Shown piece by piece: positions 1-64,000 of a DNA stretch of 64,000 nucleotides; the first letter of the stretch is position 1, and each line of letters opens with the position of its first letter. Under the pieces are notes generated by a model. That model did not search any database. It worked only from the letters and a program-made list of their open reading frames with translations, and was not told the DNA's origin. The position numbers and the translations under genes are program-made. The stretch is from a virus: IMG/VR virus record IMGVR_UViG_3300032322_002561, positions 62,001 to 126,000 of that record; one strand, given 5' to 3'.

Positions 1-2
1 CC

Positions 3-662
3 AATGCTGAATCTAATTATCAGCACCTGGTGGAAGTGGCCAGCCTGACTTGGCGCAATCGTATACACCGCAGTACAGGAGTCACAGGCCGTGTGGCCGC
101 ATATCATGCCGCAGCTGAACTAAGTAGCACACCTTGGTTTTTTGCTGTGTTTGCCAAGTTGCGTGTTGATAAAGATTTTGATTGGTTATGGCAACCAGAC
201 CGTATGCAGGAACCCAAGCACTATATCTTCCATGCGTTTAATCCTGTGAATGGCTTGGAGTATGGGCACCAGGCCATGATTGCCTACAACAAACGATTGG
301 TCCTGGCCAACCCAGGCACAGGACTTGACTTTACCTTGGATTCAGCACACGAAGTAGTGCCTATACTATCAGGTACGGCCCACTATACAGATTCGGCTTG
401 GATGGCCTGGCGCACTGCGTTCCGCGAAGTAATCAAACTGCGTCACAGTTTGCCCAATGTAGAAAACGAATACAGATTAAACAAGTGGCTACAAGAAAAC
501 AACGACAATGATCGTGCGATGTACAGTCATTTGGGTGCGCAGGATGCTGTGGAGTATTACGAATCTGTTAAAGGGGATGAAACAGAACTACGCAAGAGCT
601 ATGACTGGGCCTGGTTGGCCAGTTATGCTTTGATCAAACGCAATCTAACAGCGAGTCAATAA
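3..662 (+). CDS. 3' part of a phage hypothetical (glycan-associated?) protein
   Basis: The reading frame is open to the left edge, so the gene begins outside the window; the GTG at 30 is probably internal. About 219 residues are visible, rich in aromatic and charged residues, with a central stretch HYIFHAFNPVNGLEYGHQA and a C-terminal WAWLASYALI. No catalytic motif is recognised. I have the impression that similar domains occur in large proteins of T4-like phages of aquatic bacteria, but give no function. It converges with, and overlaps by 29 bp, the aminotransferase gene on the minus strand. Confidence 0.6.
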   Translation, partial: NAESNYQHLVEVASLTWRNRIHRSTGVTGRVAAYHAAAELSSTPWFFAVFAKLRVDKDFDWLWQPDRMQEPKHYIFHAFNPVNGLEYGHQAMIAYNKRLVLANPGTGLDFTLDSAHEVVPILSGTAHYTDSAWMAWRTAFREVIKLRHSLPNVENEYRLNKWLQENNDNDRAMYSHLGAQDAVEYYESVKGDETELRKSYDWAWLASYALIKRNLTASQ

Positions 663-1737
663 CATACTCAACTTCTAGATCTGTCAGTTCAGGATAGATA
701 GGCAAACACAGGGTTCTGCGACTCAAGGCCGACGCAACACTGAGTACATCGGGTCCTGGAAATTCATCGTAAGCTGGTAGCTCATGCAAGGGTTCCCAAG
801 ACAAAATCTTGGTTTCAATTCTGCGTATTTCAAGATTGCGTTGTAGGATATCACGCTTGTCTACATCAATCACAAACTTGTTGACAGCATGAGTTCTATG
901 ATTGGTCTCGTCTATGAGACTGCGTGCTCGAGTACCACGCAAGCGTTCCAGCCAATACCCTGCAATTTTACTACGTCTGCGTTGCCAGTCATCTAAGTAC
1001 CGGGTTTTGACCATGAGTTGGGCACAGTCAACTTCACTCATTCTTGAATTGGTGCCAATCATTTGATGATTTGGTTTACCATTGTTGCGCCAACTTCGTG
1101 CAAAATCCAACATATTAATATCATCAGTAACTATGGCACCACCGTTGCCGTAACTGTTGAAATTTTTCATAGGGTCAAAACTTATGGCTGTTACATTGCC
1201 CACACGTCTACATGCATCACTGAGCCAGTGCTGAGCACCATCTTCAATTATGATAGCATTGTTGTTCAAGTATTCGTGTTTGTTGATGCTTTGCCCATAC
1301 AAGCCCACGGCCACTGTGGCCTGTACACTTTGTTCACGATCAATTTTCTTATGATCCATTTGACCGTAGGCATCGGTATCTACTATGGTCACAGTCCAGC
1401 CAGCACGTTGAAAGGCATTTATAGTGGCCACATAAGTCATGGCCGGTATCAACACACGCGGTGGCCTAGGCATGTAACCTTGAGTGGCATAATATTCGGC
1501 AATGATTTCCAAGGCTTGTGTGCCCGAATGACAGGTTACAGCATATTTGGTACCGTTCTTTTTGGCTAGCCAATTTTCTAATTCGGCTGTGTAGTTGCCG
1601 TCCATGAGTCGACCACTGCGTAAAACTTCATCAGTGGCATCTAGTATTTCTGTTCTGAGATTGTTATACTGTTTTTTGATTCCAGTAAACGGAATTTGCA
1701 AGCCATTCATGATATATTTGAAATCCTTGTTCGACAT
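634..1737 (-). CDS. DegT/DnrJ/EryC1/StrS-family PLP aminotransferase
   Basis: This is a fold-type I PLP enzyme of the sugar aminotransferase family, which moves an amino group onto a keto-sugar nucleotide. The N-terminal IPFTGIKKQYNNLR is typical. CHSGTQALE (about residue 69) binds the cofactor phosphate, EDGAQH (about 165) carries the PLP-contacting Asp, and DPMKNF has the Schiff-base Lys at about 191. At 367 aa it is full length. The start at 1737 has a weak AGG and overlaps the upstream epimerase by 74 bp; Met10 (1710) is an alternative. With the epimerase it forms a sugar-nucleotide modifying pair. Substrate unknown. Confidence 0.88.
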   Translation of the reverse strand: MSNKDFKYIMNGLQIPFTGIKKQYNNLRTEILDATDEVLRSGRLMDGNYTAELENWLAKKNGTKYAVTCHSGTQALEIIAEYYATQGYMPRPPRVLIPAMTYVATINAFQRAGWTVTIVDTDAYGQMDHKKIDREQSVQATVAVGLYGQSINKHEYLNNNAIIIEDGAQHWLSDACRRVGNVTAISFDPMKNFNSYGNGGAIVTDDINMLDFARSWRNNGKPNHQMIGTNSRMSEVDCAQLMVKTRYLDDWQRRRSKIAGYWLERLRGTRARSLIDETNHRTHAVNKFVIDVDKRDILQRNLEIRRIETKILSWEPLHELPAYDEFPGPDVLSVASALSRRTLCLPIYPELTDLEVEYVIDSLLDCV

Positions 1738-2632
1738 CTACCTGTGGATCATATCCAAAATCTCGCTGTGCTGCTTCTATATTTAACGCACCGCGGCTGG
1801 GGAAATCCGCATCTTTGTCGTGAATTTCAATGCGCCCGCGACCTATCAACTCAACTATTTTTTGTGCGGCTTGTAAAAGTGTAACACTGTGACTCTTGGT
1901 GATGTTGTATGTTTTGTTTACTGCGTTTAAACTCAGTGCGGCACCCATTATGCCACGAGCGGCATCATCTACATAGGTAAAGTCCAAGGTTTCAGAAGCA
2001 CCACGCACAGTCAAAGTTTCGTCGCGCATGGCTCGCAACATGAATCTACTGATAACACGATCTTCCACATCCAAAGGACCATACACAGCACTGGGACGAA
2101 TTATGGTATGTGCAAGATTTTTTGTTCTTGTATAGTCGCGAGTGAGCCACTCACCTGCCAGTTTCATGATACCATACTGTCCTTGTGGCATGCACACAGC
2201 ATGTTCAGAAACTGCATCTTGAAAATTGCCATACACCATGCTACTAGACACATAAACAAATCTTGAAACATCATGACGTGCGCTGGACTCCAATAAATTT
2301 ATGAGACCCTCCATCATGACTCGGCTGCCCCAGGCCGGATCTGCATTTACAACTTTCTGTCGGGGAAAACTGGCCAAGTGTATGACACAATCTGGTTTGT
2401 GCGTGGACAATAACCAATCAATGCCGGACCGGTCACAGATGTCAATGCGATAAATTCTGTCAGTAGCAATGTGACGGCGTCGTTCGATTAGCAAGTAGTC
2501 AAGTTCAGATTGCGGCACAATGCCGTATGTGGTTTGAATGTCTGTGATGACAATTTCGTGCCCTTGAGTTTCCAGCATGGCTACCAGCCTATGCCCGATC
2601 AAGCCCAGTCCACCAGTGACCAAGATTTTCAT
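1664..2632 (-). CDS. NAD-dependent epimerase/dehydratase (extended SDR)
   Basis: This is a Rossmann-fold sugar-nucleotide epimerase or dehydratase. The N-terminus has the dinucleotide motif TGGLGLIG, and the active-site pair appears as QYGIMK with Ser in YVSSSMVYG. I chose the ATG at 2632 because it overlaps the stop of the upstream small gene as ATGA and puts the glycine motif near the N-terminus; six codons further up would also be open. It is co-directional with the DegT aminotransferase, and together they could make an amino-deoxy sugar. Exact substrate not resolved. Confidence 0.85.
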   Translation of the reverse strand: MKILVTGGLGLIGHRLVAMLETQGHEIVITDIQTTYGIVPQSELDYLLIERRRHIATDRIYRIDICDRSGIDWLLSTHKPDCVIHLASFPRQKVVNADPAWGSRVMMEGLINLLESSARHDVSRFVYVSSSMVYGNFQDAVSEHAVCMPQGQYGIMKLAGEWLTRDYTRTKNLAHTIIRPSAVYGPLDVEDRVISRFMLRAMRDETLTVRGASETLDFTYVDDAARGIMGAALSLNAVNKTYNITKSHSVTLLQAAQKIVELIGRGRIEIHDKDADFPSRGALNIEAAQRDFGYDPQVDVEQGFQIYHEWLANSVYWNQKTV

Positions 2633-2880
2633 TTTGTTTTTTGCCCCCATTTTAGTTCATGAAACACAGCATCAGCTGAGGATAGTTGTCCTTTGATGTT
2701 GACTCTATAACCCATGTAAGTAGGATCTGCATGGCACCAAAACACTGCTTCTCCCTGCACATGACTCATGCACCACTGTCCGTGTTCGGTTTGTTGCCAC
2801 TCACCAATGGGCATGGCTGCATATAGATATGGGTCTTCAACATCGCCCATTCTAAAACTGTGAAAAACTATTTCTGGCAT
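2629..2880 (-). CDS. Small phage hypothetical protein
   Basis: An 83-aa protein without a recognised domain, rich in Trp, His and Tyr. Its C-terminus, SSADAVFHELKWG, resembles the terminal motif shared by the small-protein array at 9-12 kb, so it may be a dispersed member of that family. It is the first gene behind a sigma70-like promoter at 2886-2914 and overlaps the epimerase start by 4 bp. Confidence 0.7.
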   Translation of the reverse strand: MPEIVFHSFRMGDVEDPYLYAAMPIGEWQQTEHGQWCMSHVQGEAVFWCHADPTYMGYRVNIKGQLSSADAVFHELKWGQKTK

Positions 2881-2885
2881 AGTTT

Positions 2886-2914
2886 ATTATAACAGAACTG
2901 CTATTCTGTTGCAA
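2886..2914 (-). promoter_or_regulatory. Sigma70-like promoter
   Basis: Minus-strand -35 TTGCAA (2909-2914), 17-bp spacer and -10 TATAAT (2886-2891), placed just upstream of the 83-aa gene and inside the end of thyX. It would drive the small gene, the epimerase and the aminotransferase. Confidence 0.7.
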
Positions 2915-3566
2915 CAAACTCTTGGATCATTGGAAAGATTGGAGCGATGGCATCGGCGCAGGCCTGTGCCATCTGTCTATGTTCTAGTTGTGTGCCGTTG
3001 CCAGACCTTAGTTCGATGTAGTGAACCCAACTTCGCAGGGTGCCTTGCATGTACAGTCGGCTGGCAGTCATGCCTTCGGGCAACACAGCACGAGCTTGTT
3101 CTTTGGCTATGCCACGAGCCAAGGCCCATTGATAAGCACTGCGGGCATAGTCTTGAACTTGTTGTTGTTGCTTTAACCAATGTTTCTTTAGACTTTCATC
3201 TTCGGTAGCCACACTGTTTTGACGATTGGTGGTGTCTTGCAATCTGGCTTCGCGGTTTTCAAACTCCACATCAGCCACAGCATAACGCTGACTGAATTCT
3301 TGAAAACTAAAACTACGATGTCGCAGAATTTGGCGTGCTATATCTCTAGTGGTTTCAATTTCCAAACACACACTGACCATTTCCAAGGGACTCCAGTGAC
3401 CATGCCGGATCAAATAGCGTATGAGTTTTTCGCTGGTTTCAGTGTTGTGTTGATTTGAAGGATTGCTGACCCGGGCACAGTAAGCCACAAGCTCTTGAGC
3501 ATTGTTGATGCCTTGAGCTTGTAGTTCTGCGCTGGGTTGACTGTAACTAATTAATGCGACTTTCAT
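2901..3566 (-). CDS. thyX: Flavin-dependent thymidylate synthase ThyX
   Basis: Converts dUMP to dTMP using FAD, NADPH and methylenetetrahydrofolate, supplying thymidine for phage DNA synthesis. The ThyX signature RHRSFSFQEFSQRY lies at residues 82-95, and C-terminal SRLYMQGTLRSW and a Glu/His-rich tail complete the usual active site. At 221 aa it is a normal ThyX length. Common in phages of aquatic bacteria. It sits between the FkbM methyltransferase and the promoter for the sugar genes. Confidence 0.95.
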   Translation of the reverse strand: MKVALISYSQPSAELQAQGINNAQELVAYCARVSNPSNQHNTETSEKLIRYLIRHGHWSPLEMVSVCLEIETTRDIARQILRHRSFSFQEFSQRYAVADVEFENREARLQDTTNRQNSVATEDESLKKHWLKQQQQVQDYARSAYQWALARGIAKEQARAVLPEGMTASRLYMQGTLRSWVHYIELRSGNGTQLEHRQMAQACADAIAPIFPMIQEFVATE

Positions 3567-3575
3567 ACATTCTCT

Positions 3576-4226
3576 CTATGTCTTAATCAATGTTGTATCA
3601 TTTGGCCATCTATTACTAAATTTTTTTCCTTTTAGTTTAAACAATGGTTTTAGTGTCTGCAAATTTTTTAATTGATACCCATTTTGACAAAACAAACCAA
3701 TGGTGTTTAAAATATCTTTGCGAGTACTCAAAAAGTTTGTTTCAAAATTTATTTGATCCGGGTAATATTCACTTGGTTTATCTTTGAGATATTCTAGAAA
3801 AAAATTCAAAATCTGACAGTCAGAACCTTCAGTGTCAATTTTTAAATGTTTGATACGACGTATATTTAGATCTGTCAATAGTTTAGCTATTGGTATTTGT
3901 GTGATAGTTTGTTTTTCAACCAAGTGTTTGAGATTTTGATGCCTATGAATTTGATGATATCGACCTATTACAGAACAACCTTTGAGATATTCTTCTAAAC
4001 CTCGATTTTTTATACTACGATTGCTTATATAAAAAATTTCTACAGTTTGTTCAATGTTATTTGCAGCTATGGCTGCATTGATTTTAATAACATTAGTGGG
4101 GGAAGGTAAATTGTCTAAAAACTCTTTGACTGGTTCAACAACAACGCCAACAGTGTTGTCATTGGCTTGTTCCACTAAGGTATCAAAATCACATGACCCA
4201 ATTTCTAAAAAATCTAAGTCAAGCAT
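3576..4226 (-). CDS. FkbM-family SAM-dependent methyltransferase
   Basis: A 216-aa Rossmann methyltransferase. VGVVVEPVKEFLDNL is the SAM-binding strand with its acidic residue, NAAIAANN follows, and LKIDTEGSD (about residue 130) is the diagnostic FkbM motif. FkbM enzymes O-methylate sugars and polyketides, which suits the glycan genes nearby. The gene is notably AT-rich compared with its neighbours, suggesting separate acquisition. Substrate unknown. Confidence 0.82.
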   Translation of the reverse strand: MLDLDFLEIGSCDFDTLVEQANDNTVGVVVEPVKEFLDNLPSPTNVIKINAAIAANNIEQTVEIFYISNRSIKNRGLEEYLKGCSVIGRYHQIHRHQNLKHLVEKQTITQIPIAKLLTDLNIRRIKHLKIDTEGSDCQILNFFLEYLKDKPSEYYPDQINFETNFLSTRKDILNTIGLFCQNGYQLKNLQTLKPLFKLKGKKFSNRWPNDTTLIKT

Positions 4227-4235
4227 AACATTGTA

Positions 4236-4538
4236 TTATAGTTTGCCTAATAGTTTGTCGGTTTCTGGTTGTACAATTTTTGCTACGCTGTTTACGTCAA
4301 CCACAAAGTCAACATCACGAATTTGGTGATCATTTTCTTGAAAATATCGAGTCAGTATCTGCTCAACATCCTCTAGATCTAGACCCTGTTTCAACATGGC
4401 ATGCACGTTCAAGGTTTTTTGGCGGCCTTGTGCCAGTTTTATGACTACCTTCTTGATGCACTCAAGTGGAACATCAGTTTTGTTTACGCCTGCAATTATG
4501 TTTTCCCATTGAGTCAAAAAATCATCATTGGACTGCAT
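4236..4538 (-). CDS. Conserved phage hypothetical protein
   Basis: A 100-aa, mostly helical, acidic protein with no recognised motif. Its start overlaps the end of the 4525-5232 gene by 14 bp, so it belongs to the same transcription unit. Function unknown. Confidence 0.7.
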   Translation of the reverse strand: MQSNDDFLTQWENIIAGVNKTDVPLECIKKVVIKLAQGRQKTLNVHAMLKQGLDLEDVEQILTRYFQENDHQIRDVDFVVDVNSVAKIVQPETDKLLGKL

Positions 4539-5232
4539 CTACCGGCGCTTTCTTGCGAGCACGTGTCTTTGCGGTTTCTGTTTTGGTTGCCTTGGCATCA
4601 GATTTAACCACGCTGGGAAAGATTTTTTCAGCTTCTTTTTTCATTCTTGCAGCTTCAGCAATCATACCTTTGGCTTCAACTTCCATGCGTTGAGCTTGAG
4701 TCAACATGTTGGCGGCTAGAGTGCGATCATCCAAGGCTGCATCCTGTGGTGCCTGCATGACTTGTCCGCGTGCTTCGGCTGCCAAACGTTGACGTTTGAA
4801 TTCCTGTTCGGCCTGACGCTTTGTGGCTGGATCAACAAGACCCTGACTGGCATTAAGATCGGCCAGTTTCTTGGCCGCATCTGCCCCGCTTTCCATTTCT
4901 TTAACGATGCGATTGAGTTCGTCTAGTTTGACTGAGCTTGTGGCAGTGGGTGTAACAATGACTTGATTTGTTGGTACTTTTTTCAACATGCCTTCACGAT
5001 GCAAGGCTTCTAGTATCACACGACCATCTGGTAACAGATTACGGTGCAAGGCATTGGCCAAGGTGTTTTCTTGTTGTCCGCTGGGACTTTCAATCACTTT
5101 CATGATTGTGTCATGAATGTGTGTGGGCAACACTTCAGGATATATTACCAGACACATGTGATCCTCGCCGGGAATCTCTCTAAAAATAATTGCTACCTTG
5201 CGGTCACCATGTCTACCTATGTGTTTAAGCAT
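4525..5232 (-). CDS. Conserved T4-like phage hypothetical protein, helical C-terminus
   Basis: A 235-aa protein. The first about 110 residues form a compact domain (VAIIFREIPGEDHMCLVIY); residues about 115-200 are Ala/Glu/Lys/Gln-rich and likely coiled coil, and the tail is Lys/Ala-rich. I set the start at MLKHIG because a GGAG lies 7 nt upstream and it overlaps the stop of the previous gene. The architecture resembles proteins of unknown function in T4-like phages of aquatic bacteria (from memory, not searched). Confidence 0.72.
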   Translation of the reverse strand: MLKHIGRHGDRKVAIIFREIPGEDHMCLVIYPEVLPTHIHDTIMKVIESPSGQQENTLANALHRNLLPDGRVILEALHREGMLKKVPTNQVIVTPTATSSVKLDELNRIVKEMESGADAAKKLADLNASQGLVDPATKRQAEQEFKRQRLAAEARGQVMQAPQDAALDDRTLAANMLTQAQRMEVEAKGMIAEAARMKKEAEKIFPSVVKSDAKATKTETAKTRARKKAPVDAVQ

Positions 5233-5425
5233 TTTCATCTCCTTGTGCTTGTTGATTTTGCGCAATCATTTGAGCTTGTGATTGCGCAACAAAAAATTCT
5301 AACTTGTCATAAAGCATACCTACAGTGGTGAGTTCTGAGGCTTTGAAAGCGCCACGAGAATTTGCTGCTTCGATAACTGCTTTGAGACTGGCCATGTCGG
5401 CTACGGTAAGTTGTTTGTTTTCCAT
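5225..5425 (-). CDS. Small conserved phage hypothetical protein
   Basis: A 66-aa protein, helical, Gln/Ala-rich at the C-terminus (AQSQAQMIAQNQQAQG). It overlaps the next gene by 8 bp, which suggests translational coupling and a shared role. A GTAAATA element lies 6 nt before its ATG. No function recognised. Confidence 0.68.
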   Translation of the reverse strand: MENKQLTVADMASLKAVIEAANSRGAFKASELTTVGMLYDKLEFFVAQSQAQMIAQNQQAQGDENA

Positions 5426-5464
5426 GCAGATATTTACGACAAAATTAGAGAGTCAACAAATAAA

Positions 5465-5487
5465 AACACCCCAAATTGGGGTGTTTT
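5465..5487 (-). terminator. Rho-independent terminator
   Basis: Perfect hairpin CACCCC/GGGGTG with a 5-nt loop; on the minus strand it is followed by a T-rich tract. It ends the VWA peptidase/membrane protein unit before the 5425 gene. Confidence 0.85.
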
Positions 5488-5503
5488 GGTAAAACTGACC
5501 TGT

Positions 5504-5674
5504 TTATTTGCCGTTGAAATACCAGTTGGCTCCGGCGATAGCGAAACAAATGATAGCATTGAGCCACTGTCCAGATCCAAAATAAATCAAGCCACTCATG
5601 ATCATGGCACCAATGATAAACCATGTGATTTGTACTGCGTTGGCAAGATACCACAGTCTAAAACGTTCAAGCAT
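5504..5674 (-). CDS. Small two-span membrane protein
   Basis: A 56-aa protein with two likely transmembrane helices (ITWFIIGAMIMSGLIYFG and LNAIICFAIAGANWYF). I chose the ATG at 5674, 8 bp inside the stop of the upstream peptidase gene, because AAAGGA stands just before it; a longer form from 5701 is possible. Terminates at the hairpin 5465-5487. Function unknown. Confidence 0.62.
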   Translation of the reverse strand: MLERFRLWYLANAVQITWFIIGAMIMSGLIYFGSGQWLNAIICFAIAGANWYFNGK

Positions 5675-6959
5675 GTGCTGTTTCCTTTTCATAGTAAGCA
5701 TACTGACCCCAGGGTGGAATCACAGTAGTATTACCGTGTATGATCCACACTGTGTCAGCATAGTTTTCGTCACCCCACGAACCAAATGGGTAACCGTCGG
5801 TGAATACCACCAAGCGTTTGGGTTCGATTTGTTCTTCTTTCAAATAGCTGAATATGCAATCAAAGTCAGTGCCTCCTCCGCCCTTGACTTCGTAGTCACA
5901 GATGGTATCCAAATTATCTGAGTTGTAGGTAGCTGGATTGTAGGTTTGTGTATCAAAGGTAAAGATATGTATCTTGTAGCTCTGGAACTGGTCCATGATG
6001 CCCTGGGTTTCGCTCAAGAAATCCTTGAGCATGCGCTCGTCGATACTACCACTTGCGTCAATACCTATGGCTATGTCAATCAACTCATCATTCTTCATAC
6101 CGGGCATGACAGCATCCATGTGCCAACCACGTCGGCTGGCACGCATCCAGGTAAAGTCCGACTTGATGGTACTTTCCAACTGCATACGCAACAACTCACG
6201 CCAGTTCATCTTGGGTGCGGTCATGTCCTGGATAAGACGCTTGACACCTGCAGGCAAGTTACCTGCACCATCACTGGCAGCCGCTGCCGCTAGGACTGCT
6301 TCTTTGATCTCATCGCGGATCTTTTGGCGTTCTTCGGCTGAAATCTTGGGACGACCTTTGCCCTTGCCATCTTTGTCGTCACCATCGCCTTCGCTTTCGC
6401 CGTCACCCTCGCCATCCAAGTGATCGTCCAAGAGCTTGTCGATGAGATCACTCAAGCTGATTTTTTCTGCATTCTTGTACAGATCGTCGTAGATTTCTTC
6501 CGAACTCATGCCTTCATACTTTGAATCATACAGGCAGGGCACTGACGTGATAAACTCGCCTACTCGATGTTTCTTCAAGTCTGCATTGACCGCAAAGTCG
6601 TTGGCTACATTGAACAGTTGATGATCTCTGTCACCTCGGCGTCCAAAGTGATCATACACGCAGTGAAGCACCTCATGTCCAAACAAGAACTCGATCTCTT
6701 TGGGACGGAGCATGTCAATGAATCTGCTGTTGTAGTAGAAGTTACGACCATCCGTGGCTGCGGTTCCGCACCATTCGTCAGCGTTGACTAACTTGAGTCG
6801 AGTGGCCAGGTTGCCAAAAAATGAAGCACGTAGCAACAATCCTACACGGGCTGTGATCAGCTTTTCACGAACTTCACGATCCAATTTGGGATCCATGGGA
6901 CCAACAAGATCTTTGAACTTGTCTGCTTCTTTTTTGTTTTGTGAAGTTGCTGTGCTCAT
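5667..6959 (-). CDS. VWA-like metallopeptidase (DUF2201 type)
   Basis: A 430-aa protein in two parts. The N-terminal putative zincin domain has HEVLH at residues 95-99 and a downstream NDFAVNADL. A linker of Gly/Asp/Lys-rich low-complexity sequence (about 195-212) follows. The C-terminal VWA fold has the MIDAS-type DASGS near 298 and later GGGGTD. Such proteins work with MoxR AAA+ ATPases, and one is encoded at 12017-13102. The pair may remodel or activate a protein complex during infection; target unknown. Confidence 0.85.
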   Translation of the reverse strand: MSTATSQNKKEADKFKDLVGPMDPKLDREVREKLITARVGLLLRASFFGNLATRLKLVNADEWCGTAATDGRNFYYNSRFIDMLRPKEIEFLFGHEVLHCVYDHFGRRGDRDHQLFNVANDFAVNADLKKHRVGEFITSVPCLYDSKYEGMSSEEIYDDLYKNAEKISLSDLIDKLLDDHLDGEGDGESEGDGDDKDGKGKGRPKISAEERQKIRDEIKEAVLAAAAASDGAGNLPAGVKRLIQDMTAPKMNWRELLRMQLESTIKSDFTWMRASRRGWHMDAVMPGMKNDELIDIAIGIDASGSIDERMLKDFLSETQGIMDQFQSYKIHIFTFDTQTYNPATYNSDNLDTICDYEVKGGGGTDFDCIFSYLKEEQIEPKRLVVFTDGYPFGSWGDENYADTVWIIHGNTTVIPPWGQYAYYEKETAHA

Positions 6960-6988
6960 ACTACTCCTATTGTTTAACTGTATATGTT

Positions 6989-7017
6989 ATTATAGCAAAA
7001 ATTGATTTATTGGTCAA
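6989..7017 (-). promoter_or_regulatory. Sigma70-like promoter
   Basis: Minus-strand -35 TTGACC (7012-7017), 17-bp spacer, -10 TATAAT (6989-6994), upstream of the VWA peptidase. One of a series with the same TTGACC hexamer. Confidence 0.8.
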
Positions 7018-7051
7018 ATCCTTTAATTTACTGTACAAGAGCTAGGCATTC

Positions 7052-7059
7052 CATAAATA
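7052..7059 (+). promoter_or_regulatory. T4-late-like promoter element
   Basis: CATAAATA on the + strand, 13 nt before the radical SAM gene start; close to the T4 late consensus TATAAATA. It lies back to back with the minus-strand promoter at 6989-7017. Confidence 0.45.
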
Positions 7060-7072
7060 TTTACTATCCCTT

Positions 7073-9073
7073 ATGCAAGATATTGTCCTTTTCTCTGTGC
7101 CGTACATAGAGCCAACCGCGCCGTCGGCTGGTCCTGCTCTCTTGAAGGGATATTTGGTGACTCAAGGATTTGCTGTCACAGCCTACGACTGGAACGTGGA
7201 GTTCAAAAAACACATCAACGATCCAACTCTGTACGGAGAATTTATAGCTTATTGGACCGGTGGCAACAAAACGGCCATGAGCAAACACAGTCTCAAACGC
7301 TATCATGATTTTTTGGAAGACTACGCTAAAAAATTTGCTGAAATCAAAACTAGATGGTTGGGGTTTGGTGTGTTTTCAGACCACAGTAGGCAGTGTTTAT
7401 TTGATCTGTTGACTCATCTCAAGCAACAAGACTTAGGAACAACAAGAATTGTGGTTGGTGGACATGGTTTAGATGTGGTATATTTGGACAGTATTTCACA
7501 CCTGATTGATGCATACATTCTAGGAGAAGGTGAGATAGCTCTCAGAGAATTATTGCGCGAAAATTTTTCGTACCCTGGCATCAATAGTGCTTCGGTTCAA
7601 ATTGATGATTTAGATCAACTTGGTTATGCTGACTACAGTGATTATGATTTAACCAATGGATATGATCTTTGGTATGATTCGCCCATGATCCAAATCACTG
7701 GCAGTAGAGGTTGTGTTCGTAGTTGCAGTTTCTGTGAGGTTCCAAGTATTTGGAAAAAATATAGATACAGGTCTGGAACCAGTTTGGCAAACGAGATCAT
7801 AACCAATCACGAAAAAACCGGCATCAGACATTTTTATTTCACCGACAGTTTGATAAACGGCAATGTCAAACAACTGATGGAAATGATGTCTATACTGACA
7901 AAGTACAAGCAGGACACTGGATCTGATCTTACCTGGGGAGGTCAGTGGATTTCTAGACCACAAAAAGGTCTACCCAAAGACTATTACAAGTTGATCAAAA
8001 GCAGTGGCGGTTTCAATTTGTCTATAGGTGTTGAAACCGGCAGTGATGCAGTGCGAGAGCACATGAAGAAAGGTTTTACCAATCAAGACCTTGATCTAGA
8101 AATGGAACAGTTCAGCCGTCACGGTATAAGATGTGGTTTTTTCATTTTACTAGGCTATCCCACCGAAACCGAAAAAGATTTCAAAGATACTCTGCGTATG
8201 TTCAAACGTTACACAAAATATGTGGCAGATGGAACTCTTATTGGTGTAGCAATTGGTAATGGATATTTTGCAGGTGCAAAAACACCCATAATCTTGGAAG
8301 GTCAGGAAGTCAAATATCTTGACAACAACAATTCAGTCAAATGGGTGTCCACTACAACCAACAGCAATTTCATGGAAAATATTCGACGCAGATTGATCGC
8401 ACAAAAAGTATTAAACAGTCTAAAATGGCCCTCGTCCAATATTGAATATGAACTGAGAGGTGTTATCAGCAACAGCAATCTGTATTTTGACAAACAAGAT
8501 AAACCTTTGGTAGAAGAACTGATTCGCAACAAAAATCTTGAACCTGACCAGGAATTTTTAGCCGAAATTGAGCCACATGCTTATGAAATCAGCGTGACTC
8601 TACTTGGGGTGGCAGGTGAAACTGATCCCGTGGTTGACATACAAATAAACAATGTAAAATATCAAAATCTTCTGGTGCAGGGACTACAAACTTTTACTTT
8701 TAAAGTTGACCAAGCACGCAAAAGAAATCTGGTCAAAATTGCCTTGGTCAACAAAACTAACTTGGACACAGTGCTACAACATGGTCAAATAGTCAAAGAC
8801 AAACATGTAAAAATTGAAAATTTAACCATTCACGGCAGCAGGTTTGCCCAACCTTTTTTACTCATGCAGGGCAAAGTAAAAACCAAGGCCGCGGGCTGGC
8901 AAGCGTATCGAGATGGTCTGTATGTCCAGGATGATTGTTACAGTTTATATTTTGAAAATCCTGTTCATCCTTATTTCATCAAGAAAAACAAATACTACTT
9001 TGAAACTAGGAATCAATTTGCTAAAGACATGTTACAAAAGGTCACAAATCTTTTTCATGATTTTGTAAATTAA
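7073..9073 (+). CDS. B12-binding-type radical SAM protein
   Basis: A 666-aa protein with an N-terminal B12-binding-like domain (FSVPYIEPTAPSAGPALLKG), then a radical SAM TIM barrel whose 4Fe-4S cysteines are in CVRSCSFC (about 214-221), followed by GVETGSD. The last about 200 residues are an unassigned beta-rich domain. Family members carry out methylation, rearrangement or thiomethylation. It stands alone on the + strand with a late-type promoter. Two further B12-type radical SAM genes (41325, 47917) suggest a shared pathway. Substrate unknown. Confidence 0.85.
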   Translation: MQDIVLFSVPYIEPTAPSAGPALLKGYLVTQGFAVTAYDWNVEFKKHINDPTLYGEFIAYWTGGNKTAMSKHSLKRYHDFLEDYAKKFAEIKTRWLGFGVFSDHSRQCLFDLLTHLKQQDLGTTRIVVGGHGLDVVYLDSISHLIDAYILGEGEIALRELLRENFSYPGINSASVQIDDLDQLGYADYSDYDLTNGYDLWYDSPMIQITGSRGCVRSCSFCEVPSIWKKYRYRSGTSLANEIITNHEKTGIRHFYFTDSLINGNVKQLMEMMSILTKYKQDTGSDLTWGGQWISRPQKGLPKDYYKLIKSSGGFNLSIGVETGSDAVREHMKKGFTNQDLDLEMEQFSRHGIRCGFFILLGYPTETEKDFKDTLRMFKRYTKYVADGTLIGVAIGNGYFAGAKTPIILEGQEVKYLDNNNSVKWVSTTTNSNFMENIRRRLIAQKVLNSLKWPSSNIEYELRGVISNSNLYFDKQDKPLVEELIRNKNLEPDQEFLAEIEPHAYEISVTLLGVAGETDPVVDIQINNVKYQNLLVQGLQTFTFKVDQARKRNLVKIALVNKTNLDTVLQHGQIVKDKHVKIENLTIHGSRFAQPFLLMQGKVKTKAAGWQAYRDGLYVQDDCYSLYFENPVHPYFIKKNKYYFETRNQFAKDMLQKVTNLFHDFVN

Positions 9074-9362
9074 GATATCTAAGCACAAACCAAGTCTGTG
9101 CGGCTTCGCTGTAGAAATCCAAGTGAACTTGATCTTCATAGTGATAGCGGTGATTCCAACCTTCGCTTTTCATGATTTCCCACTCGGGTTCTGGATGTGG
9201 TACTAGACCTTTGTGCCTGCGTATGGTAAATCCCAACTCACGCTTGCAAACAAAACTGATGGCAATCTTGGGACCAAAGTCTTCAACTAGCTGAGCCTGC
9301 AGATCACTCCACTCTTCGGGTCTGTGAAATATGATCAAGTTTTTCTTTATCGTTACCTTCAT
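9042..9362 (-). CDS. Small paralogue family protein (C-terminal F..LRY motif)
   Basis: A 106-aa protein ending in FYSEAAQTWFVLRYL, which matches the C-terminal signature of the array that continues to 11946. It starts by ATGA overlap with the upstream gene and overlaps the end of the convergent radical SAM gene by 32 bp. No known domain. Confidence 0.7.
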   Translation of the reverse strand: MKVTIKKNLIIFHRPEEWSDLQAQLVEDFGPKIAISFVCKRELGFTIRRHKGLVPHPEPEWEIMKSEGWNHRYHYEDQVHLDFYSEAAQTWFVLRYLNLQNHEKDL

Positions 9363-9676
9363 GCGCCAAACTTCAACAAGAACAAAGTGTGCTTTTGCTC
9401 ATCCAAGATTCTATACTTCAAATCCACACCCTCGGGTTGAATGGTCATTTCTATACCATAGTTTTCTCGAAGATACTCTTGGAACTCCTGTCTCACAGGA
9501 TTGTCGCTTTGATCCCATTCCTGTTTAACGGCACGCAGACGGAGATAATATGTGCTATCCTTACCTACTATGGTGTCAATCCTGGCCGCCGGAGTAGCAT
9601 AGTATTCATCTTGGGCCTGATCTGTCAAGCGTTTGGCAAATGCCTTTACACGAGTTGCGATGTCGTTTTTACTCAT
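9359..9676 (-). CDS. Small paralogue family protein
   Basis: A 105-aa protein. The first half is helical and basic; the end, DEQKHTLFLLKFG, fits the array signature (hydrophobic-x-L-K/R-aromatic). It overlaps its neighbours by 4 bp (downstream) and 8 bp (upstream). Function unknown. Confidence 0.7.
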   Translation of the reverse strand: MSKNDIATRVKAFAKRLTDQAQDEYYATPAARIDTIVGKDSTYYLRLRAVKQEWDQSDNPVRQEFQEYLRENYGIEMTIQPEGVDLKYRILDEQKHTLFLLKFGA

Positions 9677-9950
9677 CCTCCCACCATTTGATAGTTTTAG
9701 CTCGAAGCTTGACCATAGTAAACTCTTTGCGATCTACTTGTCCACGATATATACCCCAGGCCGGTTTGACCAAGTAAACACCATTGGCATTTTCCAACCA
9801 TACTCGGCGACTGTGGGACATGAAATCATCGTGGGTCTTAAAACACATCCTGCCACCTTCAGCCGGTGAGCAGTTGGGCATGCACCACAAGTGCCATCCT
9901 TCGCGGAAGGCCTTGTCTGTGCGCTCGTCTAATTCATAGTAATAATTCAT
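9669..9950 (-). CDS. Small phage hypothetical protein
   Basis: A 93-aa protein rich in Trp, Tyr and Arg with two Cys in MPNCSPAEGGRMC. The C-terminus (DRKEFTMVKLRA) is a weak version of the array motif. First gene of the 9042-9950 sub-cluster. Function unknown. Confidence 0.65.
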   Translation of the reverse strand: MNYYYELDERTDKAFREGWHLWCMPNCSPAEGGRMCFKTHDDFMSHSRRVWLENANGVYLVKPAWGIYRGQVDRKEFTMVKLRAKTIKWWEDE

Positions 9951-9959
9951 TTAAACTAA

Positions 9960-10739
9960 TTATAAGGACCATTTATAGATATTATTAATGTCTAATGGAA
10001 CAGATTTAATAGATTCTGAGTTGTAAAGTCGCAAAATCATTCTTCTATGCTTCTGTGGATAGGTTCCGAGCATTTGATCTATTTCATCTGATACAAATTG
10101 CGGTATTGGAGTTGTTTGGGATACTATATCTTGATAATCTGGCCAAGATTCTCCTCGGATGGCCAAATAATCCTCATAGGTCAAATATTTAGGTTCAATT
10201 TTAACTTTTTGTCCATAACAATGAACCCAGTCGCATTCAAAACCAAATATTCTGGCAGAATTTATAATCCATGATAAATTTGGAGTTCCGTTGGGAATTA
10301 TTTTACAATTTCCGTTCCACCCATGTAATACATTGTCTGTGGTTTCAAAAGTCCAAAACATTTCTGGATTGGCGGTCTCTGGTCCAAATACAGTTTCAAA
10401 CAAAACATGTTCAATGTTTGGTTTTAGAATATAAGAAAAAAATCTAAAATGATCAAATAAGTGATACAACACTCCAAAGCAAGTTATAGTTTGACTTTTG
10501 TTAACCAACGGCGTTAATATATCAGGATTGGTTATGTCTCCAACAACAAAATCTACGTTTCCTGTAATTTTTTCTTTGGCTTGACTGATTAATTCGTCTC
10601 TAATCTCTACAGCATATACATGTTTGGCATTATTTTTTAAAATTAAATCGGTCGATTCGCCGGTATGACAGGCCAAATCTAATACAATTTTATTTTGTAA
10701 AATTTTATTATTAATTTTTAGATATTCTATTTTGTGCAT
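9960..10739 (-). CDS. SAM-dependent methyltransferase
   Basis: A 259-aa class I methyltransferase: motif I VLDLACHTGES (about 19-29), acidic end of strand 2 in YAVEIRD, then DFVVGDITN and TCFGVLYHLFDH. It is AT-rich relative to the small genes around it, like the FkbM gene at 3576, and interrupts the array of small paralogues, so it may have been inserted there. Substrate unknown. Confidence 0.8.
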   Translation of the reverse strand: MHKIEYLKINNKILQNKIVLDLACHTGESTDLILKNNAKHVYAVEIRDELISQAKEKITGNVDFVVGDITNPDILTPLVNKSQTITCFGVLYHLFDHFRFFSYILKPNIEHVLFETVFGPETANPEMFWTFETTDNVLHGWNGNCKIIPNGTPNLSWIINSARIFGFECDWVHCYGQKVKIEPKYLTYEDYLAIRGESWPDYQDIVSQTTPIPQFVSDEIDQMLGTYPQKHRRMILRLYNSESIKSVPLDINNIYKWSL

Positions 10740-10745
10740 AATAAT

Positions 10746-10973
10746 TCACCTCCACCTCAATCTAAACATTACCGCATCTCGGTTATCCTCAAAACGAAAC
10801 GCAAAACCTTCAGTTGCCTGATATCCATGTAGGTGCCAACGACCGTGTCCAGGTGTGCTAGAACACCACTCAGTGATAGCGTTTGGATTCATATCCGCAT
10901 TGGCCAGCATGGTGTCCCAGGTCACAACCACTTCGGTCCAGTCGGGTGGTGGCCATGTTTCCAACCGATTCAT
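10746..10973 (-). CDS. Small paralogue family protein
   Basis: A 75-aa protein ending FEDNRDAVMFRLRW, a clear example of the F-x4-D-A-x2-F-x-L-R-W signature. ATGA overlap with the upstream paralogue. Trp/Pro-rich N-terminus; function unknown. Confidence 0.75.
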   Translation of the reverse strand: MNRLETWPPPDWTEVVVTWDTMLANADMNPNAITEWCSSTPGHGRWHLHGYQATEGFAFRFEDNRDAVMFRLRWR

Positions 10974-11182
10974 TCAAACTTCATCCTAAAAAAAGTCTCC
11001 TGTGCAGGATCCTTAAAAATAAATCTGGCTTCAGGGTGTGCATGCATGCTGTCATCATATCCATCATAGGGATCTGGTCGGTATTCCCAACTAAAATCTT
11101 CGTGCAACACAAGTCCATGTGCCAGGACCTGCTCTTTGAGATCTATGGCCTGCTGGGCATTTTTGACCAGGACTCGTATCAT
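10970..11182 (-). CDS. Small paralogue family protein
   Basis: A 70-aa protein (MIRVLVKNAQQA start) ending FKDPAQETFFRMKF. I moved the start to 11182 because GAGGTG stands just upstream and the ATG forms an ATGA overlap with the preceding gene. Starts with a beta strand-helix that looks like a small alpha/beta fold. Confidence 0.72.
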   Translation of the reverse strand: MIRVLVKNAQQAIDLKEQVLAHGLVLHEDFSWEYRPDPYDGYDDSMHAHPEARFIFKDPAQETFFRMKFE

Positions 11183-11400
11183 GCCCACCTCAACATGAAC
11201 CAAGTGTAATCTTCATCATGATCAAATATATAGCAAGTTTCTCCCAACTTGCTTTTGCTGACGTCCACCCTACACCTATAGGCTTTGCGCCAGCGAGCTC
11301 CATATTGTCTAGGACTTTCCATACGTTGTACCGGCAAAGCTCGAAAGGCTTTTAGATATGCTGGACCAAATGTTGGATCTGCTGTACTTACTCTAATCAT
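11179..11400 (-). CDS. Small paralogue family protein
   Basis: A 73-aa protein starting MIRVSTADP and ending FDHDEDYTWFMLRW. The start at 11400 gives an ATGA overlap and a GAGGTG ribosome site, the same arrangement as the next gene, which supports duplication of gene plus start region. Confidence 0.72.
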   Translation of the reverse strand: MIRVSTADPTFGPAYLKAFRALPVQRMESPRQYGARWRKAYRCRVDVSKSKLGETCYIFDHDEDYTWFMLRWA

Positions 11401-11615
11401 GACCACCTCAATCGGAACAACACCGCATCCTGTTCTCTACGGAACATGTAGGTGCTCTTGTAGTCTGAGTAGATACCTTGTGCCATGATATCCTCGCCCA
11501 GTTTGTACCAATCCTGATCAAACTCGCCTATGTTGGTCTTGCACCAGTCGCACACTTCTACCCAGTCGTGGCTGGTATAGCAGATGTGTGGCCAATCCTC
11601 GTCAGGCAGTTGCAT
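11397..11615 (-). CDS. Small paralogue family protein
   Basis: A 72-aa acidic protein ending FRREQDAVLFRLRW, nearly identical in its last residues to the 10746 protein. It starts 14 bp inside the upstream gene. Function unknown. Confidence 0.75.
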   Translation of the reverse strand: MQLPDEDWPHICYTSHDWVEVCDWCKTNIGEFDQDWYKLGEDIMAQGIYSDYKSTYMFRREQDAVLFRLRWS

Positions 11616-11946
11616 CCTGACTCCATTTCAGCTTGAAAAGACTCAAGGCTGTTTCGTTGACATAGATTCTGTATTCGTGATATCTACAGCTATAAGCCCA
11701 GTAGCGATTGATTTCACTAAAATCACCCAGGGAGTGATTCATACGCACCTTGCTCTTGATCATTTCTGCACGAGTTTCTATGTCCTGGCTCCATCCCCAG
11801 CTCTCGTTCATCCACTTACGCACACGATCAAAGTCCAAGACACCTGTGCCCAAGCCCCATTGCACATTCTTGCGAAACTCAATCATGTAGGGAAACTGCG
11901 TGTGGTAGGCGTAGCGTTTGTCTAACTTGGTAATGTGATAGTTCAT
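11602..11946 (-). CDS. Small paralogue family protein, longest array member
   Basis: A 114-aa protein with the signature VNETALSLFKLKW followed by a short tail. ATG at 11946 preferred over GTG at 11952. It is the first gene of the array, downstream of the hairpins at 11965-12023 that separate it from the MoxR gene. Confidence 0.7.
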   Translation of the reverse strand: MNYHITKLDKRYAYHTQFPYMIEFRKNVQWGLGTGVLDFDRVRKWMNESWGWSQDIETRAEMIKSKVRMNHSLGDFSEINRYWAYSCRYHEYRIYVNETALSLFKLKWSQDATA

Positions 11947-11964
11947 ATGCACTCGTTAAAAGGT

Positions 11965-12023
11965 GGAAGGCTGTAGCGACACAGCCTGTGAATTCCACAG
12001 CCTTCCGGGCCTATTTCTAGGCC
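11965..12023 (-). terminator. Tandem hairpins after the MoxR gene
   Basis: Two stem-loops: GGCCTA/TAGGCC around 12011-12026 at the stop codon, and a 10-bp stem GGAAGGCTGT/ACAGCCTTCC (11965-12006) with a nested repeat of ACAGCC in its loop. No T-tract follows, so this may be a processing or attenuation site rather than a simple terminator. Confidence 0.45.
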
Positions 12024-13102
12024 GAAGCTTGAAGGATATACTTGCCGTACCGGTTGTGGAACTCATCAAAGTTCTTGAGCTTGGTAGGCATGAACGGAAG
12101 ATTGTATGTGGTCAACGCAATTCTAGCACCCATTACAACCAACTCGGTCTCAAAGTTCTGCATCATGTACTTGAAGAAATGATCAGCCATTTCGTGGAAC
12201 TGTTTGTCTGGTACTTTACGCTCAATAGCACCCTTTAGCTCGTAGCACATGCCAATGACCAACGAATACATGGCTGACACTTCTTTGACATCAAGATCCT
12301 TGACCTTGCCTGCCAAAATATCTTCTGGTTTAGGCATGCGTCCAGCAATCTTGCGGTGTGCCATAAACTTGACAGCAAGACCTTCGCCCACGGTGCCAGC
12401 AATCAAGTTCATAATGGTGTCATCGTCGGCATCTTCATCTTCCAAAAACTGGCTGACAAAGGTCCATGACCTTGGTGTTGCAAAGGCACGGCTTGCGCTC
12501 TTGGGATCAAAGTCATACAAGTCTTGCTTGGCAAAACTCAAGTAACCCACAACATCTGAGTGGATGCCGTTGTTGACAGCCCACTCTTGCCACGACGGAA
12601 AGTCCACACGCATTTCTTGGTGTACAAAACGATTGCTCAACGGAGTTGGCATTCTATAGCTCACGCCCTTGTCTGACTCACGATTACCAGCAGCCACCAT
12701 GACCACATTGTCAGGCAAAAAGTATTTGCCACTACGACGATTCAAGATTAGTTGATAAGCCGCGGCTTGCACACTGGGAGCAGCCGAATTCATCTCATCG
12801 AGGAATAACACAACAATGGGATATTGGCTGGCCAATTCTTCTGTTGGCAAGTCCACGGGTTCGGCCCAGTCCATTTTACCCGAGTCTTTGTTGTAAAACG
12901 GAATACCACGGATATCTGTGGGCTCCATCTGACCAAGTCGGAGGTCGATCATGTGGCCACCCAGTTCCTGGGCAATTTCGGCCACCAATTCCGATTTACC
13001 AATACCAGGAGGCCCCCAGAGGAATACTGGGCGTTTTTTGGCAAATGCTTTGAGCAGACTTTTACGGGCCTGCACCGATGTTACTGTTCTTGTATCTGAC
13101 AT
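12017..13102 (-). CDS. MoxR-type AAA+ ATPase
   Basis: A 361-aa AAA+ ATPase: Walker A GPPGIGKS (about 31-38), Walker B VVLFLDEMNSA (about 95-105), sensor region VMVAAGNRESDKG and arginine-finger region PTPLSNRF. MoxR ATPases act as chaperones with VWA partners; the VWA metallopeptidase at 5667-6959 is the obvious partner although about 5 kb away. Own promoter at 13145-13173. Role in infection unknown. Confidence 0.88.
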   Translation of the reverse strand: MSDTRTVTSVQARKSLLKAFAKKRPVFLWGPPGIGKSELVAEIAQELGGHMIDLRLGQMEPTDIRGIPFYNKDSGKMDWAEPVDLPTEELASQYPIVVLFLDEMNSAAPSVQAAAYQLILNRRSGKYFLPDNVVMVAAGNRESDKGVSYRMPTPLSNRFVHQEMRVDFPSWQEWAVNNGIHSDVVGYLSFAKQDLYDFDPKSASRAFATPRSWTFVSQFLEDEDADDDTIMNLIAGTVGEGLAVKFMAHRKIAGRMPKPEDILAGKVKDLDVKEVSAMYSLVIGMCYELKGAIERKVPDKQFHEMADHFFKYMMQNFETELVVMGARIALTTYNLPFMPTKLKNFDEFHNRYGKYILQASA

Positions 13103-13144
13103 GGCTGTGTCCTTTATAGAGTTAGAAAATTACTGCAAGTAAGT

Positions 13145-13173
13145 ATTATATAAAATAATGTTTTTTAGGTCAA
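13145..13173 (-). promoter_or_regulatory. Sigma70-like promoter
   Basis: Minus-strand -35 TTGACC (13168-13173), 17-bp spacer, -10 TATAAT (13145-13150), upstream of the MoxR gene. Confidence 0.8.
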
Positions 13174-13181
13174 CCAGGTCG

Positions 13182-13188
13182 CTAAATA
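13182..13188 (+). promoter_or_regulatory. T4-late-like promoter element
   Basis: CTAAATA on the + strand, 22 nt before the ATG at 13211; resembles late promoters of T4-like phages. The only + strand gene nearby is the one it precedes. Confidence 0.45.
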
Positions 13189-13210
13189 ATCCTGTTCCCA
13201 TTTGACCCTT

Positions 13211-13849
13211 ATGCACACTGCTTGTTATCCTGATTGGCACTATACTCCTTTACAAATTGACAATCTAGAGCAGATTAGATCTGAACTTGAGCACCTGTTC
13301 AATGACCTGTACACTCCCGGTCAACCGGTAACTTTTATCAATTTTGATCACAATACCAAACACTGGCAACGTCTGCTGGCTCTACAACAGTGGTTGGATA
13401 ATACCAATCGCGCTCGTGATCGCTGGATCAATTGTTATTTCAGTGCCAGTCAAAATGGATTGTGTCCCATACATGTGGACTATACCAGTGAACACAAGTT
13501 TTTGGCCATCAATATTCCGGTGTTAAACTGTGACAACAGTTGGATAGCCTGGTATGACACCAACATTGAAGTCAACAATCCCATCAAGGCTGTGCAACGT
13601 GGAAACAACACCAATGAACTTGTAATTTTTGATGAACACACCTACCAAGATGTGATGGTCACTCCGCAATCATTTTGGTGCGATCAGGAACATGCTCGCG
13701 AAATAGATCGTGCCAGTTGTGATCAGCCCATGATGATCAATAACACAGTGCCACATCGTCCTATAGTGGCGCATGATCGACTTAGAGTCATGTTTTCACT
13801 GCGACTGACGCCGGCCAGTTTTGAACACGATGTCATGCCCTTTTTGTGA
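13211..13849 (+). CDS. Putative 2-oxoglutarate/Fe(II)-dioxygenase-like protein
   Basis: A 212-aa protein. IHVDYTSEHK (HxD) and the later NNTVPHRP...RLRVMFSLRL fit the His-Asp...His...Arg arrangement of double-stranded beta-helix dioxygenases, but the assignment is from motif spacing only. I chose the ATG at 13211; the in-frame TTG at 13202 lacks a better ribosome site. Single + strand gene between minus-strand units; converges on the NeuD-like gene with a 17-bp overlap. Confidence 0.5.
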   Translation: MHTACYPDWHYTPLQIDNLEQIRSELEHLFNDLYTPGQPVTFINFDHNTKHWQRLLALQQWLDNTNRARDRWINCYFSASQNGLCPIHVDYTSEHKFLAINIPVLNCDNSWIAWYDTNIEVNNPIKAVQRGNNTNELVIFDEHTYQDVMVTPQSFWCDQEHAREIDRASCDQPMMINNTVPHRPIVAHDRLRVMFSLRLTPASFEHDVMPFL

Positions 13850-14543
13850 TTCTCCGGCAAACTCGGTCATGCATGGTGTAGACCGAATTGTCCGGCACAT
13901 TAGTGGTAACAGTGCTACCAATATAAACAATTGAATTGGCTCCAATTTCTAATTGCTTTTTTTTGCGTGCCATGAGTATGCAACCCACACCTATTCTGCA
14001 GTTATCTTTGATGGTTACATGTGCCAAAGTACTGGCTGCACCCACAATCACATTGTTTCCGATCACAGTATCGGTTCCAATATTGCTTCTCCAATCTATA
14101 GCACTGTAGTTGCCAATGGTGATACGACTGATAAAAATTGTACCGCCCAAGATCAAAACACCGTGGCCTATGCTCACAGAGTCACGCCCGTGGAAAAACT
14201 GAGCACTGGGATGAATCAAATTTACTACATTGACCTGGCTGGATTCCAAGAGTTGTATTCGTGTTTGTCTTAGTTCTTCGCCAGTATTTCCGGTACCTGC
14301 TATGTCCTGACTGCCGTCCCACCAATCTGCAAGAAAAAAATCATATTGTCTCCACACACAATCTGGATTCATGAGATCACGTTCGTCACCAATCACTGGA
14401 ATGCCATCTATGTAGTCAGTGTTTCCCCAGTAGTGATGATCTAAAATTCCTAGAATTTCATAGCCAAGATCACGTGCAGTAAAAACTATATCACTGAGAT
14501 TCCACCTACTACCAACTAGTACGAGTTTTTTAGAGGTTTGCAT
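13833..14543 (-). CDS. NeuD-like sugar O-/N-acyltransferase
   Basis: A 236-aa protein: N-terminal PglD/NeuD-type Rossmann-like domain (KLVLVGSRWNLSDI), then a left-handed beta-helix with hexapeptide repeats (IGHGVLILGGTIF, IGNYSAIDWRSNIG, IGNNVIVGAAS). Such enzymes acetylate bacillosamine-like or sialic acid sugars. Start at MQTSKK puts the first strand at the N-terminus; a longer frame to 14579 is open. Fits the aminosugar genes in the window. Confidence 0.78.
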   Translation of the reverse strand: MQTSKKLVLVGSRWNLSDIVFTARDLGYEILGILDHHYWGNTDYIDGIPVIGDERDLMNPDCVWRQYDFFLADWWDGSQDIAGTGNTGEELRQTRIQLLESSQVNVVNLIHPSAQFFHGRDSVSIGHGVLILGGTIFISRITIGNYSAIDWRSNIGTDTVIGNNVIVGAASTLAHVTIKDNCRIGVGCILMARKKKQLEIGANSIVYIGSTVTTNVPDNSVYTMHDRVCRRITKRA

Positions 14544-14584
14544 GCGTGCTTTATATATCAACACACAACAAGGCACCATTAGAA

Positions 14585-14602
14585 TCCGGTTACGAATCCG
14601 GA
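14585..14602. repeat. CCGG hairpin repeat, copy 1
   Basis: TCCGGTTACGAATCCGGA: 5-bp inverted repeat just after the pstS stop. A near copy is at 15717-15734 after the glycosyltransferase stop. Both sit at 3' ends of phosphate-block genes and may act as RNA 3'-end hairpins. Confidence 0.5.
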
Positions 14603-14634
14603 ACCACTCTATGATTGTGGTCGATTTTAAAATT

Positions 14635-15642
14635 TTACTTCTTGATCAAGGCCCACTGCTCTCGGCGGATACGATCTGTCACAGCCTTAGGTAGTGGCAC
14701 ATAATCTAGCTCTAGAGCACTCTTGGCACCGTTGTCCCACGACCAGGCAAAGAACTTGAGCACTTCTTGTGTGGCTTTGACATCCTTGGGTTCACGATAC
14801 ACCAGGATGAATGTGGCACCTGTGATGGGCCAAGCATCAGCACCTTTTTGATTTACCAAGCTGATGCCCATGCCGGGTGTCTTGAACCAGTCAGCGTCAC
14901 GGGCAGCCGCGGCAAATGTCTTGTCATCGGGATCCACATACCGGCCATCACGATTCTGCATCTTCATATGGGTAAGATTATTTTTCTTGGCATAGGCATA
15001 TTCCACATAACCAATTGAACCTTTGACACGAGCCACGTTGGCCGCAACACCTTCGTTGCCTTTGCCACCCACGGCTGTTGCTGGAATCCATTTGACTGCC
15101 GCGCCTTTGCCCATGCGTTCAGCCCAGGGCTTTGACACTTCGTTCAAGTAGTCGGTAAAGATGAATGTTGTACCTGATCCATCCGCACGATGTATCACAG
15201 TGATGGCCTGGTCAGGTAAGGTCCGACCTGGGTTTAATGCGGCAATTTTTGGGTCGTTCCATTTGGATACGGTTCCAAGGTAAATGTCTGCTAACACTGG
15301 GCCTGTGAGCTGTAGTTCGCCTGGTTTGAATCCGTCTAGGTTAATGATAGGAACTACACCACCCAGCACTGTGGGAAACTGGATCAGGCCAGCCTGTGCC
15401 AGATCTGCCACATTCATAGGAGCATCTGTGGCTCCAAAATGTACTGTACCGGCACGGATCTGTTTGATACCGCCCGAGCTACCAATACTCTGATAATTGA
15501 GCTTGACTCCGCTGACTTTTTCATAGTCTTTGGACCATTTGGCATAAACGGGATATGGGAATGTGGCACCAGCGCCGGTGATTTCTACAGCAGACACTGA
15601 AGTCGCTAATACTGTTAATACAGCGGCTAAAAACTTTTTCAT
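14635..15642 (-). CDS. pstS: Phosphate-binding periplasmic protein PstS
   Basis: High-affinity phosphate-binding subunit of the PstSCAB ABC importer. The N-terminus is a signal peptide (MKKFLAAVLTVLATSVSAVE). Phosphate-binding loops are visible as GAGATFPYPVY, SIGSSGGIKQI, FGATDAPM and RADGSGTTFIFTDYL. 335 aa, full length. The phage version would be exported and feed the host transporter, as known for pstS in cyanophages and pelagiphages. Start has AAAGGAGA. Three tandem 11-mers matching PhoB half-sites lie 40-72 nt upstream. Confidence 0.96.
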   Translation of the reverse strand: MKKFLAAVLTVLATSVSAVEITGAGATFPYPVYAKWSKDYEKVSGVKLNYQSIGSSGGIKQIRAGTVHFGATDAPMNVADLAQAGLIQFPTVLGGVVPIINLDGFKPGELQLTGPVLADIYLGTVSKWNDPKIAALNPGRTLPDQAITVIHRADGSGTTFIFTDYLNEVSKPWAERMGKGAAVKWIPATAVGGKGNEGVAANVARVKGSIGYVEYAYAKKNNLTHMKMQNRDGRYVDPDDKTFAAAARDADWFKTPGMGISLVNQKGADAWPITGATFILVYREPKDVKATQEVLKFFAWSWDNGAKSALELDYVPLPKAVTDRIRREQWALIKK

Positions 15643-15681
15643 TGAATCTCCTTTGAATTAATGTGCGATTGCACAACATTA

Positions 15682-15714
15682 CTTAATTACAATTTTGTTA
15701 CAGTTTTATGACAC
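15682..15714 (-). promoter_or_regulatory. Tandem PhoB (Pho box) half-sites upstream of pstS
   Basis: On the minus strand three adjacent 11-mers: GTGTCATAAAA, CTGTAACAAAA, TTGTAATTAAG. The 11-bp period and the sequence TGTCATAAAACTGT match the Pho box of E. coli-type pstS promoters. A possible -10 (TAATGT) follows. Implies activation by host PhoB under phosphate limitation. Confidence 0.82.
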
Positions 15715-15716
15715 AG

Positions 15717-15734
15717 TCCGGTTACGGGCTCCGG
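15717..15734. repeat. CCGG hairpin repeat, copy 2
   Basis: TCCGGTTACGGGCTCCGG, near copy of 14585-14602, placed between the glycosyltransferase stop and the pstS Pho boxes. Confidence 0.45.
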
Positions 15735-15744
15735 TGGCACCCAA

Positions 15745-16755
15745 TCATTGTGCCCGATTTGTTTCGACTAAATTATCTCTAAATATCTGCCAGCAAGCCG
15801 CCCAGGTCCAACGACTGCTAGCCTGTTCCACTTGCCTTCTGTCCAGGGTCATACAGCGTTCCACAGCATGAGCCAGGTTCCAATCCAGGTATCCAGTGAC
15901 TCCTGATTCCACTATGTCTATAGGTCCTGGCACAGGATAGGCAGCCACTGGAGTGCCACAGGCCAAGGCTTCAATGTTGACCACACCAAAGGTGTCCACC
16001 CGGCTGGCAAACACAAACACATCGGCCTGAGCATAGTAACTGGCCAGTTCAAGTCCGGTTTTGGTACCCACAAACTCTACTTCAGGATATCGCCGTTCCA
16101 GTTCCCGGCGATAAGGGCCATCACCCACAACAATCTTGTGGCACCAGGGCATGTCTAGCTCACAGAAATCATCCAGGCCTTTTTCCTTGCTCACACGTCC
16201 CACACTCAGCAACACTGGCTTGACATTTGAGCCTGTTCTTAGACTGGGACTAAAATAAGTTCTATCTACTCCACGAGTCCAGGCCACAAGATCGCCATCA
16301 AAGCCATGTGCCTGAAGTTCTTGCCGCATGGTTTCTGTTGTGGTCAGCACTCGTCCTGAATGCTTGTGAAACCATCGCAAGTAAGCATAGGTCCAGGATT
16401 CGGGTATGTAATACAGCTTGTTTAGGAATTCTGGAAACTTGGTATGATAACTAGTGTTGTAGGCCCAGTCGTGCCAGTCCATCCACAGTCGTGCCGCTAG
16501 TCCGATAGGGCCTTCTGTAGCGATATGTACATAGTCCGGATCAATCTCGTTGATCTTACGGCCAATCCTCCAGGACCATGAGATTTTAACTTCAGGATAA
16601 CCCAAAGCATTACAATGAGGGAACTGCCGGGGATCAAGATAAACAACATCATAGCCATCGCCACGAGCCAACGCCTGGATGTTCGTGAAAGTTGTGACCA
16701 CACCATTGATTTGCTCCGGTAAATTGTCTGTGACAATCAGGATTTTTTTTGACAT
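15745..16755 (-). CDS. GT4-family glycosyltransferase, candidate glycolipid synthase (Agt-like)
   Basis: A 336-aa GT-B enzyme: N-terminal TDNLPEQINGVVTTF, HIATEGPIG, then the donor-binding half with LLSVGRVSKEKGLDDF and the ExE-type FGVVNIEALACGTPV (about 255-269). It resembles diacylglycerol and sulfoquinovosyl-type transferases. It lies downstream of the PlcP-like phospholipase gene behind a Pho box. In marine bacteria PlcP and Agt together replace phospholipids by glycolipids in phosphate stress; by context I infer the same role. Acceptor not proven. Confidence 0.75.
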   Translation of the reverse strand: MSKKILIVTDNLPEQINGVVTTFTNIQALARGDGYDVVYLDPRQFPHCNALGYPEVKISWSWRIGRKINEIDPDYVHIATEGPIGLAARLWMDWHDWAYNTSYHTKFPEFLNKLYYIPESWTYAYLRWFHKHSGRVLTTTETMRQELQAHGFDGDLVAWTRGVDRTYFSPSLRTGSNVKPVLLSVGRVSKEKGLDDFCELDMPWCHKIVVGDGPYRRELERRYPEVEFVGTKTGLELASYYAQADVFVFASRVDTFGVVNIEALACGTPVAAYPVPGPIDIVESGVTGYLDWNLAHAVERCMTLDRRQVEQASSRWTWAACWQIFRDNLVETNRAQ

Positions 16756-16910
16756 TGTGTGACTACCTTGAAACTATCAAATTTGAGCCAGTAGGTGACT
16801 GTGGCCTGTGCCCGTAAACATTCTTCTTGGGTGGCAAACTCAATGCTTGCTCTTCCGGGAATGTCTTGTGGATTGTTGGTGTGTACTGCTATCAGTATCA
16901 GCAACCACAT
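16737..16910 (-). CDS. Small exported protein between plcP and the glycosyltransferase
   Basis: A 57-aa gene overlapping the plcP-like 3' end by 71 bp and the glycosyltransferase start by 19 bp. It has a good ribosome site (AAGGAGAAGG) before the ATG. The first residues MWLLILIAVHT form a short hydrophobic export signal or anchor; the rest has two Cys (31 and 53) in a compact alpha/beta-like region. No family recognised. Its position suggests it is co-translated with the lipid genes. Confidence 0.6.
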   Translation of the reverse strand: MWLLILIAVHTNNPQDIPGRASIEFATQEECLRAQATVTYWLKFDSFKVVTQCQKKS

Positions 16911-17664
16911 CGTCCTTCTCCTTGAGCCAGGTCACTATCTCCCAGGCTCCGTTGTGATGTTCAACTAGAGCGGTCAATGACTCTACCCAGTCGCCATCGT
17001 TCATGTACACCACACCATTTATGGTTTTGATTTCTGCGTGATGTATGTGTCCACAGATCACGCCATCATAGCCCTTTTTACGACAGTAGGTGGCCAGGTT
17101 TACTTCAAACTGGAACACAAAGTCCACGGCCTTTTTGACTCGGTATTTTAGGAACTTGCTTAACGACCAGTAGCCAAAGCCTAGCCTGTGCCGCAACCAG
17201 TTGAATCTGCTGTTGAGATTTAACACGAAATCATACAGTCTGTCGCCTAAAAAGCTGAGCCAGGGTGTGATTCGTGTAATGCCATCAAATAAATCGCCGT
17301 GTGTGACCAGGTAGTGACGTCCGTCCAGGCCAATGTGTTCGGCTTGATTGACCACTTCTATCATGCCAAATCCTATGCCATAAGGTATGAGAGGTCGCAA
17401 AAACTCATCGTGGTTGCCGGCCACGTAGACCACTCGGGTGCCACGTTTGGCATGTCCTAGCACACGTCTTACCACATTGGTATGGCTCTGTTTCCAACGC
17501 CAGCGATTCTGTTGTATCTTCCAGGCATCAATGATGTCACCCACAAGATACAAGGTATCACAGGTGTTGTGTTTGAGAAAGTTGTTGAGCTGTTCAGCCT
17601 TGCAGTCCTTGGTACCAAGGTGTACGTCGCTGATAAAAATAGAACGATAGGTACGGTCTGCCAT
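16840..17664 (-). CDS. plcP: PlcP-like phospholipase C (calcineurin-like phosphoesterase, LpxH-related)
   Basis: A 274-aa metallophosphoesterase with all metal motifs: ISDVHLG (11-17), YLVGDIIDAW (about 39), AGNHDE (about 81), THGDLFD (about 121) and ICGHIHHAEI (about 204). Length and the order YWSLSKFLK..VKKAVDF match the PlcP group, usually annotated as UDP-2,3-diacylglucosamine diphosphatase, which cleaves phosphatidylcholine/PE head groups under phosphate stress. The adjacent Pho box and glycosyltransferase support PlcP over LpxH. The C-terminal 20 residues are Ser/His/Lys-rich and overlap the next gene. Confidence 0.8.
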   Translation of the reverse strand: MADRTYRSIFISDVHLGTKDCKAEQLNNFLKHNTCDTLYLVGDIIDAWKIQQNRWRWKQSHTNVVRRVLGHAKRGTRVVYVAGNHDEFLRPLIPYGIGFGMIEVVNQAEHIGLDGRHYLVTHGDLFDGITRITPWLSFLGDRLYDFVLNLNSRFNWLRHRLGFGYWSLSKFLKYRVKKAVDFVFQFEVNLATYCRKKGYDGVICGHIHHAEIKTINGVVYMNDGDWVESLTALVEHHNGAWEIVTWLKEKDDVVADTDSSTHQQSTRHSRKSKH

Positions 17665-17682
17665 ACATGTATTTACAGATCA

Positions 17683-17715
17683 GTGTGTTACAGTGTTATG
17701 ACAATTTTATCACAG
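17683..17715 (-). promoter_or_regulatory. Tandem PhoB half-sites upstream of the plcP-like gene
   Basis: Minus-strand 11-mers CTGTGATAAAA, TTGTCATAACA and CTGTAACACAC in direct succession, 19 nt before the plcP ATG and overlapping the 3' end of the upstream gene. Same architecture as the pstS box. TGTAAATAC just before the ATG could be a -10 or late element. Confidence 0.78.
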
Positions 17716-18001
17716 CCAAGAGTGCTTCGTTGGCATCCCAAAACGCCCAATACCAGCGTTGATGTGTGTCGTTGTCCAGGAATATGGGTTCGGCTTGGTA
17801 GCCTAGATCTCGAATATCGTTGTCCATGGCTTCCCAGGTTGACCACGCAAAGCCACGCTGACCCACTCTGCGATTGCGGTCCACGGGATCAACTACCAGC
17901 ACCGACGCAGGTGGATTGTCATAGTAACGCTGTTCTTGTTTGTTGCGTTCGTAGTAGGGAATGTGGCGATCAAGCCAGGTGGGCCATGATACAGCTTGCA
18001 T
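17696..18001 (-). CDS. Phage hypothetical protein
   Basis: A 101-aa protein rich in Trp and Asp/Arg, with VLVVDPVDRNRRVG in the centre. The end WDANEALLAVIKLS is loosely like the small-protein array signature. It starts directly after the DUF2061 gene; the plcP Pho box overlaps its 3' end. Function unknown. Confidence 0.65.
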   Translation of the reverse strand: MQAVSWPTWLDRHIPYYERNKQEQRYYDNPPASVLVVDPVDRNRRVGQRGFAWSTWEAMDNDIRDLGYQAEPIFLDNDTHQRWYWAFWDANEALLAVIKLS

Positions 18002-18202
18002 TCACTGTCGGCCCCACGAGATATGTGCCCAGAGTCGATCATACAGGTAGTATGACGTCATCCAGACACAGTTTATCGCTATGGTAGGAACCAGAGCCTC
18101 GGCGAAACTTTGACCTGTGATCAACAACATCACGTAGGTGCTGAGCAAGACCCAGCACCGGTAGATCAAGGTTTTTACCAAGGTCCGTGTTCGTGTTTCC
18201 AA
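18002..18202 (-). CDS. DUF2061-like membrane protein
   Basis: A 66-aa protein. TRTLVKTLIYRCWVLLSTY and the final YYLYDRLWAHISWG match the DUF2061 family pattern of two membrane helices with conserved Tyr-Tyr and Trp. Function of the family unknown. Located directly after the rubrerythrin gene, 2 nt gap. Confidence 0.68.
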   Translation of the reverse strand: METRTRTLVKTLIYRCWVLLSTYVMLLITGQSFAEALVPTIAINCVWMTSYYLYDRLWAHISWGRQ

Positions 18203-18204
18203 GA

Positions 18205-18642
18205 TTACGAGTTGGCCTTGTGAGCTTCGAGTGTCTTGGTAAACTTGTTGGCGTGGCTACGTTCTGCCTTGGCCAAGGTCTCAAACCAGTCAGCGATCTC
18301 GTCAAAGCCTTCATCGCGTGCTTCTTTGGCCATGCCAGGATACATGTCTGAATACTCATGTGTTTCACCATGGATGGCAGCTTCAAGAGCTTCGGCCACA
18401 GTGCTGGCAGGCATGCTGGTACCAGGTTCACCAGCACCACCCGTGATCAAGTACTCCATGTGACCATGGGCGTGACCTGTTTCACCTTCTGCGGTGGAGC
18501 GGAATACAGCTGCCACATCTGGTGCACCAGCGATGTCAGCCATGTTTGCGAAATACAAATAACGACGGTTTGCTTGGCTCTCACCAGCAAATGCTTCTTT
18601 GAGATTGGTCTCAGTACGGGTTCCTTTTACGGATTTTGGCAT
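18205..18642 (-). CDS. Rubrerythrin-like ferritin-family protein
   Basis: A 145-aa four-helix diiron protein: [15 protein letters not shown] (Glu ligand near residue 17), [30 protein letters not shown] and [11 protein letters not shown] give the paired ExxH/E ligands. The usual C-terminal rubredoxin domain is missing, as in short rubrerythrins. It would reduce peroxide and protect against oxidative stress. Own promoter (18689-18717) and AAGGAG ribosome site. With the Dps at 61354 it is the second iron/oxidative-stress protein here. Confidence 0.9.
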
Positions 18643-18688
18643 GTTTACTTCTCCTTTTTAAATGAAAGTAGTGATACTACTGAATAAT

Positions 18689-18717
18689 AGTATAACTTTA
18701 TTTAAACCTATTGTCAA
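18689..18717 (-). promoter_or_regulatory. Sigma70-like promoter
   Basis: Minus-strand -35 TTGACA (18712-18717), 17-bp spacer, -10 TATACT (18689-18694), upstream of rubrerythrin. Confidence 0.8.
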
Positions 18718-18759
18718 GTAGATTTAATAGATTGTGTCTATAGTTTGTTGAATATATTT

Positions 18760-19815
18760 TTATGACTTTTTTGGTCCAACGTATTCATGACTATAGCATA
18801 TTCGGCCAGCATCACGCACTGTAGTGGTGCCACCGTAGCCGGGCATTTTTCTAGCACTTCCGTCTTTGAGCAGGTAGCTTCCTAATCGGCTCTTTTTGTT
18901 GGTCGATGTCGGACGCCACAAAGGACTTTTTTCCCGGTGCTCGCCAAAACTGGGATGGGCTGTTTTTGAAAAATATCTTAGTCCGCGATCCACATAAATT
19001 TGGGCTATGGCATCACTAAAGGCAGTACCTATGCCCAGGCCTTGAAACTCTGGTAACACCACGGTTCTATGGCCACGCCAATAACTGTGTATGTCACGGT
19101 TAGTTGAATGTATGGCAGCGTGAAATGCCACAGGCTTGTCACCTATGAGTCCCAGGTAGCAGTGAACGCTACGACTCATTCTGGTGTCTAGATAGTGATA
19201 CTTACTGAAACGTCGCCAATCGTCCGGAGTTGTGCCTCGGATATGGAGTGTAATTTCTGGTCTCCCCAATCGAAGATGAAGTGACCTCCGTTGAGTTAAT
19301 TCCTGCTGGTCAGTGTCATAGATGTAATCTGGATCCAACCAGTCCGTGATGTCTCGGTGACAGCTGGCAATATACAAGGTACCTGGATTCTGGTCGTAGT
19401 ATCGTCTCACACTGTAGGCCAAGGCCTTGGCTGTGTCTCGATCTACTACACTTGTAAACTCATCTATGCACTGAATGCCTTGGTCCAAGGCCATGGCCAT
19501 TTCAAATCTGTGATACTCACCATTGCTGAGTGTGCCTGGCGGTCTGAACCACGCTGGTATGCTACGAAGCCCGCAAGCTAACAGTAGTTCTTCGCCACGT
19601 TCTGCGGTTGAAAAGTTTTCTATTACCGAGCTACACGGGCTCACAGTCACAGCCTGACGGGCTCCAAGACTGCGCAGGATTGTGCTTTTGCCCGAACCCG
19701 AAGTGCCCACAATCAACACGATGCCGTCGGTGGGTAATTTGGGTATGTTTATTGGAATTTCTTTGTAATCTTTGATGTCGTATCTAGTACGAATCTCATC
19801 AAGATAGTTGTTCAT
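18760..19815 (-). CDS. ABC-type ATPase fused to a GNAT acetyltransferase
   Basis: A 351-aa fusion. Residues about 30-175 form an ABC-like NTPase: Walker A GTSGSGKST, signature LSNGEYHRFEMA, Walker B IQCIDEFTSVVD and an H-loop in YIASCHRD. Residues about 185-350 are a GNAT domain with the acetyl-CoA loop LPEFQGLGIGTAFSD. No membrane part exists, so it is not a transporter. Such fusions occur in phages and archaea; substrate unknown, possibly a protein or nucleic acid modifier. Confidence 0.85.
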   Translation of the reverse strand: MNNYLDEIRTRYDIKDYKEIPINIPKLPTDGIVLIVGTSGSGKSTILRSLGARQAVTVSPCSSVIENFSTAERGEELLLACGLRSIPAWFRPPGTLSNGEYHRFEMAMALDQGIQCIDEFTSVVDRDTAKALAYSVRRYYDQNPGTLYIASCHRDITDWLDPDYIYDTDQQELTQRRSLHLRLGRPEITLHIRGTTPDDWRRFSKYHYLDTRMSRSVHCYLGLIGDKPVAFHAAIHSTNRDIHSYWRGHRTVVLPEFQGLGIGTAFSDAIAQIYVDRGLRYFSKTAHPSFGEHREKSPLWRPTSTNKKSRLGSYLLKDGSARKMPGYGGTTTVRDAGRICYSHEYVGPKKS

Positions 19816-20076
19816 TCATCGACCTCGTCCGGCTGATCGTGTAGGTGGTTTTTTGCCAATCACTGGAGCACGTTGTTTTCCAGCTTTCTTTTCTGCCACT
19901 GGAGCTTCATCGTTTTCCATGTGGTGCGTGCCTTGTTTCTTGGCCAAGGCCTTTTTGAGAGTGTCGCTCATTTTGCTCATTTCACGTTCCTTTCGCTTTT
20001 GATCCAATCTATTCAACAAGGCCAACAGTTGCTCACGAGTCAGCATCTTGCCCCAAGTAGTGTTTTTTGTTGACAT
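19816..20076 (-). CDS. Small basic hypothetical protein
   Basis: An 86-aa protein, highly basic, with a helical REQLLALLNRLDQKRKE region and a Lys/Arg/Pro tail. I start it at MSTKN (20076), because the longer frame would run into the tRNA-Thr gene. Possibly nucleic acid binding; no family recognised. Confidence 0.6.
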   Translation of the reverse strand: MSTKNTTWGKMLTREQLLALLNRLDQKRKEREMSKMSDTLKKALAKKQGTHHMENDEAPVAEKKAGKQRAPVIGKKPPTRSAGRGR

Positions 20077-20082
20077 GTTAGT

Positions 20083-20158
20083 TGGTGCTGGAGAAAGGAA
20101 TCGAACCCTCGACATCCTGATTACAAATCAGGCGCTCTACCGTCTGAGCTACTCCAGC
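20083..20158 (-). tRNA. tRNA-Thr(TGT)
   Basis: Cloverleaf on the minus strand: acceptor GCTGGAG/CTCCAGC, anticodon loop TTTGTAA with anticodon TGT, T-loop TTCGATT, encoded CCA (20083-20085). Confidence 0.95.
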
Positions 20159-20168
20159 ATAAAATTTA

Positions 20169-20381
20169 TTACACAGATGCTTCTTCTTTCACTTCTACTG
20201 CATGTTCTACATAGCCAGGTCTGCATTTTAATAAATCAATGCGACGTTGTATTTTGGCTTTTCGTTTGTTTTGTTGTGTTTTTTCTTTTAGATCAGTCAA
20301 CTGCTTGACGCTGAGACTGATGATTTTGACTTGACCCGACTTGGTATATCCTGGTTTACGACGATTGAGTTTTTTTGCCAT
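20169..20381 (-). CDS. Small basic hypothetical protein
   Basis: A 70-aa Lys/Arg-rich protein (MAKKLNRRKPGYTKSG) with a helical centre. Possibly RNA or DNA binding from composition only. Adjacent to the tRNA-Thr gene. Confidence 0.6.
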   Translation of the reverse strand: MAKKLNRRKPGYTKSGQVKIISLSVKQLTDLKEKTQQNKRKAKIQRRIDLLKCRPGYVEHAVEVKEEASV

Positions 20382-20398
20382 GATTGTGATCCTGTTTG

Positions 20399-21382
20399 TT
20401 AGATATGCTTACTTATAATTCTGTTCTCAAGGCCAACAAAGTTTAGTAACTGTTCAGCCCAGAGTTGATGTGATTTTTCAGTGGGATGACACGTGGCTTG
20501 ATTGTGATTGAGTGGGTTAGATTTCAACCAAGCCCAGCAAGCATCTGCACGTGTTACCTGATCAATCATGTATTCTCGATAATTGGAAAAGTAACCTTCG
20601 GGATCGTTGAGTCGATTAAAAGCTATACCACTAGCTGCGCCACTGATCAAAATTTGATCCAGTGTAATTGTCTTGTGGTCTTGATTGTTTTTTTCATTGT
20701 GATGGTAATTTATTTCAATCCAGGATTGTAAACTATCAAGCTCACTGTTGGTGGTGCTTGGTAAATCCACGGTAAAATTTCTTCCTACAATCAAGTCACA
20801 AGAAATATTCTCCCTCAGTTTGGCCAGCAGATCATACACAAACTGTTCTTCCTGTTCAAGATATTGCGTGACATCAGTTGGCACAGTTTTGCCCAATGCT
20901 TTATAGAAAGCACTGTTTCTACCGGTTTCTGTCAAGGTGGTGAACACAAATATGCGGTTATATCTAGAAAGATCAATGGGAGGTTTTATTGTGCAATGAC
21001 GAACAAGTTGTGACTCTATGTCTGTATCGGCATGTGCATCTGTGACCAGTTCGGGCCATCCAGGATCACGAATCAAATTGTAGTTTTCCTGAGTCAAAAA
21101 AGGAGTATGGTGTCCCAGTACATAGTTGTACAAGGCACACACAATGTCCAAATTGCCGCCACCGCATTTGCCCCAGTTAAACCAATCAGCATCAAGGTGA
21201 TCTGCAAGTCGCCTGCCATAACATTGTGCCAGCCTTGCATCATAGTCATCTATGTCTTTGTCATGGGCAATGGTACCAAGACTGTCACCAAATGTCCAGG
21301 AATCGCCCACTGATATTACAAGATTAGGACGATCCCGCACCAGTTGCAAGGTCAAATTCTGATGTCTAAACGACGGCATCAT
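20399..21382 (-). CDS. SGNH/GDSL-like hydrolase family protein
   Basis: A 327-aa protein. ISVGDSWTFGDS near residue 24 is the block I GDS motif, NWGKCGGGNLD contains the Gly and Asn-type blocks, and CHPTEKSHQLWAEQLL near the C-terminus holds the final His. SGNH enzymes are esterases, often de-O-acetylating glycans. One of four such proteins in the window (35414, 36657, 40191). The start follows the upstream stop directly (TAAATG). Substrate unknown. Confidence 0.72.
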   Translation of the reverse strand: MMPSFRHQNLTLQLVRDRPNLVISVGDSWTFGDSLGTIAHDKDIDDYDARLAQCYGRRLADHLDADWFNWGKCGGGNLDIVCALYNYVLGHHTPFLTQENYNLIRDPGWPELVTDAHADTDIESQLVRHCTIKPPIDLSRYNRIFVFTTLTETGRNSAFYKALGKTVPTDVTQYLEQEEQFVYDLLAKLRENISCDLIVGRNFTVDLPSTTNSELDSLQSWIEINYHHNEKNNQDHKTITLDQILISGAASGIAFNRLNDPEGYFSNYREYMIDQVTRADACWAWLKSNPLNHNQATCHPTEKSHQLWAEQLLNFVGLENRIISKHI

Positions 21383-21544
21383 TTAGTATTTGAGTCTGGC
21401 CTGTGTGTTAAAAGCTTTAGTAATGCGATGGGCAACACGTCTATGTTCCATGATCTGCCGTGTAGCATGCTCACGTTTTTCGCTTTTTGACCATTGACCG
21501 GCAATGGTACGACTTAATTCACCTGCTGATTGACGTTTTCCCAT
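21383..21544 (-). CDS. Small basic protein (53 aa)
   Basis: A short gene between the omega-like gene and the SGNH gene; begins MGKRQSAGELSR and is Arg/His/Lys-rich throughout. Its stop abuts the next ATG (TAAATG), and its ATG lies 2 nt before the omega-like stop, which supports an operon. Function unknown. Confidence 0.6.
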   Translation of the reverse strand: MGKRQSAGELSRTIAGQWSKSEKREHATRQIMEHRRVAHRITKAFNTQARLKY

Positions 21545-21545
21545 G

Positions 21546-21770
21546 TTAGCGCACCTTGCTCAAGTAATCAACCATGCTGAACTGCCCGCTCTGTACTTCT
21601 TTGAGTGCGTCAATAGGAGTGACCCATGAGTTGGTTTCTCGGGCACGACGTTTCATTTCTCGCAAGCGTTGGCTGGCGGCTATGACCAAGTCATACCGTC
21701 CCGCACCACTCTTTTCAATACAGCGTTCAATATCAATTTCGCCACTGCGGCTTTCAATACGTGTGCTCAT
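21546..21770 (-). CDS. RNA polymerase omega (RpoZ)-like protein
   Basis: A 74-aa protein starting MSTRIE. IEKSGAGRYDLVIAASQRL followed by R-E-M-K-R-R and later IDALKEVQSGQ matches the core of bacterial omega (RYDLVLxAAxRARxL, then xxALxEIxxG). Omega helps fold and assemble beta' and influences promoter choice. A phage copy could tune host RNA polymerase. Strong promoter immediately upstream (21792-21820). Confidence 0.75.
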   Translation of the reverse strand: MSTRIESRSGEIDIERCIEKSGAGRYDLVIAASQRLREMKRRARETNSWVTPIDALKEVQSGQFSMVDYLSKVR

Positions 21771-21791
21771 GATTTCTCCAATTAAAAGTTT

Positions 21792-21820
21792 ATTATATAA
21801 CAATTTTTTTTGTTTGTCAA
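21792..21820 (-). promoter_or_regulatory. Sigma70-like promoter
   Basis: Minus-strand -35 TTGACA (21815-21820), 17-bp spacer, -10 TATAAT (21792-21797). The -35 directly abuts the CCA end of tRNA-Leu, so tRNA and omega-like gene are tightly joined. Confidence 0.8.
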
Positions 21821-21898
21821 TGGTGCCCCGGGAAGGATTTGAACCTTCAACAGCTCCCTTCTGAGGAGAGTGCGTCTACCAGATTGCGCCACCGGGGT
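21821..21898 (-). tRNA. tRNA-Leu(CAG), short variable region
   Basis: Anticodon loop CTCAGAA. The D-arm (3-bp stem, AATCTGGTAGA loop) is of the class II leucine type, but only 5 nt (CTGTT) separate the anticodon and T stems. Acceptor pairs except A1xC72. T-loop TTCAAAT, CCA encoded. Confidence 0.82.
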
Positions 21899-21904
21899 CG
21901 TCCT

Positions 21905-22498
21905 TTACGTGGCTGTTTGTGTGGTACCATTTCCATTTTTAAAACCGATCACACCACCCTCGTCACGGATGCGTTTGAGCACATCTTCAAACAAGATAGG
22001 TGCGAAATCGGTTTGTTCCACACACACGCAATGATACCTGGTATCAATCACGTCGGTTTGTTTGCCATTGAAACCTGTGTGCATGACACGATTGGCATGC
22101 AGGTGTCCGTGGATGTTGACACCAAAACGTCCCAGACTTTCTGTGTGGATGGGAATATGGCTCAGGATCATTCCGTTCATGACATGATATGCACGCAGTT
22201 CACGGAAGTGCTCGCGATATTCTTCATCACGGAAGATGTCGTGGTTACCACGGATCAAGACCTTGTCACCGTTGAGCCTGCGCATGATGCCCAGAGCTTT
22301 CCTGTTGATCACAACATCGCCCAAGTGATAGACCTTGTCTGTGGGTCCGACACGCTCGTTCCAGGCTTTGACCATGAACTCATCCATTTCGTCGGGATCG
22401 TCCCAAGGTCTCAGCTTGGTCACACCATCGTTACGGGTAAAGCGACATACACCTGCGTGACCAAAGTGCGTGTCGCTGATTAAAAATACTGCTGGCAT
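21905..22498 (-). CDS. Calcineurin-like metallophosphoesterase
   Basis: A 197-aa phosphoesterase: ISDTHFGH (6-13), YHLGDVVIN, LIRGNHDIFRD, ILSHIPIH and NIHGHLHAN give the full dimetal site. Short single-domain form common in phages, often near RNA or nucleotide metabolism genes. Distinct from the PlcP-like protein at 16840. Substrate unknown. Confidence 0.85.
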   Translation of the reverse strand: MPAVFLISDTHFGHAGVCRFTRNDGVTKLRPWDDPDEMDEFMVKAWNERVGPTDKVYHLGDVVINRKALGIMRRLNGDKVLIRGNHDIFRDEEYREHFRELRAYHVMNGMILSHIPIHTESLGRFGVNIHGHLHANRVMHTGFNGKQTDVIDTRYHCVCVEQTDFAPILFEDVLKRIRDEGGVIGFKNGNGTTQTAT

Positions 22499-22521
22499 AT
22501 TCGCCTCCTTTCTTATTTAAG

Positions 22522-22598
22522 TGGTACGGATGGAGGGACTCGAACCCTCAAAACTCGGATTTTAAGTCCGATACGTATACCTATTCCGTCACATCCGT
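22522..22598 (-). tRNA. tRNA-Leu(TAA), short variable region
   Basis: Acceptor ACGGATG/CATCCGT, anticodon loop CTTAAAA, D-stem of 3 bp, 5-nt variable region (GTTTT) instead of a long arm, T-loop TTCGAGT, encoded CCA. Confidence 0.88.
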
Positions 22599-22605
22599 AT
22601 CTAAT

Positions 22606-22646
22606 TCTCGGATTCAACGCAGGCGGATTAGGCCAGACTTTATAGT
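22606..22646 (-). pseudogene. tRNA-Pro remnant
   Basis: The minus strand contains a 23-nt segment (AAAGTCTGG...CCTGC) differing by one base from the D-arm/anticodon-stem of the intact tRNA-Pro at 25021-25099, joined to a T-arm-like TTGAATCC. The anticodon loop is deleted. Confidence 0.7.
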
Positions 22647-22654
22647 GTGAATTG

Positions 22655-22728
22655 TGGAGCGGGATAAGGGAATCGAACCCTTGACCGAAGATTGGAAATC
22701 TGCTGTTTTGCCCCTAAACTAATCCCGC
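22655..22728 (-). tRNA. tRNA-Gly(TCC)
   Basis: Acceptor GCGGGAT, anticodon loop TTTCCAA, T-loop TTCGATT, T73 and encoded CCA. One C-T mismatch in the anticodon stem (GCAGA/TCTTC). Confidence 0.9.
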
Positions 22729-22732
22729 AAAA

Positions 22733-23827
22733 TTAGAATGTTTTTGGCAGTTTGATGATAGATCTTTTTTCACCCTGGCGTTTGACATCTAGAGTGGCAC
22801 AGTGTATACCACTGTCCCAGTACAAAAAGTGTCTTTGCTCACACACATGGCAGTCAATACCATGTGTTTTTAAGAATGCGAACAGATCCGGCATGTGTTG
22901 TGCAAATATTACATTGTGTCGATCAATTACCAAGACATTCAAATCAAAACACACCTGTTGGATGTACCCTCTCCAATTTTCTAAATAAGCATCTACCCAA
23001 TCTAGATCATGTCTGTTTTGTGCCTTGGAAAAATCTTTGATGTATTGCTGTCGTGATCGACCTTGACGCACAAACTTTGAAACATCGATCAAGCGTTTGC
23101 CTCGCAATACCAACGGAACCCACTCCACACCTGAATGAATTACAGTTTCGTCATCGATCATGAAAAATCCATGATCGATGTGACCAAAGTTGTTGCCACG
23201 TGCATGAGTATTGGGTACAATGTTGAAGTCAGGTAGATTTCTGCGTATCCAGTCAAGCCCTCTCTGTGTTCCTGGGCCGTTTATGTTTACGATCACACTG
23301 TCTCCAACACTGAACATGGTGGCTGTGTGCCACAACAATCTATCTACTAATTTTTGGCGATACGTGCTGCCGGCCATGTCCACATAGTATAGATCCTGCA
23401 TGGTCAAGTCTGACAGCATAGGTGCAGGTTGACTGACCCAGTTGTAGCCTTGATCAAACAAATTCTGAAAAATTTGATAGTAGCCGAGTCCATCAAAATA
23501 TCTGTCGGTCAAACTGGTGTAAGTCTGCAGTATGGTCGATCCCTGTACCTTGTACTGATCACGGGGGACCACAGGACTCATTGGAAAACTTATCTTGAAT
23601 TCCGGTAGAACTACACCGTTGTCATAGGCATATACCTTGGGTCTATGCACCTTGATATTGCCTTGATGTAAAAATTTTGCCAGATTGTCCAGATCTTGTT
23701 TGGTTTCTTCTAGTATTTGATAAAATCCTTGTGGATTCTTGTCGACAAAAAAAGCAGACACATCACTGGGTTGATAGATATCACCAACTATGACTTCTTG
23801 CAGTGGATCATATTCTGTAAAAATCAT
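22733..23827 (-). CDS. Glycine amidinotransferase-like protein
   Basis: A 364-aa protein of the amidinotransferase (AGAT) fold, which transfers an amidino group from arginine through a catalytic Cys. GHIDHGFFMID (about 215) contains the His/Asp pair, and SGIHCATLDVKR near the C-terminus holds the catalytic His-Cys. N-terminal EYDPLQEVIVGD is typical. It overlaps the class III aminotransferase by 20 bp, so the two may modify one amine substrate. Confidence 0.8.
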   Translation of the reverse strand: MIFTEYDPLQEVIVGDIYQPSDVSAFFVDKNPQGFYQILEETKQDLDNLAKFLHQGNIKVHRPKVYAYDNGVVLPEFKISFPMSPVVPRDQYKVQGSTILQTYTSLTDRYFDGLGYYQIFQNLFDQGYNWVSQPAPMLSDLTMQDLYYVDMAGSTYRQKLVDRLLWHTATMFSVGDSVIVNINGPGTQRGLDWIRRNLPDFNIVPNTHARGNNFGHIDHGFFMIDDETVIHSGVEWVPLVLRGKRLIDVSKFVRQGRSRQQYIKDFSKAQNRHDLDWVDAYLENWRGYIQQVCFDLNVLVIDRHNVIFAQHMPDLFAFLKTHGIDCHVCEQRHFLYWDSGIHCATLDVKRQGEKRSIIKLPKTF

Positions 23828-24944
23828 GATTTTTTAAATTTTTGTCAAGTGTATCAAAGTAGTCTTGATCCGCATTAAGCGGGATCACAAACTGCGAAGG
23901 TCCCATGGGTGTTCTAACAGCAAGCATAAGGCCAAACTGGTTTTGTACTTGATAGCGATTGTTTTCAAATATGGATCTGGCCTGACACGCTATCTGTTCG
24001 TGTCTTGACAACAACGATTGTTGTTCCAACAATGATAGAAATTCTAAAACACTGACCACTCCTGGTAGACTGAAACTGTAGGTAAATCCGTGTTCCCACC
24101 GAAAGGTCTTGGGCAAACTGTCATGTATGCGTTGATTGTACAGTGTCATGCTCAGTGGATAGTGACCAGCTGTGATTCCCTTGCCCATGGTAAAAATGTC
24201 TGGTTCCACTGGCAAACATTTCCAACCAAAAAAGTTACCAGTTTTGCCACCCCCGGTAAAAATATCATCTATGATAACAATCACATCATGTTGCTTTTGA
24301 ACATAAGCCACACGTTGCCAAAATTCTTCATTGTAAGGCTCAAGACCCCGAGCCCACGAACAGGTTTCTATAACCATACAACACACTGTGTTCCAATCAA
24401 TTGATTCAACATCAAAATCTGTGTTTATTTTTACAAAATTACTGTCAAGATCCAAAGTGTACAGTTTTTGTGTTGGCTTGCTCAAATTCTTGGTCAGCCA
24501 GGTGCTACCATGGTAACTGTTGGCAATGCTCACCACTCGATTACGTTGTAGTTGACCCCGACAGTGATGATATGCACTGGCCAATTTTACAGCACCTTCG
24601 TTGGCATCACTGCCGCTGAGTGCAAAAAAACTTCGGTAACCGCCACTGAGATTGAACAGTTTGTCGGCCAATTCATAGCTGGCGTGATTTATCCTAAGTG
24701 GTTGTGCTGGTCCAAAAAAATTATCGGCTATTTCAGGTTTTGTGCTTTTCAGTCTTTCATGCACCCGATCTAAAAATTCATCATTACCGGTATATCCCAG
24801 TACAAAACAACCATAGTGTAAGTGTGCATCCACAATTTTTTTATCATTATGCACAATGCCATACTTCCAATATTGAGATTCTGTGTGCAAGGTGGTTTGT
24901 TGAGTGCTGTAAATTAAACCCTTGTAATCAGTCGCAGTATTCAT
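23808..24944 (-). CDS. Class III PLP aminotransferase
   Basis: A 378-aa fold-type I PLP enzyme: SGSDANEGAVKLA (phosphate loop), YHGSTWLT, IDDIFTGGGKTG (Asp to pyridine N), and FTMGKGITAGHYPLS with the Schiff-base Lys (about 258). Class III enzymes use omega-amines such as ornithine or DAPA. The C-terminal third is shorter than usual (typical about 420 aa). Directly coupled with the amidinotransferase gene. Substrate unknown. Confidence 0.85.
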   Translation of the reverse strand: MNTATDYKGLIYSTQQTTLHTESQYWKYGIVHNDKKIVDAHLHYGCFVLGYTGNDEFLDRVHERLKSTKPEIADNFFGPAQPLRINHASYELADKLFNLSGGYRSFFALSGSDANEGAVKLASAYHHCRGQLQRNRVVSIANSYHGSTWLTKNLSKPTQKLYTLDLDSNFVKINTDFDVESIDWNTVCCMVIETCSWARGLEPYNEEFWQRVAYVQKQHDVIVIIDDIFTGGGKTGNFFGWKCLPVEPDIFTMGKGITAGHYPLSMTLYNQRIHDSLPKTFRWEHGFTYSFSLPGVVSVLEFLSLLEQQSLLSRHEQIACQARSIFENNRYQVQNQFGLMLAVRTPMGPSQFVIPLNADQDYFDTLDKNLKNHDFYRI

Positions 24945-25020
24945 GCTGTGTTTCCTTTAGATACTTATAGACTAGATGTGGTTAGATCAAGGTTTTTTAT
25001 GATCTTGATACCAGACCAAC

Positions 25021-25099
25021 TGGTCGGAGTGGAAGGATTCGAACCTTCGGTCTCCTGCTCCCAAAGCAGGCGGATTAGACCAGACTTTCCTACACTCCG
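25021..25099 (-). tRNA. tRNA-Pro(TGG)
   Basis: Acceptor CGGAGTG/CACTCCG, anticodon loop TTTGGGA, T-loop TTCGAAT, encoded CCA. Intact counterpart of the remnant at 22606-22646. Confidence 0.95.
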
Positions 25100-25109
25100 A
25101 AAAATAAAA

Positions 25110-25505
25110 TTATTTGATGTTTTGCACAGTCTTGACCATGGTCTCCTCAGAGAGATGATCGTGCTTGAACTCTCTCACCGGGTGACCCAACAAGCCGGCA
25201 ATTGAGTTTTTAAAACTAATGCGTTTGTTGTTGTAGTCCCGTATGCGTATGGCTCTTCGACCAATCTCGTCCAAGGGCAACTGTTCTTCAACACCTGATT
25301 TCAATTGCCATTCTAACTCCCAAATGGCATTGTGTATGGCAGTCATGGCATCCACATTGTAGTTGAGTTCAGCACTTTGCGGAAGTTTTGCAAATTGCGC
25401 CTCATACCAGTCTAGTTCTATTTGGTTGGCACCATTGGTGCGTTGGTGTTTGACTCGTGCTATACAAAGCCGGTCGACTAATTCAAGAACCGGTAAAAAT
25501 TCCAT
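25110..25505 (-). CDS. Phage hypothetical protein
   Basis: A 131-aa helical protein beginning with a likely helix (PVLELVDRLCIARVKHQR). No motif recognised. It lies between tRNA-Pro and tRNA-Trp and has AGGAA before the ATG. Function unknown. Confidence 0.68.
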   Translation of the reverse strand: MEFLPVLELVDRLCIARVKHQRTNGANQIELDWYEAQFAKLPQSAELNYNVDAMTAIHNAIWELEWQLKSGVEEQLPLDEIGRRAIRIRDYNNKRISFKNSIAGLLGHPVREFKHDHLSEETMVKTVQNIK

Positions 25506-25548
25506 GTAGTTCCTTTCTGAAAATGATGAAATTACCTATCACTATCTA

Positions 25549-25622
25549 TGGCGCCGGTCTAAGGAATCGAACCTCAATCCTCGGTTTTGGAGACCGTTGT
25601 AATGCCATTATACTAGACCGAC
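25549..25622 (-). tRNA. tRNA-Trp(CCA)
   Basis: Acceptor GTCGGTC/GACCGGC with G73, anticodon loop CTCCAAA, T-loop TTCGATT, encoded CCA. Confidence 0.93.
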
Positions 25623-25626
25623 TATA

Positions 25627-25704
25627 TGGAGGTGAAGGTTGGATTCGAACCAACGGGGGTAGAGATTTGCAGTCACTTGCCTTGGACCACTCGGCCACTT
25701 CACC
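25627..25704 (-). tRNA. tRNA-Cys(GCA)
   Basis: Acceptor GGTGAAG/CTTCACC, anticodon loop CTGCAAA, one mismatch in the anticodon stem, T-loop TTCGAAT, T73, encoded CCA. Only 4 nt from tRNA-Trp. Confidence 0.93.
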
Positions 25705-25715
25705 ACAATTAAAAA

Positions 25716-25961
25716 CTATTCTTTGTCGATGTCTTGTTCAGCTCGACGTTCTTGTATGGTTTTTTCACGCCAGGTTTTGCGAGGATTAGCGCACAACAAG
25801 CAATGTGGTCTTCCACAATTCATGACATGGTGTTTGGCATATCTGTGGTATTCTTTTACTGTGATACCGTGCGCCTTGGCAATACGTACTTGTCTGATTT
25901 CAGCATCTCTAGTTTTGCTGATGCGTCGACTGTGTTTGATACGTGTCTGTTCATTGCTCAT
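25716..25961 (-). CDS. Small Cys-rich basic protein
   Basis: An 81-aa protein with a Lys/Arg/His-rich first half and NCGRPHCLLCANPRK, a C-x5-C-x2-C cluster that could bind zinc. Resembles small phage and cyanobacterial proteins of unknown function. AGGAGG stands before its ATG. Within the tRNA cluster. Confidence 0.7.
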   Translation of the reverse strand: MSNEQTRIKHSRRISKTRDAEIRQVRIAKAHGITVKEYHRYAKHHVMNCGRPHCLLCANPRKTWREKTIQERRAEQDIDKE

Positions 25962-26015
25962 GATTGCCTCCTGACTACGATACTTATGAATACATTAATC
26001 ACTGACATACATTAT

Positions 26016-26089
26016 TGGTTGCGGGACCAGGAATCGAACCTGGGACTCGAGCTTATGAGACTCGCGTTTTACCGCTTCACTATCCCGCG
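26016..26089 (-). tRNA. tRNA-Met(CAT), initiator-like
   Basis: Anticodon loop CTCATAA. If paired with the encoded CCA, the acceptor reads CGCGGGA/TCCCGCA, with C1xA72 unpaired, the hallmark of bacterial initiator tRNA; the end CCCGCAACCA equals that of E. coli tRNA-fMet. The anticodon stem lacks the three consecutive G-C pairs of initiators. Confidence 0.85.
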
Positions 26090-26107
26090 ATAGCATGGTG
26101 AAGATGT

Positions 26108-26266
26108 TTAACTTGGGATCAATCTTGGCAAATAAGGCACTGATCTAGGCCCGTGAAGTTGTTGTAAAAGTTTTCTAGCTTCTTCGGCAGTTTCAGCCCC
26201 CACTCGGGCCTTGAATTCTTGTCCACCCGGACCTGGCTCTCTGATTGTTGCTTCCCATAATTTCAT
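26108..26266 (-). CDS. Small hypothetical protein (52 aa)
   Basis: Between tRNA-fMet-like and tRNA-Glu. Starts MKLWEATIREPGPGG and contains ETAEEARKLLQQLHG, a likely strand-strand-helix fold. GGGAG precedes the ATG. No function recognised. Confidence 0.6.
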   Translation of the reverse strand: MKLWEATIREPGPGGQEFKARVGAETAEEARKLLQQLHGPRSVPYLPRLIPS

Positions 26267-26283
26267 ATGAACTCCCATAAAAA

Positions 26284-26358
26284 TGGTACACCGTAGGAGA
26301 ATCGAACTCCTCTTACCTGCGTGAAAGGCGGGTGTCCTAACCGATAGACGAACGGTGC
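26284..26358 (-). tRNA. tRNA-Glu(TTC)
   Basis: Acceptor GCACCGT/ACGGTGT, anticodon loop CTTTCAC, T-loop TTCGATT, encoded CCA; one C-A mismatch in the anticodon stem. Confidence 0.92.
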
Positions 26359-26366
26359 ATACAACT

Positions 26367-26458
26367 TGGCGGAGACTATTGGATTCGAACCAATGATACA
26401 GATTACTCCATATGACGGTTTAGCAAACCGTTGCCTTCAGCCACTCGGCCAAGTCTCC
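26367..26458 (-). tRNA. tRNA-Ser(GCT)
   Basis: Acceptor GGAGACT/AGTCTCC, anticodon loop TTGCTAA, long class II variable arm, T-loop TTCGAAT, G73, encoded CCA. Unlike the leucine tRNAs here, it keeps its long variable arm. Confidence 0.95.
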
Positions 26459-26474
26459 ATTTATTGTTGAGACC

Positions 26475-26750
26475 ACTGTTGTATGTTTAAGAGACTTCAA
26501 ACGAACCCGTAAAGGTTTGCGCCGTTTTTATACGTCTCTCCCAACCTCATCGTTCACGCAGTATCAGCAGACTGCTATTTCCCAGATCTTGGGCTGACTT
26601 GGCCGGGATGGTTATCTTCCCCAACAGTTGGGATTGCTTACTCTTTCGCTCACAATCTCAACAATACGCACTCTGTGGAGTGCGTTTGCTATCGCTCGAA
26701 TTTTTCGCTCCACAAAAGGAGTTCCATCCTCGAGGCCGCCCGTTTGTGTT
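26475..26750 (-). ncRNA. Unassigned structured RNA candidate upstream of tRNA-Ser
   Basis: About 280 bp with no supported gene on either strand. The minus strand folds into many local stems: CTCC/GGAG near 26710; CGCACTC/GAGTGCG (26667-26684); CCCAA/TTGGG near 26620-26633; CCCA/TGGG near 26582-26594; and a three-tier hairpin AGAGAC/GTCTCT with nested AAACG/CGTTT and AAACC/GGGTT (26490-26539). No match to RNase P, 6S or tmRNA signatures. It could be a leader of the tRNA transcript or an independent RNA. Confidence 0.45.
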
Positions 26751-26766
26751 AGTTATAGTGTAACAC
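26746..26766. promoter_or_regulatory. Palindrome overlapping a possible -10 box
   Basis: GTGTTA and TAACAC separated by 9 nt; the spacer carries, on the minus strand, TATAAC as a possible -10 for the structured RNA and tRNAs. No good -35 at 17 nt. May be an operator. Confidence 0.35.
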
Positions 26767-26797
26767 AGGCCCTCGTTGCCTGCAACCACTGTGTCAG

Positions 26798-26974
26798 TTA
26801 TTTGTCTTCTTCTGCTAACCGACGAAATTGTTCCTGCGCCCGAATCATTGCGGCCGCACGATCGATCTTGTTCTGAAACAGACGTTGTTTCTGCTCTTCG
26901 GTCAAAAAGGCCGAAATATGGTCATAAGCCTGTTTCACAATTTGATCGTTTAATTTTGTGTAATCAATTGACAT
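26798..26974 (-). CDS. Small helical hypothetical protein (58 aa)
   Basis: Begins MSIDYTKLNDQIVKQAYDHI and is charged and helical, with a Glu/Gln/Arg-rich end. AGAGGAAAAAG precedes the ATG. It lies between a terminator (26995-27022) and the structured RNA region. Function unknown. Confidence 0.6.
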   Translation of the reverse strand: MSIDYTKLNDQIVKQAYDHISAFLTEEQKQRLFQNKIDRAAAMIRAQEQFRRLAEEDK

Positions 26975-26994
26975 CTTTTTCCTCTATAAAATAA

Positions 26995-27022
26995 AAAACC
27001 CCGGAGTGTTTAATTCCAGGGT
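26995..27022 (-). terminator. Rho-independent terminator
   Basis: Minus strand CCCTGGA, 9-nt loop, TCCGGGG, then TTTTTT. Ends the short transcript from the promoter at 27157-27185. Confidence 0.8.
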
Positions 27023-27048
27023 CTTTGAATATTGTATGATATTTTATA

Positions 27049-27150
27049 CTATTCACTGCCCTGAATCGGATCTTCACAAATTGCCCATAGCGCCACACTC
27101 CCGCTGAAATTGGGTTGTGGTGCAAGATGTGTTAATTTGTGATTCAACAT
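27049..27150 (-). CDS. Very short ORF behind a strong promoter (33 aa)
   Basis: ATG begins 7 nt after the -10 TATAAT, so translation would be nearly leaderless. Encodes MLNHKLTHLAPQPNFSG and an acidic end. The unit is promoter-ORF-terminator in about 190 bp, so it could also be a small RNA. Coding status uncertain. Confidence 0.35.
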   Translation of the reverse strand: MLNHKLTHLAPQPNFSGSVALWAICEDPIQGSE

Positions 27151-27156
27151 AATAGT

Positions 27157-27185
27157 ATTATACGAGAATATTTATACCAGGTCAA
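27157..27185 (-). promoter_or_regulatory. Sigma70-like promoter
   Basis: Minus-strand -35 TTGACC (27180-27185), 17-bp spacer, -10 TATAAT (27157-27162). Confidence 0.8.
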
Positions 27186-27202
27186 CCAATTTGGTCAACA
27201 AA

Positions 27203-27225
27203 AAAGGCTCCTAAGAGCCTTTTAT
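27203..27225 (-). terminator. Rho-independent terminator
   Basis: GGCTC/GAGCC stem with TTAG loop, A-tract before and T-tract after; follows the 75-aa gene. Confidence 0.88.
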
Positions 27226-27229
27226 ACTA

Positions 27230-27457
27230 CTAGGCTTGATCCACGAACCGTTTGAGTTCTTCAGCCTTGGCTATGATATCCGTGCTGGACGGAAAATCTG
27301 GCAAGGTAGGGAACTGCAAAGTTTCTCGATTGGCTTCGGTAATCTTGCTGTGATATTCCTGCATTCGTGCTTCGCGATTTTGGAATACGGGTGTGGTCAA
27401 TATTTCATTGGCCATTTTGAGTAGATCCAGACGGATCTCGTAGGGTGTTTTGCTCAT
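27230..27457 (-). CDS. Conserved small phage protein
   Basis: A 75-aa helical protein starting MSKTPYEIRLDLL with a perfect AAAGGAG ribosome site; the longer frame to 27517 lacks one. Pattern resembles small proteins of T4-like phages of aquatic bacteria with no known function. Single-gene unit flanked by terminators on both sides. Confidence 0.7.
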   Translation of the reverse strand: MSKTPYEIRLDLLKMANEILTTPVFQNREARMQEYHSKITEANRETLQFPTLPDFPSSTDIIAKAEELKRFVDQA

Positions 27458-27547
27458 GATTACTCCTTTCTGTGTGTGATGTGTGTTAAACACGAGCTTG
27501 TAGTTTTCACTACACATTTACTTATCAAGCCAAATCAAGGTCATAAA

Positions 27548-27572
27548 AAAAGCTCCCGGAGGAGCTTTTTTG
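27548..27572 (-). terminator. Rho-independent terminator
   Basis: AGCTCC/GGGAGCT stem, 3-nt loop, T7 tract on the minus strand; ends the outer membrane protein gene. Confidence 0.9.
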
Positions 27573-27586
27573 TTCACTTTTAAAAA

Positions 27587-28327
27587 TTAATTAAAAGTCT
27601 TTGTCAAGCCTACTACCACTGCATTTTTGTAGAGCTTTTGACCGCCTACAGTGTTTGCAGTTTCAAAGGTTGATGTGGTGCCAGTATTGGTAAAATACTT
27701 GACGCTCAAGTCATATGCCTTGGGTAGAGAATAAACAAATCCAGCATTGATGTCGTTGTAATCATATGCCGAGCTGTTGGCCACATTGGTACGACCATAG
27801 TGAGCAACCACAGCTAGATTTTTAACAACAGGAACTGGTAGTTTGCCATCCACTTGTGTATAGTTTGTGCCACGAGCATTGGCTGTACCGAAGTAACCGT
27901 TGCCCAAGGTTTGGCTATACTTGGCAGAAATAATGTCTTTGTAACCTACGCCGACAAAACCTTCATAGGTGTCAAAGTTGCTGCCAGTGGCTGCAGAAGT
28001 GGTTGCACGTGGATAGAAATAGTTGTAGCTACCGATGTCAATCGAGATGCCCTTGAAAATTTCTTTCTTGTAACCAGCATAGAGGTCGCTTTCTACACCT
28101 GCACCGTTGGTATAAACATTGCTGGAAACACTGCTGTTCCAGTTACCAACATAGAAGCCACTCTTGTGTGCATAGTCGATGCCGCCCTGAACTGCAGGAG
28201 CATTTTGGGTTTGGCTAACACCGCGGAAACGGTAGTCGCTGGTCAAACCTAAATTGCCGGTGAGTTGAGCTTGAGCCGAGGCAACAAAGCCAGCGGACAA
28301 GGCTAATGCGATTAATAGTTTTTTCAT
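27587..28327 (-). CDS. TorF-type outer membrane beta-barrel protein (TIGR02001-like)
   Basis: A 246-aa secreted protein: signal peptide MKKLLIALALSAGFVASAQA, then QLTGNLGLTSDYRFRGVSQT, the usual start of this proteobacterial family, repeated amphipathic strands and a terminal aromatic/Asn (GLTKTFN) as expected for a barrel inserted by BAM. Host counterparts are uncharacterised porin-like proteins. A phage copy could alter envelope permeability or block superinfection. Late-type CTAAATAA and a leader palindrome precede it; a terminator follows. Confidence 0.85.
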   Translation of the reverse strand: MKKLLIALALSAGFVASAQAQLTGNLGLTSDYRFRGVSQTQNAPAVQGGIDYAHKSGFYVGNWNSSVSSNVYTNGAGVESDLYAGYKKEIFKGISIDIGSYNYFYPRATTSAATGSNFDTYEGFVGVGYKDIISAKYSQTLGNGYFGTANARGTNYTQVDGKLPVPVVKNLAVVAHYGRTNVANSSAYDYNDINAGFVYSLPKAYDLSVKYFTNTGTTSTFETANTVGGQKLYKNAVVVGLTKTFN

Positions 28328-28354
28328 GCTTGAGATTTCCTTTTAAAAGAATGC

Positions 28355-28368
28355 TGGGTGATCACCCA
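28355..28368 (-). promoter_or_regulatory. Leader palindrome of the outer membrane gene
   Basis: TGGGTGATCACCCA, a perfect 14-bp palindrome in the 5' leader, between CTAAATAA (28374-28381) and the AAAAGGA ribosome site. It could stabilise the mRNA or bind a regulator. Confidence 0.5.
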
Positions 28369-28373
28369 ACAAG

Positions 28374-28381
28374 TTATTTAG
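28374..28381 (-). promoter_or_regulatory. T4-late-like promoter element
   Basis: CTAAATAA on the minus strand, 47 nt before the ATG of the outer membrane gene. Confidence 0.45.
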
Positions 28382-28403
28382 TGGTTTTCACTGATGGCCA
28401 ACA

Positions 28404-28432
28404 AAAAAGCGACATTTCTGCCGCTTTTTTGA
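28404..28432 (-). terminator. Rho-independent terminator of the tmRNA unit
   Basis: AAAAAAGCGGC, short loop, GTCGCTTTTTT; works on both strands. Lies just after the tmRNA coding piece. Confidence 0.85.
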
Positions 28433-28467
28433 CTATTTTGGGTAACAAGGCATAGTTGCCCCGGAGA

Positions 28468-28509
28468 TCATGCCGCTAAGGCAAAGACCTCGTCGTTGGC
28501 TGCGTTTGC
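28468..28509 (-). other. tmRNA proteolysis tag reading frame
   Basis: GCA AAC resume codons after GATAACT, encoding ANAANDEVFALAA and TGA stop. The hydrophobic ALAA end is the recognition signal for ClpXP-type proteases. The 13-aa length resembles permuted tmRNA tags. Confidence 0.88.
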
Positions 28510-28547
28510 AGTTATCGTTGTGCTTCTACAACCGGGTGTCCCCAGTC

Positions 28548-28715
28548 CTAACGGGTTTCGCATTCCCGTGTAGATCCTGTCCATACTTGTTGCCACGTCG
28601 AAACTGTGTCATCCCCACCAAAAAGACCTAGCAATTCTGGATCAATGTGCCAGCTCCAGCTCATGCTGTAATTCCACAAATTCAAGGGTGGAAAACTATC
28701 GGTCCATTGCTCCAT
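28548..28715 (-). CDS. Possible 55-aa ORF across the tmRNA intervening sequence
   Basis: Starts in the 110-nt intervening segment (28617-28726) with AAAGGAC 5 nt before the ATG and reads into the tmRNA coding piece. Encodes a Trp-rich peptide beginning MEQWTDSFPPLNLWNY. It may be a real small gene whose mRNA doubles as tmRNA precursor, or chance. Confidence 0.35.
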   Translation of the reverse strand: MEQWTDSFPPLNLWNYSMSWSWHIDPELLGLFGGDDTVSTWQQVWTGSTRECETR

Positions 28716-28726
28716 AAAAGTCCTTT

Positions 28727-28770
28727 TGGTGGAGATGCCGGGTTCTGCCCCCGGGTCCGCAACACCTTTC
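28727..28770 (-). ncRNA. tmRNA acceptor piece
   Basis: Contains P2 strand, T-arm with 7-nt loop GGCAGAA (not the usual TTCRANY), acceptor strand, A73 and encoded CCA (28729-28727). The 5' end is not determined. Confidence 0.85.
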
Positions 28771-28798
28771 TGTCAAGGCATTAAACTACAATTCTTTT

Positions 28799-28828
28799 AT
28801 TGTACTACAAAAAATATTTATTGGTCAA
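28799..28828 (-). promoter_or_regulatory. Promoter of the tmRNA gene
   Basis: Minus-strand -35 TTGACC (28823-28828), 18-bp spacer, -10 TACAAT (28799-28804); start near 28792. Confidence 0.78.
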
Positions 28829-28935
28829 TTAAACAAACCGTATGTCCAACACCATAATTCCAGGCTGAGTTTGTACAGCAACCACATGGCCACCAAGCCT
28901 GTGCTAAAGATTAAAGTTAATTGAGTTTTATTCAT
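28825..28935 (-). CDS. Tiny single-span membrane protein (36 aa)
   Basis: MNKTQLTLIFSTGLVAMWLL then a Trp/Leu-rich end; one transmembrane helix. Its stop overlaps the -35 of the tmRNA promoter. Fourth of a cluster of tiny membrane ORFs. Coding status likely but unproven. Confidence 0.5.
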   Translation of the reverse strand: MNKTQLTLIFSTGLVAMWLLYKLSLELWCWTYGLFN

Positions 28936-28972
28936 AGATCCGACCCACCACCACGTTTAACGAACGTGGAAA

Positions 28973-29044
28973 CTAGTAAAACACCAACAAGAAAACTGCC
29001 ACCACAACCACAATGCCAATGGCAAAACTGTAGTCTGGTTCCAC
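28973..29044 (-). CDS. Possible tiny membrane peptide (23 aa, GTG start)
   Basis: Encodes EPDYSFAIGIVVVVAVFLL and ends VFY; almost entirely one membrane helix. No clear ribosome site; begins 1 nt after the previous stop. Confidence 0.3.
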   Translation of the reverse strand: MEPDYSFAIGIVVVVAVFLLVFY

Positions 29045-29045
29045 G

Positions 29046-29138
29046 CTATTTCCCAAACAAGTGTGCTACAATGCCCATGGCCACAAACACTGCGATGGCT
29101 GCAATGGCTGCCCAAGGAAGGTTTTGAAATATTTTCAT
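29046..29138 (-). CDS. Tiny single-span membrane protein (30 aa)
   Basis: MKIFQNLPWAAIAAIAVFVA followed by a short end. Start overlaps the preceding stop as ATGA, and AAGGACG lies upstream. Possibly a membrane regulator or lysis-related peptide; unknown. Confidence 0.5.
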   Translation of the reverse strand: MKIFQNLPWAAIAAIAVFVAMGIVAHLFGK

Positions 29139-29218
29139 TGTTCGTCCTTGTGTTCGTTAAGCCACATGATGCCATAACACACAACTATGGCCAACAAGGC
29201 AAAAAATATCAGCCACAT
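29135..29218 (-). CDS. Tiny single-span membrane protein (27 aa)
   Basis: MWLIFFALLAIVVCYGIMWL with a charged NEHKDEQ tail, so probably N-out/C-in or a small anchor. ATGA coupling to the next tiny gene. Confidence 0.5.
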   Translation of the reverse strand: MWLIFFALLAIVVCYGIMWLNEHKDEQ

Positions 29219-29273
29219 GTTAATTATAACCTTTTATGTTTTTGCCGTCAATCTTGGGATTACCTTTTGCTGC

Positions 29274-29390
29274 TACATTTTCTAATTGACGTGCTCGATC
29301 TCGTTCGGGCGGTAGCGGGCCGCAACCCAACCTGTCCCACTCTGAATCAGAGTAGTAGTATTTTTCTACGGGTTTTTTGACCTGTTCCAT
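29274..29390 (-). pseudogene. Short ORF with probable frameshift (38 aa visible)
   Basis: MEQVKKPVEKYYYSDSEWD... stops at a TAG near 29276. A one-base insertion in the T3/A3 run at 29279-29281 would continue the frame as VAAKGNPKIDGKNIKGYN and stop directly before the next ATG. So a 56-aa gene may be broken by an indel, either natural or an assembly error. Confidence 0.45.
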
Positions 29391-29406
29391 AGCATAGATA
29401 TTTAGT

Positions 29407-29481
29407 TGGTGGGCCTTGAAAGAATTGAACTTTCACTCCATCGATTATGAGTCGATTGCTTTACCATTAAGCTAAAGGCCC
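29407..29481 (-). tRNA. tRNA-Met or tRNA-Ile2 (CAT)
   Basis: Acceptor GGGCCTT/AAGGCCC, anticodon stem ATCGA/TCGAT, loop CTCATAA, T-loop TTCAATT, encoded CCA. The CGACTCATAATCG core is like bacterial tRNA-Ile2 read after lysidine modification; elongator Met is the alternative. Confidence 0.85.
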
Positions 29482-29492
29482 GGTTGTTTGTT

Positions 29493-29759
29493 TCAGTCCC
29501 AAAGCTTCTTGTCACCGTGGCGCTCGTTCCACTCGTAGCCGGCCAAGTATTCTGCTATTTCGGCTTGATTGAGATTGGTGATTTTGGTACCATGTCCGGT
29601 GCCTTCGGGCCACCAGTGTGGTTCTTTCCAACGCCCGTAGTAGGAATCGGCCGAGCCTCGATCATACAGACTGCCATGACGCTCACGATCAAATTGTGGC
29701 CCACGCAGGGCTCTCACTATGGCTTCTTGTTCGCTTTTTTCTAAGATTGGTAGATACAT
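29493..29759 (-). CDS. Conserved small phage hypothetical protein
   Basis: An 88-aa protein with SLYDRGSADSYYGR, PHWWPEGTGHGTKITNLN and AEIAEYLAGYEWNE, a pattern I recognise from many phages without function. AGGAGCAAAC before the ATG and a strong promoter (29788-29817) upstream. Confidence 0.78.
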   Translation of the reverse strand: MYLPILEKSEQEAIVRALRGPQFDRERHGSLYDRGSADSYYGRWKEPHWWPEGTGHGTKITNLNQAEIAEYLAGYEWNERHGDKKLWD

Positions 29760-29787
29760 TGTTTGCTCCTGCTATTGTTTATAATGT

Positions 29788-29817
29788 ATTATAGCAAAAA
29801 GTGTATTTTTAGGTCAA
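29788..29817 (-). promoter_or_regulatory. Sigma70-like promoter
   Basis: Minus-strand -35 TTGACC (29812-29817), 18-bp spacer, -10 TATAAT (29788-29793). Confidence 0.8.
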
Positions 29818-29826
29818 CTAGGTTGA

Positions 29827-29862
29827 AAAAAAGACTGTTGTTTTTAGGCAACAGTCTTTAGC
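29827..29862 (-). terminator. Rho-independent terminator
   Basis: AAGACTGTTG/CAACAGTCTT 10-bp stem, 8-nt loop, T7 tract on the minus strand; ends the 29878 gene. Confidence 0.9.
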
Positions 29863-29877
29863 ATCTAATTGGGCGGT

Positions 29878-30372
29878 TTATACCGTGACAAACCAACACA
29901 GATTGGGATTGGTGCTTGGATACCAGGCCAGCCCATGTTTTAGCAGCACTTGCTGATAGGCTCTATGATGAGCTTGGTTTAGATAGTCCTGCTCATACAA
30001 CACATCTATGGCTTCTTGATCGGCGCCCACCAAAGATTTGGAATTGTATAACATGATGCATTCTATGAAATCATCTTCGGTACCGTAGTGTTTTTTCAAT
30101 ACTTCCCAATTTTCAGCACTGTAGATTGTGGTCAGTTGTCTTGGAGCACGATCACTAAAGGCACTGATCATCACAGTCTGGCCGCTTTCAATTGTGATAT
30201 TGATGTCAAAATTGTCAGGGATTTCGCCGTCAATGGTGTGAGTAAACAGTTCGGTTCCCATTGGATCCACAGGTACTTCACCAAGATAGAGTAGAGCATC
30301 GTCCTTGGTTACTCGAATTCTAGCAGTTTCATTCACTGCTACGCCGTAAAATGTTAAAATTTGTTGAGCCAT
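29878..30372 (-). CDS. Phage hypothetical protein, beta-rich N-terminus
   Basis: A 164-aa protein. Start chosen at MAQQILTFYGVAV because AAGGACA precedes it; a longer frame to 30495 crosses the divergent gene start. The first about 80 residues look like a beta-sandwich (ITIESGQTVMIS), the rest is helical. A TAAATA element lies 22 nt upstream. Function unknown. Confidence 0.65.
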   Translation of the reverse strand: MAQQILTFYGVAVNETARIRVTKDDALLYLGEVPVDPMGTELFTHTIDGEIPDNFDINITIESGQTVMISAFSDRAPRQLTTIYSAENWEVLKKHYGTEDDFIECIMLYNSKSLVGADQEAIDVLYEQDYLNQAHHRAYQQVLLKHGLAWYPSTNPNLCWFVTV

Positions 30373-30429
30373 GATTGTTTGTCCTTGTGCAATATTTACC
30401 AAGCTGGACCCCAACAAATAAGTATCAGC

Positions 30430-31491
30430 ATGCATGATCCTTACCATGAAATTTATCAGGGTGAAATATTTCACACAAGCAAGTGCATTTGGCACGAAAA
30501 CACCTTGCTTGATTTTTTACGCAGTAGCTTGATTAGTCTGGGCTACACTTCAATCGGTGCTAGCAACAAGGTTTGGCGTCGTGATCAGCGTACAGTGGTA
30601 GTTTGCTTGGTGGATGATTTTACCACCTGCAGTGAAGATTTTTCTCTTGCAGTTCCTTACTTGTTTGACAAAAATACTGTGATCATAACTGATAATCGAG
30701 TCACAGTGCCCACACAATATACTGTGTGCCAGCTACCCACGAGTTTTTATGGTATCTACTCGCACTCACCCAAAAACACACAGTGGCAACCTGATCGCAG
30801 ATTTTGCTTTGCTGTGAATCGCATGGATTCCAAACGATTGCTGATGTTTTTGGAAATGCAACTACGCAGCGAATATCAGCCAAATTCAGCCCATCTAGAC
30901 TATGTGAATTTCAACTGCTGGAGTTGGCAAGGTGACAATACCACTGCACAAGGCTTGAGAGAAAATTTTCAACGTGAATATCACAGTCTTGAAGCACAGT
31001 ACAACGAAGTCTATGCGTCCACTTTTCAACGTGTCAGTGAAAACATGCCATTTCGCAATCATGACCTAACGCAGGAACAGGCGCATGTCAGTGCCTGGCT
31101 AAACATTGTCATGGAAACCTACAGCAGTGACAGTACCATAGCTGTCAGTGAAAAAATCTTTAGAGCCTTGTGTTTGCCTGTGCCCTGGATGGTGTATGCC
31201 GGCAAACACACTGTGGCCTATTTAAACAGTTTGGGATTTGATGTCATGCTGGATGTAATTGGTCATCGCTACGATGGCATGATCGAAAACCGCACAGCCG
31301 CTTATGGCGACAAAATGGTGGACTTTTTGTTTGAAGCCACAGAAGCTGTAGAATCCATGCAACAACAAAATCTAAAACAGCGAGCACTGCAAGCGTCTCA
31401 ACACAATCAACTTCTGCTAAAACAACTACAACAACAGTGGCCCCAGGATTTTGCCGCCTGGTGGCCGAGTGTGGTAGATCTAATTCAATAA
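30430..31491 (+). CDS. Glycosyltransferase-like protein (GT10-like C-terminal motif)
   Basis: A 353-aa protein. Near the C-terminus VSEKIFRALCLPVPWMVYAG followed by YLNSLGFDVM resembles the motif of phage fucosyltransferase-like (GT10-type) proteins (SEKxxxAxxxxxPxxxxG...LxxLGF). The N-terminal half is unrecognised. Start at MHDPYH chosen; longer frames overlap the divergent gene. First of three overlapping + strand genes. Confidence 0.6.
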   Translation: MHDPYHEIYQGEIFHTSKCIWHENTLLDFLRSSLISLGYTSIGASNKVWRRDQRTVVVCLVDDFTTCSEDFSLAVPYLFDKNTVIITDNRVTVPTQYTVCQLPTSFYGIYSHSPKNTQWQPDRRFCFAVNRMDSKRLLMFLEMQLRSEYQPNSAHLDYVNFNCWSWQGDNTTAQGLRENFQREYHSLEAQYNEVYASTFQRVSENMPFRNHDLTQEQAHVSAWLNIVMETYSSDSTIAVSEKIFRALCLPVPWMVYAGKHTVAYLNSLGFDVMLDVIGHRYDGMIENRTAAYGDKMVDFLFEATEAVESMQQQNLKQRALQASQHNQLLLKQLQQQWPQDFAAWWPSVVDLIQ

Positions 31492-32126
31492 TGGATCAGG
31501 TACAACAAATGCTGGGGCAGGAATTTGCCATGTTCTATTGTGGCAAGTTGCCATTCACCAAACTTGTTCCACAGCAAACTCTTGATGATTCAATCCGGGT
31601 AGTCAATCACTATCTCAAAACACACGGCAACAATTTGAGTGAGTGGGAGTCAGGCATGCAGGACGAAATAGCTCGTTTGCTGAATGTGAATTGGATATGG
31701 CAGAGATTGAAACAGGAGCCTATAAGAAAACCTTTTTTGGTTCACGAGCACCAACAAGATTTTAAAATTGACTGCGGTGACACCAGACACATGGCATTGA
31801 ATTTGTTGCCGGACCCACCCACAGTCACAGCAGTGATCACAGTGCCTAAATCTCAATCTGCTCACTACAGTGCTTGGCAACCGATTCACTCAGATCAAGA
31901 CTTAATAGCCATGATTGGTCTGGATGCTGGCTCTGCGCAGATCTATTACACCAAAACGCATGGCATGGATTGGGCCGTGAGTTGGTTGGAAATTGGAGAC
32001 AACTCCACCAGTCATCACTTGCACAACATTACAGTCAAACTCAACATGATGCAACAGTATCTTAATGACCAACAAAATTTTGAATTCTCTCGAGCCTGGT
32101 TTACCCAATATCATGACTGGAGTTGA
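31491..32126 (+). CDS. Hypothetical protein, weak ParB/Srx-like resemblance
   Basis: A 211-aa protein starting at the TAATG junction with the previous gene. FKIDCGDTRHMALNL is vaguely like the ParB/Srx nucleotide-binding turn, but this is not firm. Coupled to the two flanking glycosyltransferase-like genes, so possibly an accessory factor of the same pathway. Confidence 0.55.
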   Translation: MDQVQQMLGQEFAMFYCGKLPFTKLVPQQTLDDSIRVVNHYLKTHGNNLSEWESGMQDEIARLLNVNWIWQRLKQEPIRKPFLVHEHQQDFKIDCGDTRHMALNLLPDPPTVTAVITVPKSQSAHYSAWQPIHSDQDLIAMIGLDAGSAQIYYTKTHGMDWAVSWLEIGDNSTSHHLHNITVKLNMMQQYLNDQQNFEFSRAWFTQYHDWS

Positions 32127-33088
32127 TGTTGGACTATTGTGATCTTTACATTCAAACTCTAAAGGAACAAGGGTTTGAGCCAGTTTTGATTCCCAATGCG
32201 TTTGACACTCCCTATGATTCTGTACTGGGGTGGCCAGTAAAACTTCCCCAAGTCAAATTTAACAAACGCACAATCTTGGTCATGCATTTTCAAGATTTTG
32301 TGACCATACGTCAAGGACAAATTCTAGAACTTGCAAAATTAGAAAAACACTATGGCGCCAACGCTGACAAGATTTTGGTCACACACTGGAATCGTGATCT
32401 TGCCAAACTCTATCATGGACCCATAAACTTAATTGAATTCAGCAATCACAACTATGCCTTGATGAATCGTCTGGCACAACAGACAAAAACTTGGCTACCA
32501 CAAGTTTCATCCACAGCTAGATCTGGATGGATGTGTCTGAACGGACGTATTTGTCATCATCGCATGCGAGTGCGTGACGTGTTACAGTCATGGCCCAATG
32601 GGTGTTTGAGTTTTGGTACAGAAATATCTTTGCCTGAATGGAATTATGCCACTTATCGTGGCACGGATAATGATGAGAATTTTCAACGTCTGGCCGCCCT
32701 ATACGGTCGACACGCAGTAAACATTGTGACCGAAACCGAATATGACACCACTCCAGGAATCATAACTGAAAAAACCTTGTTGGCCATGCTGGCAGGACAA
32801 ATACCTGTGGTAATAGGATACGCTGGCATTGTAGAACATCTGCGTGATCTTGGACTAGATGTGTTTGATGACTTGGTAGATGTCACCTATGACAGCTTGC
32901 CCAACAGTGTTCGAGCCGAACAGGCCCTGGAAAAAAACAAACACGTCATCCTGGGCCCAATTAATTTTGCACAATATTGGCCACGATTACAAAAACAACA
33001 GCAACGTGTGTTGATAGAATTACCGGCCTGGTATCAACAAAATTTTTGTCGACAAGTCACTGAGTTGGCACAACGTTTACTGTCTTGA
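32126..33088 (+). CDS. Glycosyltransferase-like protein (exostosin/GT10-like)
   Basis: A 320-aa protein starting with ATG overlapping the previous TGA (TGATG). MCLNGRICHHRMRVRDVL in the middle and IITEKTLLAMLAGQIPVVIG followed by HLRDLGLDVFDDLVD match the phage GT10/exostosin-like pattern. Paralogous in its C-terminal motif to the 30430 protein. Probably transfers a sugar to a phage or host glycan. Confidence 0.66.
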   Translation: MLDYCDLYIQTLKEQGFEPVLIPNAFDTPYDSVLGWPVKLPQVKFNKRTILVMHFQDFVTIRQGQILELAKLEKHYGANADKILVTHWNRDLAKLYHGPINLIEFSNHNYALMNRLAQQTKTWLPQVSSTARSGWMCLNGRICHHRMRVRDVLQSWPNGCLSFGTEISLPEWNYATYRGTDNDENFQRLAALYGRHAVNIVTETEYDTTPGIITEKTLLAMLAGQIPVVIGYAGIVEHLRDLGLDVFDDLVDVTYDSLPNSVRAEQALEKNKHVILGPINFAQYWPRLQKQQQRVLIELPAWYQQNFCRQVTELAQRLLS

Positions 33089-33442
33089 CAGCATTTCTAT
33101 GTAGTGATCTAGATCGCCCAATAACGACAGCATCATGGCTTCACGACTGCCAAACACAATTAGCTTGGCATTTTTTCCTGGACGTATGTAATAAGGACAT
33201 GACAGTTTTTGATCTAGAGCCAAATAGGCACTGGGCTTTAGAGGATAGCGTCCAGATAAATCATACTGCCATCTTTCAATCTCCAGCATGTTAAAGATGA
33301 TGTATCCAGCTTCGGACAATCGCATGCCACCTTGATCTCTTAGATTTACCCACCACTCTTTCAAGGCCACGTCGCATTTAGGACGCACCTCGGCACTGAG
33401 TTTTTCAAGAAGTTGTTGAGTGATCAGAGTCTTATTGAGCAT
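33077..33442 (-). CDS. Conserved small phage protein
   Basis: A 121-aa protein starting MLNKTLITQQLL inside the stop of the upstream gene. SCPYYIRPGKNAKLIVFGS and a final LLGDLDHYIE motif are of a type seen in T4-like phages of aquatic bacteria. The C-terminus faintly recalls the 9-12 kb array. Overlaps the convergent glycosyltransferase by 12 bp. Confidence 0.7.
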   Translation of the reverse strand: MLNKTLITQQLLEKLSAEVRPKCDVALKEWWVNLRDQGGMRLSEAGYIIFNMLEIERWQYDLSGRYPLKPSAYLALDQKLSCPYYIRPGKNAKLIVFGSREAMMLSLLGDLDHYIEMLSRQ

Positions 33443-33731
33443 GCGGGTACACTTGGTCCCCTTGCCGCAATAGTACCACTGTGAATTTGTCAGTCTTGAA
33501 TTGACTGTTGAGTTTTTTGGCCAAGTTGATAGCATGGCCAGGATTGGAGAACGAAACTTTTTTGTATTTGGGCCCTGGATACTGAGTCAGCATGTTGCTG
33601 GTTTTAAGATTGATAGGTGCATGATCAAAAAACACAGCCCATACTCCATCGGATGCCAAGACCTGTTCGGTTTTGTAAGTGTGCTTGTCGGTATGTTCGA
33701 CCAACACCTGCGGCTTGGGTCTACTCATCAT
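33432..33731 (-). CDS. Conserved T4-like phage hypothetical protein
   Basis: A 99-aa protein: VLVEHTDKHTYKTEQVL, YPGPKYKKVSFSNPGHA and NLAKKLN are a conserved pattern of T4-like aquatic phages (from memory). AGGAGATA ribosome site and GATAAATA (33745-33752) upstream. Function unknown. Confidence 0.75.
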   Translation of the reverse strand: MMSRPKPQVLVEHTDKHTYKTEQVLASDGVWAVFFDHAPINLKTSNMLTQYPGPKYKKVSFSNPGHAINLAKKLNSQFKTDKFTVVLLRQGDQVYPHAQ

Positions 33732-33744
33732 TATCTCCTAGCTT

Positions 33745-33752
33745 TATTTATC
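33745..33752 (-). promoter_or_regulatory. T4-late-like promoter element
   Basis: GATAAATA on the minus strand followed by AGGAGATA and the ATG of the 99-aa gene 14 nt on. Confidence 0.45.
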
Positions 33753-33760
33753 AAAATAAA

Positions 33761-33970
33761 CTAGGGATTTTTAAATGCACCGCCCACTAATTCTACTTGT
33801 ATTACTTCTTCTTTTGTGGATTTATCACGCATTTGTTCAAGAGTCAACAACAATTTGGTTATATCTGCGTGCAAATCCTTGGCATCACGCAAGGTCATTT
33901 GTAGATCTTTTTGACCACGTGCTTCGGAGACCTTGATTAGATCTATAAAACGATGTATATGCAAACTCAT
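33761..33970 (-). CDS. Small helical phage protein
   Basis: A 69-aa protein with a coiled, charged helix (DLHADITKLLLTLEQMRDK). Starts directly after the upstream stop. Function unknown. Confidence 0.7.
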   Translation of the reverse strand: MSLHIHRFIDLIKVSEARGQKDLQMTLRDAKDLHADITKLLLTLEQMRDKSTKEEVIQVELVGGAFKNP

Positions 33971-34423
33971 TTATGCGGCTTCAAAAGTTTCGGCCTGTTC
34001 CTTGGTGTGGAACGGACCTTGATACTGATAGCGTTCTAACAAGATCAGTTTGGGATTGTGTACCAACTTCCAGGTACGATGTTGTTTGACTTGATACCAT
34101 CCGGCTGCATACCATGATTTACTTTTGCGTTCCTTGGTAAACAAAGGCAATCTATACTTGACGTTCCACATGGCATTGAATGTTCGACAGTCGGTATCAA
34201 ATCCGTGTACCTGACGTGCCTTGGCTGGTGTGGCCTTTTCCGCGGGCGAAAATTCAATGTCCAGACTTTTTCTCACCATGGGAATGGTCTTGAATCGTTG
34301 CACACGATTATCAATGCGTATCACATATTCGCCCTTGTCGGCTTCCAGGGCACCAACTTTTTGATCATTTTGTTTAAGGATCCAGTATTGCTTGTCAATC
34401 ACAGGTTTAGCTACTATTTTCAT
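33971..34423 (-). CDS. Conserved T4-like phage hypothetical protein
   Basis: A 150-aa protein; start MKIVAKPV at 34423 has AAAGGAGT. Contains KVGALEADKGEYVIRID, LPLFTKERKSKSWYAAGWY and LILLERYQYQGPF, a conserved arrangement in T4-like phages without known role. Overlaps the 5' nuclease end by 17 bp, so it could support replication. Confidence 0.74.
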   Translation of the reverse strand: MKIVAKPVIDKQYWILKQNDQKVGALEADKGEYVIRIDNRVQRFKTIPMVRKSLDIEFSPAEKATPAKARQVHGFDTDCRTFNAMWNVKYRLPLFTKERKSKSWYAAGWYQVKQHRTWKLVHNPKLILLERYQYQGPFHTKEQAETFEAA

Positions 34424-35417
34424 TGAGTACTCCTTTGTATGTTTCATTCATCCATCGGCCAAAACTTTCAGCCGACTCACTGCACTTGTTTAATTCATAT
34501 TTGCCACAAAACTGCATGAATCGCACACCCACCTGTCCTACATCCTTGTGACTGATCTGTTCACGTATGGCCGCATCCACTGTGGTCTTGACTTCTGCAG
34601 GCTGAGCTGTCAAATCAATCAAGGTCCTGTTGCGTTCATAATCGTCTAGTACTCTATGTTCTACACCGTCGGGATCAGTCCAGCGTTGCAACATCAAGTT
34701 GTTCCAATTGTATCCTTTTTTGTCTCGATCAGCATACGCCTCTTGTAGGCCAACTTTGTTCTTGGTCCCTTTTGTACGCACTCCAGGAAACGCTGAAAAA
34801 ACATTGTCACTCGAGTCGCCTCGCATGCACTTCTCAAAAAGTAGCCACTGTGGGTCCGGAATCGTTTTAGGTTCCTTTGTTTTCTTGTCAATGACTGGTT
34901 TACCCTTGGCATCAAAGATTCCTTCTATGGTGATTAATTCATCGGTGATTCCATTGTACTGCTTGACATTGGGTGCTACTAGTTGAACAAAGTCAGTGTC
35001 ACTTGAAATTACTACATGTTCATCTTGGGGGTGTAGTGCGATCCAGCGAGCAATAATATCGTCGCCTTCTGCGGTAGGGCATCTGATAACGCTACAGTTG
35101 GTCCTATCGCTCAAGTATTTAGTCAGCGCATCATAGGTTTCCCAGAACATCTTGTCTTCTTCTAGTTCGTTTTCTGTGAGTGCTTGCCGGGCCACAGCAC
35201 GGTTGTTTTTGTAAGGCTTGTACATGTCCTTGCGCCACGATCTGCCCTCAAGTGCAAAAACCACGTGATCGGCTTCAAATCTGCGTGCCACTTTGTTGGC
35301 AGCCATTAGCGTAACATGCAAGGCAAAGCCCAGTTTTTCCCAGGTATCAGCCGCACGAAACGCACCGTGTCTGGCACGAAAAAACATGTTGGCTGTGTCT
35401 ATGAGCACATACTTCAT
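34407..35417 (-). CDS. T4 RNase H-like 5'-3' exonuclease (FEN family)
   Basis: A 336-aa nuclease that removes RNA primers from lagging strands. VLIDTANMFFRARH (4-17) has the first metal Asp, RWRKDMY-like GRSWRKDMYKPYKNNR the helical arch, TAEGDDIIARWIA (about 117) and ISSDTDFVQL (about 138) the acidic centre, and CMRGDSSDNVFSAFPGV (about 198) the helix-hairpin-helix Asp pair. Groups functionally with the polymerase and clamp. Confidence 0.92.
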   Translation of the reverse strand: MKYVLIDTANMFFRARHGAFRAADTWEKLGFALHVTLMAANKVARRFEADHVVFALEGRSWRKDMYKPYKNNRAVARQALTENELEEDKMFWETYDALTKYLSDRTNCSVIRCPTAEGDDIIARWIALHPQDEHVVISSDTDFVQLVAPNVKQYNGITDELITIEGIFDAKGKPVIDKKTKEPKTIPDPQWLLFEKCMRGDSSDNVFSAFPGVRTKGTKNKVGLQEAYADRDKKGYNWNNLMLQRWTDPDGVEHRVLDDYERNRTLIDLTAQPAEVKTTVDAAIREQISHKDVGQVGVRFMQFCGKYELNKCSESAESFGRWMNETYKGVLNENSS

Positions 35418-36130
35418 TTTGAGCTTTCTAAAATTTTATTATCAGTAATATATTGTAACAGATATTCTGCCCAAAAGCAATGGGCCGCTGGACCAAAATG
35501 CCAGCTTTTTTCATTTACAGTTTCAAAACAGTTGTCTTTTAACACACGATCATAGGTTGATTCGGCATCATAGGGTCGGATATAATGTCCATCCCAATCC
35601 ATGCGATTTTGAGTTTGACTAAAATCTGTGTTACCGTTGAACATGACATGCCGAACTCCTTGCTCCTGAAGCTCTTGATGGAAGCGCCAAATTTGATCAT
35701 GAGCCTGGCGAGTTTTTTCCTGCCAGTCTAGGCCTATAATGTAATGTCGATATTTCTCTTGCATTTCCGCTGGTACGCTGTCAGTGCCTGATGCCCCTAC
35801 TTGATAATATTCACCGTTGTGTAACCACTCTTCTCGTTCCCAGGTGCTCCATTGTATTACCATGAACGTGTCTGCTAGTGCTGTGGGATTTTGTTCAATC
35901 CAAGATCTGGTAGTGCGTATGATACGATCATTGCTACAACCGGCTTGGGCCTCGCAGACCAGAATAGCTCCTAGTTGGTTGGCCAATTCGCAACCAAAAC
36001 TGGCACGTAGGTTATCGGGGTGTGGGCGTTGACCCATGCTCCAATACAGGCCGTCGTCACAGGCCCAGGCATGCGGGTTTACACATTCGGCAGCGGCCGC
36101 ATGGCTATCACCGTTAACATACAGTATCAT
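35414..36130 (-). CDS. SGNH-like hydrolase family protein
   Basis: A 238-aa protein: VNGDSHAAAAEC (block I GDS), CEAQAGCSNDRIIR (block II Gly-Asn), and HFGPAAHCFWAEYLL near the end with the catalytic-type His. Overlaps both neighbours by 4 bp. Shared with three other such proteins here; likely an esterase acting on a glycan. Confidence 0.72.
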   Translation of the reverse strand: MILYVNGDSHAAAAECVNPHAWACDDGLYWSMGQRPHPDNLRASFGCELANQLGAILVCEAQAGCSNDRIIRTTRSWIEQNPTALADTFMVIQWSTWEREEWLHNGEYYQVGASGTDSVPAEMQEKYRHYIIGLDWQEKTRQAHDQIWRFHQELQEQGVRHVMFNGNTDFSQTQNRMDWDGHYIRPYDAESTYDRVLKDNCFETVNEKSWHFGPAAHCFWAEYLLQYITDNKILESSK

Positions 36131-36660
36131 CGTGTTTGAACAGCGTAATCTTCTGGATGCGGTAGTTTGAGATCTGATTCAGCTGGTCCATTTTTTAACA
36201 ACCTTTCGCTTTCGGCCTGCGCCACACGTTTGCGTAGACTGCTGGAACTGAAGCTATGGTCTCGGCCGTTGAACACAATTTCAATGCCACGCTGATAGCA
36301 TTCTTGTTCGCCAGTAAAGTTTTTGTTTTCGTATTCCACACCCAGGATACGCACATCCACAGGCAAGATCAACAACAGGTCCACAAGATCCTGTTCGGTT
36401 TGATACACCACCACTTCATCTACATAACGACAAGCAGCCAATTGTATTTGCCGTTCTACTATGCTTTGCACAGGCTTGTTCTTGGTATCGGGTCTATCTA
36501 TAGTAGGATCAGTTTGCAGGCCGCAGATCAAGTAATCACAAACATTTTTTGCCTCACTGAGCATGGCGATATGTCCGGCATGTAGCATGTCAAAGGTGCT
36601 GAATGTGATGCCAATCTTTTTTCCTTCGGCATGCAGTTGTTTGATGTGATTGAATATCAT
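36127..36660 (-). CDS. Cytidylyltransferase-like nucleotidyltransferase
   Basis: A 177-aa protein of the GlyCT/TagD type: ITFSTFDMLHAGHIAMLSEA with the HxGH motif (25-28), then DYLICGLQTDP and the C-terminal FSSSSLRKRV (ISSTxLRxR motif). Activates an alcohol or sugar phosphate with CTP. N-terminal GTFD is replaced by STFD. ATGA-linked between two SGNH genes. Confidence 0.85.
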   Translation of the reverse strand: MIFNHIKQLHAEGKKIGITFSTFDMLHAGHIAMLSEAKNVCDYLICGLQTDPTIDRPDTKNKPVQSIVERQIQLAACRYVDEVVVYQTEQDLVDLLLILPVDVRILGVEYENKNFTGEQECYQRGIEIVFNGRDHSFSSSSLRKRVAQAESERLLKNGPAESDLKLPHPEDYAVQTR

Positions 36661-37331
36661 AAGGCTTTGAGTAGTTGATTTTTGTTTAAATTGCTAAATT
36701 CAAAATTTTCAAATTTGGTTTGAAAGATTCCTGGTACTAAATTGTCACTAATAAGTTTGGCTAAAATTTCGTTATTTTTCACAGTGAGATGACATTGGCG
36801 TAGATCTTTGTGTGATTTAAATATGTCTTCTAATCTTTGTTTAGGAAAGAACAATTTAATTTCATGATAACAAAGATCATACAGATTAAAAAATGATTCA
36901 AGTGGTGCTGGAAAACACGGGATAATCATGAGATTTGGCACGGTTCTTAAATAATGTTCCACAATTATTTTCCCCAAAAAATTTTCATAGTCCCAAGAAA
37001 AAATATATTTGAAATATTTTTTACAGGCATCTACTACTTCTTGATTATCAAATGCCAAATCTAATTCTGCTGATTGCAATGAGTTATAGGAGGAGTGAAA
37101 AAAATCATTGCCGTTGGCCACACTGATTCTTGCAGGAGTGGTCACACACCAAATATTAAAATCAAATTTTGAGTGATGTTTTTCTAAAAGATCCATGCTG
37201 TATTTGATACTGGATCCTCCTGTGCCATAACAAGTAACTACATGGCCATGATCAAGACACAACCTTTGCCACCATGCATGTTGAGATGAGTTTTTTTCAG
37301 CGTAGCTATCACCAAAAACGGCAATTTTCAA
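36657..37331 (-). CDS. SGNH-like hydrolase family protein
   Basis: A 224-aa protein: AVFGDSYAEKNSS (block I) and YGTGGSSIKYSMDLL (block II); KDLRQCHLTVKNNEILAKLI near the end carries the His. AT-rich compared with neighbours. Same ATGA chain as the cytidylyltransferase. Confidence 0.72.
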   Translation of the reverse strand: MKIAVFGDSYAEKNSSQHAWWQRLCLDHGHVVTCYGTGGSSIKYSMDLLEKHHSKFDFNIWCVTTPARISVANGNDFFHSSYNSLQSAELDLAFDNQEVVDACKKYFKYIFSWDYENFLGKIIVEHYLRTVPNLMIIPCFPAPLESFFNLYDLCYHEIKLFFPKQRLEDIFKSHKDLRQCHLTVKNNEILAKLISDNLVPGIFQTKFENFEFSNLNKNQLLKAL

Positions 37332-37714
37332 CTGACTTCGCTCCTACCATCTCCAAGATTGCGACTCTGCACATAGATACCACTGGTGCGTATGGCCTGT
37401 TCTTGTTCCCAGGTTTCCATGACCACGTGCCTACAAACATTTTGAAACCAACGATCCACAATTTCAGCATCGGTATCTGTGGGCTTCAACATGTACCCGG
37501 CCTTGACAAGTCTGGCTACAAAAATGTCATTCCAATCCAGTTCAAATGCACCCTGATGCAAATTGTTGGGGTCAACATCAATTCTCAATACTTGTACCCA
37601 AGGCTCACCTTGCTCAGTGGCCAACTCTTTTTCAGATTTCTTTGGCGGCCGAGATTCTTTAGGAGTATCTACCTTGGCAGGTTTTTTCTTTTTAAATATG
37701 TCAAACAGGCTCAT
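37328..37714 (-). CDS. Conserved T4-like phage hypothetical protein
   Basis: A 128-aa protein: basic Lys-rich N-terminus (FDIFKKKKPAK), then GAFELDWNDIFVARLVKAGY, RWFQNVCRHVVMETWEQE and a final NLGDGRSEVS, a pattern recognised from T4-like aquatic phages. Function unknown, possibly structural. Confidence 0.78.
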   Translation of the reverse strand: MSLFDIFKKKKPAKVDTPKESRPPKKSEKELATEQGEPWVQVLRIDVDPNNLHQGAFELDWNDIFVARLVKAGYMLKPTDTDAEIVDRWFQNVCRHVVMETWEQEQAIRTSGIYVQSRNLGDGRSEVS

Positions 37715-37723
37715 TACAACTCC

Positions 37724-38815
37724 TTAAAATAAATCAATCTGCTCCCATGGCAATGTGTCTTTGCCAAAATGACCATAATTGGTTGTAGAACTGTAAATGG
37801 GGCGGAATAGGTCAAATCGCTTGATAATGCCTGCTGGAGTAAGATCTACATTGTCTTGCACCCACTGTGTCAGCGCACGACTGTCGCCGTTGCTGTCAAT
37901 GTAGAAACTCATGGGCTGAGCTAGACCAATAGCGTAACTGATCTGACATGTGGCCCAGTCTGCACGACCCGATGCCACAATATTCTTGGCAAGATATCGC
38001 ATCATGTATGCGGCACTTCGGTCCACCTTGGTGGGATCTTTACCACTGAATGCACCACCACCATGTGGTGCGTACCCACCATAGGTGTCCACAATGATCT
38101 TGCGTCCGGTCAAGCCCGTGTCACCATCGGGCCCGCCAATGACAAATCTACCAGTTGGATTGATATGAAACTCGGTTTGATCATCTACCAATTGACTTGG
38201 TAACGTATTGCGAATAATATGTTCTACAGTTTTTCTTACTGTTTCAATATCAACTTCGTTTTCATGCTGAGTTGAACAAACTACCTTGGCTATGCGCACA
38301 GGCTTGTTGGTGTCGTCGTATTCAAATGTAACTTGTGCCTTGGCATCCGGACCCAACCAACTTATAACACCGTGTTTTCGTACATCAGTTAAGGCATGTA
38401 AAATTTCATGGCTCCAGTAAATTGCGCTGGGCATAAATGCTTTGGTTTCTTTGCAGGCATAGCCAAACATCAAGCCTTGATCACCGGCACCAAATGTATC
38501 GGTTCCTAGTGCAATGTCGGCACTTTGACCATGCATGAGGTTTGTGATTTCTAGTGTGCGCCAGTCAAATCCGGCCTGTTCGTAACCAACGTCCTTGACA
38601 ACCTTGCGAACTGCTGAATCAACTTCTTGAGCATGCAACACCCCTTTGTATTCGCCAGCTACTACCACTCGATTTGTGGTCACCAAGGTCTCGCATGCAC
38701 ATCTAAGCGCCGGATCTTGCTTGGTCATGACAAGATCAAGTACTGCATCACTGATGGCATCGGCCACTTTGTCTGGATGACCTTCGCTAACGCTTTCACT
38801 TGTAAACAAATAACT
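37724..38815 (-). CDS. metK: S-adenosylmethionine synthetase MetK
   Basis: Makes SAM from methionine and ATP. SESVSEGHPDK at the N-terminus, GAGDQGLMFGYAC (ATP site), GGPDGDTGLTGRKIIVDTYG and HGGGAFSGKDPTKVDRS (P-loop) are all conserved. 363 aa from MSYLF, which has GGAGA upstream; the frame is open 12 codons further. SAM would serve the methyltransferases and radical SAM enzymes here. Confidence 0.97.
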   Translation of the reverse strand, partial: SYLFTSESVSEGHPDKVADAISDAVLDLVMTKQDPALRCACETLVTTNRVVVAGEYKGVLHAQEVDSAVRKVVKDVGYEQAGFDWRTLEITNLMHGQSADIALGTDTFGAGDQGLMFGYACKETKAFMPSAIYWSHEILHALTDVRKHGVISWLGPDAKAQVTFEYDDTNKPVRIAKVVCSTQHENEVDIETVRKTVEHIIRNTLPSQLVDDQTEFHINPTGRFVIGGPDGDTGLTGRKIIVDTYGGYAPHGGGAFSGKDPTKVDRSAAYMMRYLAKNIVASGRADWATCQISYAIGLAQPMSFYIDSNGDSRALTQWVQDNVDLTPAGIIKRFDLFRPIYSSTTNYGHFGKDTLPWEQIDLF

Positions 38816-38832
38816 CATGCTATCTCCATTTA

Positions 38833-39063
38833 TTAATCTTTTAACTGCCAAATCAAATGCTCGTATCGATCATGCCAGTGAGTTTCTACCGCATCCGATC
38901 CGGGTCCAGTCCATACAGCACGGCCACGATAGGCCAAGGTTCCTGGCCATAACATTTTGTTGCTTATTATGCATCTTCGCGGCCAGGTTATTCTGCGCAA
39001 CTCCCATTGTGCTCTAATGTAAAAATATCCATCACGCCTGTCTATTTTTTCTGGTATAGGCAT
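38833..39063 (-). CDS. Small hypothetical protein
   Basis: A 76-aa Arg/Trp-rich protein (ELRRITWPRRCIISNK). No motif recognised. Between MetK and a membrane protein. Confidence 0.6.
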   Translation of the reverse strand: MPIPEKIDRRDGYFYIRAQWELRRITWPRRCIISNKMLWPGTLAYRGRAVWTGPGSDAVETHWHDRYEHLIWQLKD

Positions 39064-39069
39064 GTGTTT

Positions 39070-39333
39070 TTAAATCCAACCGCCGGCTCTGGCGATGCCC
39101 ACGATGCCCACCAAGATCCAGAAGGCGTTGAGCAAGGTATAGGCCCGGTCTTTTTTGAGCATGGCACAATAGGTCAGCAAAATGGCATCAGCGGTGTTGA
39201 CCAGCCATACCAACATGAACGGACTGGCCGGTCCCAACCAAGATACCAGAGTGAAACAGAAGATACGCATGACGACGCCTGCCATCTCCAACTGTGAAAT
39301 ATTATTTTTTATAAAATCGTGTATGATTTTCAC
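39070..39333 (-). CDS. Small membrane protein
   Basis: An 87-aa protein with three likely helices (VVMRIFCFTLVSWLG, FMLVWLVNTADAILLTYCAM, LLNAFWILVGIVGIARAGG). The pattern recalls small transporter-like half-units but no family is certain. Upstream neighbour is queE. Confidence 0.62.
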   Translation of the reverse strand: MKIIHDFIKNNISQLEMAGVVMRIFCFTLVSWLGPASPFMLVWLVNTADAILLTYCAMLKKDRAYTLLNAFWILVGIVGIARAGGWI

Positions 39334-40182
39334 TTACTTGCCCCAGCCATTGCCCCACAAGTCCACATGCAACCTTGGACTGTACCAATAGCCGCGCTTG
39401 AGTGCTTCGTCGGCCACGTGAATTCTGTTGCCATCATACACGCTGACAACTCCGCCCACAGGCATCACAAAAACTGGACCTGCAAAGCCGCGCTCGCGAT
39501 ATGTTGCCACGGCACGATCCAATTCTTCAAAATCTTCCAGGCGTTCCACTACAAATTTCAAGTAGGTGACTCCGTGTAATTCATATTCCCACACGACATC
39601 GGGCTTGATAGCACTGTCCCATGTTTCACCTGACACACTCAACTTGGGGCTAACACTAAAAGTGATTTCACCAAACCAGTCGTCCAAGTAGTTGGCAAAT
39701 TCCCGGTGTAGTTCTTGAGTGCCATTGGTTTCAAATGTGATGTGTCTAAGTCCACGCTCGTGCAAGATGTCTAACAGCTCGGGATAGATTCGTTGCCAGC
39801 CCAACAGTGGTTCGCCGCCAGTGATCACAAGATGAACGGGATTTCCGTTCTTGAACTGCATCCACTGATTGTTGGGCAACAAACTGTGAATACGATCTGC
39901 CAATTCTGCAGCAGTGTATGTTGGACTTAGATGTTTAAAAGCCGGGTGCCATGACGCATAACTGTCGCAACCAGTGTCCACTAGTGGTAATTCTTCAAAC
40001 GTTTTGTAAAGATGCACTGACTTGGCAATTTCATCTGGCTCAGTAGTTTTCTCTCCAGGCTTACAACCAAATCCGGCACACTGAAAGTTGCAACCAAACA
40101 TGCGTAAGAAAATACTGGGCACGCCTACATAGCGACCTTCGCCTTGTGCTGAATAAAATATTTCACTGACTTTGAAATCCAT
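39334..40182 (-). CDS. queE: 7-carboxy-7-deazaguanine synthase QueE (phage type)
   Basis: Radical SAM enzyme that converts CPH4 to CDG in the preQ0 pathway. FYSAQGEGRYVGVPSIFLR is the QueE N-terminus, GCNFQCAGFGC (about 30-40) holds the cluster cysteines, and ITGGEPLLGW follows. A long insertion after the Cys motif is typical of phage QueE (282 aa against about 220). Works with FolE and QueD encoded at 44-46 kb. Confidence 0.94.
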   Translation of the reverse strand: MDFKVSEIFYSAQGEGRYVGVPSIFLRMFGCNFQCAGFGCKPGEKTTEPDEIAKSVHLYKTFEELPLVDTGCDSYASWHPAFKHLSPTYTAAELADRIHSLLPNNQWMQFKNGNPVHLVITGGEPLLGWQRIYPELLDILHERGLRHITFETNGTQELHREFANYLDDWFGEITFSVSPKLSVSGETWDSAIKPDVVWEYELHGVTYLKFVVERLEDFEELDRAVATYRERGFAGPVFVMPVGGVVSVYDGNRIHVADEALKRGYWYSPRLHVDLWGNGWGK

Positions 40183-40190
40183 ACTTGTTC

Positions 40191-40919
40191 CTATAATCTT
40201 GTAACTGTACTTAGACCGCTTTGAGTCATTGTCAAATTCTTTGCCTCATTAGCAATTTTAACACGAAGTTTGCAATTTGTCATCCAACCTGGCAATACTG
40301 CATCCAAATACTGTAAATGTTCCAGCGGTGTTGGATGCGGATCTCCTTGATTGCGCCAACCTTGTGCAAATACCGTGCTTCTAAAACTGGGTAGCATGAT
40401 GTCTAAAGCATCTCGATAAACATTCAAGACATCTTGATCTGGTGTCTCTGTGTCATCAAATTGATGTACATTGCCAAGATCACACACGCTTAAAAACCGC
40501 CAAGTTGCACCAGTTTGTTCTAGCACTGTTTTGGCGGCTTGAATCATGGCCAAGTCTCTTATGAGCGAACCACGTTCGGTCACAGCCGCCCGCACATAGT
40601 CCTTGTTGTATATGGGACAGGATGTGATATTGCCCAAAGTCTGCCAACGATCGGTGTAGCGATCCTCACGCATGACATTGGTCCAACATACCAACACAGT
40701 ATCTGACTCGCCCAAACTATGACGTTGGTTGGCTTCAATCAGGCTGTTAAAGATAAAGTGATTGCCAGCACCACTTTGAGCCCAATTTTGGTAATGTGCA
40801 AATTGTGTGCCCAAAAGGTCAGCCCAAGTGGGCCAACGATAATTTGTAAAACTACATCCAAAAGTAAAAAGTCTTGAGCCTTTTACCTCCACCACTCCTC
40901 CCAGGGAAACACAATCCAC
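40191..40919 (-). CDS. SGNH-like hydrolase family protein
   Basis: A 242-aa protein: FTFGCSFTNYRWPTW (GCSFT is the block I variant), NWAQSGAGNHFIFNSL (block II/III) and a C-terminal GDPHPTPLEHLQYLDAVL with Asp-x-x-His-type residues. Fourth SGNH-like protein in the window. Confidence 0.72.
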   Translation of the reverse strand: MDCVSLGGVVEVKGSRLFTFGCSFTNYRWPTWADLLGTQFAHYQNWAQSGAGNHFIFNSLIEANQRHSLGESDTVLVCWTNVMREDRYTDRWQTLGNITSCPIYNKDYVRAAVTERGSLIRDLAMIQAAKTVLEQTGATWRFLSVCDLGNVHQFDDTETPDQDVLNVYRDALDIMLPSFRSTVFAQGWRNQGDPHPTPLEHLQYLDAVLPGWMTNCKLRVKIANEAKNLTMTQSGLSTVTRL

Positions 40920-41419
40920 ACATCCTTGTCTGCTTTGTTTATGGCCACAGCTGAATATGTGACATCCAGTTTGCTCTTGCTTGACTCATTGTCATACAAG
41001 CATGCCACACGCACATTGTTGCCCCAGACTTCTTTCCAACGTTTGTCTTTGGGGAAACAACCGCTTTGCCAATCTTCTTTGATCCAGTTTAGTGTGGCGC
41101 CCGAATCGTTGATGTCATCTACAATCAAGATATTTTTACGTCCGTCTCCGCTGGCTTGCGGATCAAACTCTCTGTGACCATAGGCATCTTCAGCCATCCA
41201 TAAGTTGCTTTCTTGTTCAGCGCCATCTCGCAAGCTGACCTTGAGTGTTTCCATTCTGCAACCCAAGTACTGACTGATCAAGTTGGCCGGCACTAGACCG
41301 CCACGTGTTATACCAACCACATAGTCAGGCTGCCACTGGTCCCGGTGCAATTGTCTTAGAAGCTCTTGCACTTGCTTCTCCACGTCTTGCCACGTCAATG
41401 TTATTCGTTGTGTTGCCAT
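40883..41419 (-). CDS. Phosphoribosyltransferase
   Basis: A 178-aa type I PRTase: GITRGGLVPANLIS (PPi loop), and ILIVDDINDSGATLNW (about 92-107), the PRPP-binding signature. Probably hypoxanthine/xanthine-guanine type salvage. Its N-terminal 95 bp overlap the end of the radical SAM gene, which is unusually large. Confidence 0.88.
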   Translation of the reverse strand: MATQRITLTWQDVEKQVQELLRQLHRDQWQPDYVVGITRGGLVPANLISQYLGCRMETLKVSLRDGAEQESNLWMAEDAYGHREFDPQASGDGRKNILIVDDINDSGATLNWIKEDWQSGCFPKDKRWKEVWGNNVRVACLYDNESSKSKLDVTYSAVAINKADKDVWIVFPWEEWWR

Positions 41420-43334
41420 GTGTTTCTACCGTTGCCTTTCCAAAATTTCTACGCCGTGCAAAATAAAACATTTCTAAAAAAGTAGGAAAACTCATGTTTT
41501 TGTCTTCGGGAAAATCTAGATTATACACTGTAGGCGATTCTTCCAAAGGCTGACCAAAAGTCAAGTAATCCCAGATATTGTAATCCAATTCCAAGGATTG
41601 TGGATATTGATCAATGTCTGGATATGCAATAAAATACTTGCGCTGAAACTTCATGACACTGTCCAACAGTTCCTTGGGCAAGTTATATTGTAACATAAAT
41701 CTGTATAAAAGGTCAAACACCTGATCGTATCTTGATTCTTCGTGCAGTTTTAATATGGTTCGGTGCATGAGGTTCCAACCATAAATTTCAATGCCCCCAA
41801 TGTCAGGATGGTCAATTTTGTCACTGCTCATCCAGTTTTGATTGTATTGTCTAGTATCCAGCATTTCTTTATGGAACCAGGAATCCTGCTGTATGAATTC
41901 AAATAAATCTTCATAGAATTGTGAGTAGTCAATATCCAGATATTGATAAACAAATCTGCTCAACAAAGTGCTCAGCCCATTGATATGAAAAGTGTTTATG
42001 AACCAAGAATACACTTGAGCATCCAGCATGGATTCATGTGGCATGTCCTTGGTGCCAGTGATGATTTCGATGCTTTCAATAATTTGTTCGTTTTTGTATG
42101 ATCCACTGAAGTAGTCAGTGACTCTGTTGCCAGTAATCTTAAAAAGTTTTCTTTGCAATAGATTCATTTCGGCATTTTCCAACAGTTGGGCCTGAAACAC
42201 CGTGAGTCCTGTGTGATTACCCATGCGGAACAATTTCCAAAAATTATCTTTCCAGGTCTGTAAACTTTCACCAGGCAAGCCAAGTATGAGTTCGGTATAG
42301 GTGGGAATGTTGCGCTGTTCACACAGTTCAAACACTTCTTCCAACTTGTTCATTTCCATGTTTTTACGACGAATGTTTTCCAGAACATCCACGTCCAAAC
42401 TCTGTACACTGAGTGTGAGACCCTGATTGAAGCCTGGTGCATTCAGTAGCTTGGTTATGATATCAACCACTTCACGTTTTTGATTCTTGGCCCAGGCCAC
42501 CGAGAAGGTCTTGGGAAATCCATAGCGTTCTTGTATTTCTATGATTTTATCTGCAATGAGATTGTCTCTGTCGGGGAACATGCCAAAGTTAGCATCGGTG
42601 ATTGAAATAAAACCCACACGGTGCTGTGCCATCCACTCAAGTTCCTCAAATACTCGATCCAAGCGATAGTGTTTGACCTTGTTGTAGGTCAAGCTGCCCC
42701 AGTCACAGAATGTGCAAGCAAATGGACATCCACGATTGGTTTCCAAGGTACCGTTCCACTCCACGTCGGGATTTTCTGCAATGATTTTGTCAAACACTCC
42801 GGTAAGATAGGGACTGGGTATGTCTTCAAGATTTTCTATGCGTTTGGCATCGCCTGTATTGATGGGTTCACCGTTGCGATTGATCAAGAGTCCTGGAATA
42901 TCGTCCCAGCAACGCTTTTCAAAGGCCTGTATTACTCGTTGAAAAGTTATTTCGCCCTCAAAACAAATAATCATGTCCATGTAGGGCTCTTTGCGAAAGA
43001 TATCAGGATCTGTGATGGCCGGCTCTGGCCCACCAAAAATTATCACACAGTCGGGATTGGCTGCTTTGACTGCACGAGCCACGGTGTAGTTGTACTGGTG
43101 ATTCCACACATAGGTACTAAAAGCCACCACATCGTTTTGAGCCAAGCGAGCCACCACATCATCTATGGCTTCACGCCGCCAAATCATGTCGGTGCACTCA
43201 AAATTTTCTCGAATCCATGGATCAGTGAGGGCATAGCTCCAAATCACTCCTGCGCTATAGGGCAAGTAGTGTGCATTCAGCTCTTTGGGTCCTTGTTGAA
43301 AATTGGGTTGTACCCAGGCAATCTTATAGGTCAT
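41325..43334 (-). CDS. B12-binding-type radical SAM protein
   Basis: A 669-aa protein: N-terminal cobalamin-binding-like domain (IIFGGPEPAITDPD), radical SAM core with CPFACTFC (about 203) and a C-terminal helical extension. It closely resembles the 47917 protein in motif context (ETNRGCPxACTxCDWGxLT), so the two are paralogues. Such enzymes methylate or rearrange unactivated carbons. Upstream is a GT2-like gene (4-bp overlap). Substrate unknown. Confidence 0.87.
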   Translation of the reverse strand: MTYKIAWVQPNFQQGPKELNAHYLPYSAGVIWSYALTDPWIRENFECTDMIWRREAIDDVVARLAQNDVVAFSTYVWNHQYNYTVARAVKAANPDCVIIFGGPEPAITDPDIFRKEPYMDMIICFEGEITFQRVIQAFEKRCWDDIPGLLINRNGEPINTGDAKRIENLEDIPSPYLTGVFDKIIAENPDVEWNGTLETNRGCPFACTFCDWGSLTYNKVKHYRLDRVFEELEWMAQHRVGFISITDANFGMFPDRDNLIADKIIEIQERYGFPKTFSVAWAKNQKREVVDIITKLLNAPGFNQGLTLSVQSLDVDVLENIRRKNMEMNKLEEVFELCEQRNIPTYTELILGLPGESLQTWKDNFWKLFRMGNHTGLTVFQAQLLENAEMNLLQRKLFKITGNRVTDYFSGSYKNEQIIESIEIITGTKDMPHESMLDAQVYSWFINTFHINGLSTLLSRFVYQYLDIDYSQFYEDLFEFIQQDSWFHKEMLDTRQYNQNWMSSDKIDHPDIGGIEIYGWNLMHRTILKLHEESRYDQVFDLLYRFMLQYNLPKELLDSVMKFQRKYFIAYPDIDQYPQSLELDYNIWDYLTFGQPLEESPTVYNLDFPEDKNMSFPTFLEMFYFARRRNFGKATVETHGNTTNNIDVARRGEASARASKTIAPGPVAA

Positions 43335-44197
43335 GCCTTATTTACTTGACTTAATTTTTGTTGTTTTTCAAAGTGAGTGTGTGGATTAGCAAACTGCACC
43401 ATTTGTTTGTTGACATCGTTTTGTGCAAGTTTTTCCCAGGGATCTTGTTTGTGCAAGAACACATTTTCAAAAAAAGTCATGTCCTGATTTCGCGTATTTT
43501 TCAAATAGGTAGCTATTTTGGCAGCATCCCTATGACGCAGTTCGATCATGGGTGCGCTGTGAAAGTCGTCTGGATCACTGGGTTTGCCCTCTAGCATGGC
43601 ACGACGTTTGAATGTTTCGTCACCGTTGTTGCCGGTCAAATCAAAGCGATCATGTTCAACCCACACCGGTATTCTCTGCCAGATATCCAACAAATAGGCC
43701 TGTTGACTCAACCAACCATCCTGCGTGGGGTGCGGGCTGATATACCCCAAGAGATCATACCATTCGCGTGGAACTATGGGGAATATACTGTAGGGATGAT
43801 CATTGTGAGTGTGGAAAGCCAAGAGCTTGAACTGACCGGTATAGCGAATGATTTCTGTGTCCCAGCCCTGAGTCTGCATGATGGCATCATCATTCCAGAT
43901 CACAATCCAATCACTGTCGGTCTTGGCTGCTAGTTTGTTGTTGTACACATTGAGTCTAATATAGCCCAAGGGATCAAACAACATGGCGGTGTAAACGGCC
44001 TTGACTGAATCAAGATAGGGTTTAATTGTGTCCGTGAAATATTTTTGTCCAATGGCATCATCACGGTCCAAGGCTATCATGATCTGCACACGATTGTAGT
44101 CGTCGGCGAGATCTATTAAACTTTGCAGACTGCGCATCAAGGCATCAGTTCGACCACGTGTGGGTAACAATATGGAAAGAGCATATTTGTGATTCAT
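43331..44197 (-). CDS. GT2-like glycosyltransferase
   Basis: A 288-aa protein with an N-terminal GT-A fold: SILLPTRGRTDALMRSL, IMIALDRDDA and WIVIWNDDAIMQTQGWD (DxD-like NDDA). Likely retaining or inverting transfer to a surface glycan. ATGA overlap with the radical SAM gene. Confidence 0.72.
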   Translation of the reverse strand: MNHKYALSILLPTRGRTDALMRSLQSLIDLADDYNRVQIMIALDRDDAIGQKYFTDTIKPYLDSVKAVYTAMLFDPLGYIRLNVYNNKLAAKTDSDWIVIWNDDAIMQTQGWDTEIIRYTGQFKLLAFHTHNDHPYSIFPIVPREWYDLLGYISPHPTQDGWLSQQAYLLDIWQRIPVWVEHDRFDLTGNNGDETFKRRAMLEGKPSDPDDFHSAPMIELRHRDAAKIATYLKNTRNQDMTFFENVFLHKQDPWEKLAQNDVNKQMVQFANPHTHFEKQQKLSQVNKA

Positions 44198-44200
44198 TGA

Positions 44201-44791
44201 CTATCCTTCGTATATGGCACTGTTACCGGCATGCTCAAATACTTCTGCTGAACGTAATTTAACGCCTGATCCTACTGGATAGCGAGCCTTGTGTATGTTG
44301 CCGTTGGGGCAATGATAGTTGTTGCCTGTTTTAAAAATATGCAGTATGGTGGCCATTTCCTTATAGGCAAGTTCAGCAAACTTTTCGCAACCCACACCTT
44401 CCACGATCCTTAAATCACACACACCGCCTTGATCTTGCAATCCCAACTGGGCCATTTGTTTAAACATACCTTTGTGAGGATCATCATGTGCTACCACGAG
44501 AGTATGATCAAACATGTATTCGCTCCACTCTTTAAAGGCCTTGAGTCCACCAAAGTCCATGACCCAGTTGCGGTCATCCAGGGTTTCGCTTTCAAATACG
44601 AGTTTGATACCAATTGAGTATCCGTGTAGTAATGAGCAGTGACTATGTGTGCTACGCCATTGACGGAAGCAACAACTCAATCCGCGATCGTTGCCATATG
44701 TTTTTGTTGAAACGTATTTGGCTTTGGTCGTGCTTTCATTGAGCTGTCTTGTTGTTTCTTTTCCAATCTGTTCTTCTGTGTAATGAATCAT
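44201..44791 (-). CDS. queD: 6-carboxytetrahydropterin synthase QueD-like
   Basis: Converts dihydroneopterin triphosphate to CPH4 in the preQ0 pathway. CSLLHGYSIGIKLV has the zinc His (HSH...HGY), WVMDFGGLK the next conserved block and FDHTLVV the catalytic His region. At 196 aa it is longer than bacterial QueD (about 120) because of N- and mid insertions, common in phages. A weak promoter may lie at about 44813-44842. Confidence 0.9.
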   Translation of the reverse strand: MIHYTEEQIGKETTRQLNESTTKAKYVSTKTYGNDRGLSCCFRQWRSTHSHCSLLHGYSIGIKLVFESETLDDRNWVMDFGGLKAFKEWSEYMFDHTLVVAHDDPHKGMFKQMAQLGLQDQGGVCDLRIVEGVGCEKFAELAYKEMATILHIFKTGNNYHCPNGNIHKARYPVGSGVKLRSAEVFEHAGNSAIYEG

Positions 44792-44871
44792 GCTGGTTCT
44801 CCTATGTTAATTTTAGCATAGGCTTGCAGAATTTGTAAAGCGGGATGAATGCCGGAAGACCGCTAAGATTA

Positions 44872-45240
44872 TTATTTAACTCGATAATTGCCACGCTCGG
44901 GAATAACATGGCGAACACCACCACGTGGATCTTCCATGTCACCTTTTCTGCGAGGAATGAGATGCACGTGCGGATACATAACTGTTTGCCCGGCAGCCTC
45001 TCCCCAGTTGATACCAATATTGAAACCATTCCACTCGCCAGAGTTGACTTGTGCCTGGCCCCATTTTAGTGCGTCAGCAAAACAATCTTCAATCACACCG
45101 TTGGCTGTGTACTTGGGCACAAACAACAAATGGCCTTCAGTAACTGGGTAACGATCACGATATACCACGACGTGGAAATCTTCACGTACTACATCATTCC
45201 AAGGTGCTATACCTAATCGTTGTGCTTCCTCAAGATCCAT
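44872..45240 (-). CDS. HIT-family nucleotide hydrolase
   Basis: A 122-aa histidine triad protein: HLLFVPKYTANG (helper), NWGEAAGQTVMYPHVHLI with the HxH active site at the end. Likely hydrolyses dinucleoside polyphosphates or AMP conjugates. Basic C-terminal tail. Confidence 0.88.
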   Translation of the reverse strand: MDLEEAQRLGIAPWNDVVREDFHVVVYRDRYPVTEGHLLFVPKYTANGVIEDCFADALKWGQAQVNSGEWNGFNIGINWGEAAGQTVMYPHVHLIPRRKGDMEDPRGGVRHVIPERGNYRVK

Positions 45241-45242
45241 GT

Positions 45243-45428
45243 TTATTTTGTTTTTTTTGTTACTACTTCAAGATCTAATCCCACAGCCAAGAGCCAGGAA
45301 TTAATGCGTTCGGCCACAACATCTTCGTGTATGGGATTATCCCACTGCATGTCTATGCGCACAGCAAGATCACCGGTTTCGACATGCAGATTTTGATATT
45401 GCAAATAGTAACTGACCTTGTTGCTCAT
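45243..45428 (-). CDS. Small hypothetical protein
   Basis: A 61-aa protein; amphipathic strands then a helix, no motif. ATGA overlap with folE, 2 nt before the HIT gene, so part of that operon. Confidence 0.62.
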   Translation of the reverse strand: MSNKVSYYLQYQNLHVETGDLAVRIDMQWDNPIHEDVVAERINSWLLAVGLDLEVVTKKTK

Positions 45429-46264
45429 CTTGGTGCAAACTCCTGTTGCAGTTTGATATTGTCCATGAACTCTTTTTTAACACTTGAATCTGTGCTGAAC
45501 ACACCTCGTAACACTGTGGTTTGTGTCAGACTTGAGTGTGCCATGATACCACGATTTTCGCAACAACCGTGAGTGGCCTGGATATACACACCTACGTTGA
45601 CACTGTCTGTGGCTTTCATGATTTCTCGTGCGATGTCATTACATAGTTCTTCCTGAAGTGTACCACGACGAGCACACCATTGAGCAATACGAGTATACTT
45701 AGAAAGACCAATAAGTTTATTGGCAGCAATGATTCCGATATAAGCGACGCCGTTAACAGGCTGGTGATGGTGACTACACATACTACGCAACTCACTGCGT
45801 ACAACCAACATTCCTTCATATCTATCCTCCGAATCGTTAGGGAAAGCAGTAGCATCTGGTGCCGGCTCATAGCGTCCTGCCATGATTTCATTGAAATACA
45901 TCTTGGCCAAGCGACGTGCTGTACCTTGGCTGTTGGGATCTGTTTCGCGATCGATCAACAAAGTGTCTAGCACCTTTTCAAATGCTTCTGTGGCTTCATC
46001 GATTAATTTTTGTTTTTTGTTTTCATCTTCGATAAATTCACTGATGTTGTCTCCAGCCCAAAAGCGTTTGCCCGTGGCTCGCATGTTTTCACGAATCACT
46101 TGGCTCAGTGGGCGTCCTTCATCTAGATCAATCACGGCATCTTCATAACCAGGATGATATGGTGCCTCTGCCACAATACGGCTTTGTTGTAAGACATCGA
46201 ATGTTTTTTGGCTGGCATTATTTTTCACTGCGTTCTCTCTATCGTCACTGGTAAATGTTGTCAT
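45425..46264 (-). CDS. folE: GTP cyclohydrolase I FolE
   Basis: First step from GTP to folate and 7-deazaguanines. Zinc ligands are in SMCSHHHQPVNG and THGCCENRGI; GLSKYTRIAQWCARRGTLQE is the usual core. 279 aa, with about 75 extra N-terminal residues compared with bacterial FolE. The Cys-Glu-His-His motif is Cys-Ser-His-His. Own promoter at 46276-46303. With QueD and QueE it makes most of the preQ0 pathway. Confidence 0.94.
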   Translation of the reverse strand: MTTFTSDDRENAVKNNASQKTFDVLQQSRIVAEAPYHPGYEDAVIDLDEGRPLSQVIRENMRATGKRFWAGDNISEFIEDENKKQKLIDEATEAFEKVLDTLLIDRETDPNSQGTARRLAKMYFNEIMAGRYEPAPDATAFPNDSEDRYEGMLVVRSELRSMCSHHHQPVNGVAYIGIIAANKLIGLSKYTRIAQWCARRGTLQEELCNDIAREIMKATDSVNVGVYIQATHGCCENRGIMAHSSLTQTTVLRGVFSTDSSVKKEFMDNIKLQQEFAPR

Positions 46265-46275
46265 AAGTTCCCTTT

Positions 46276-46303
46276 ATTATACAAGATATTTAGATTTTTG
46301 CAA
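46276..46303 (-). promoter_or_regulatory. Sigma70-like promoter of folE
   Basis: Minus-strand -35 TTGCAA (46298-46303), 16-bp spacer, -10 TATAAT (46276-46281). Confidence 0.7.
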
Positions 46304-46877
46304 GATCAAATGGAATTTTCCTCAAGTCTGGATAAATTCCTGGTTGCGCTTTGGGCTCAATGCTTGGTAACAGTTCCAATCCCTTGGCACACAATTCCAA
46401 AGTAGGGCAATAATGCCATCCTAAAATTAATTCTGTTTCTTTCTCCCAGGGAATGTGCAGGTCTCGACCATCTGCACGTTGTCGACTGAACAATTGGTAG
46501 GCGTCTGGATCATCTAATAGTATAGCACCCACTTTGCCTAATTGTAAAGGTTTGGTCCAACCAAAACTCAAGCATTGAAACTGTCCAGGTCTGTACATGC
46601 CCGGTTCTAATCTTCTAGCACTATCCCAGATCCTTGTGTTTGCAAATTGATATTCACCTGTCCAGGGTTGGTCAGATAGAGTAAACTTTATACCCAAGTG
46701 GTACATGAGCATGGGCACACTGAGATAGGTATAGGCCGTGAACCTGGTTTGTTGCACAGCATCGTATCTCATGCAAAGTTCCAAAGCATGAGTACAGCCA
46801 TCTGTGACCACCACATAGGGTGCGCCGGTGTATTTGGCCAAGGCACTTTCAAAATCAAACAAGGCCTGAAAACTCAT
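46290..46877 (-). CDS. Short DegT-like PLP protein
   Basis: A 195-aa protein resembling the N-terminal half of DegT aminotransferases: VVTDGCTHALELCM (phosphate loop), IWDSARRLEPG (Asp), CLSFGWTKPLQLGKVGA with the expected Lys. The C-terminal domain of normal (about 370 aa) members is missing, so it is a natural half-enzyme or a partner subunit. Last gene of the 46-52 kb cassette, 4-bp overlap. Confidence 0.72.
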   Translation of the reverse strand: MSFQALFDFESALAKYTGAPYVVVTDGCTHALELCMRYDAVQQTRFTAYTYLSVPMLMYHLGIKFTLSDQPWTGEYQFANTRIWDSARRLEPGMYRPGQFQCLSFGWTKPLQLGKVGAILLDDPDAYQLFSRQRADGRDLHIPWEKETELILGWHYCPTLELCAKGLELLPSIEPKAQPGIYPDLRKIPFDLAKI

Positions 46878-47920
46878 GACATTCTACCTAGATCAACTGT
46901 GCCAAAAAATACATTGCTTAGGGCACGATTTGTATAACTGGCCATGTGTGCAGTTACACCGTGACGATGCAAGGCCGTAAGCACAGTGTCGTTTTCAACA
47001 TCCACAATGATATTTTTACTGTCAATAGACAACAGTCCAACTGGCATGCTGGGCCACAAATTAGACCAAGCTGGGTCTAAGAAATCAATTGCACGTTTGT
47101 ATTCGCTGTTGATGTCAGCAAAGGCATCTGGTACATCAGTGACCGTGACTATTTCCCAGTCTGGAAAAAATTTACCAAGATTTAGGTCTGGTTCGAAACA
47201 TAAAACCAGGCCTGGACAGGGTATCGCAAAAGATTTTTTCCAACGGCCTGAAGTTGTTATCACATGATTCTCACTGTCTGTAAAAATACTATCTATTTGC
47301 TGTTGTGCCCAGACCGCGTTTGATTCCTGTGCTTCAAAGTATCTGTGCGCACCTGCACATGTCACGCTAGACAACAACGTCATGGTGGCTTGATCAACTT
47401 CATGTACAGTGACATAATTTTCAAGTTCTGGCAGAACTTCGTTAAAGCACCCCCACTGACTGGTAAAGTCTTCCATGTGCTTTTGCAGACCATGTATTTT
47501 TTTACATTCTTCCTTGATGGCATCAGGTAAACCTTCAAAGTTTTTGTAATCATTGCAAGCGGGCCATGAAACGTCGGCAACATTTTTGTAAAATTCAGCA
47601 AAGTCAAATTCAATCAAGGGACAATAAAAGGCTTTGTCCGCTATAACAATCAAATTGTTTCTGGGACTATAACTGGCGGCCACATATTTTTTTTGCCACT
47701 GCGGTAGTACCGGATATCTTGTGCGAAATATCTCAACCTCGTGCAACCAAAGTTTGCCCAAGAGCCAGTTGGCATTTTGTTCAATTTCATTGGTGATCAA
47801 TTCAACACTGTTGCGTAATTCTATATCTGTAATATCAACAAAAAGTTCTGGCAGATATGATGTCCCTATCAGACAGGCCTTGAGTGGATCCCAGTCTTGA
47901 TATTTGGAAAATTTTATCAT
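46874..47920 (-). CDS. Amidinotransferase-fold protein with altered active site
   Basis: A 348-aa protein that aligns in outline with the 22733 amidinotransferase (N-terminal YQDWDPLKACLIG, C-terminal FFGTVDLGR). At the catalytic position, where active enzymes read HCAT or similar, this one reads FFGT, so His and Cys are both replaced. It is probably inactive as an amidinotransferase, or does something else. ATGA-coupled to the radical SAM and DegT-like genes. Confidence 0.68.
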   Translation of the reverse strand: MIKFSKYQDWDPLKACLIGTSYLPELFVDITDIELRNSVELITNEIEQNANWLLGKLWLHEVEIFRTRYPVLPQWQKKYVAASYSPRNNLIVIADKAFYCPLIEFDFAEFYKNVADVSWPACNDYKNFEGLPDAIKEECKKIHGLQKHMEDFTSQWGCFNEVLPELENYVTVHEVDQATMTLLSSVTCAGAHRYFEAQESNAVWAQQQIDSIFTDSENHVITTSGRWKKSFAIPCPGLVLCFEPDLNLGKFFPDWEIVTVTDVPDAFADINSEYKRAIDFLDPAWSNLWPSMPVGLLSIDSKNIIVDVENDTVLTALHRHGVTAHMASYTNRALSNVFFGTVDLGRMS

Positions 47921-49752
47921 GAGTCTATTCTTTCAATTCGATTTCTCAAGCAATCGCTTTTTCTCAAAACATGAAACCCCATGTCGTTGAATTTAGATAG
48001 ATCAATATTGGATTTTATCAAGTATTCTCTGTCTATTTTGTTCCATGTTTCAATGTCGTATTCTGATTTTACCTGGCGATTGATTTCTTGATTACTGTCA
48101 AACAAAAACATTTGCTGTAATAGTTTTATACTGTCAGGTATTTGTCCAAAATATTCTGCACAGTCTAAGGCCAACTCCACGCACTGATCTTTTACTCCAT
48201 GCAAGATTTCAAAACTCTTGGTATACCAAAATTCAAGACCCATGTTGTTGTTAAGGTGTCCTTGAGTAAGCAGTTGAACGATTTCCTTTTCCACTGCTTG
48301 ATATTCCTGTGCAGGCGCTGTGTTTGATGTCTGTAACAGATATTTAAGGCGACTGTAAAATTCAAAATAAGATATATTCAATACATTTCTACAAAAGCGT
48401 GAAATAAGTTGACTGTAACCTTGACAGTGAAAATTTTGTATCAGCCAGCAAAACAAATAACTTTGCACCATATCCTCAGTGGTCATGGTGCTGGTACTAA
48501 CAACTATGTCACCAAATTCTACAATACCGCTGTTGTCAGCGCCGGTATAACTTTGATGATTGTACATGCGCCTGGTTTTAATTTTGTATAAAAACATCTG
48601 AGTGCGATTTATTTCAGTGTTTTCTAAAATTTGCAATAAGGAAATGTTTATAAAATCGTGTTGTCCTGATTCCAATAATTGGCATAAGCCTTGTTCCCAA
48701 CTCTGTCTAGTTTCCAAAGGCAGTCCCAGAATCAAATCTGTATAAGTGGGCAATTTGTATTTGTTTGACAAGCTCAACATGCGTTCAAGATCATTTATCT
48801 CCATGTTGTCGCGTTTGATTACCTTGAGAGTGTCAGGGTTGAGTGTTTGTGTGGCAAGAGTAAGCCCACGAGCCAATTTACCAAATGCCTTGAGTATTTT
48901 AAACACATGCTCGCCACTGTTCTTGGGAAAATTTATGGCCACGTACTCTACAGCACTGTTGGCAAACTTTCGATTCATCATCTCAGCAATTTGTAAATCT
49001 CTTTCTTTCAATATGCCAAAATTTCCATCAGCTATGAAAACTGTGGTCACACAGTTATTTTGGACCAACCAGTCTAGTTCTTGTTCTATGCGTGACAAAT
49101 CAAAATTATATAACTTGCTGGCAGTCAGTGTGCCCCAATCACAGTAGGTGCATGCATAAGGACAACCTCGATTGGTTTCCAATGTTGCATCAAAGTACTC
49201 ATGTGAGTCTCTGTTTTTGACAATGTCATCAAACAGTCCCAACACATAAGGACTTGGATAGTCTAGGTCTTTTATTCTTGGCCCTTTTACCAATTTTTCC
49301 AGAGGTTGACCACTGGCAATTTTGCGCAGTATGTCAACAAAGGCTTGCTCACCTTCGTTGTTGACAATGACATCAATGTAGTCATATTCAGTATGACGGA
49401 TTCCGGTCTGAGGTCCACCAAATACTATGACACAATTGGGCCAGGCTTGTTTGATACACTTGGCCAACTCCAGGCAGTATTGTTCGTTCCAAACATAGAT
49501 ACTGAACGCACAAAGGTTTGGTGCCTTTAGTTCTTGCAACACTTCAGCAAGAGGCTGACGTTTATAGTGTAGTTTGACCAGGCGCCAATTTTGCACCACA
49601 TCGTCAAATTGTTGAGCATAGGCCCACAGACAACTCACAGAATATGGCAACCAAAATTGATACTTGTTTCCAAATTTGACACTGTATTGTGGTTGGAAAA
49701 GATGAATGGCACGTTGAGACATAGTCTCTGTAATTATCGTCGACGTCGTCAA
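47917..49752 (-). CDS. B12-binding-type radical SAM protein
   Basis: A 611-aa paralogue of the 41325 protein: IVFGGPQTGIRHTEYD in the cobalamin domain, ETNRGCPYACTYCDWGTL (cluster cysteines about 196-203), then a helical C-terminal domain. Located in the overlapping cassette with a GalE-like epimerase and a glycosyltransferase; a sugar or amino-sugar C-modification is a reasonable guess. Confidence 0.87.
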   Translation of the reverse strand: MTTSTIITETMSQRAIHLFQPQYSVKFGNKYQFWLPYSVSCLWAYAQQFDDVVQNWRLVKLHYKRQPLAEVLQELKAPNLCAFSIYVWNEQYCLELAKCIKQAWPNCVIVFGGPQTGIRHTEYDYIDVIVNNEGEQAFVDILRKIASGQPLEKLVKGPRIKDLDYPSPYVLGLFDDIVKNRDSHEYFDATLETNRGCPYACTYCDWGTLTASKLYNFDLSRIEQELDWLVQNNCVTTVFIADGNFGILKERDLQIAEMMNRKFANSAVEYVAINFPKNSGEHVFKILKAFGKLARGLTLATQTLNPDTLKVIKRDNMEINDLERMLSLSNKYKLPTYTDLILGLPLETRQSWEQGLCQLLESGQHDFINISLLQILENTEINRTQMFLYKIKTRRMYNHQSYTGADNSGIVEFGDIVVSTSTMTTEDMVQSYLFCWLIQNFHCQGYSQLISRFCRNVLNISYFEFYSRLKYLLQTSNTAPAQEYQAVEKEIVQLLTQGHLNNNMGLEFWYTKSFEILHGVKDQCVELALDCAEYFGQIPDSIKLLQQMFLFDSNQEINRQVKSEYDIETWNKIDREYLIKSNIDLSKFNDMGFHVLRKSDCLRNRIERIDS

Positions 49753-50702
49753 CGTTTAAGATACCATGCCCATGCATGTTTGATGATATCTTCAAGTTTC
49801 CACTGCGGTTTCCAGCCACTTGCCGCCGTGAACTTGGCACAATCAGCGGTAAGCACAGCTGGATCTCCAACTCGTCGTGTGCCTACATTGTATTCTAGAT
49901 CCTTTTGTGAAATTTTGATGGCACCATGTATGATTTCTAGATTGCTGTAACCGGTACTTGTGCCAAGATTATATACTCCGCTGGCGATGTTGCTATCAAT
50001 GGCCATGACATGTGCATCAGCCAAGTCCTCTACATGCACATAATCTCGAACACAGGTGCCATCCTCAGTTTCAAAATCTGTACCATTTAACACAAAATCT
50101 CCTGTGTTGTCACGCAGGGCTTCCAACACTCTGGCAATGATATGTGTTGCACCAGGTTCTTGACCATGACGACCCTGACTGTCGGCACCACAGGCATTGA
50201 AATATCTAAAACTCACATAGTCAAGACCATATGCTTGACGATAGCTGTTCATGATCATTTCTACCATGAGCTTGCTTTCGCCATAAGGACTGATAGGTTC
50301 CTTGGGATCTACTTCATGACAAGGAGTCATGACCGGTGTGCCGTACACAGCCGCTGAACTTGAAAAAACAAATCTACATGTGGGCATGGTCTTGCACACC
50401 AGATTCAACAATATGATTGTTTTGACCACGTTGTTGTCGTAATATTCGGCTGGATTTTTTATGCTGGGTCCTACGAGGCTGGTACCGGCACAATGTATGA
50501 TTGCATCGGGACGTTCTTGTACAATGCGACTGAGGCTTTCTTTGCTGACAATATCTGCAACAACAAACTGCTTGATGTGATCTGCTAGATGTCGCGGGCA
50601 GGGTCTACGGTCAATGCCAATCACTTCATGACCAGCATCCAACAGTTTCAAGGCAGTCTGTCCACCAATGTACCCAGCAGCTCCGGTTACAACTACTTTC
50701 AT
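49749..50702 (-). CDS. UDP-glucose 4-epimerase-like SDR
   Basis: A 317-aa extended SDR: TGAAGYIGGQTALKLL (7-22), FSSSAAVYG (Ser) and SPYGESKLM (Tyr-x3-Lys), CVRDYVHVEDLADAHV, all characteristic of GalE. Interconverts UDP-Glc/Gal or HexNAc. ATGA overlaps on both sides. Second epimerase of the window. Confidence 0.9.
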   Translation of the reverse strand: MKVVVTGAAGYIGGQTALKLLDAGHEVIGIDRRPCPRHLADHIKQFVVADIVSKESLSRIVQERPDAIIHCAGTSLVGPSIKNPAEYYDNNVVKTIILLNLVCKTMPTCRFVFSSSAAVYGTPVMTPCHEVDPKEPISPYGESKLMVEMIMNSYRQAYGLDYVSFRYFNACGADSQGRHGQEPGATHIIARVLEALRDNTGDFVLNGTDFETEDGTCVRDYVHVEDLADAHVMAIDSNIASGVYNLGTSTGYSNLEIIHGAIKISQKDLEYNVGTRRVGDPAVLTADCAKFTAASGWKPQWKLEDIIKHAWAWYLKR

Positions 50703-51907
50703 GATTCAATTTTCCTTACATGATACTTGGCCCGACTCACATGATCACGATAGCGATTGCCGGCACGGTTCCACTGCTCACCTTGACCTAGAATGATATC
50801 TACAATACGATCTACAGTGCCATCGGTCCAGTCCGAAATGAGTCCCATGTTGTGATGTGGTTGTTCCAACAAGTTTTCCAGCTTGTGAAACGCATCATCT
50901 ATACTCCAAGGAACATAGAGCCGGTTTGGGTCATCGGCAAAAGTTTCAGGGAAACTGCGATAAGCAGGATATAGAACATTGGATCCGAGAGTATCAGCTT
51001 CTGAAACTGTGTTAGACACCCAATCTTGAAGAGCACAATTAAACAATACCCTAGTGTCATTGAGAAGATTGTAGTAATCATTTTTCTTTAAGTTTTCATA
51101 AATTGTTAATTTGCCCTGATGCTCTAGTTCTCTTGCACGATTGATGTACCTAATGTTGTTGCTGCGCAATGGACCGCCTTGAAACACAGAAAACTCAACA
51201 TTTTTATGTCGTCCTTGACTGTGATACATTTCGATCAAGTCCATGTAAAAGTCTGGTTGTTTCTCTTGGTCAAATCTTGCAGCGAAGCCCACACGCATTT
51301 TACGATCAGCAAATGGTCGCACATTCTGTGCACCACCGATGCGTTCTAACACTTCCGCTTTGCCAAATGCCAGTCCACTGATGTTGTAGATTGGTGCAGT
51401 CCAGCCTGCGATCCTCATGTGGGCTACCATCTCTTCGTTGGTGGCCAGCACATGTACATTGGGAATCTGATTTACCATTTTTTCATACGTTGACATCCAG
51501 CCTGCCATGCCCCATACATGAACAAAATCATCCGGGTCAATGGCTTGAGCAAGACAGCGTACAAAAATACGAGGACGCTGAGACTCAGGCACTTGATCCA
51601 GAATATAAGGTAAGCTCTCGATACCGGGCTGAAACATGTCTTCAAAGTAGATAACATCTTCATTGGTAACTTCTCCATTCCTCATCATCTGCACCAGATT
51701 CATCATCTGGCTCATGCTAAAATAACTGCGACCGTGTGCGTCCAACACCTGACCAACACTGATGCTCTGTGTGTTGTCTATGGTGTCGCCCGGCACATAG
51801 ACCACGTCCAGCCCTCTACGATCAAACACACGACGATTCCACTCTGTGAGTTGCAGGGTATAGCGAGCTTCATAGCTCTCCAAGCCCATGTAGAATATCT
51901 TTCTCAT
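50699..51907 (-). CDS. GT-B glycosyltransferase
   Basis: A 402-aa protein (MRKIFYMGLESYEARYTLQL start, overlapping the preceding stop as ATGA). C-terminal half has RKMRVGFAARFDQEKQPDF and SNTVSEADTLGSNVLYPAY, a GT-B donor site with Glu. First gene of the cassette after the 51904 small gene. Similar proteins occur in T4-like phages; acceptor unknown. Confidence 0.78.
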   Translation of the reverse strand: MRKIFYMGLESYEARYTLQLTEWNRRVFDRRGLDVVYVPGDTIDNTQSISVGQVLDAHGRSYFSMSQMMNLVQMMRNGEVTNEDVIYFEDMFQPGIESLPYILDQVPESQRPRIFVRCLAQAIDPDDFVHVWGMAGWMSTYEKMVNQIPNVHVLATNEEMVAHMRIAGWTAPIYNISGLAFGKAEVLERIGGAQNVRPFADRKMRVGFAARFDQEKQPDFYMDLIEMYHSQGRHKNVEFSVFQGGPLRSNNIRYINRARELEHQGKLTIYENLKKNDYYNLLNDTRVLFNCALQDWVSNTVSEADTLGSNVLYPAYRSFPETFADDPNRLYVPWSIDDAFHKLENLLEQPHHNMGLISDWTDGTVDRIVDIILGQGEQWNRAGNRYRDHVSRAKYHVRKIES

Positions 51908-52125
51908 ATGTTGCGTCCCAGTCTGCGAGCATCTTCCAGCCACATGTTCTTGGCGTTCTTGCCTTGAGTGAACTTGTTGTACTGTTGCCAGGCATAGGCT
52001 CGGAAGTTATAGAGATCCTCCTCACGGAATCTGTAGCCGTATTCACGGCAAAATTCCAAGAAATCGCCAAGATCTTCTTGACATTGTACAGCACGAGGGT
52101 TGAGCCGATATTCACGCTTGCCCAT
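51904..52125 (-). CDS. Conserved small T4-like phage protein
   Basis: A 73-aa protein beginning MGKREYRLNPRAVQCQEDL with FLEFCREYGY and LYNFRAYAWQQYNKF, a pattern familiar from T4-like aquatic phages; unknown function. Confidence 0.75.
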   Translation of the reverse strand: MGKREYRLNPRAVQCQEDLGDFLEFCREYGYRFREEDLYNFRAYAWQQYNKFTQGKNAKNMWLEDARRLGRNI

Positions 52126-52136
52126 GGTATTTCCTT

Positions 52137-52586
52137 TTAATATTTGATTGATAAGTTAGGGCGAGAAAGTTCATACTTGATAAGGCAACCGTTCTCGCCA
52201 TCCTCGGCCACCTCAATCCATACAGCACGCTCAGGATAGCGATCAGCTATCTGTGTATATAGGTCATCTGCGATCATCTCACAACTTTTAAAATCCAGTT
52301 CTAAAACGGAATCCTGACCGTTATACAGCGACTCGAGCCATCGTTTGAACTGGATGAATTCGATGTCCCGGTCATTGTGGAACACATCGATCCACACCCG
52401 GAAATGAAAAATGTGCCTATGAGCATTAGCAAGAAACGATACATCATACTCTCCTGGAGTATTTAACCGGGGATCAGTGGCCGCCGCTGGATAGCGATGT
52501 ATGCCTTCTCTGCGGAATGTGACCCAGATCTTGCGCTCTGCGTGTTCGCGGATGCGTTCTACAGTTTCTCTTTGTTCTTGTATCAT
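52137..52586 (-). CDS. QueD/6-pyruvoyl-tetrahydropterin synthase-like protein
   Basis: A 149-aa protein. ANAHRHIFHFRVWIDV, SVLELDFKSCEMIADDL and WIEVAEDGENGCLIKYE are placed like the zinc-His strand, the acidic helix and the last Glu strand of PTPS/QueD, but the first zinc-binding His context is incomplete. Probably a diverged pterin-type enzyme. Near the Tgt-like gene. Confidence 0.5.
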   Translation of the reverse strand: MIQEQRETVERIREHAERKIWVTFRREGIHRYPAAATDPRLNTPGEYDVSFLANAHRHIFHFRVWIDVFHNDRDIEFIQFKRWLESLYNGQDSVLELDFKSCEMIADDLYTQIADRYPERAVWIEVAEDGENGCLIKYELSRPNLSIKY

Positions 52587-52909
52587 CGTTTCAATAACTC
52601 CATGGTTACAATTCGGCCAATAGCTTCACTCAAGTTTTCGTTTTCGGTCACAATGTGCAACTTGCGAACATAGTTGTCGGTCTTGGGATCAGTCCAACGT
52701 GTCTCGATCAAGGTGCCACCCGATACAGTCTGCACACTGAAACGAATAGGATCAGTGAGATCAATCTCATTGTCTGAGACTACAATCATTTCATCTTGTC
52801 CGCGTCTCCTACCTCTAATGGTCAACGGTACAAGAGCGTCATCCTCTCGTAGGTCGCGACTGAAATCCCAACCCCATTTCATCATTCTTGACCATAACCA
52901 TCTAATCAT
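52583..52909 (-). CDS. Phage hypothetical protein
   Basis: A 108-aa protein starting MIRWLWSRMMKWGWDF, start overlapping the SDR stop as ATGA. Beta-rich second half; no motif recognised. Confidence 0.62.
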   Translation of the reverse strand: MIRWLWSRMMKWGWDFSRDLREDDALVPLTIRGRRRGQDEMIVVSDNEIDLTDPIRFSVQTVSGGTLIETRWTDPKTDNYVRKLHIVTENENLSEAIGRIVTMELLKR

Positions 52910-53460
52910 TTGTTTACCTTTTGTGTTGTTGCGTTGTGTGAGAAATACAATTCTTGTATGCAAATACCCTTGTCAAGATATTTTAACACATCTACTATGA
53001 GTTCAGCAACACTGTGTGTGGTCATTTTGGCGGCTTTGATATCATGTGATAGTTTGGTGTCTATCCAGTGCGGCATGATGTTGATCAAATTTGGCAGTGC
53101 AAATTTACGCATGGATCTTGCGAATTCTAGTTGTTGAGTTTTTTGTAGTTGATATTCAATACCCAGCAAACTTCCAGATTCCAGGACCACAGCACTGCCA
53201 ATATTCACAATGGTACGTGGTTGACCGTACCAGACCTTGTACAACCGTTTGAGCAGTTCGGTTTGCCCATATTCGTGATAGGCATTGTTTATAAAACAGT
53301 CATAATTCTGTGCTTCTAACACTATGCGATCCAGATCTTGAGACTTGGCAATATCATAACCATTTTCTAGCGCAAAGCCCACGATCTCATGATGGCTTGA
53401 CAATGATGTGTATAGTTCAAGGCCCAGGCCACCGGTATGGCCGGTCATGGCAATTTTCAT
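52906..53460 (-). CDS. Short-chain dehydrogenase-like protein
   Basis: A 184-aa SDR: TGHTGGLGLELYTSL (Rossmann Gly motif), NYDCFINNAYHEYG and VVLESGSLLGIEYQLQK with a Tyr-x3-Lys-like pair (YQLQK). Shorter than typical (about 250 aa). Function unknown; embedded in the Tgt/QueD-like gene cluster. Confidence 0.68.
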   Translation of the reverse strand: MKIAMTGHTGGLGLELYTSLSSHHEIVGFALENGYDIAKSQDLDRIVLEAQNYDCFINNAYHEYGQTELLKRLYKVWYGQPRTIVNIGSAVVLESGSLLGIEYQLQKTQQLEFARSMRKFALPNLINIMPHWIDTKLSHDIKAAKMTTHSVAELIVDVLKYLDKGICIQELYFSHNATTQKVNK

Positions 53461-53990
53461 TTGACAGGTTTATCTTGGCTGTATTGGTCCCAACTAGTAA
53501 ACTTGTTGCGATCCAGTAGGTCATGTAGACTGTGACACCATACTCCAGCATTGGTAGCAGCAAAATCACGATCATCCAACTTGATTGTGGCATTGTAGCC
53601 CAGTTGATTTAGATAGGGCAACTTGACCGAGATCATGGGAATAAATTTGTGATGTTCAACTAGGCCTGATTCCAAGAGCCCCTCTACTGATTTTACATCT
53701 AGGTCCAAGGTACACCAATAGTTTCTGTCCAACAAGGCCTGCACCATGTGTTCCCAGTCCCGCCAAGTTTCTGCATCGTTGGAGTCCGGATTGGGGAAAC
53801 TGTGGTTGGCTCCAAAATACACATGTGTAATTGGCAGTTTGCTACGCCGGTCTGCTTCGCCTATTTGCCATAAAATCTGATCTACTGATTCAACACCCAC
53901 CACGAACATGGTTCTGTGTTGATAGCATGGTGTGTGTTCAATTTCGGTACCTACAAAAAATCTTGTTTCCTCGTGTCCTTGACGATTCAT
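53457..53990 (-). CDS. Tgt-associated phage hypothetical protein
   Basis: A 177-aa protein with EIEHTPCYQHRTMFVVG and THVYFGANHSFPNP, alternating strands and helices. It lies ATGA-coupled directly after the Tgt-like gene, so probably a partner in base insertion. No family recognised. Confidence 0.65.
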   Translation of the reverse strand: MNRQGHEETRFFVGTEIEHTPCYQHRTMFVVGVESVDQILWQIGEADRRSKLPITHVYFGANHSFPNPDSNDAETWRDWEHMVQALLDRNYWCTLDLDVKSVEGLLESGLVEHHKFIPMISVKLPYLNQLGYNATIKLDDRDFAATNAGVWCHSLHDLLDRNKFTSWDQYSQDKPVK

Positions 53991-55531
53991 AACAACTCCT
54001 CTAGTTGATCCAATTTGTCCTGATCAAGCTCATCTGGATCGGTTGCGGCAACTTCCTCAACATCAAACAGAGCGTCAAACATGGGTCTGGCACTGACCAA
54101 TCGTTTGCCAGTAAATCCACGTGTACCAATGATCAGATCCAAGACCTTGCCATAGTGTTCAATTCTTTCAAGACTACGTTGGCGATCCTGTTGACTAAAG
54201 ATATCTTCTACAATGTTACGGAAATCGTTATCGGGTGTGGTGCGTCCGGCCAGCATGTTGGGTTTTTGTCCACGATCGTACAGTTCATTGGCCGTTTGCA
54301 CAGCATTGATATGACTCCAACAGTTGTGTCCCATGAGCAAGGCATAGCTGAATGAATCCCAAGATGTCTTGCCTTCTTTGCCAATCTTGTTGAGATCGCC
54401 TGGACGATACACACAAACATCGCTGATGTTGAGTCGTTTGCTTATGGGCGATTCCTCAAAAACAGGATGAATGTTATCCTGCGTCACAGCGTCACGGAAA
54501 CTGCGTGGGTCAGTGGCATACTTCTTGTCATCGGCGGTGGGAGCCATGCTGTAGGTCCACTTGTCGAGTGATTCATAACTGCTGTTGTAGTAGAGCTGAC
54601 CATTGGCAATGGCCAAGAATGGTGATGCACAATCAAAGCTGATGGTAAAGTTTGGATTGTGATAGTGTCTGATCGCACGCTGAATATCTGTTAGCAGGCA
54701 AGCCCACTCTAGTTTGCTAGTGCCCAAAAAGTGCATCCAGTCGTGTATGCCTGTTTCTAACAGTCCGTCGTGAATGAGATTCACAATGCGTCGTAGCACC
54801 AAGTGTACGTCACACATGTTTTGTCCTCCCATGCCCCAACCATTGAAGTGACGTCCTGGATACTGAGCCGGGTCCGAATACTTTTTCATGGTCTCATACC
54901 ATGCGTCAGCCTCTACATGGTTGGCACCTTGTAGCACATTCAAGAACCGAGCACCACCATTTTCAATACCTTTGCGATTGGCAATAAAATAATCATTGTT
55001 GTAGATAGTGGCTTCTACTGCATCCTGATAGTTGCGGATGCCAGTTTTCTTTGTAGAACCTGGCCACTTGGAAGTCCAAGTGGGAATGTCCAAGGTCAGG
55101 CCGTATGTGGCAATGCCATCCTGCCACTTCAACACAGCCTCACGTTTTTTTTGTGCCTTGGGGCATCCGCTATTGGCTTTCCAATCACCTTCCCATACAC
55201 CTTTGGCAATTTGGAATCCACCTGAATCGCACAACAAGGTTGATCCAGGGTCACGATTGCGCAACATGTCCTCTTTGGGATTGAACTTGCTAAGATCTAA
55301 GTCGGCGTGTCCAGCCGAATACAGAGCCCACTGATACGGAAACAGACCTTGTTGTGGATTCAAAAAATTCATCATTTCCATGTCCGGCATGTTCTTGGGC
55401 ATGCGAGTCTGATCCACATAATTTTCATGACGTTGGCGACCAATATAGGTTGAATAAAAACTACTAATGGCCGGCAAAAAGATTGCGTAGTCTTTCTGCC
55501 TTGCAGTCAGGTCATGTTGGCTGAATTCCAT
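53987..55531 (-). CDS. Tgt/DpdA-like guanine transglycosylase
   Basis: A 514-aa TIM-barrel protein: LLCDSGGFQIAKG (about 99-111) is the TGT signature DSGGFQ, and LTLDIPTW, GWGMGGQN and WMHFLGTSKLEWACL match later TGT blocks. DpdA proteins in phages exchange guanine in DNA for 7-deazaguanines. FolE, QueD and QueE in the same genome supply the precursor. Zinc-site Cys of RNA-TGT not evident. Confidence 0.86.
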   Translation of the reverse strand: MEFSQHDLTARQKDYAIFLPAISSFYSTYIGRQRHENYVDQTRMPKNMPDMEMMNFLNPQQGLFPYQWALYSAGHADLDLSKFNPKEDMLRNRDPGSTLLCDSGGFQIAKGVWEGDWKANSGCPKAQKKREAVLKWQDGIATYGLTLDIPTWTSKWPGSTKKTGIRNYQDAVEATIYNNDYFIANRKGIENGGARFLNVLQGANHVEADAWYETMKKYSDPAQYPGRHFNGWGMGGQNMCDVHLVLRRIVNLIHDGLLETGIHDWMHFLGTSKLEWACLLTDIQRAIRHYHNPNFTISFDCASPFLAIANGQLYYNSSYESLDKWTYSMAPTADDKKYATDPRSFRDAVTQDNIHPVFEESPISKRLNISDVCVYRPGDLNKIGKEGKTSWDSFSYALLMGHNCWSHINAVQTANELYDRGQKPNMLAGRTTPDNDFRNIVEDIFSQQDRQRSLERIEHYGKVLDLIIGTRGFTGKRLVSARPMFDALFDVEEVAATDPDELDQDKLDQLEELL

Positions 55532-55534
55532 GAG

Positions 55535-56257
55535 TTACTTGCTCTGTGCAGGCAGTATGTATTCGTATACAGCAATACCAGAATCCACAGTGATCATGGC
55601 TGCACCATCATCACTAATTTGAATTTTTTTGTCGCCGGTAAGACCCATGATTGAAATAAACTGTGCGGCTGGCCAGCTCCATGCACGTTTGAGTGTGCCG
55701 CCAACGTCGTGATGAAACACAAAATTGCCTGCGTGTGTTGAATGATCACCAAAGAAAAACTTCAAGTGTCCGTCCTCGGTCTTGGCCTGAAAATGTGGCT
55801 CTTCGGCATTGGCACTGGCCTGCATCTTCAGTCGTTGTATTGCAGCCACAGTGGGCTCAAACGTGATGTGCCAGTTTACACCCTTGAACTTGGGAGTTTT
55901 TAATTTTTCATTCACAATTTCTGCTGCCATGAAACGATATGCATTCTTGAAATCTCCATGAGCATTTTCAAATGCAATGCCGTCGGGTGCACCTGTGGAC
56001 TTCTTGGTAATGCTTAATTTGGCATTCTCACGATACTCTTGCAAGTTTAACAAAATTTTTAATTTGCTGAGATTTGGCATGCCAAACGTGCCCACAAAGT
56101 CTGGCACAGGATTTTTGAATTTGGCCTGTACCACAACGCTGAGGTCCTCGCTCAGACCAGCGATTGTGGTGTTATTTTCGTCGCCACTGATCTTGACAAG
56201 ATCAATACAGCCCAAATCATAAGTGTGTTCTACTAAATCTAACAGATAGTCTTTCAT
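55535..56257 (-). CDS. Sliding clamp (T4 gp45-like)
   Basis: A 240-aa DNA polymerase processivity clamp. Fold pattern of gp45: acidic N-terminal helix, ISGDENNTTIAG, central KLKILLNLQEYRENAKLSI, and a C-terminal MITVDSGIAVYEYILPA. In T4 the clamp also activates late transcription, which suits the late-type elements here. Expressed from 56278-56306. Confidence 0.85.
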   Translation of the reverse strand: MKDYLLDLVEHTYDLGCIDLVKISGDENNTTIAGLSEDLSVVVQAKFKNPVPDFVGTFGMPNLSKLKILLNLQEYRENAKLSITKKSTGAPDGIAFENAHGDFKNAYRFMAAEIVNEKLKTPKFKGVNWHITFEPTVAAIQRLKMQASANAEEPHFQAKTEDGHLKFFFGDHSTHAGNFVFHHDVGGTLKRAWSWPAAQFISIMGLTGDKKIQISDDGAAMITVDSGIAVYEYILPAQSK

Positions 56258-56277
56258 GCAATATTCTCCTTGTGTGT

Positions 56278-56306
56278 ATTTTAACAGAATTATTTAGATC
56301 GTGCAA
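56278..56306 (-). promoter_or_regulatory. Sigma70-like promoter of the clamp gene
   Basis: Minus-strand -35 TTGCAC (56301-56306), 17-bp spacer, -10 TAAAAT (56278-56283); CTAAATAATTC lies within the spacer and may be a second, late-type element. Confidence 0.6.
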
Positions 56307-56307
56307 G

Positions 56308-57246
56308 TTATTTGGCCATAATTTTGGCCAAAGTTTGCCCGCCTCGCAGACTGTGGATTTCCCCAGGACGTTGCAGTTCAATCCAGGCCACGTTGCCAGC
56401 ACCTCTATAACGATCGTTGATTTCAAACCCCAGTTGCTCGGCATGTGCCACAATTTGTCGGCCTGGTGTATAGGTCATGAAACTGCTTTCGGCCAAGGCC
56501 ACACCATGTTCATAGTCACAATCGTTTATGGTCATAAACACTACACCTCCCGGTCTAAGTTTGTACCAAAACTCCACAAGATATTGTTTGATTACTTCCA
56601 TGGGTTTGAAATTAAAATAGTTGTAGGCAAACACATAGCCAAATTGTGCGTCTGGCAATGCCGATAAAAAAGGTTGTGGCATCTGCTCGTTCACAGTATA
56701 CAGACGCAATCTGCGCTGATATTCAGGAGTAAATTTTGACACTGCTGGTTGCAACAGGTCTAAGTTTTGATCAACCACGTACAAAGGATCCAAGGGCACC
56801 AACTGTTCAATAAAGTTTTCCTGTGCAGGTCTAAATATCAAACCTGGCAATCTCCAGTCGGTGTAACGCACAATACGTCCCTGCAACCGCTCGGCACTTT
56901 CATTGTCCAAGTGCAGTTTGCGATTCAAAATATATTCATTGGTTTCGTAACACATTTCTTCCTGATACAACCTAAGACTTTCTTGCAGATAGATTGGCTC
57001 CAATGCAGATATTTTGTGTTCTAGTTCCTGTTTGATTTGATCCAAGGTTTGCTGAAAAGAATCAAATGCTCGATCAATGTTGTGTCCATCTTTGATGAGT
57101 TGATCACTTTGTGTTTGCAATTGCGATCTGTGATTTATCACTTGGTGTATCATGCCGTCAAGACGATGTCGAGCTGTGTAATGAATGTCACGCAGACTAA
57201 AACTGTCTAAGAGATTTTTATATTCAATAAGATCGCTTAGTGTCAT
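56308..57246 (-). CDS. Methyltransferase-like protein with N-terminal coiled coil
   Basis: A 312-aa protein. Residues about 1-130 are helical with long Gln/Glu-rich coil (SQLQTQSDQLIKDG...). Residues about 150-300 look like a SAM methyltransferase (LFEWYKLRPGGVVFMTINDC-like YKLRPGGVVFMTIND, then FEINDRYRGAGNVAWIEL). Target unknown. 4-bp overlap with DNA polymerase. Confidence 0.7.
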   Translation of the reverse strand: MTLSDLIEYKNLLDSFSLRDIHYTARHRLDGMIHQVINHRSQLQTQSDQLIKDGHNIDRAFDSFQQTLDQIKQELEHKISALEPIYLQESLRLYQEEMCYETNEYILNRKLHLDNESAERLQGRIVRYTDWRLPGLIFRPAQENFIEQLVPLDPLYVVDQNLDLLQPAVSKFTPEYQRRLRLYTVNEQMPQPFLSALPDAQFGYVFAYNYFNFKPMEVIKQYLVEFWYKLRPGGVVFMTINDCDYEHGVALAESSFMTYTPGRQIVAHAEQLGFEINDRYRGAGNVAWIELQRPGEIHSLRGGQTLAKIMAK

Positions 57247-59903
57247 GAAAAATCAAACAGGCTTTGAAAAGTTGTTTCTGTGTTGGTGGCAGCGCTCAGG
57301 TCCCAACCCAGCACGCCCAGCAAGTTGTCAATCTTTTGATCTACCACGGTCTGTTCCATTTCTGCATCGTCAAACGGCAGTTCTTTGAACCAGGCCGGCA
57401 GGTTAATTTCATCTGTGGGATAACCAATCGAAGTCCAACCCAAGGGATTGCTCTTTAACTTGCATACGATAGTTTTCATGCCATCTACAATCTGCATGCT
57501 ATACTTGTCTGAGTTCATCCTGCGCAGGTTGTTCCAGTTCATGGCCGCACGCACATGTCCAGGCATGTTGGCTTTGCCCAGGCGTTCTTCTTCGCGTGCA
57601 TACTTGGTCAAGTTGTTTACACGCTTGGGTGACCCTTTTTCCCAGCCCGGTCTGTCCTTGAACTGATACTTGAATTCACGAATTTTTTCTACTACCTGTT
57701 CACGTGTTTTTCCTGTGAGTACGTCGTTGAGGATTTCGCTCAAGAAGTCTTGGATGACCTTGGGTGTGTCACTACGCTTCAAATCCAGGCCCATGGCCTT
57801 GACCCGACCTGGCTCGCCATGTGTGTCCACACGCTTGTTCTCTTTGTCATAGTACATGACAGCATAACGCTTCTTGGTGATAAACAAGCCTTTTGATGCT
57901 ACAATTTCGCGACCGCCCTTGATGACTGACCCCATGTCTCTGGGGCAGTGAAATGCCTGTTCCATGAATCCTGGAAAACTTTCATTGACCTGATCAGCAA
58001 TACTGTTGTACAGTTGCACAGCCATGTCACGATTCCAGGTCATGTTGCCAGCCTCAATCTCTGATTTCAATGCTGGATAGGCCGAAAAATAACACGAGTC
58101 TGTGTCACCATAGATAATGGCTTCACCCACATGATCATATGATCCTGTAATACATTCGTTGACGTAAGCATCCATGTGGCGTGCAATGGCACGACCTGTC
58201 AAGGTAGTTGATTGACCAATGCGTTTGTCAAAGAATCTGCAACCTGGATTCAGGATAGCACCATACAGGCTGTTCAAGTTAATCTTCTTGACCAACTGAC
58301 GCTTGTCCCAGTATTCTTCATCCTCGGGCGTGGTCGATTCTTTGAGCCGGGCCTGCATTTCTTTGCGTTCAGCATACCAACGTTTCAACAATCCTGGGAT
58401 AACCGCTTCGCGTTCATATGTAAAGATAGTGCCATTGGCCGTGATCATCCAGGGTTGATTGCTATCAAAAATCATCTTCCATACTTCGGCAGCACTGTGT
58501 ACACTTTCTTCTCCGTCCTGCCAGTCAATGGTGATCTCTGTGCCTCGCTGTTGTTCCATCACAGCAGTATACTCTAAACTGCCAAACAGTCCTTCCCAGG
58601 CAGCCGCAAAACTGCTACCACTGCGAATCTTTTCGCTAATGTAGCGTTCGGTCATCACAGGGCGCAGTTGTCCCACAATGGTCTCGGGTCCCATGTTAAG
58701 TGCTCGAATGGCACTGGGATATAGACTGTTGATGTCTATTGATCCCACGTATTCATGTATGCCCTTGCGTGGATAGGCCACATAAGCACCAGCGGCCTGT
58801 GTGTCCTCATCCGAATAACGTTCTTTGCGATTGGGCACTACCAGCCCACGTTCGTGTGCTTCGTTGATGATGGCCTGTTCGGTCACAGCCACAGCACCCA
58901 TGGTGGTCTGTAGCAACACTGTGTTCTCATGTGCCAGGGTATTGGCCAAGTCCAAGAATTTCAGCTTCTTGTCCAACTGTGCAAGTCCGTTGACGTCTTG
59001 TCGGTTATACTCGATAAAGCGTTTGAAGTTCTGATTGTATAACTGATCTAGTGTGCCTTCGAACTTGGTCTTGCCTTCAAGTCCTTCGTATTCAAGAATA
59101 GCATCCAAGCTGTAACTATGCCGCTCTTCGTATGTGTACTTGCGATACAGTTGCATATAGTCCATGTGTACACGACCAATCAAGTCATAGGTTTGACTCT
59201 CATGGCCAAAACGTTCAAAGGTCCTGCCCTTGGGATATTGATTCCACAGGCAGAATCTGCGTGTGTCATCTTTGCTGAGTACTCGGGTCACACGATTTAC
59301 TGTGTAAGGGATATCATAGCCCTCCGAATTCCAACCTGACACGGCATCGGCATCTTCTATGAGATCCAGAAATGTGTTCAGCATGTCTTCCTCACGCTCA
59401 AACAACAAGGTGTCCTCAAACTCGGCACAAATTTCTTGCGCAGTTTCCCAGCTCATGTGCTTGGGTGGTACCACAAGCGTGATCAATCTATCCACCCAAC
59501 CTAGATAAACACTTATGGCTGTGATGGGATTGAATGGATCTTCGGGTGGACTGAATCCACGGTCACTGTCAAAGTCTACTTCGATGTCAAAGAACGCAAC
59601 ATTTAGTCTAGGAGCATCTTGTCCTTTGTAGTTTTCTTCCAAGCAACGGAATATGGGATTGATATCTGACTCATACAGTTGCTTGCCGCTCTGTATGCGA
59701 ATCTCTTTGCGGAACTCTTTGTTGTTGCGTGTGCTGAACCTTGACACCGGAGTGCCATAGATTGATGTAAATTTACCGCGGGGATCATCATAATAGAACA
59801 CATAGTTAGCAGCATATTCTTGATAGCGTCGTTCGCCATCCTTGCGTTCAACTACATGTATGCGATCGTGTTCACGATCAAAAAGTGCGTCTACATAACT
59901 CAA
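57243..59903 (-). CDS. Family B DNA polymerase (T4 gp43-like)
   Basis: Replicative polymerase with 3'-5' exonuclease. ExoI FFDIEVDFDSD (about 106), ExoII WNSEGYDIPYTVN (about 195), Pol motif A SIDINSLYPSAIRAL (about 391), motif B KKINLNSLYGAI (about 545) and motif C IYGDTDSCYF (about 596). At 886 aa it matches T4 gp43 (898 aa). A TATAAGTA element lies upstream at about 59971. Clamp and 5' nuclease are encoded nearby. Confidence 0.97.
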   Translation of the reverse strand: MSYVDALFDREHDRIHVVERKDGERRYQEYAANYVFYYDDPRGKFTSIYGTPVSRFSTRNNKEFRKEIRIQSGKQLYESDINPIFRCLEENYKGQDAPRLNVAFFDIEVDFDSDRGFSPPEDPFNPITAISVYLGWVDRLITLVVPPKHMSWETAQEICAEFEDTLLFEREEDMLNTFLDLIEDADAVSGWNSEGYDIPYTVNRVTRVLSKDDTRRFCLWNQYPKGRTFERFGHESQTYDLIGRVHMDYMQLYRKYTYEERHSYSLDAILEYEGLEGKTKFEGTLDQLYNQNFKRFIEYNRQDVNGLAQLDKKLKFLDLANTLAHENTVLLQTTMGAVAVTEQAIINEAHERGLVVPNRKERYSDEDTQAAGAYVAYPRKGIHEYVGSIDINSLYPSAIRALNMGPETIVGQLRPVMTERYISEKIRSGSSFAAAWEGLFGSLEYTAVMEQQRGTEITIDWQDGEESVHSAAEVWKMIFDSNQPWMITANGTIFTYEREAVIPGLLKRWYAERKEMQARLKESTTPEDEEYWDKRQLVKKINLNSLYGAILNPGCRFFDKRIGQSTTLTGRAIARHMDAYVNECITGSYDHVGEAIIYGDTDSCYFSAYPALKSEIEAGNMTWNRDMAVQLYNSIADQVNESFPGFMEQAFHCPRDMGSVIKGGREIVASKGLFITKKRYAVMYYDKENKRVDTHGEPGRVKAMGLDLKRSDTPKVIQDFLSEILNDVLTGKTREQVVEKIREFKYQFKDRPGWEKGSPKRVNNLTKYAREEERLGKANMPGHVRAAMNWNNLRRMNSDKYSMQIVDGMKTIVCKLKSNPLGWTSIGYPTDEINLPAWFKELPFDDAEMEQTVVDQKIDNLLGVLGWDLSAATNTETTFQSLFDFS

Positions 59904-59978
59904 ATTTTTCTCCAGTTATGGCTGGTCTGCCATGATTCATGTTGCTTACGGCAACGACTCGCTGTTGTAAAACAGTAC

Positions 59979-60239
59979 TTATAAGGTTTTGCCTACCGTG
60001 GTAAGAATTGTTTCTAAAAGTTCGTGATCTTGTTGTTCTTGACCAAAGCTGGCTTTATGTGCTAGACGAATGGCTTTTTTTAAAATACTGGGTTTGATTT
60101 CTAATTCTTCGGCCACGGCTTTGATAGTGTCACTCAAGCCCTCGTTTAAGGTTTCAACCTCGTGCATGACCTGCATGCCTTCGTTGATGATCTGTGTGAG
60201 TTTGAGTTTTTGTTCAGCTGAAAAAGTTTTGGTGTCCAT
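59979..60239 (-). CDS. T4 DsbA-like dsDNA-binding protein
   Basis: An 86-aa helical protein: VETLNEGLSDTIKAVAEEL and KPSILKKAIRLAHKASFGQ match the T4 DsbA pattern, a helper of late transcription that binds double-stranded DNA. Promoter upstream (60261-60288) and AGGAGAAAAC ribosome site. Confidence 0.65.
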   Translation of the reverse strand: MDTKTFSAEQKLKLTQIINEGMQVMHEVETLNEGLSDTIKAVAEELEIKPSILKKAIRLAHKASFGQEQQDHELLETILTTVGKTL

Positions 60240-60260
60240 GTTTTCTCCTGGTAATGTCTT

Positions 60261-60288
60261 ATTATAAACAAAATTATTTAGAAGTCAA
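60261..60288 (-). promoter_or_regulatory. Sigma70-like promoter
   Basis: Minus-strand -35 TTGACT (60283-60288), 16-bp spacer, -10 TATAAT (60261-60266). Confidence 0.65.
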
Positions 60289-60375
60289 TGATATTGCTCA
60301 CTTTTGGCAAACTGGGTAGCGAATCCGTTTGTCAGGCCAGCAGCCGGCCACACACTGCGGTAACAAGTACCGGTC

Positions 60376-60660
60376 CTAAGGTGTGTTCTTTTTCTTTGGA
60401 GCGGCGCCCAGCGCCTGTTGTATTCTTTTTTCTAGAGCAGCACGCTCACCGGCAGTTGGAGCCCCTGCTGGAGCAGCCGGCGCCACTTGTGAAACATCAA
60501 CTGTGGGTGTATCTGTTTTGGTCACCGCCGGGGTTGTCACAGTCTGCGGATATTTGGCTCGAAGTTCGGCCTTGGTGTACAACTTGCCTGTTTCAGGATT
60601 GGTCACCGAAGAATAGGTTGAAGTTGCTCCTGTTGTTTCAAACAATTCAGACAGCAACAT
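60376..60660 (-). CDS. Low-complexity hypothetical protein
   Basis: A 94-aa protein: LYTKAELRAKYP at the start, then Ala/Pro/Thr-rich and a Lys-rich end. Probably disordered. Unknown role. Confidence 0.6.
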   Translation of the reverse strand: MLLSELFETTGATSTYSSVTNPETGKLYTKAELRAKYPQTVTTPAVTKTDTPTVDVSQVAPAAPAGAPTAGERAALEKRIQQALGAAPKKKNTP

Positions 60661-60661
60661 A

Positions 60662-61357
60662 TCAACGTTCTTCTATGTAGTCTTGACTTTGATCTTGTCG
60701 TTTTTGACGTGCTTGATATAATTTTACAGCCATGTCAGCTTGGTCAAGATCTTGGAAACGTGTTGGTAAGCGTTTGTCACCACGACGCAGTTCAAATCCA
60801 TCACGTTCGTTACCCCAACATTCCACACACGAACCATCCTCCATGGTATATGATTTAATGCATGCACCTTCGGGCAAAGTGGGATTGATCACAGGTGCAG
60901 GGACAGGTTCGGCTATGTCACCTACTTCTGTGGTGGTGGGATCTTCACTAACATCCTCTTCCTCGTGATGTTTTTGTTGGCCAGCCTTGGCAGGATTTTC
61001 GTCTTCAATTTCATCCTTGGCTTTGTCTTTGAGATCTTTGTCAACTCGGATCTTTTGTTCTAGTTTGTCTAGATAAGTGGTCAGGTCTTTTTTGACCTTG
61101 CTGAGCATGTCTTCTTCTACTTCTTGCATGGCTTCAGCCAATGCACTTTCGCTAGTGCCCACAGCCATGCCCTTCATGGGGTGTTGGGGATCAGTTTTGG
61201 CGCCTAGAGCATGTATGGTTTTGGGGCGAAACAAAGCTGGCAATTGTTTGGCATCTTTTTGCTGTGGGTCAAGACCCTTGCCCTTGGGAGAGACTGGCAC
61301 TAGCTTGCGTTCAATGGCGTCTAATCGTTCTAAGATATCGTGTATGTTGTTGCTCAT
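60662..61357 (-). CDS. Conserved phage hypothetical protein, charged linker
   Basis: A 231-aa protein: N-terminal IHDILERLDAIERKL, acidic Asp/Glu/Lys-rich middle (likely disordered) and a structured end with EDGSCVECWGNERDGFELRRG. Overlaps the Dps gene start by 4 bp. Function unknown. Confidence 0.65.
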   Translation of the reverse strand: MSNNIHDILERLDAIERKLVPVSPKGKGLDPQQKDAKQLPALFRPKTIHALGAKTDPQHPMKGMAVGTSESALAEAMQEVEEDMLSKVKKDLTTYLDKLEQKIRVDKDLKDKAKDEIEDENPAKAGQQKHHEEEDVSEDPTTTEVGDIAEPVPAPVINPTLPEGACIKSYTMEDGSCVECWGNERDGFELRRGDKRLPTRFQDLDQADMAVKLYQARQKRQDQSQDYIEER

Positions 61358-61797
61358 GCTCTAGCGTCTTTCAAAAATGATCTCAACATCCAACGATGTT
61401 TGCCCATGGCGTCAATACGCCCGGCTAAGAAGTCCATGAGACCTTGTTGGTTTTCTTGTTCTGCTGATTCAAATGTCTGATTCAACAGTACAATCATTTT
61501 TTCGCTATCTGAGTATAGCTCCTCGATCATCAATCGAGCACGTGGGACCTTGGTCTGTCCCTGAATCTGGCTGAGTTCGCCGAATCGTTCAAAACTGCCT
61601 GGTGTGTAATCGTCTAGAATACGAATAAATTCTGCTGTTTGATCTATGCTGTTTTCATAAACTTCTTCATAGATTTTACCAAAAAATTTGTGCAACTGCG
61701 CAAAGTCTGGACCTTCAACATTCCAATGAAAGAACTGTGCTTTCACTACAAAAGCATACTGTGTTGCCAGCAATGTTTTCAAGTCATCGACTACCAC
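61354..61797 (-). CDS. Dps-family ferritin-like protein
   Basis: A 147-aa Dps: FVVKAQFFHWNVEGPDF (ferroxidase His), YENSIDQTAEFIRIL (Asp/Glu ligands) and MDFLAGRIDAMGKHRWML. Binds iron and can protect DNA. Paired in theme with the rubrerythrin at 18205. Confidence 0.9.
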   Translation of the reverse strand: MVVDDLKTLLATQYAFVVKAQFFHWNVEGPDFAQLHKFFGKIYEEVYENSIDQTAEFIRILDDYTPGSFERFGELSQIQGQTKVPRARLMIEELYSDSEKMIVLLNQTFESAEQENQQGLMDFLAGRIDAMGKHRWMLRSFLKDARA

Positions 61798-61972
61798 GGC
61801 GTTTTCCTTTAAGCTTTTTCATCCACTCCGGTGTGTTAGGAGAAAGATCGTTAGTGTATTTACCACCCAGCAAAGAACCGCCACGTGTTTGGACAGAGCC
61901 CAGGGGCATGCTAACTGTGGCAATGCTACCACTGGTGGTGCCGGTGCTTTCCATGATTTCACGTATTTTCAT
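61784..61972 (-). CDS. Small basic Gly/Ser-rich protein
   Basis: A 62-aa protein: MKIREIMESTGTTSGSIATV and a basic end KGKRRGSR. Overlaps Dps start by 14 bp. Could be a structural or DNA-binding accessory; unknown. Confidence 0.62.
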   Translation of the reverse strand: MKIREIMESTGTTSGSIATVSMPLGSVQTRGGSLLGGKYTNDLSPNTPEWMKKLKGKRRGSR

Positions 61973-62253
61973 TATAGTACTACCAATTCGCCCAGATGAT
62001 TCACTGTGGCATCTCCGTATTCTACACGATAATTTTCAACCTGTAGACTGGCCTGGCGATCCAACAGTTCATATCGTATTGTGTACTTACCGGGCCAGGC
62101 TTCAATTTGAAAGCTCTCTTGCAGATAGACATTTTGCCAGGTCCAGGTGCGCTCGGTAAACAATTCGTCATCAACGAATGCACGGTACTGTGGCGGTGTC
62201 ACAGTCCAGGCACAGTGTACATCGCAAACTATCTTGACGAACTTTTTTGTCAT
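61972..62253 (-). CDS. Phage hypothetical beta-sandwich protein
   Basis: A 93-aa protein starting MTKKFVKIVCD; alternating strands with many aromatic residues, ending ATVNHLGELVVL. Start at 62253 or 62268. Possible virion decoration but unproven. Confidence 0.62.
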   Translation of the reverse strand: MTKKFVKIVCDVHCAWTVTPPQYRAFVDDELFTERTWTWQNVYLQESFQIEAWPGKYTIRYELLDRQASLQVENYRVEYGDATVNHLGELVVL

Positions 62254-62278
62254 AAACCTATTTATCATAATCTTAGCC

Positions 62279-62286
62279 TATAAATA
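62279..62286 (+). promoter_or_regulatory. T4-late consensus element
   Basis: TATAAATA on the + strand, exact T4 late consensus, placed immediately at the start of the SPASM gene; if it is the promoter the mRNA would start at or within the first codons, favouring ATG at 62292. Confidence 0.5.
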
Positions 62287-63344
62287 TGGCTATGTTAAAG
62301 CTGGCTGATATACGTCGAGTACACGTAGAACTTACAACTCGTTGCAATGCTCGCTGTCCCATGTGTCCTAGAAACTATCGAGGATTTGATTATAATTCTG
62401 GATATCCTATAACCGAATTGAGTCTTGCACAATTCAGACACATTTTCCCCGCTAGTTTTCTTGAACAGTTGAGACCGCCACCGTTTCCCAACGATGGGTT
62501 CGCGCACAAACACATGAAATTTTACGGTGTATTGTTCAACGGGAATCTAGGCGATTTTGCATTGGCCAAAGATGGTGTAGAAATCGTGGAATATCTAGTC
62601 AGTCACGGAGTTCCGGTCAAAATCAGCACCAATGGCAGCATGCGATCTAGATCCTGGTGGAGTCGCCTGGCTCTACCAGATGTCACAATTGGATTTGCCT
62701 TGGATGGCTTGGCAGACACGCACAATTTGTATAGACAGGACACTAACTGGCACACAGTCATTGACAATGCCATGGGTTTTATTGGCGCCGGTGGCCAAGC
62801 CATATGGCGCTTTATTCCTTTTGAACACAACCAACATCAAGAACAACAATGTAAAGAACTAGCCAAAGAACTAGGCTTTGCAAAATTTGACAACATAGGT
62901 GACGGTCGCAACAATTCTCCGGTGTTTACTAGAACTGGAGAATACAGTCATCAAATTGGACATGATCCTAGACCTGCAAATCATGTGCCCAATGTTCACG
63001 TCTTGCTGGACAATCATAAGTCTTGGTTCAATCATCGCACTATTCGAATTGAAAAAGACGAACCCAATCTGCGACTCATATGCGAGCACAAGCGACAAGA
63101 AGAAATATACGTGGCCGCAGACGGCAGTGTGTATCCTTGTTGTTTTTTAGGATACTATCCAGCCACTATGAATCACCCCGGTAACGAGCAGTTGAAAGAA
63201 ATGGTACATGAAAATAATGCCTTGCAATATGATTTGGCACACTGCATGAACTGGTTTGAAAAAATTGAACAATCATGGAAACAGGCCAGCATAGCTGAGG
63301 GAAGATTATATCAGTGTGTGAACACTTGTGGAGGACGATCTTGA
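62286..63344 (+). CDS. Radical SAM/SPASM protein
   Basis: A 352-aa protein: [17 protein letters not shown] (cluster Cys at about 20-27) and a C-terminal SPASM-like [11 protein letters not shown] plus later Cys. SPASM enzymes modify peptides or sugars using extra clusters. Followed directly by a methyltransferase (TTG start). Start at 62286 or 62292. Substrate unknown. Confidence 0.88.
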
Positions 63345-63952
63345 ATTTGCAGTTGCAGAGATTGTTCAGTTTGGCCTATACTCCTGAACAACAGGCTAGA
63401 GAGGACCGTGCCGCCAGTAGCATAGCACACACTCAAAAGTTGCGTGATGAATTACCCATGCTGTTTGCTCGGCACGGCATTGTGTCCATGTTTGATGCAG
63501 GCTGTAATGATTGTTCTTGGAGCAGTAGACTTGCCAACACAATTGAATATCATGGTGGTGATATCAGCCTGGCCATGGTGGCACGAGTTTGGCGCGAGCA
63601 TCCTGAACTTGATGTGGTCTTACATGACGTGACCACAGATGCCTTGCCCATGGTACATGTGTTGTTTGTGCGAGATGTAGCCATACATCTAAACAACCAA
63701 GACAAACTGCGCCTGTTACGTAACTGGTTGCTGAGTCAGATACCCTGGTTGATGATCACGCAGGACTATCATGAAACTTGCAATCGTGATTTTGACTATG
63801 ATAAAGTAGATTTTCCCTTGGGCTGGGTAAACTGGAGCCTGGATCCTTGGAATTTTCCTGAGCCCATGGATAGTATCTATGAATTCAATAACAATCAATC
63901 TGGTAGATGCATGGCTCTATGGCATCGTGATCAAATCCGGGGCATGCTATGA
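63341..63952 (+). CDS. SAM-dependent methyltransferase-like protein
   Basis: A 203-aa protein. [15 protein letters not shown] (motif I) and [15 protein letters not shown] (motif II) show a class I methyltransferase. I propose a TTG start at 63341, because GGAGG stands 8 nt upstream and the TTGA overlaps the previous stop; no in-frame ATG of comparable quality exists. Couples to the SPASM gene. Confidence 0.72.
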
Positions 63953-64000
63953 GTGTGGCTCGTGTGTTGTTTTTGGCTAGATATCGTGTGCCACATGCGT
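63949..64000 (+). CDS. 5' part of a gene cut by the window edge
   Basis: Begins [17 protein letters not shown] with ATGA overlap with the methyltransferase stop. The VLFLARYRVPH start looks like a glycosyltransferase or other Rossmann first strand; too short to decide. Confidence 0.5.
   Translation, partial: MSVARVLFLARYRVPHA

Follow-up and report, generated by a model that had tools for sequence, protein, structure and literature searches.

The minus strand of the 64,000-nucleotide stretch of viral DNA analysed here (hereafter, the window) carries, between positions 28403 and 28828, a complete circularly permuted tmRNA gene whose intervening segment contains a conserved small-protein gene. 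Comparison with related phage loci makes it probable that this is a dual gene, at once tmRNA and messenger for a small protein, with an intervening slot whose content is exchangeable; its expression, processing and part in trans-translation, the mutual exclusion of its two uses and the role of the small protein are what we infer from the sequences compared. The tmRNA gene is in itself a further example of an already known phage gene type. By contrast, a protein gene nested in the intervening segment of a permuted tmRNA is apparently undescribed, as we found none in the open-licence literature searched. The location on the minus strand, the open reading frame (ORF) in the intervening segment and the pairing of the segment ends onto the acceptor stem are three points that go beyond the first-pass annotation of this DNA.

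ARAGORN detected one permuted tmRNA in the window (28377-28819, minus strand), with the tag ANAANDEVFALAA followed by TGA, and the merged permuted model of Rfam (RF04321, tmRNA_permuted; gathering score 47) matched it end to end from 28790 to 28468 on the same strand, with 107.7 bits and an E value of 4.9e-20. These two results, together with the location on a 236-kb phage contig, bear out the first-pass reading of a phage-encoded circularly permuted two-piece tmRNA, and the acceptor strands, T-arm, P2 pairing, tag frame ending in TGA and permuted order on which that reading drew were recovered by ARAGORN and RF04321. The covariance search that it had proposed gave a clear pass for RF04321. 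The alpha_tmRNA model (RF01849, cut-off 50) gave 60 bits, but over the tRNA-like part only (model positions 82-172 of 355), and the beta_tmRNA model (RF01850) matched the gene over its full length with 66.2 bits, under its curated cut-off of 84; a relative with the same tag, L070, reaches 144.8 with the latter model.

In the order of the transcript, which is the permuted one, the gene comprises an acceptor piece, an intervening segment and a coding piece, all on the minus strand. It is preceded by the sigma-70-like promoter TTGACC-18-TACAAT that the first-pass annotation had pointed out; it lies at 28799-28828, is a consensus match only, and is the best of three such sites in the region, where shuffling predicts 1.0. 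The acceptor piece (28727-28790; ARAGORN, Rfam) contains a P2 strand, the T-arm with its loop GGCAGAA at 28743-28749, the acceptor 3' strand and an encoded CCA. This CCA ends at 28727 and the coding piece begins at 28616, so that the piece ends originally proposed are right in the sequence, with 110 nt between them (28617-28726). The coding piece (28431-28616, the mature 3' end being approximate; ARAGORN, Rfam) holds the acceptor 5' strand GGGGAUG, the D-loop, the other P2 strand, the tag region and a beta-like downstream pseudoknot. ARAGORN places the tag reading frame ANAANDEVFALAA, with resume codon GCA and TGA stop, at 28468-28509. The terminator of the first-pass annotation is visible in the sequence as a stem-loop, AAAAAAGCGGC-AGAAAT-GUCGCUUUUUU, at 28403-28430, and the beta model match runs through it, although the scan tool did not list it. 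Directly downstream of the tmRNA, at 27587-28327 (minus strand), lies a gene for an outer-membrane-type protein with a signal peptide (PF09694, Gcw_chp, E 1.1e-45), which looks acquired from a host. Further along, the phage tRNA cluster includes a class-III aminotransferase gene (PF00202; 23808-24944, minus strand).

The window belongs to a 236,309-base IMG/VR virus record, a phage contig with a T4-like family-B DNA polymerase closest, among isolates, to those of Sinorhizobium phage Phosso (49.6%) and Agrobacterium phage Atu_ph07 (45.8%). A permuted tmRNA was present in 7 of the 49 records found via the DNA polymerase, most of which are fragments; Phosso is among the seven, and we found no permuted tmRNA in Atu_ph07. 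The 13-residue tag ANAANDEVFALAA ends in the LAA protease signal before its TGA stop. With all synonymous codons allowed, it turned up in 31 viral contigs of up to 320 kb; a search of 84,980 prokaryote species genomes gave no occurrence. Tags in the beta bacteria that we retrieved are 10 residues long (e.g., ANDERFALAA). Contamination by a host gene or a prophage was therefore rejected, given the 236-kb phage with its T4-like polymerase and a tag seen in 31 viral contigs and 0 bacterial genomes. This phage-only tag might also serve as a marker for finding the products of phage-made trans-translation by mass spectrometry.

Permuted tmRNAs are less rare in phages than the first-pass annotation supposed. 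Fifty-three two-piece tmRNAs have already been reported from phage genomes (PMC9004378), and 79 unique bacteriophage tmRNAs have been listed (PMC11915505). A narrow pattern scan of IMG/VR yielded at least 115 viral stretches, almost all of which ARAGORN called as permuted tmRNAs, and the narrow scans together gave more than 150 phage permuted tmRNAs; since these viral scans relied on exact patterns, their counts are to be read as minima. A DNA search of the window tmRNA against phage records returned no match. Several phage permuted tmRNAs (L414, L422, L425, L427, L455, L485, L497 and others) have tags of 26-32 residues (e.g., ANADTFDFSAMSFTGNSVSGKSKVALAA), 10 being the usual number. Cupriavidus pinatubonensis HN-2 contains several extra permuted tmRNA copies (L565-L568) on its chromosomes and a plasmid, with the tag ANDEKFALAA and a phage-like acceptor stem.

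The tRNA-like domain has the acceptor stem GGGGAUG/CAUCUCC, in which the sequence displays a G3-U70 wobble, the feature used by alanyl-tRNA synthetase. Positions 18 and 55 of the tRNA covary among 133 distinct phage tmRNAs: U55 accompanies G18 in 114 and G55 accompanies a non-G18 in 19, with no exceptions (related sequences, for which p-values are not literal); the same tabulation in bacteria gave 17, 0, 2 and 15. The recurrence of this rule across three loop types speaks for a tRNA-like fold that works. The window combines a T-loop GGCAGAA and a D-loop CAG of alpha-bacterial type with an otherwise beta-like body. The third type, UGCGAAU with AG (L417, L420, L424, L442, L457, L464, L510, L513 and L519), obeys the 18-55 rule as well and was found in phages and absent from the bacterial tmRNAs sampled. 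A tree of the mature pieces, based on only 139 usable columns, separated the window, phage and beta sequences from the alpha ones with support of 100/100. The end branch of the window (0.35) is among the longest in this tree; because of it and of the score below the beta cut-off (66.2 vs 84), some decay of the window gene is possible, and a gene this divergent may have lost one of its functions in this particular phage.

The divergence of the tRNA-like domain could also be taken to mean that the RNA is not itself functional as a tmRNA but serves as a decoy or inhibitor of the host tmRNA, a role that work cited in PMC11915505 ascribes to the tag-less form found in mycobacteriophage DS6A. A search for an SmpB gene in the window phage and 16 relatives (17 records) found none, and the window RNA would compete for the SmpB of the host. 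However, a complete tag frame is kept in 31 contigs, and the G3-U70 pair, the CCA and the covarying 18-55 contact are all present, so we regard a decoy as highly improbable. For a working tmRNA, the lack of a phage-encoded SmpB implies that the host is expected to supply this protein.

The 110-nt length that the first-pass annotation gave for the intervening segment is correct; its treatment as a plain spacer did not hold, as a conserved small-protein gene sits inside. The two ends of the segment, ACCAAAAGGACUUUU and AGGUCUUUUUGGU, pair with each other and prolong the acceptor stem, as they do in nearly every phage and beta-bacterial member that we folded. Across 131 phage loci, duplexes between a locus's own arms had a mean of -10.6 kcal/mol vs -4.4 for swapped arms, and just 2.9% of the swaps reached the own-arm median. 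The pairing is thus specific over the set, though not demonstrably so for the window member: of 130 foreign 3' arms, 30 match its 5' arm no less well than its own does. The beta bacteria have the same extension, which led us to reject it as a phage-specific novelty. A Shine-Dalgarno (SD)-like AAGGA (28721-28725, minus strand), at the same position in other phages, lies inside this extended stem; in the window fold (-52.7 kcal/mol) it is buried in a stable helix, which could block translation.

Bacterial intervening segments measure 22-68 nt (76 distinct ones, except for one of 5 nt and an evident false call of 239), too short to hold nested small-protein genes. Phage segments reach 215 nt, although the search patterns bias these lengths; those retrieved by tag only range from 25 to 132 nt. 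The Burkholderiales sampling gave mostly weak cross-matches below the cut-off, judged to be non-permuted tmRNAs. Four loci (L201, L221, L223 and L235) have long segments without an SD-led ORF, which fold into inner hairpins.

In the window, the AAGGA of the extended stem stands at the usual spacing, 5 nt before an ATG that opens the ORF MEQWTDSFPPLNLWNYS... (28548-28715, minus strand; 55 aa, MEQWTDSFPPLNLWNYSMSWSWHIDPELLGLFGGDDTVSTWQQVWTGSTRECETR). The first 33 of its 55 codons lie in the intervening segment (MEQWTDSFPPLNLWNYSMSWSWHIDPELLGLFG), no stop codon occurs ahead of the cleavage site, and the remainder reads into the mature coding piece (GDDTVSTWQQ...). Of 92 distinct phage loci whose collection took no account of ORFs, 11 contain within the segment an SD, an ATG and a frame of 15 codons or more, vs 2.4 expected from dinucleotide shuffling. 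When the scan was widened and made to require both SD and ATG, the total rose to at least 61 distinct loci, a set biased for those two features; an initial broad SD pattern had given mostly unrelated loci among the matches listed. The window ORF belongs to family A (M[DE]QW.D.FPPLNLWN.S..W.W). At least seven other small-protein families occur in the same slot, mixed independently of the tag, among them B (MF..WHWVY.WGI..VNY.F.IIKSLFD), C (MDPEVKYQYTCGILSVIILVFLIFFL), D (MKYTALCP.CF.RF.W..GKGLTKHKCFSD, with a cysteine spacing like that of a zinc ribbon) and E (MNDDLT.LAIGVVVVLVVFALVLL), as well as F, G, H and single cases. Judging from their sequences, most of these peptides look like single membrane helices, a type that the window peptide does not resemble. 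In families C, E, G and H a TGA closes the frame within the segment, shortly ahead of the RNase P site, whereas the frame of A, B and D is open through the cleavage site. Searches of the nested peptides in Pfam and PHROGs gave nothing convincing, and A, B and D had no match among 50,697 isolate-phage records.

The frame of the nested ORF is under purifying selection. In family A (window, L108, L509, L452 and L061, found through tmRNA patterns without use of the ORF sequence), pN/pS over codons 1-22 is 0.16 in frame and 0.81 and 1.38 out of frame, and differences fall 39, 22 and 88 times at codon positions 1, 2 and 3. In-frame values are also low for B (0.34, 13 members), D (0.39, 8), E (0.18, 11) and G (0.15, 2), with 0.5 to 9 in the other frames; the loci within each family are related. 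Residues beyond the ATG were left free in the retrieval pattern, which means that the amino-acid conservation was not built in. These data bear directly on a rival reading of the locus, in which the phage simply carries a copy of a permuted tmRNA, with the segment as a spacer and an ORF that arises by chance within conserved RNA. Part of the ORF is indeed constrained by the stem and the tmRNA sequence, a stretch of 110 nt will often contain a short ORF by chance, and 81 of the 92 loci, which have long segments, lack one by the same criterion. Nevertheless, frame-specific conservation in unpaired loop sequence, repeated in five families, the existence of homologues that stand alone and have a stop codon of their own, and the exchange of whole cassettes between tmRNAs are difficult to reconcile with such a copy, which we consider very unlikely.

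Evidence of exchange came from pairs of loci. L454 (tag ANDEQFALAA) and L425 (28-residue tag) are 95% identical in the intervening segment and 61% in the coding piece; conversely, L427 and L455 share 52% of the intervening segment and 92% of the coding piece. These contrasts show that loop gene and tag move independently of each other. Family B is found, too, as a free-standing gene of the ordinary kind with its own stop (MFENWHWVYMWGILVVVNYMFWIVKSLFDNVKE-stop), ending ...KSLFDNVKE. Seven of these genes (L548-L551 and L555-L557) lie directly upstream of a permuted tmRNA; another (L558) has no tmRNA in a 620-nt flank, and the other copies run up to the edge of the retrieved sequence. Likewise, members of G, of H and of the L210 type recur upstream of other tmRNAs. 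In the window itself, a gene for 56 aa at 29220-29390 (minus strand) is 76% identical over 25 residues (19/25) to the ORF nested in the L210 tmRNA. It opens a run of tiny hydrophobic ORFs, continued by four overlapping or adjacent putative ones (29135-29218, 29046-29138, 28973-29056 and 28825-28935, minus strand; ORF calls spanning 28825-29218) that ends at the tmRNA promoter, the third of which weakly resembles the nested family E. The family A motif FPPLNLWN occurs once in the window phage, inside the tmRNA; elsewhere it opens various phage proteins.

A dual gene would work as follows. A single primary transcript would have two possible fates. In the first, the acceptor stem and its extension would close, and host RNase P (at 28616) and a 3'-end nuclease (at the CCA) would excise the intervening segment; permuted precursors are probably processed by RNase P and tRNase Z (PMC3985003). 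The two pieces, held together by acceptor and P2 pairing, would then act with host SmpB as a tmRNA, releasing stalled ribosomes and adding the phage-specific degradation tag ANAANDEVFALAA with its LAA end. In the second, before stem closure, a ribosome would bind the AAGGA in the 5' strand of the stem and translate the small protein from the intervening segment. Since the acceptor stem shares bases with both the SD and the start codon, a given transcript would be either translated or folded, not both. Small phage genes would be exchanged in and out of the intervening loop, and the small genes just upstream would belong to the same pool. More tentatively, and with somewhat less than even confidence, we propose that the loop is a general swappable slot for tiny genes and the pre-tmRNA a switch between small protein and tmRNA, which would tie the dose of a small, often membrane, phage protein to the demand for ribosome rescue.

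The open frames of families A, B and D allow a different use of the same transcript: because they run past the RNase P site, they would become nonstop messages after cleavage, the tmRNA's own substrate. The excised segment, or the acceptor-piece intermediate left by the RNase P cut, might then be a deliberate nonstop mRNA: ribosomes would stall at its end, and the tmRNA that releases the small protein would also tag it, making the protein short-lived or feeding back on the dose of tmRNA. The position of the SD, which starts beside the CCA cleavage point, fits this idea, as does the free-standing B gene, which ends ...KSLFDNVKE-stop. Yet families C, E, G and H do stop at a TGA within the segment, and translation of the unprocessed transcript would also meet a stop farther downstream, so we hold a deliberate nonstop message to be unlikely.

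tmRNA genes are reference non-coding genes, and the segment removed from permuted ones is treated as waste. Conserved protein genes of many families, exchanged within that segment, point instead to a bifunctional tmRNA/mRNA gene, which would escape annotation pipelines. A dual gene would make two questions testable: why large phages carry tmRNAs, and how very small membrane proteins are accommodated and regulated in phages.

The window gene shares its gene order, acceptor stem, P2, tag frame and downstream pseudoknot with the permuted tmRNAs described by RF04321, RF01850 and RF01849. The acceptor-stem extension is common to it and the beta bacteria (RF01850), from which it differs by its alpha-type contact between T-loop GGCAGAA and D-loop CAG. 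Bacterial permuted tmRNAs have 22-68 nt where the window has 110 nt with a coding ORF, and its 13-residue tag was not found in bacteria. Among phages, the Methylophilales phage Melnitz, a myophage with T4-like replication genes, likewise encodes a permuted two-piece tmRNA; it is reported to be alpha-like, with a glutamine riboswitch, and no nested protein gene is reported for it (PMC9004378). The Sinorhizobium phages Phosso (PV764938) and AP-J-162 (PMC11242549), jumbo phages like that of the window, also carry tmRNAs. That of Phosso is permuted too, but with an alpha-form score and an intervening segment of ~400 nt; it is unannotated in the record (L199, PV764938.1 349596-350198). The homing-endonuclease genes in group I introns of tmRNAs (PMC11915505) offer another parallel, a protein gene in a segment that is removed; the window, however, has no intron or self-splicing, and the nested proteins (24-60 aa) are not endonucleases. 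Finally, SgrS/SgrT resembles the window locus in combining a working RNA and a protein gene in one transcript, although SgrS is not a tRNA-like RNA.
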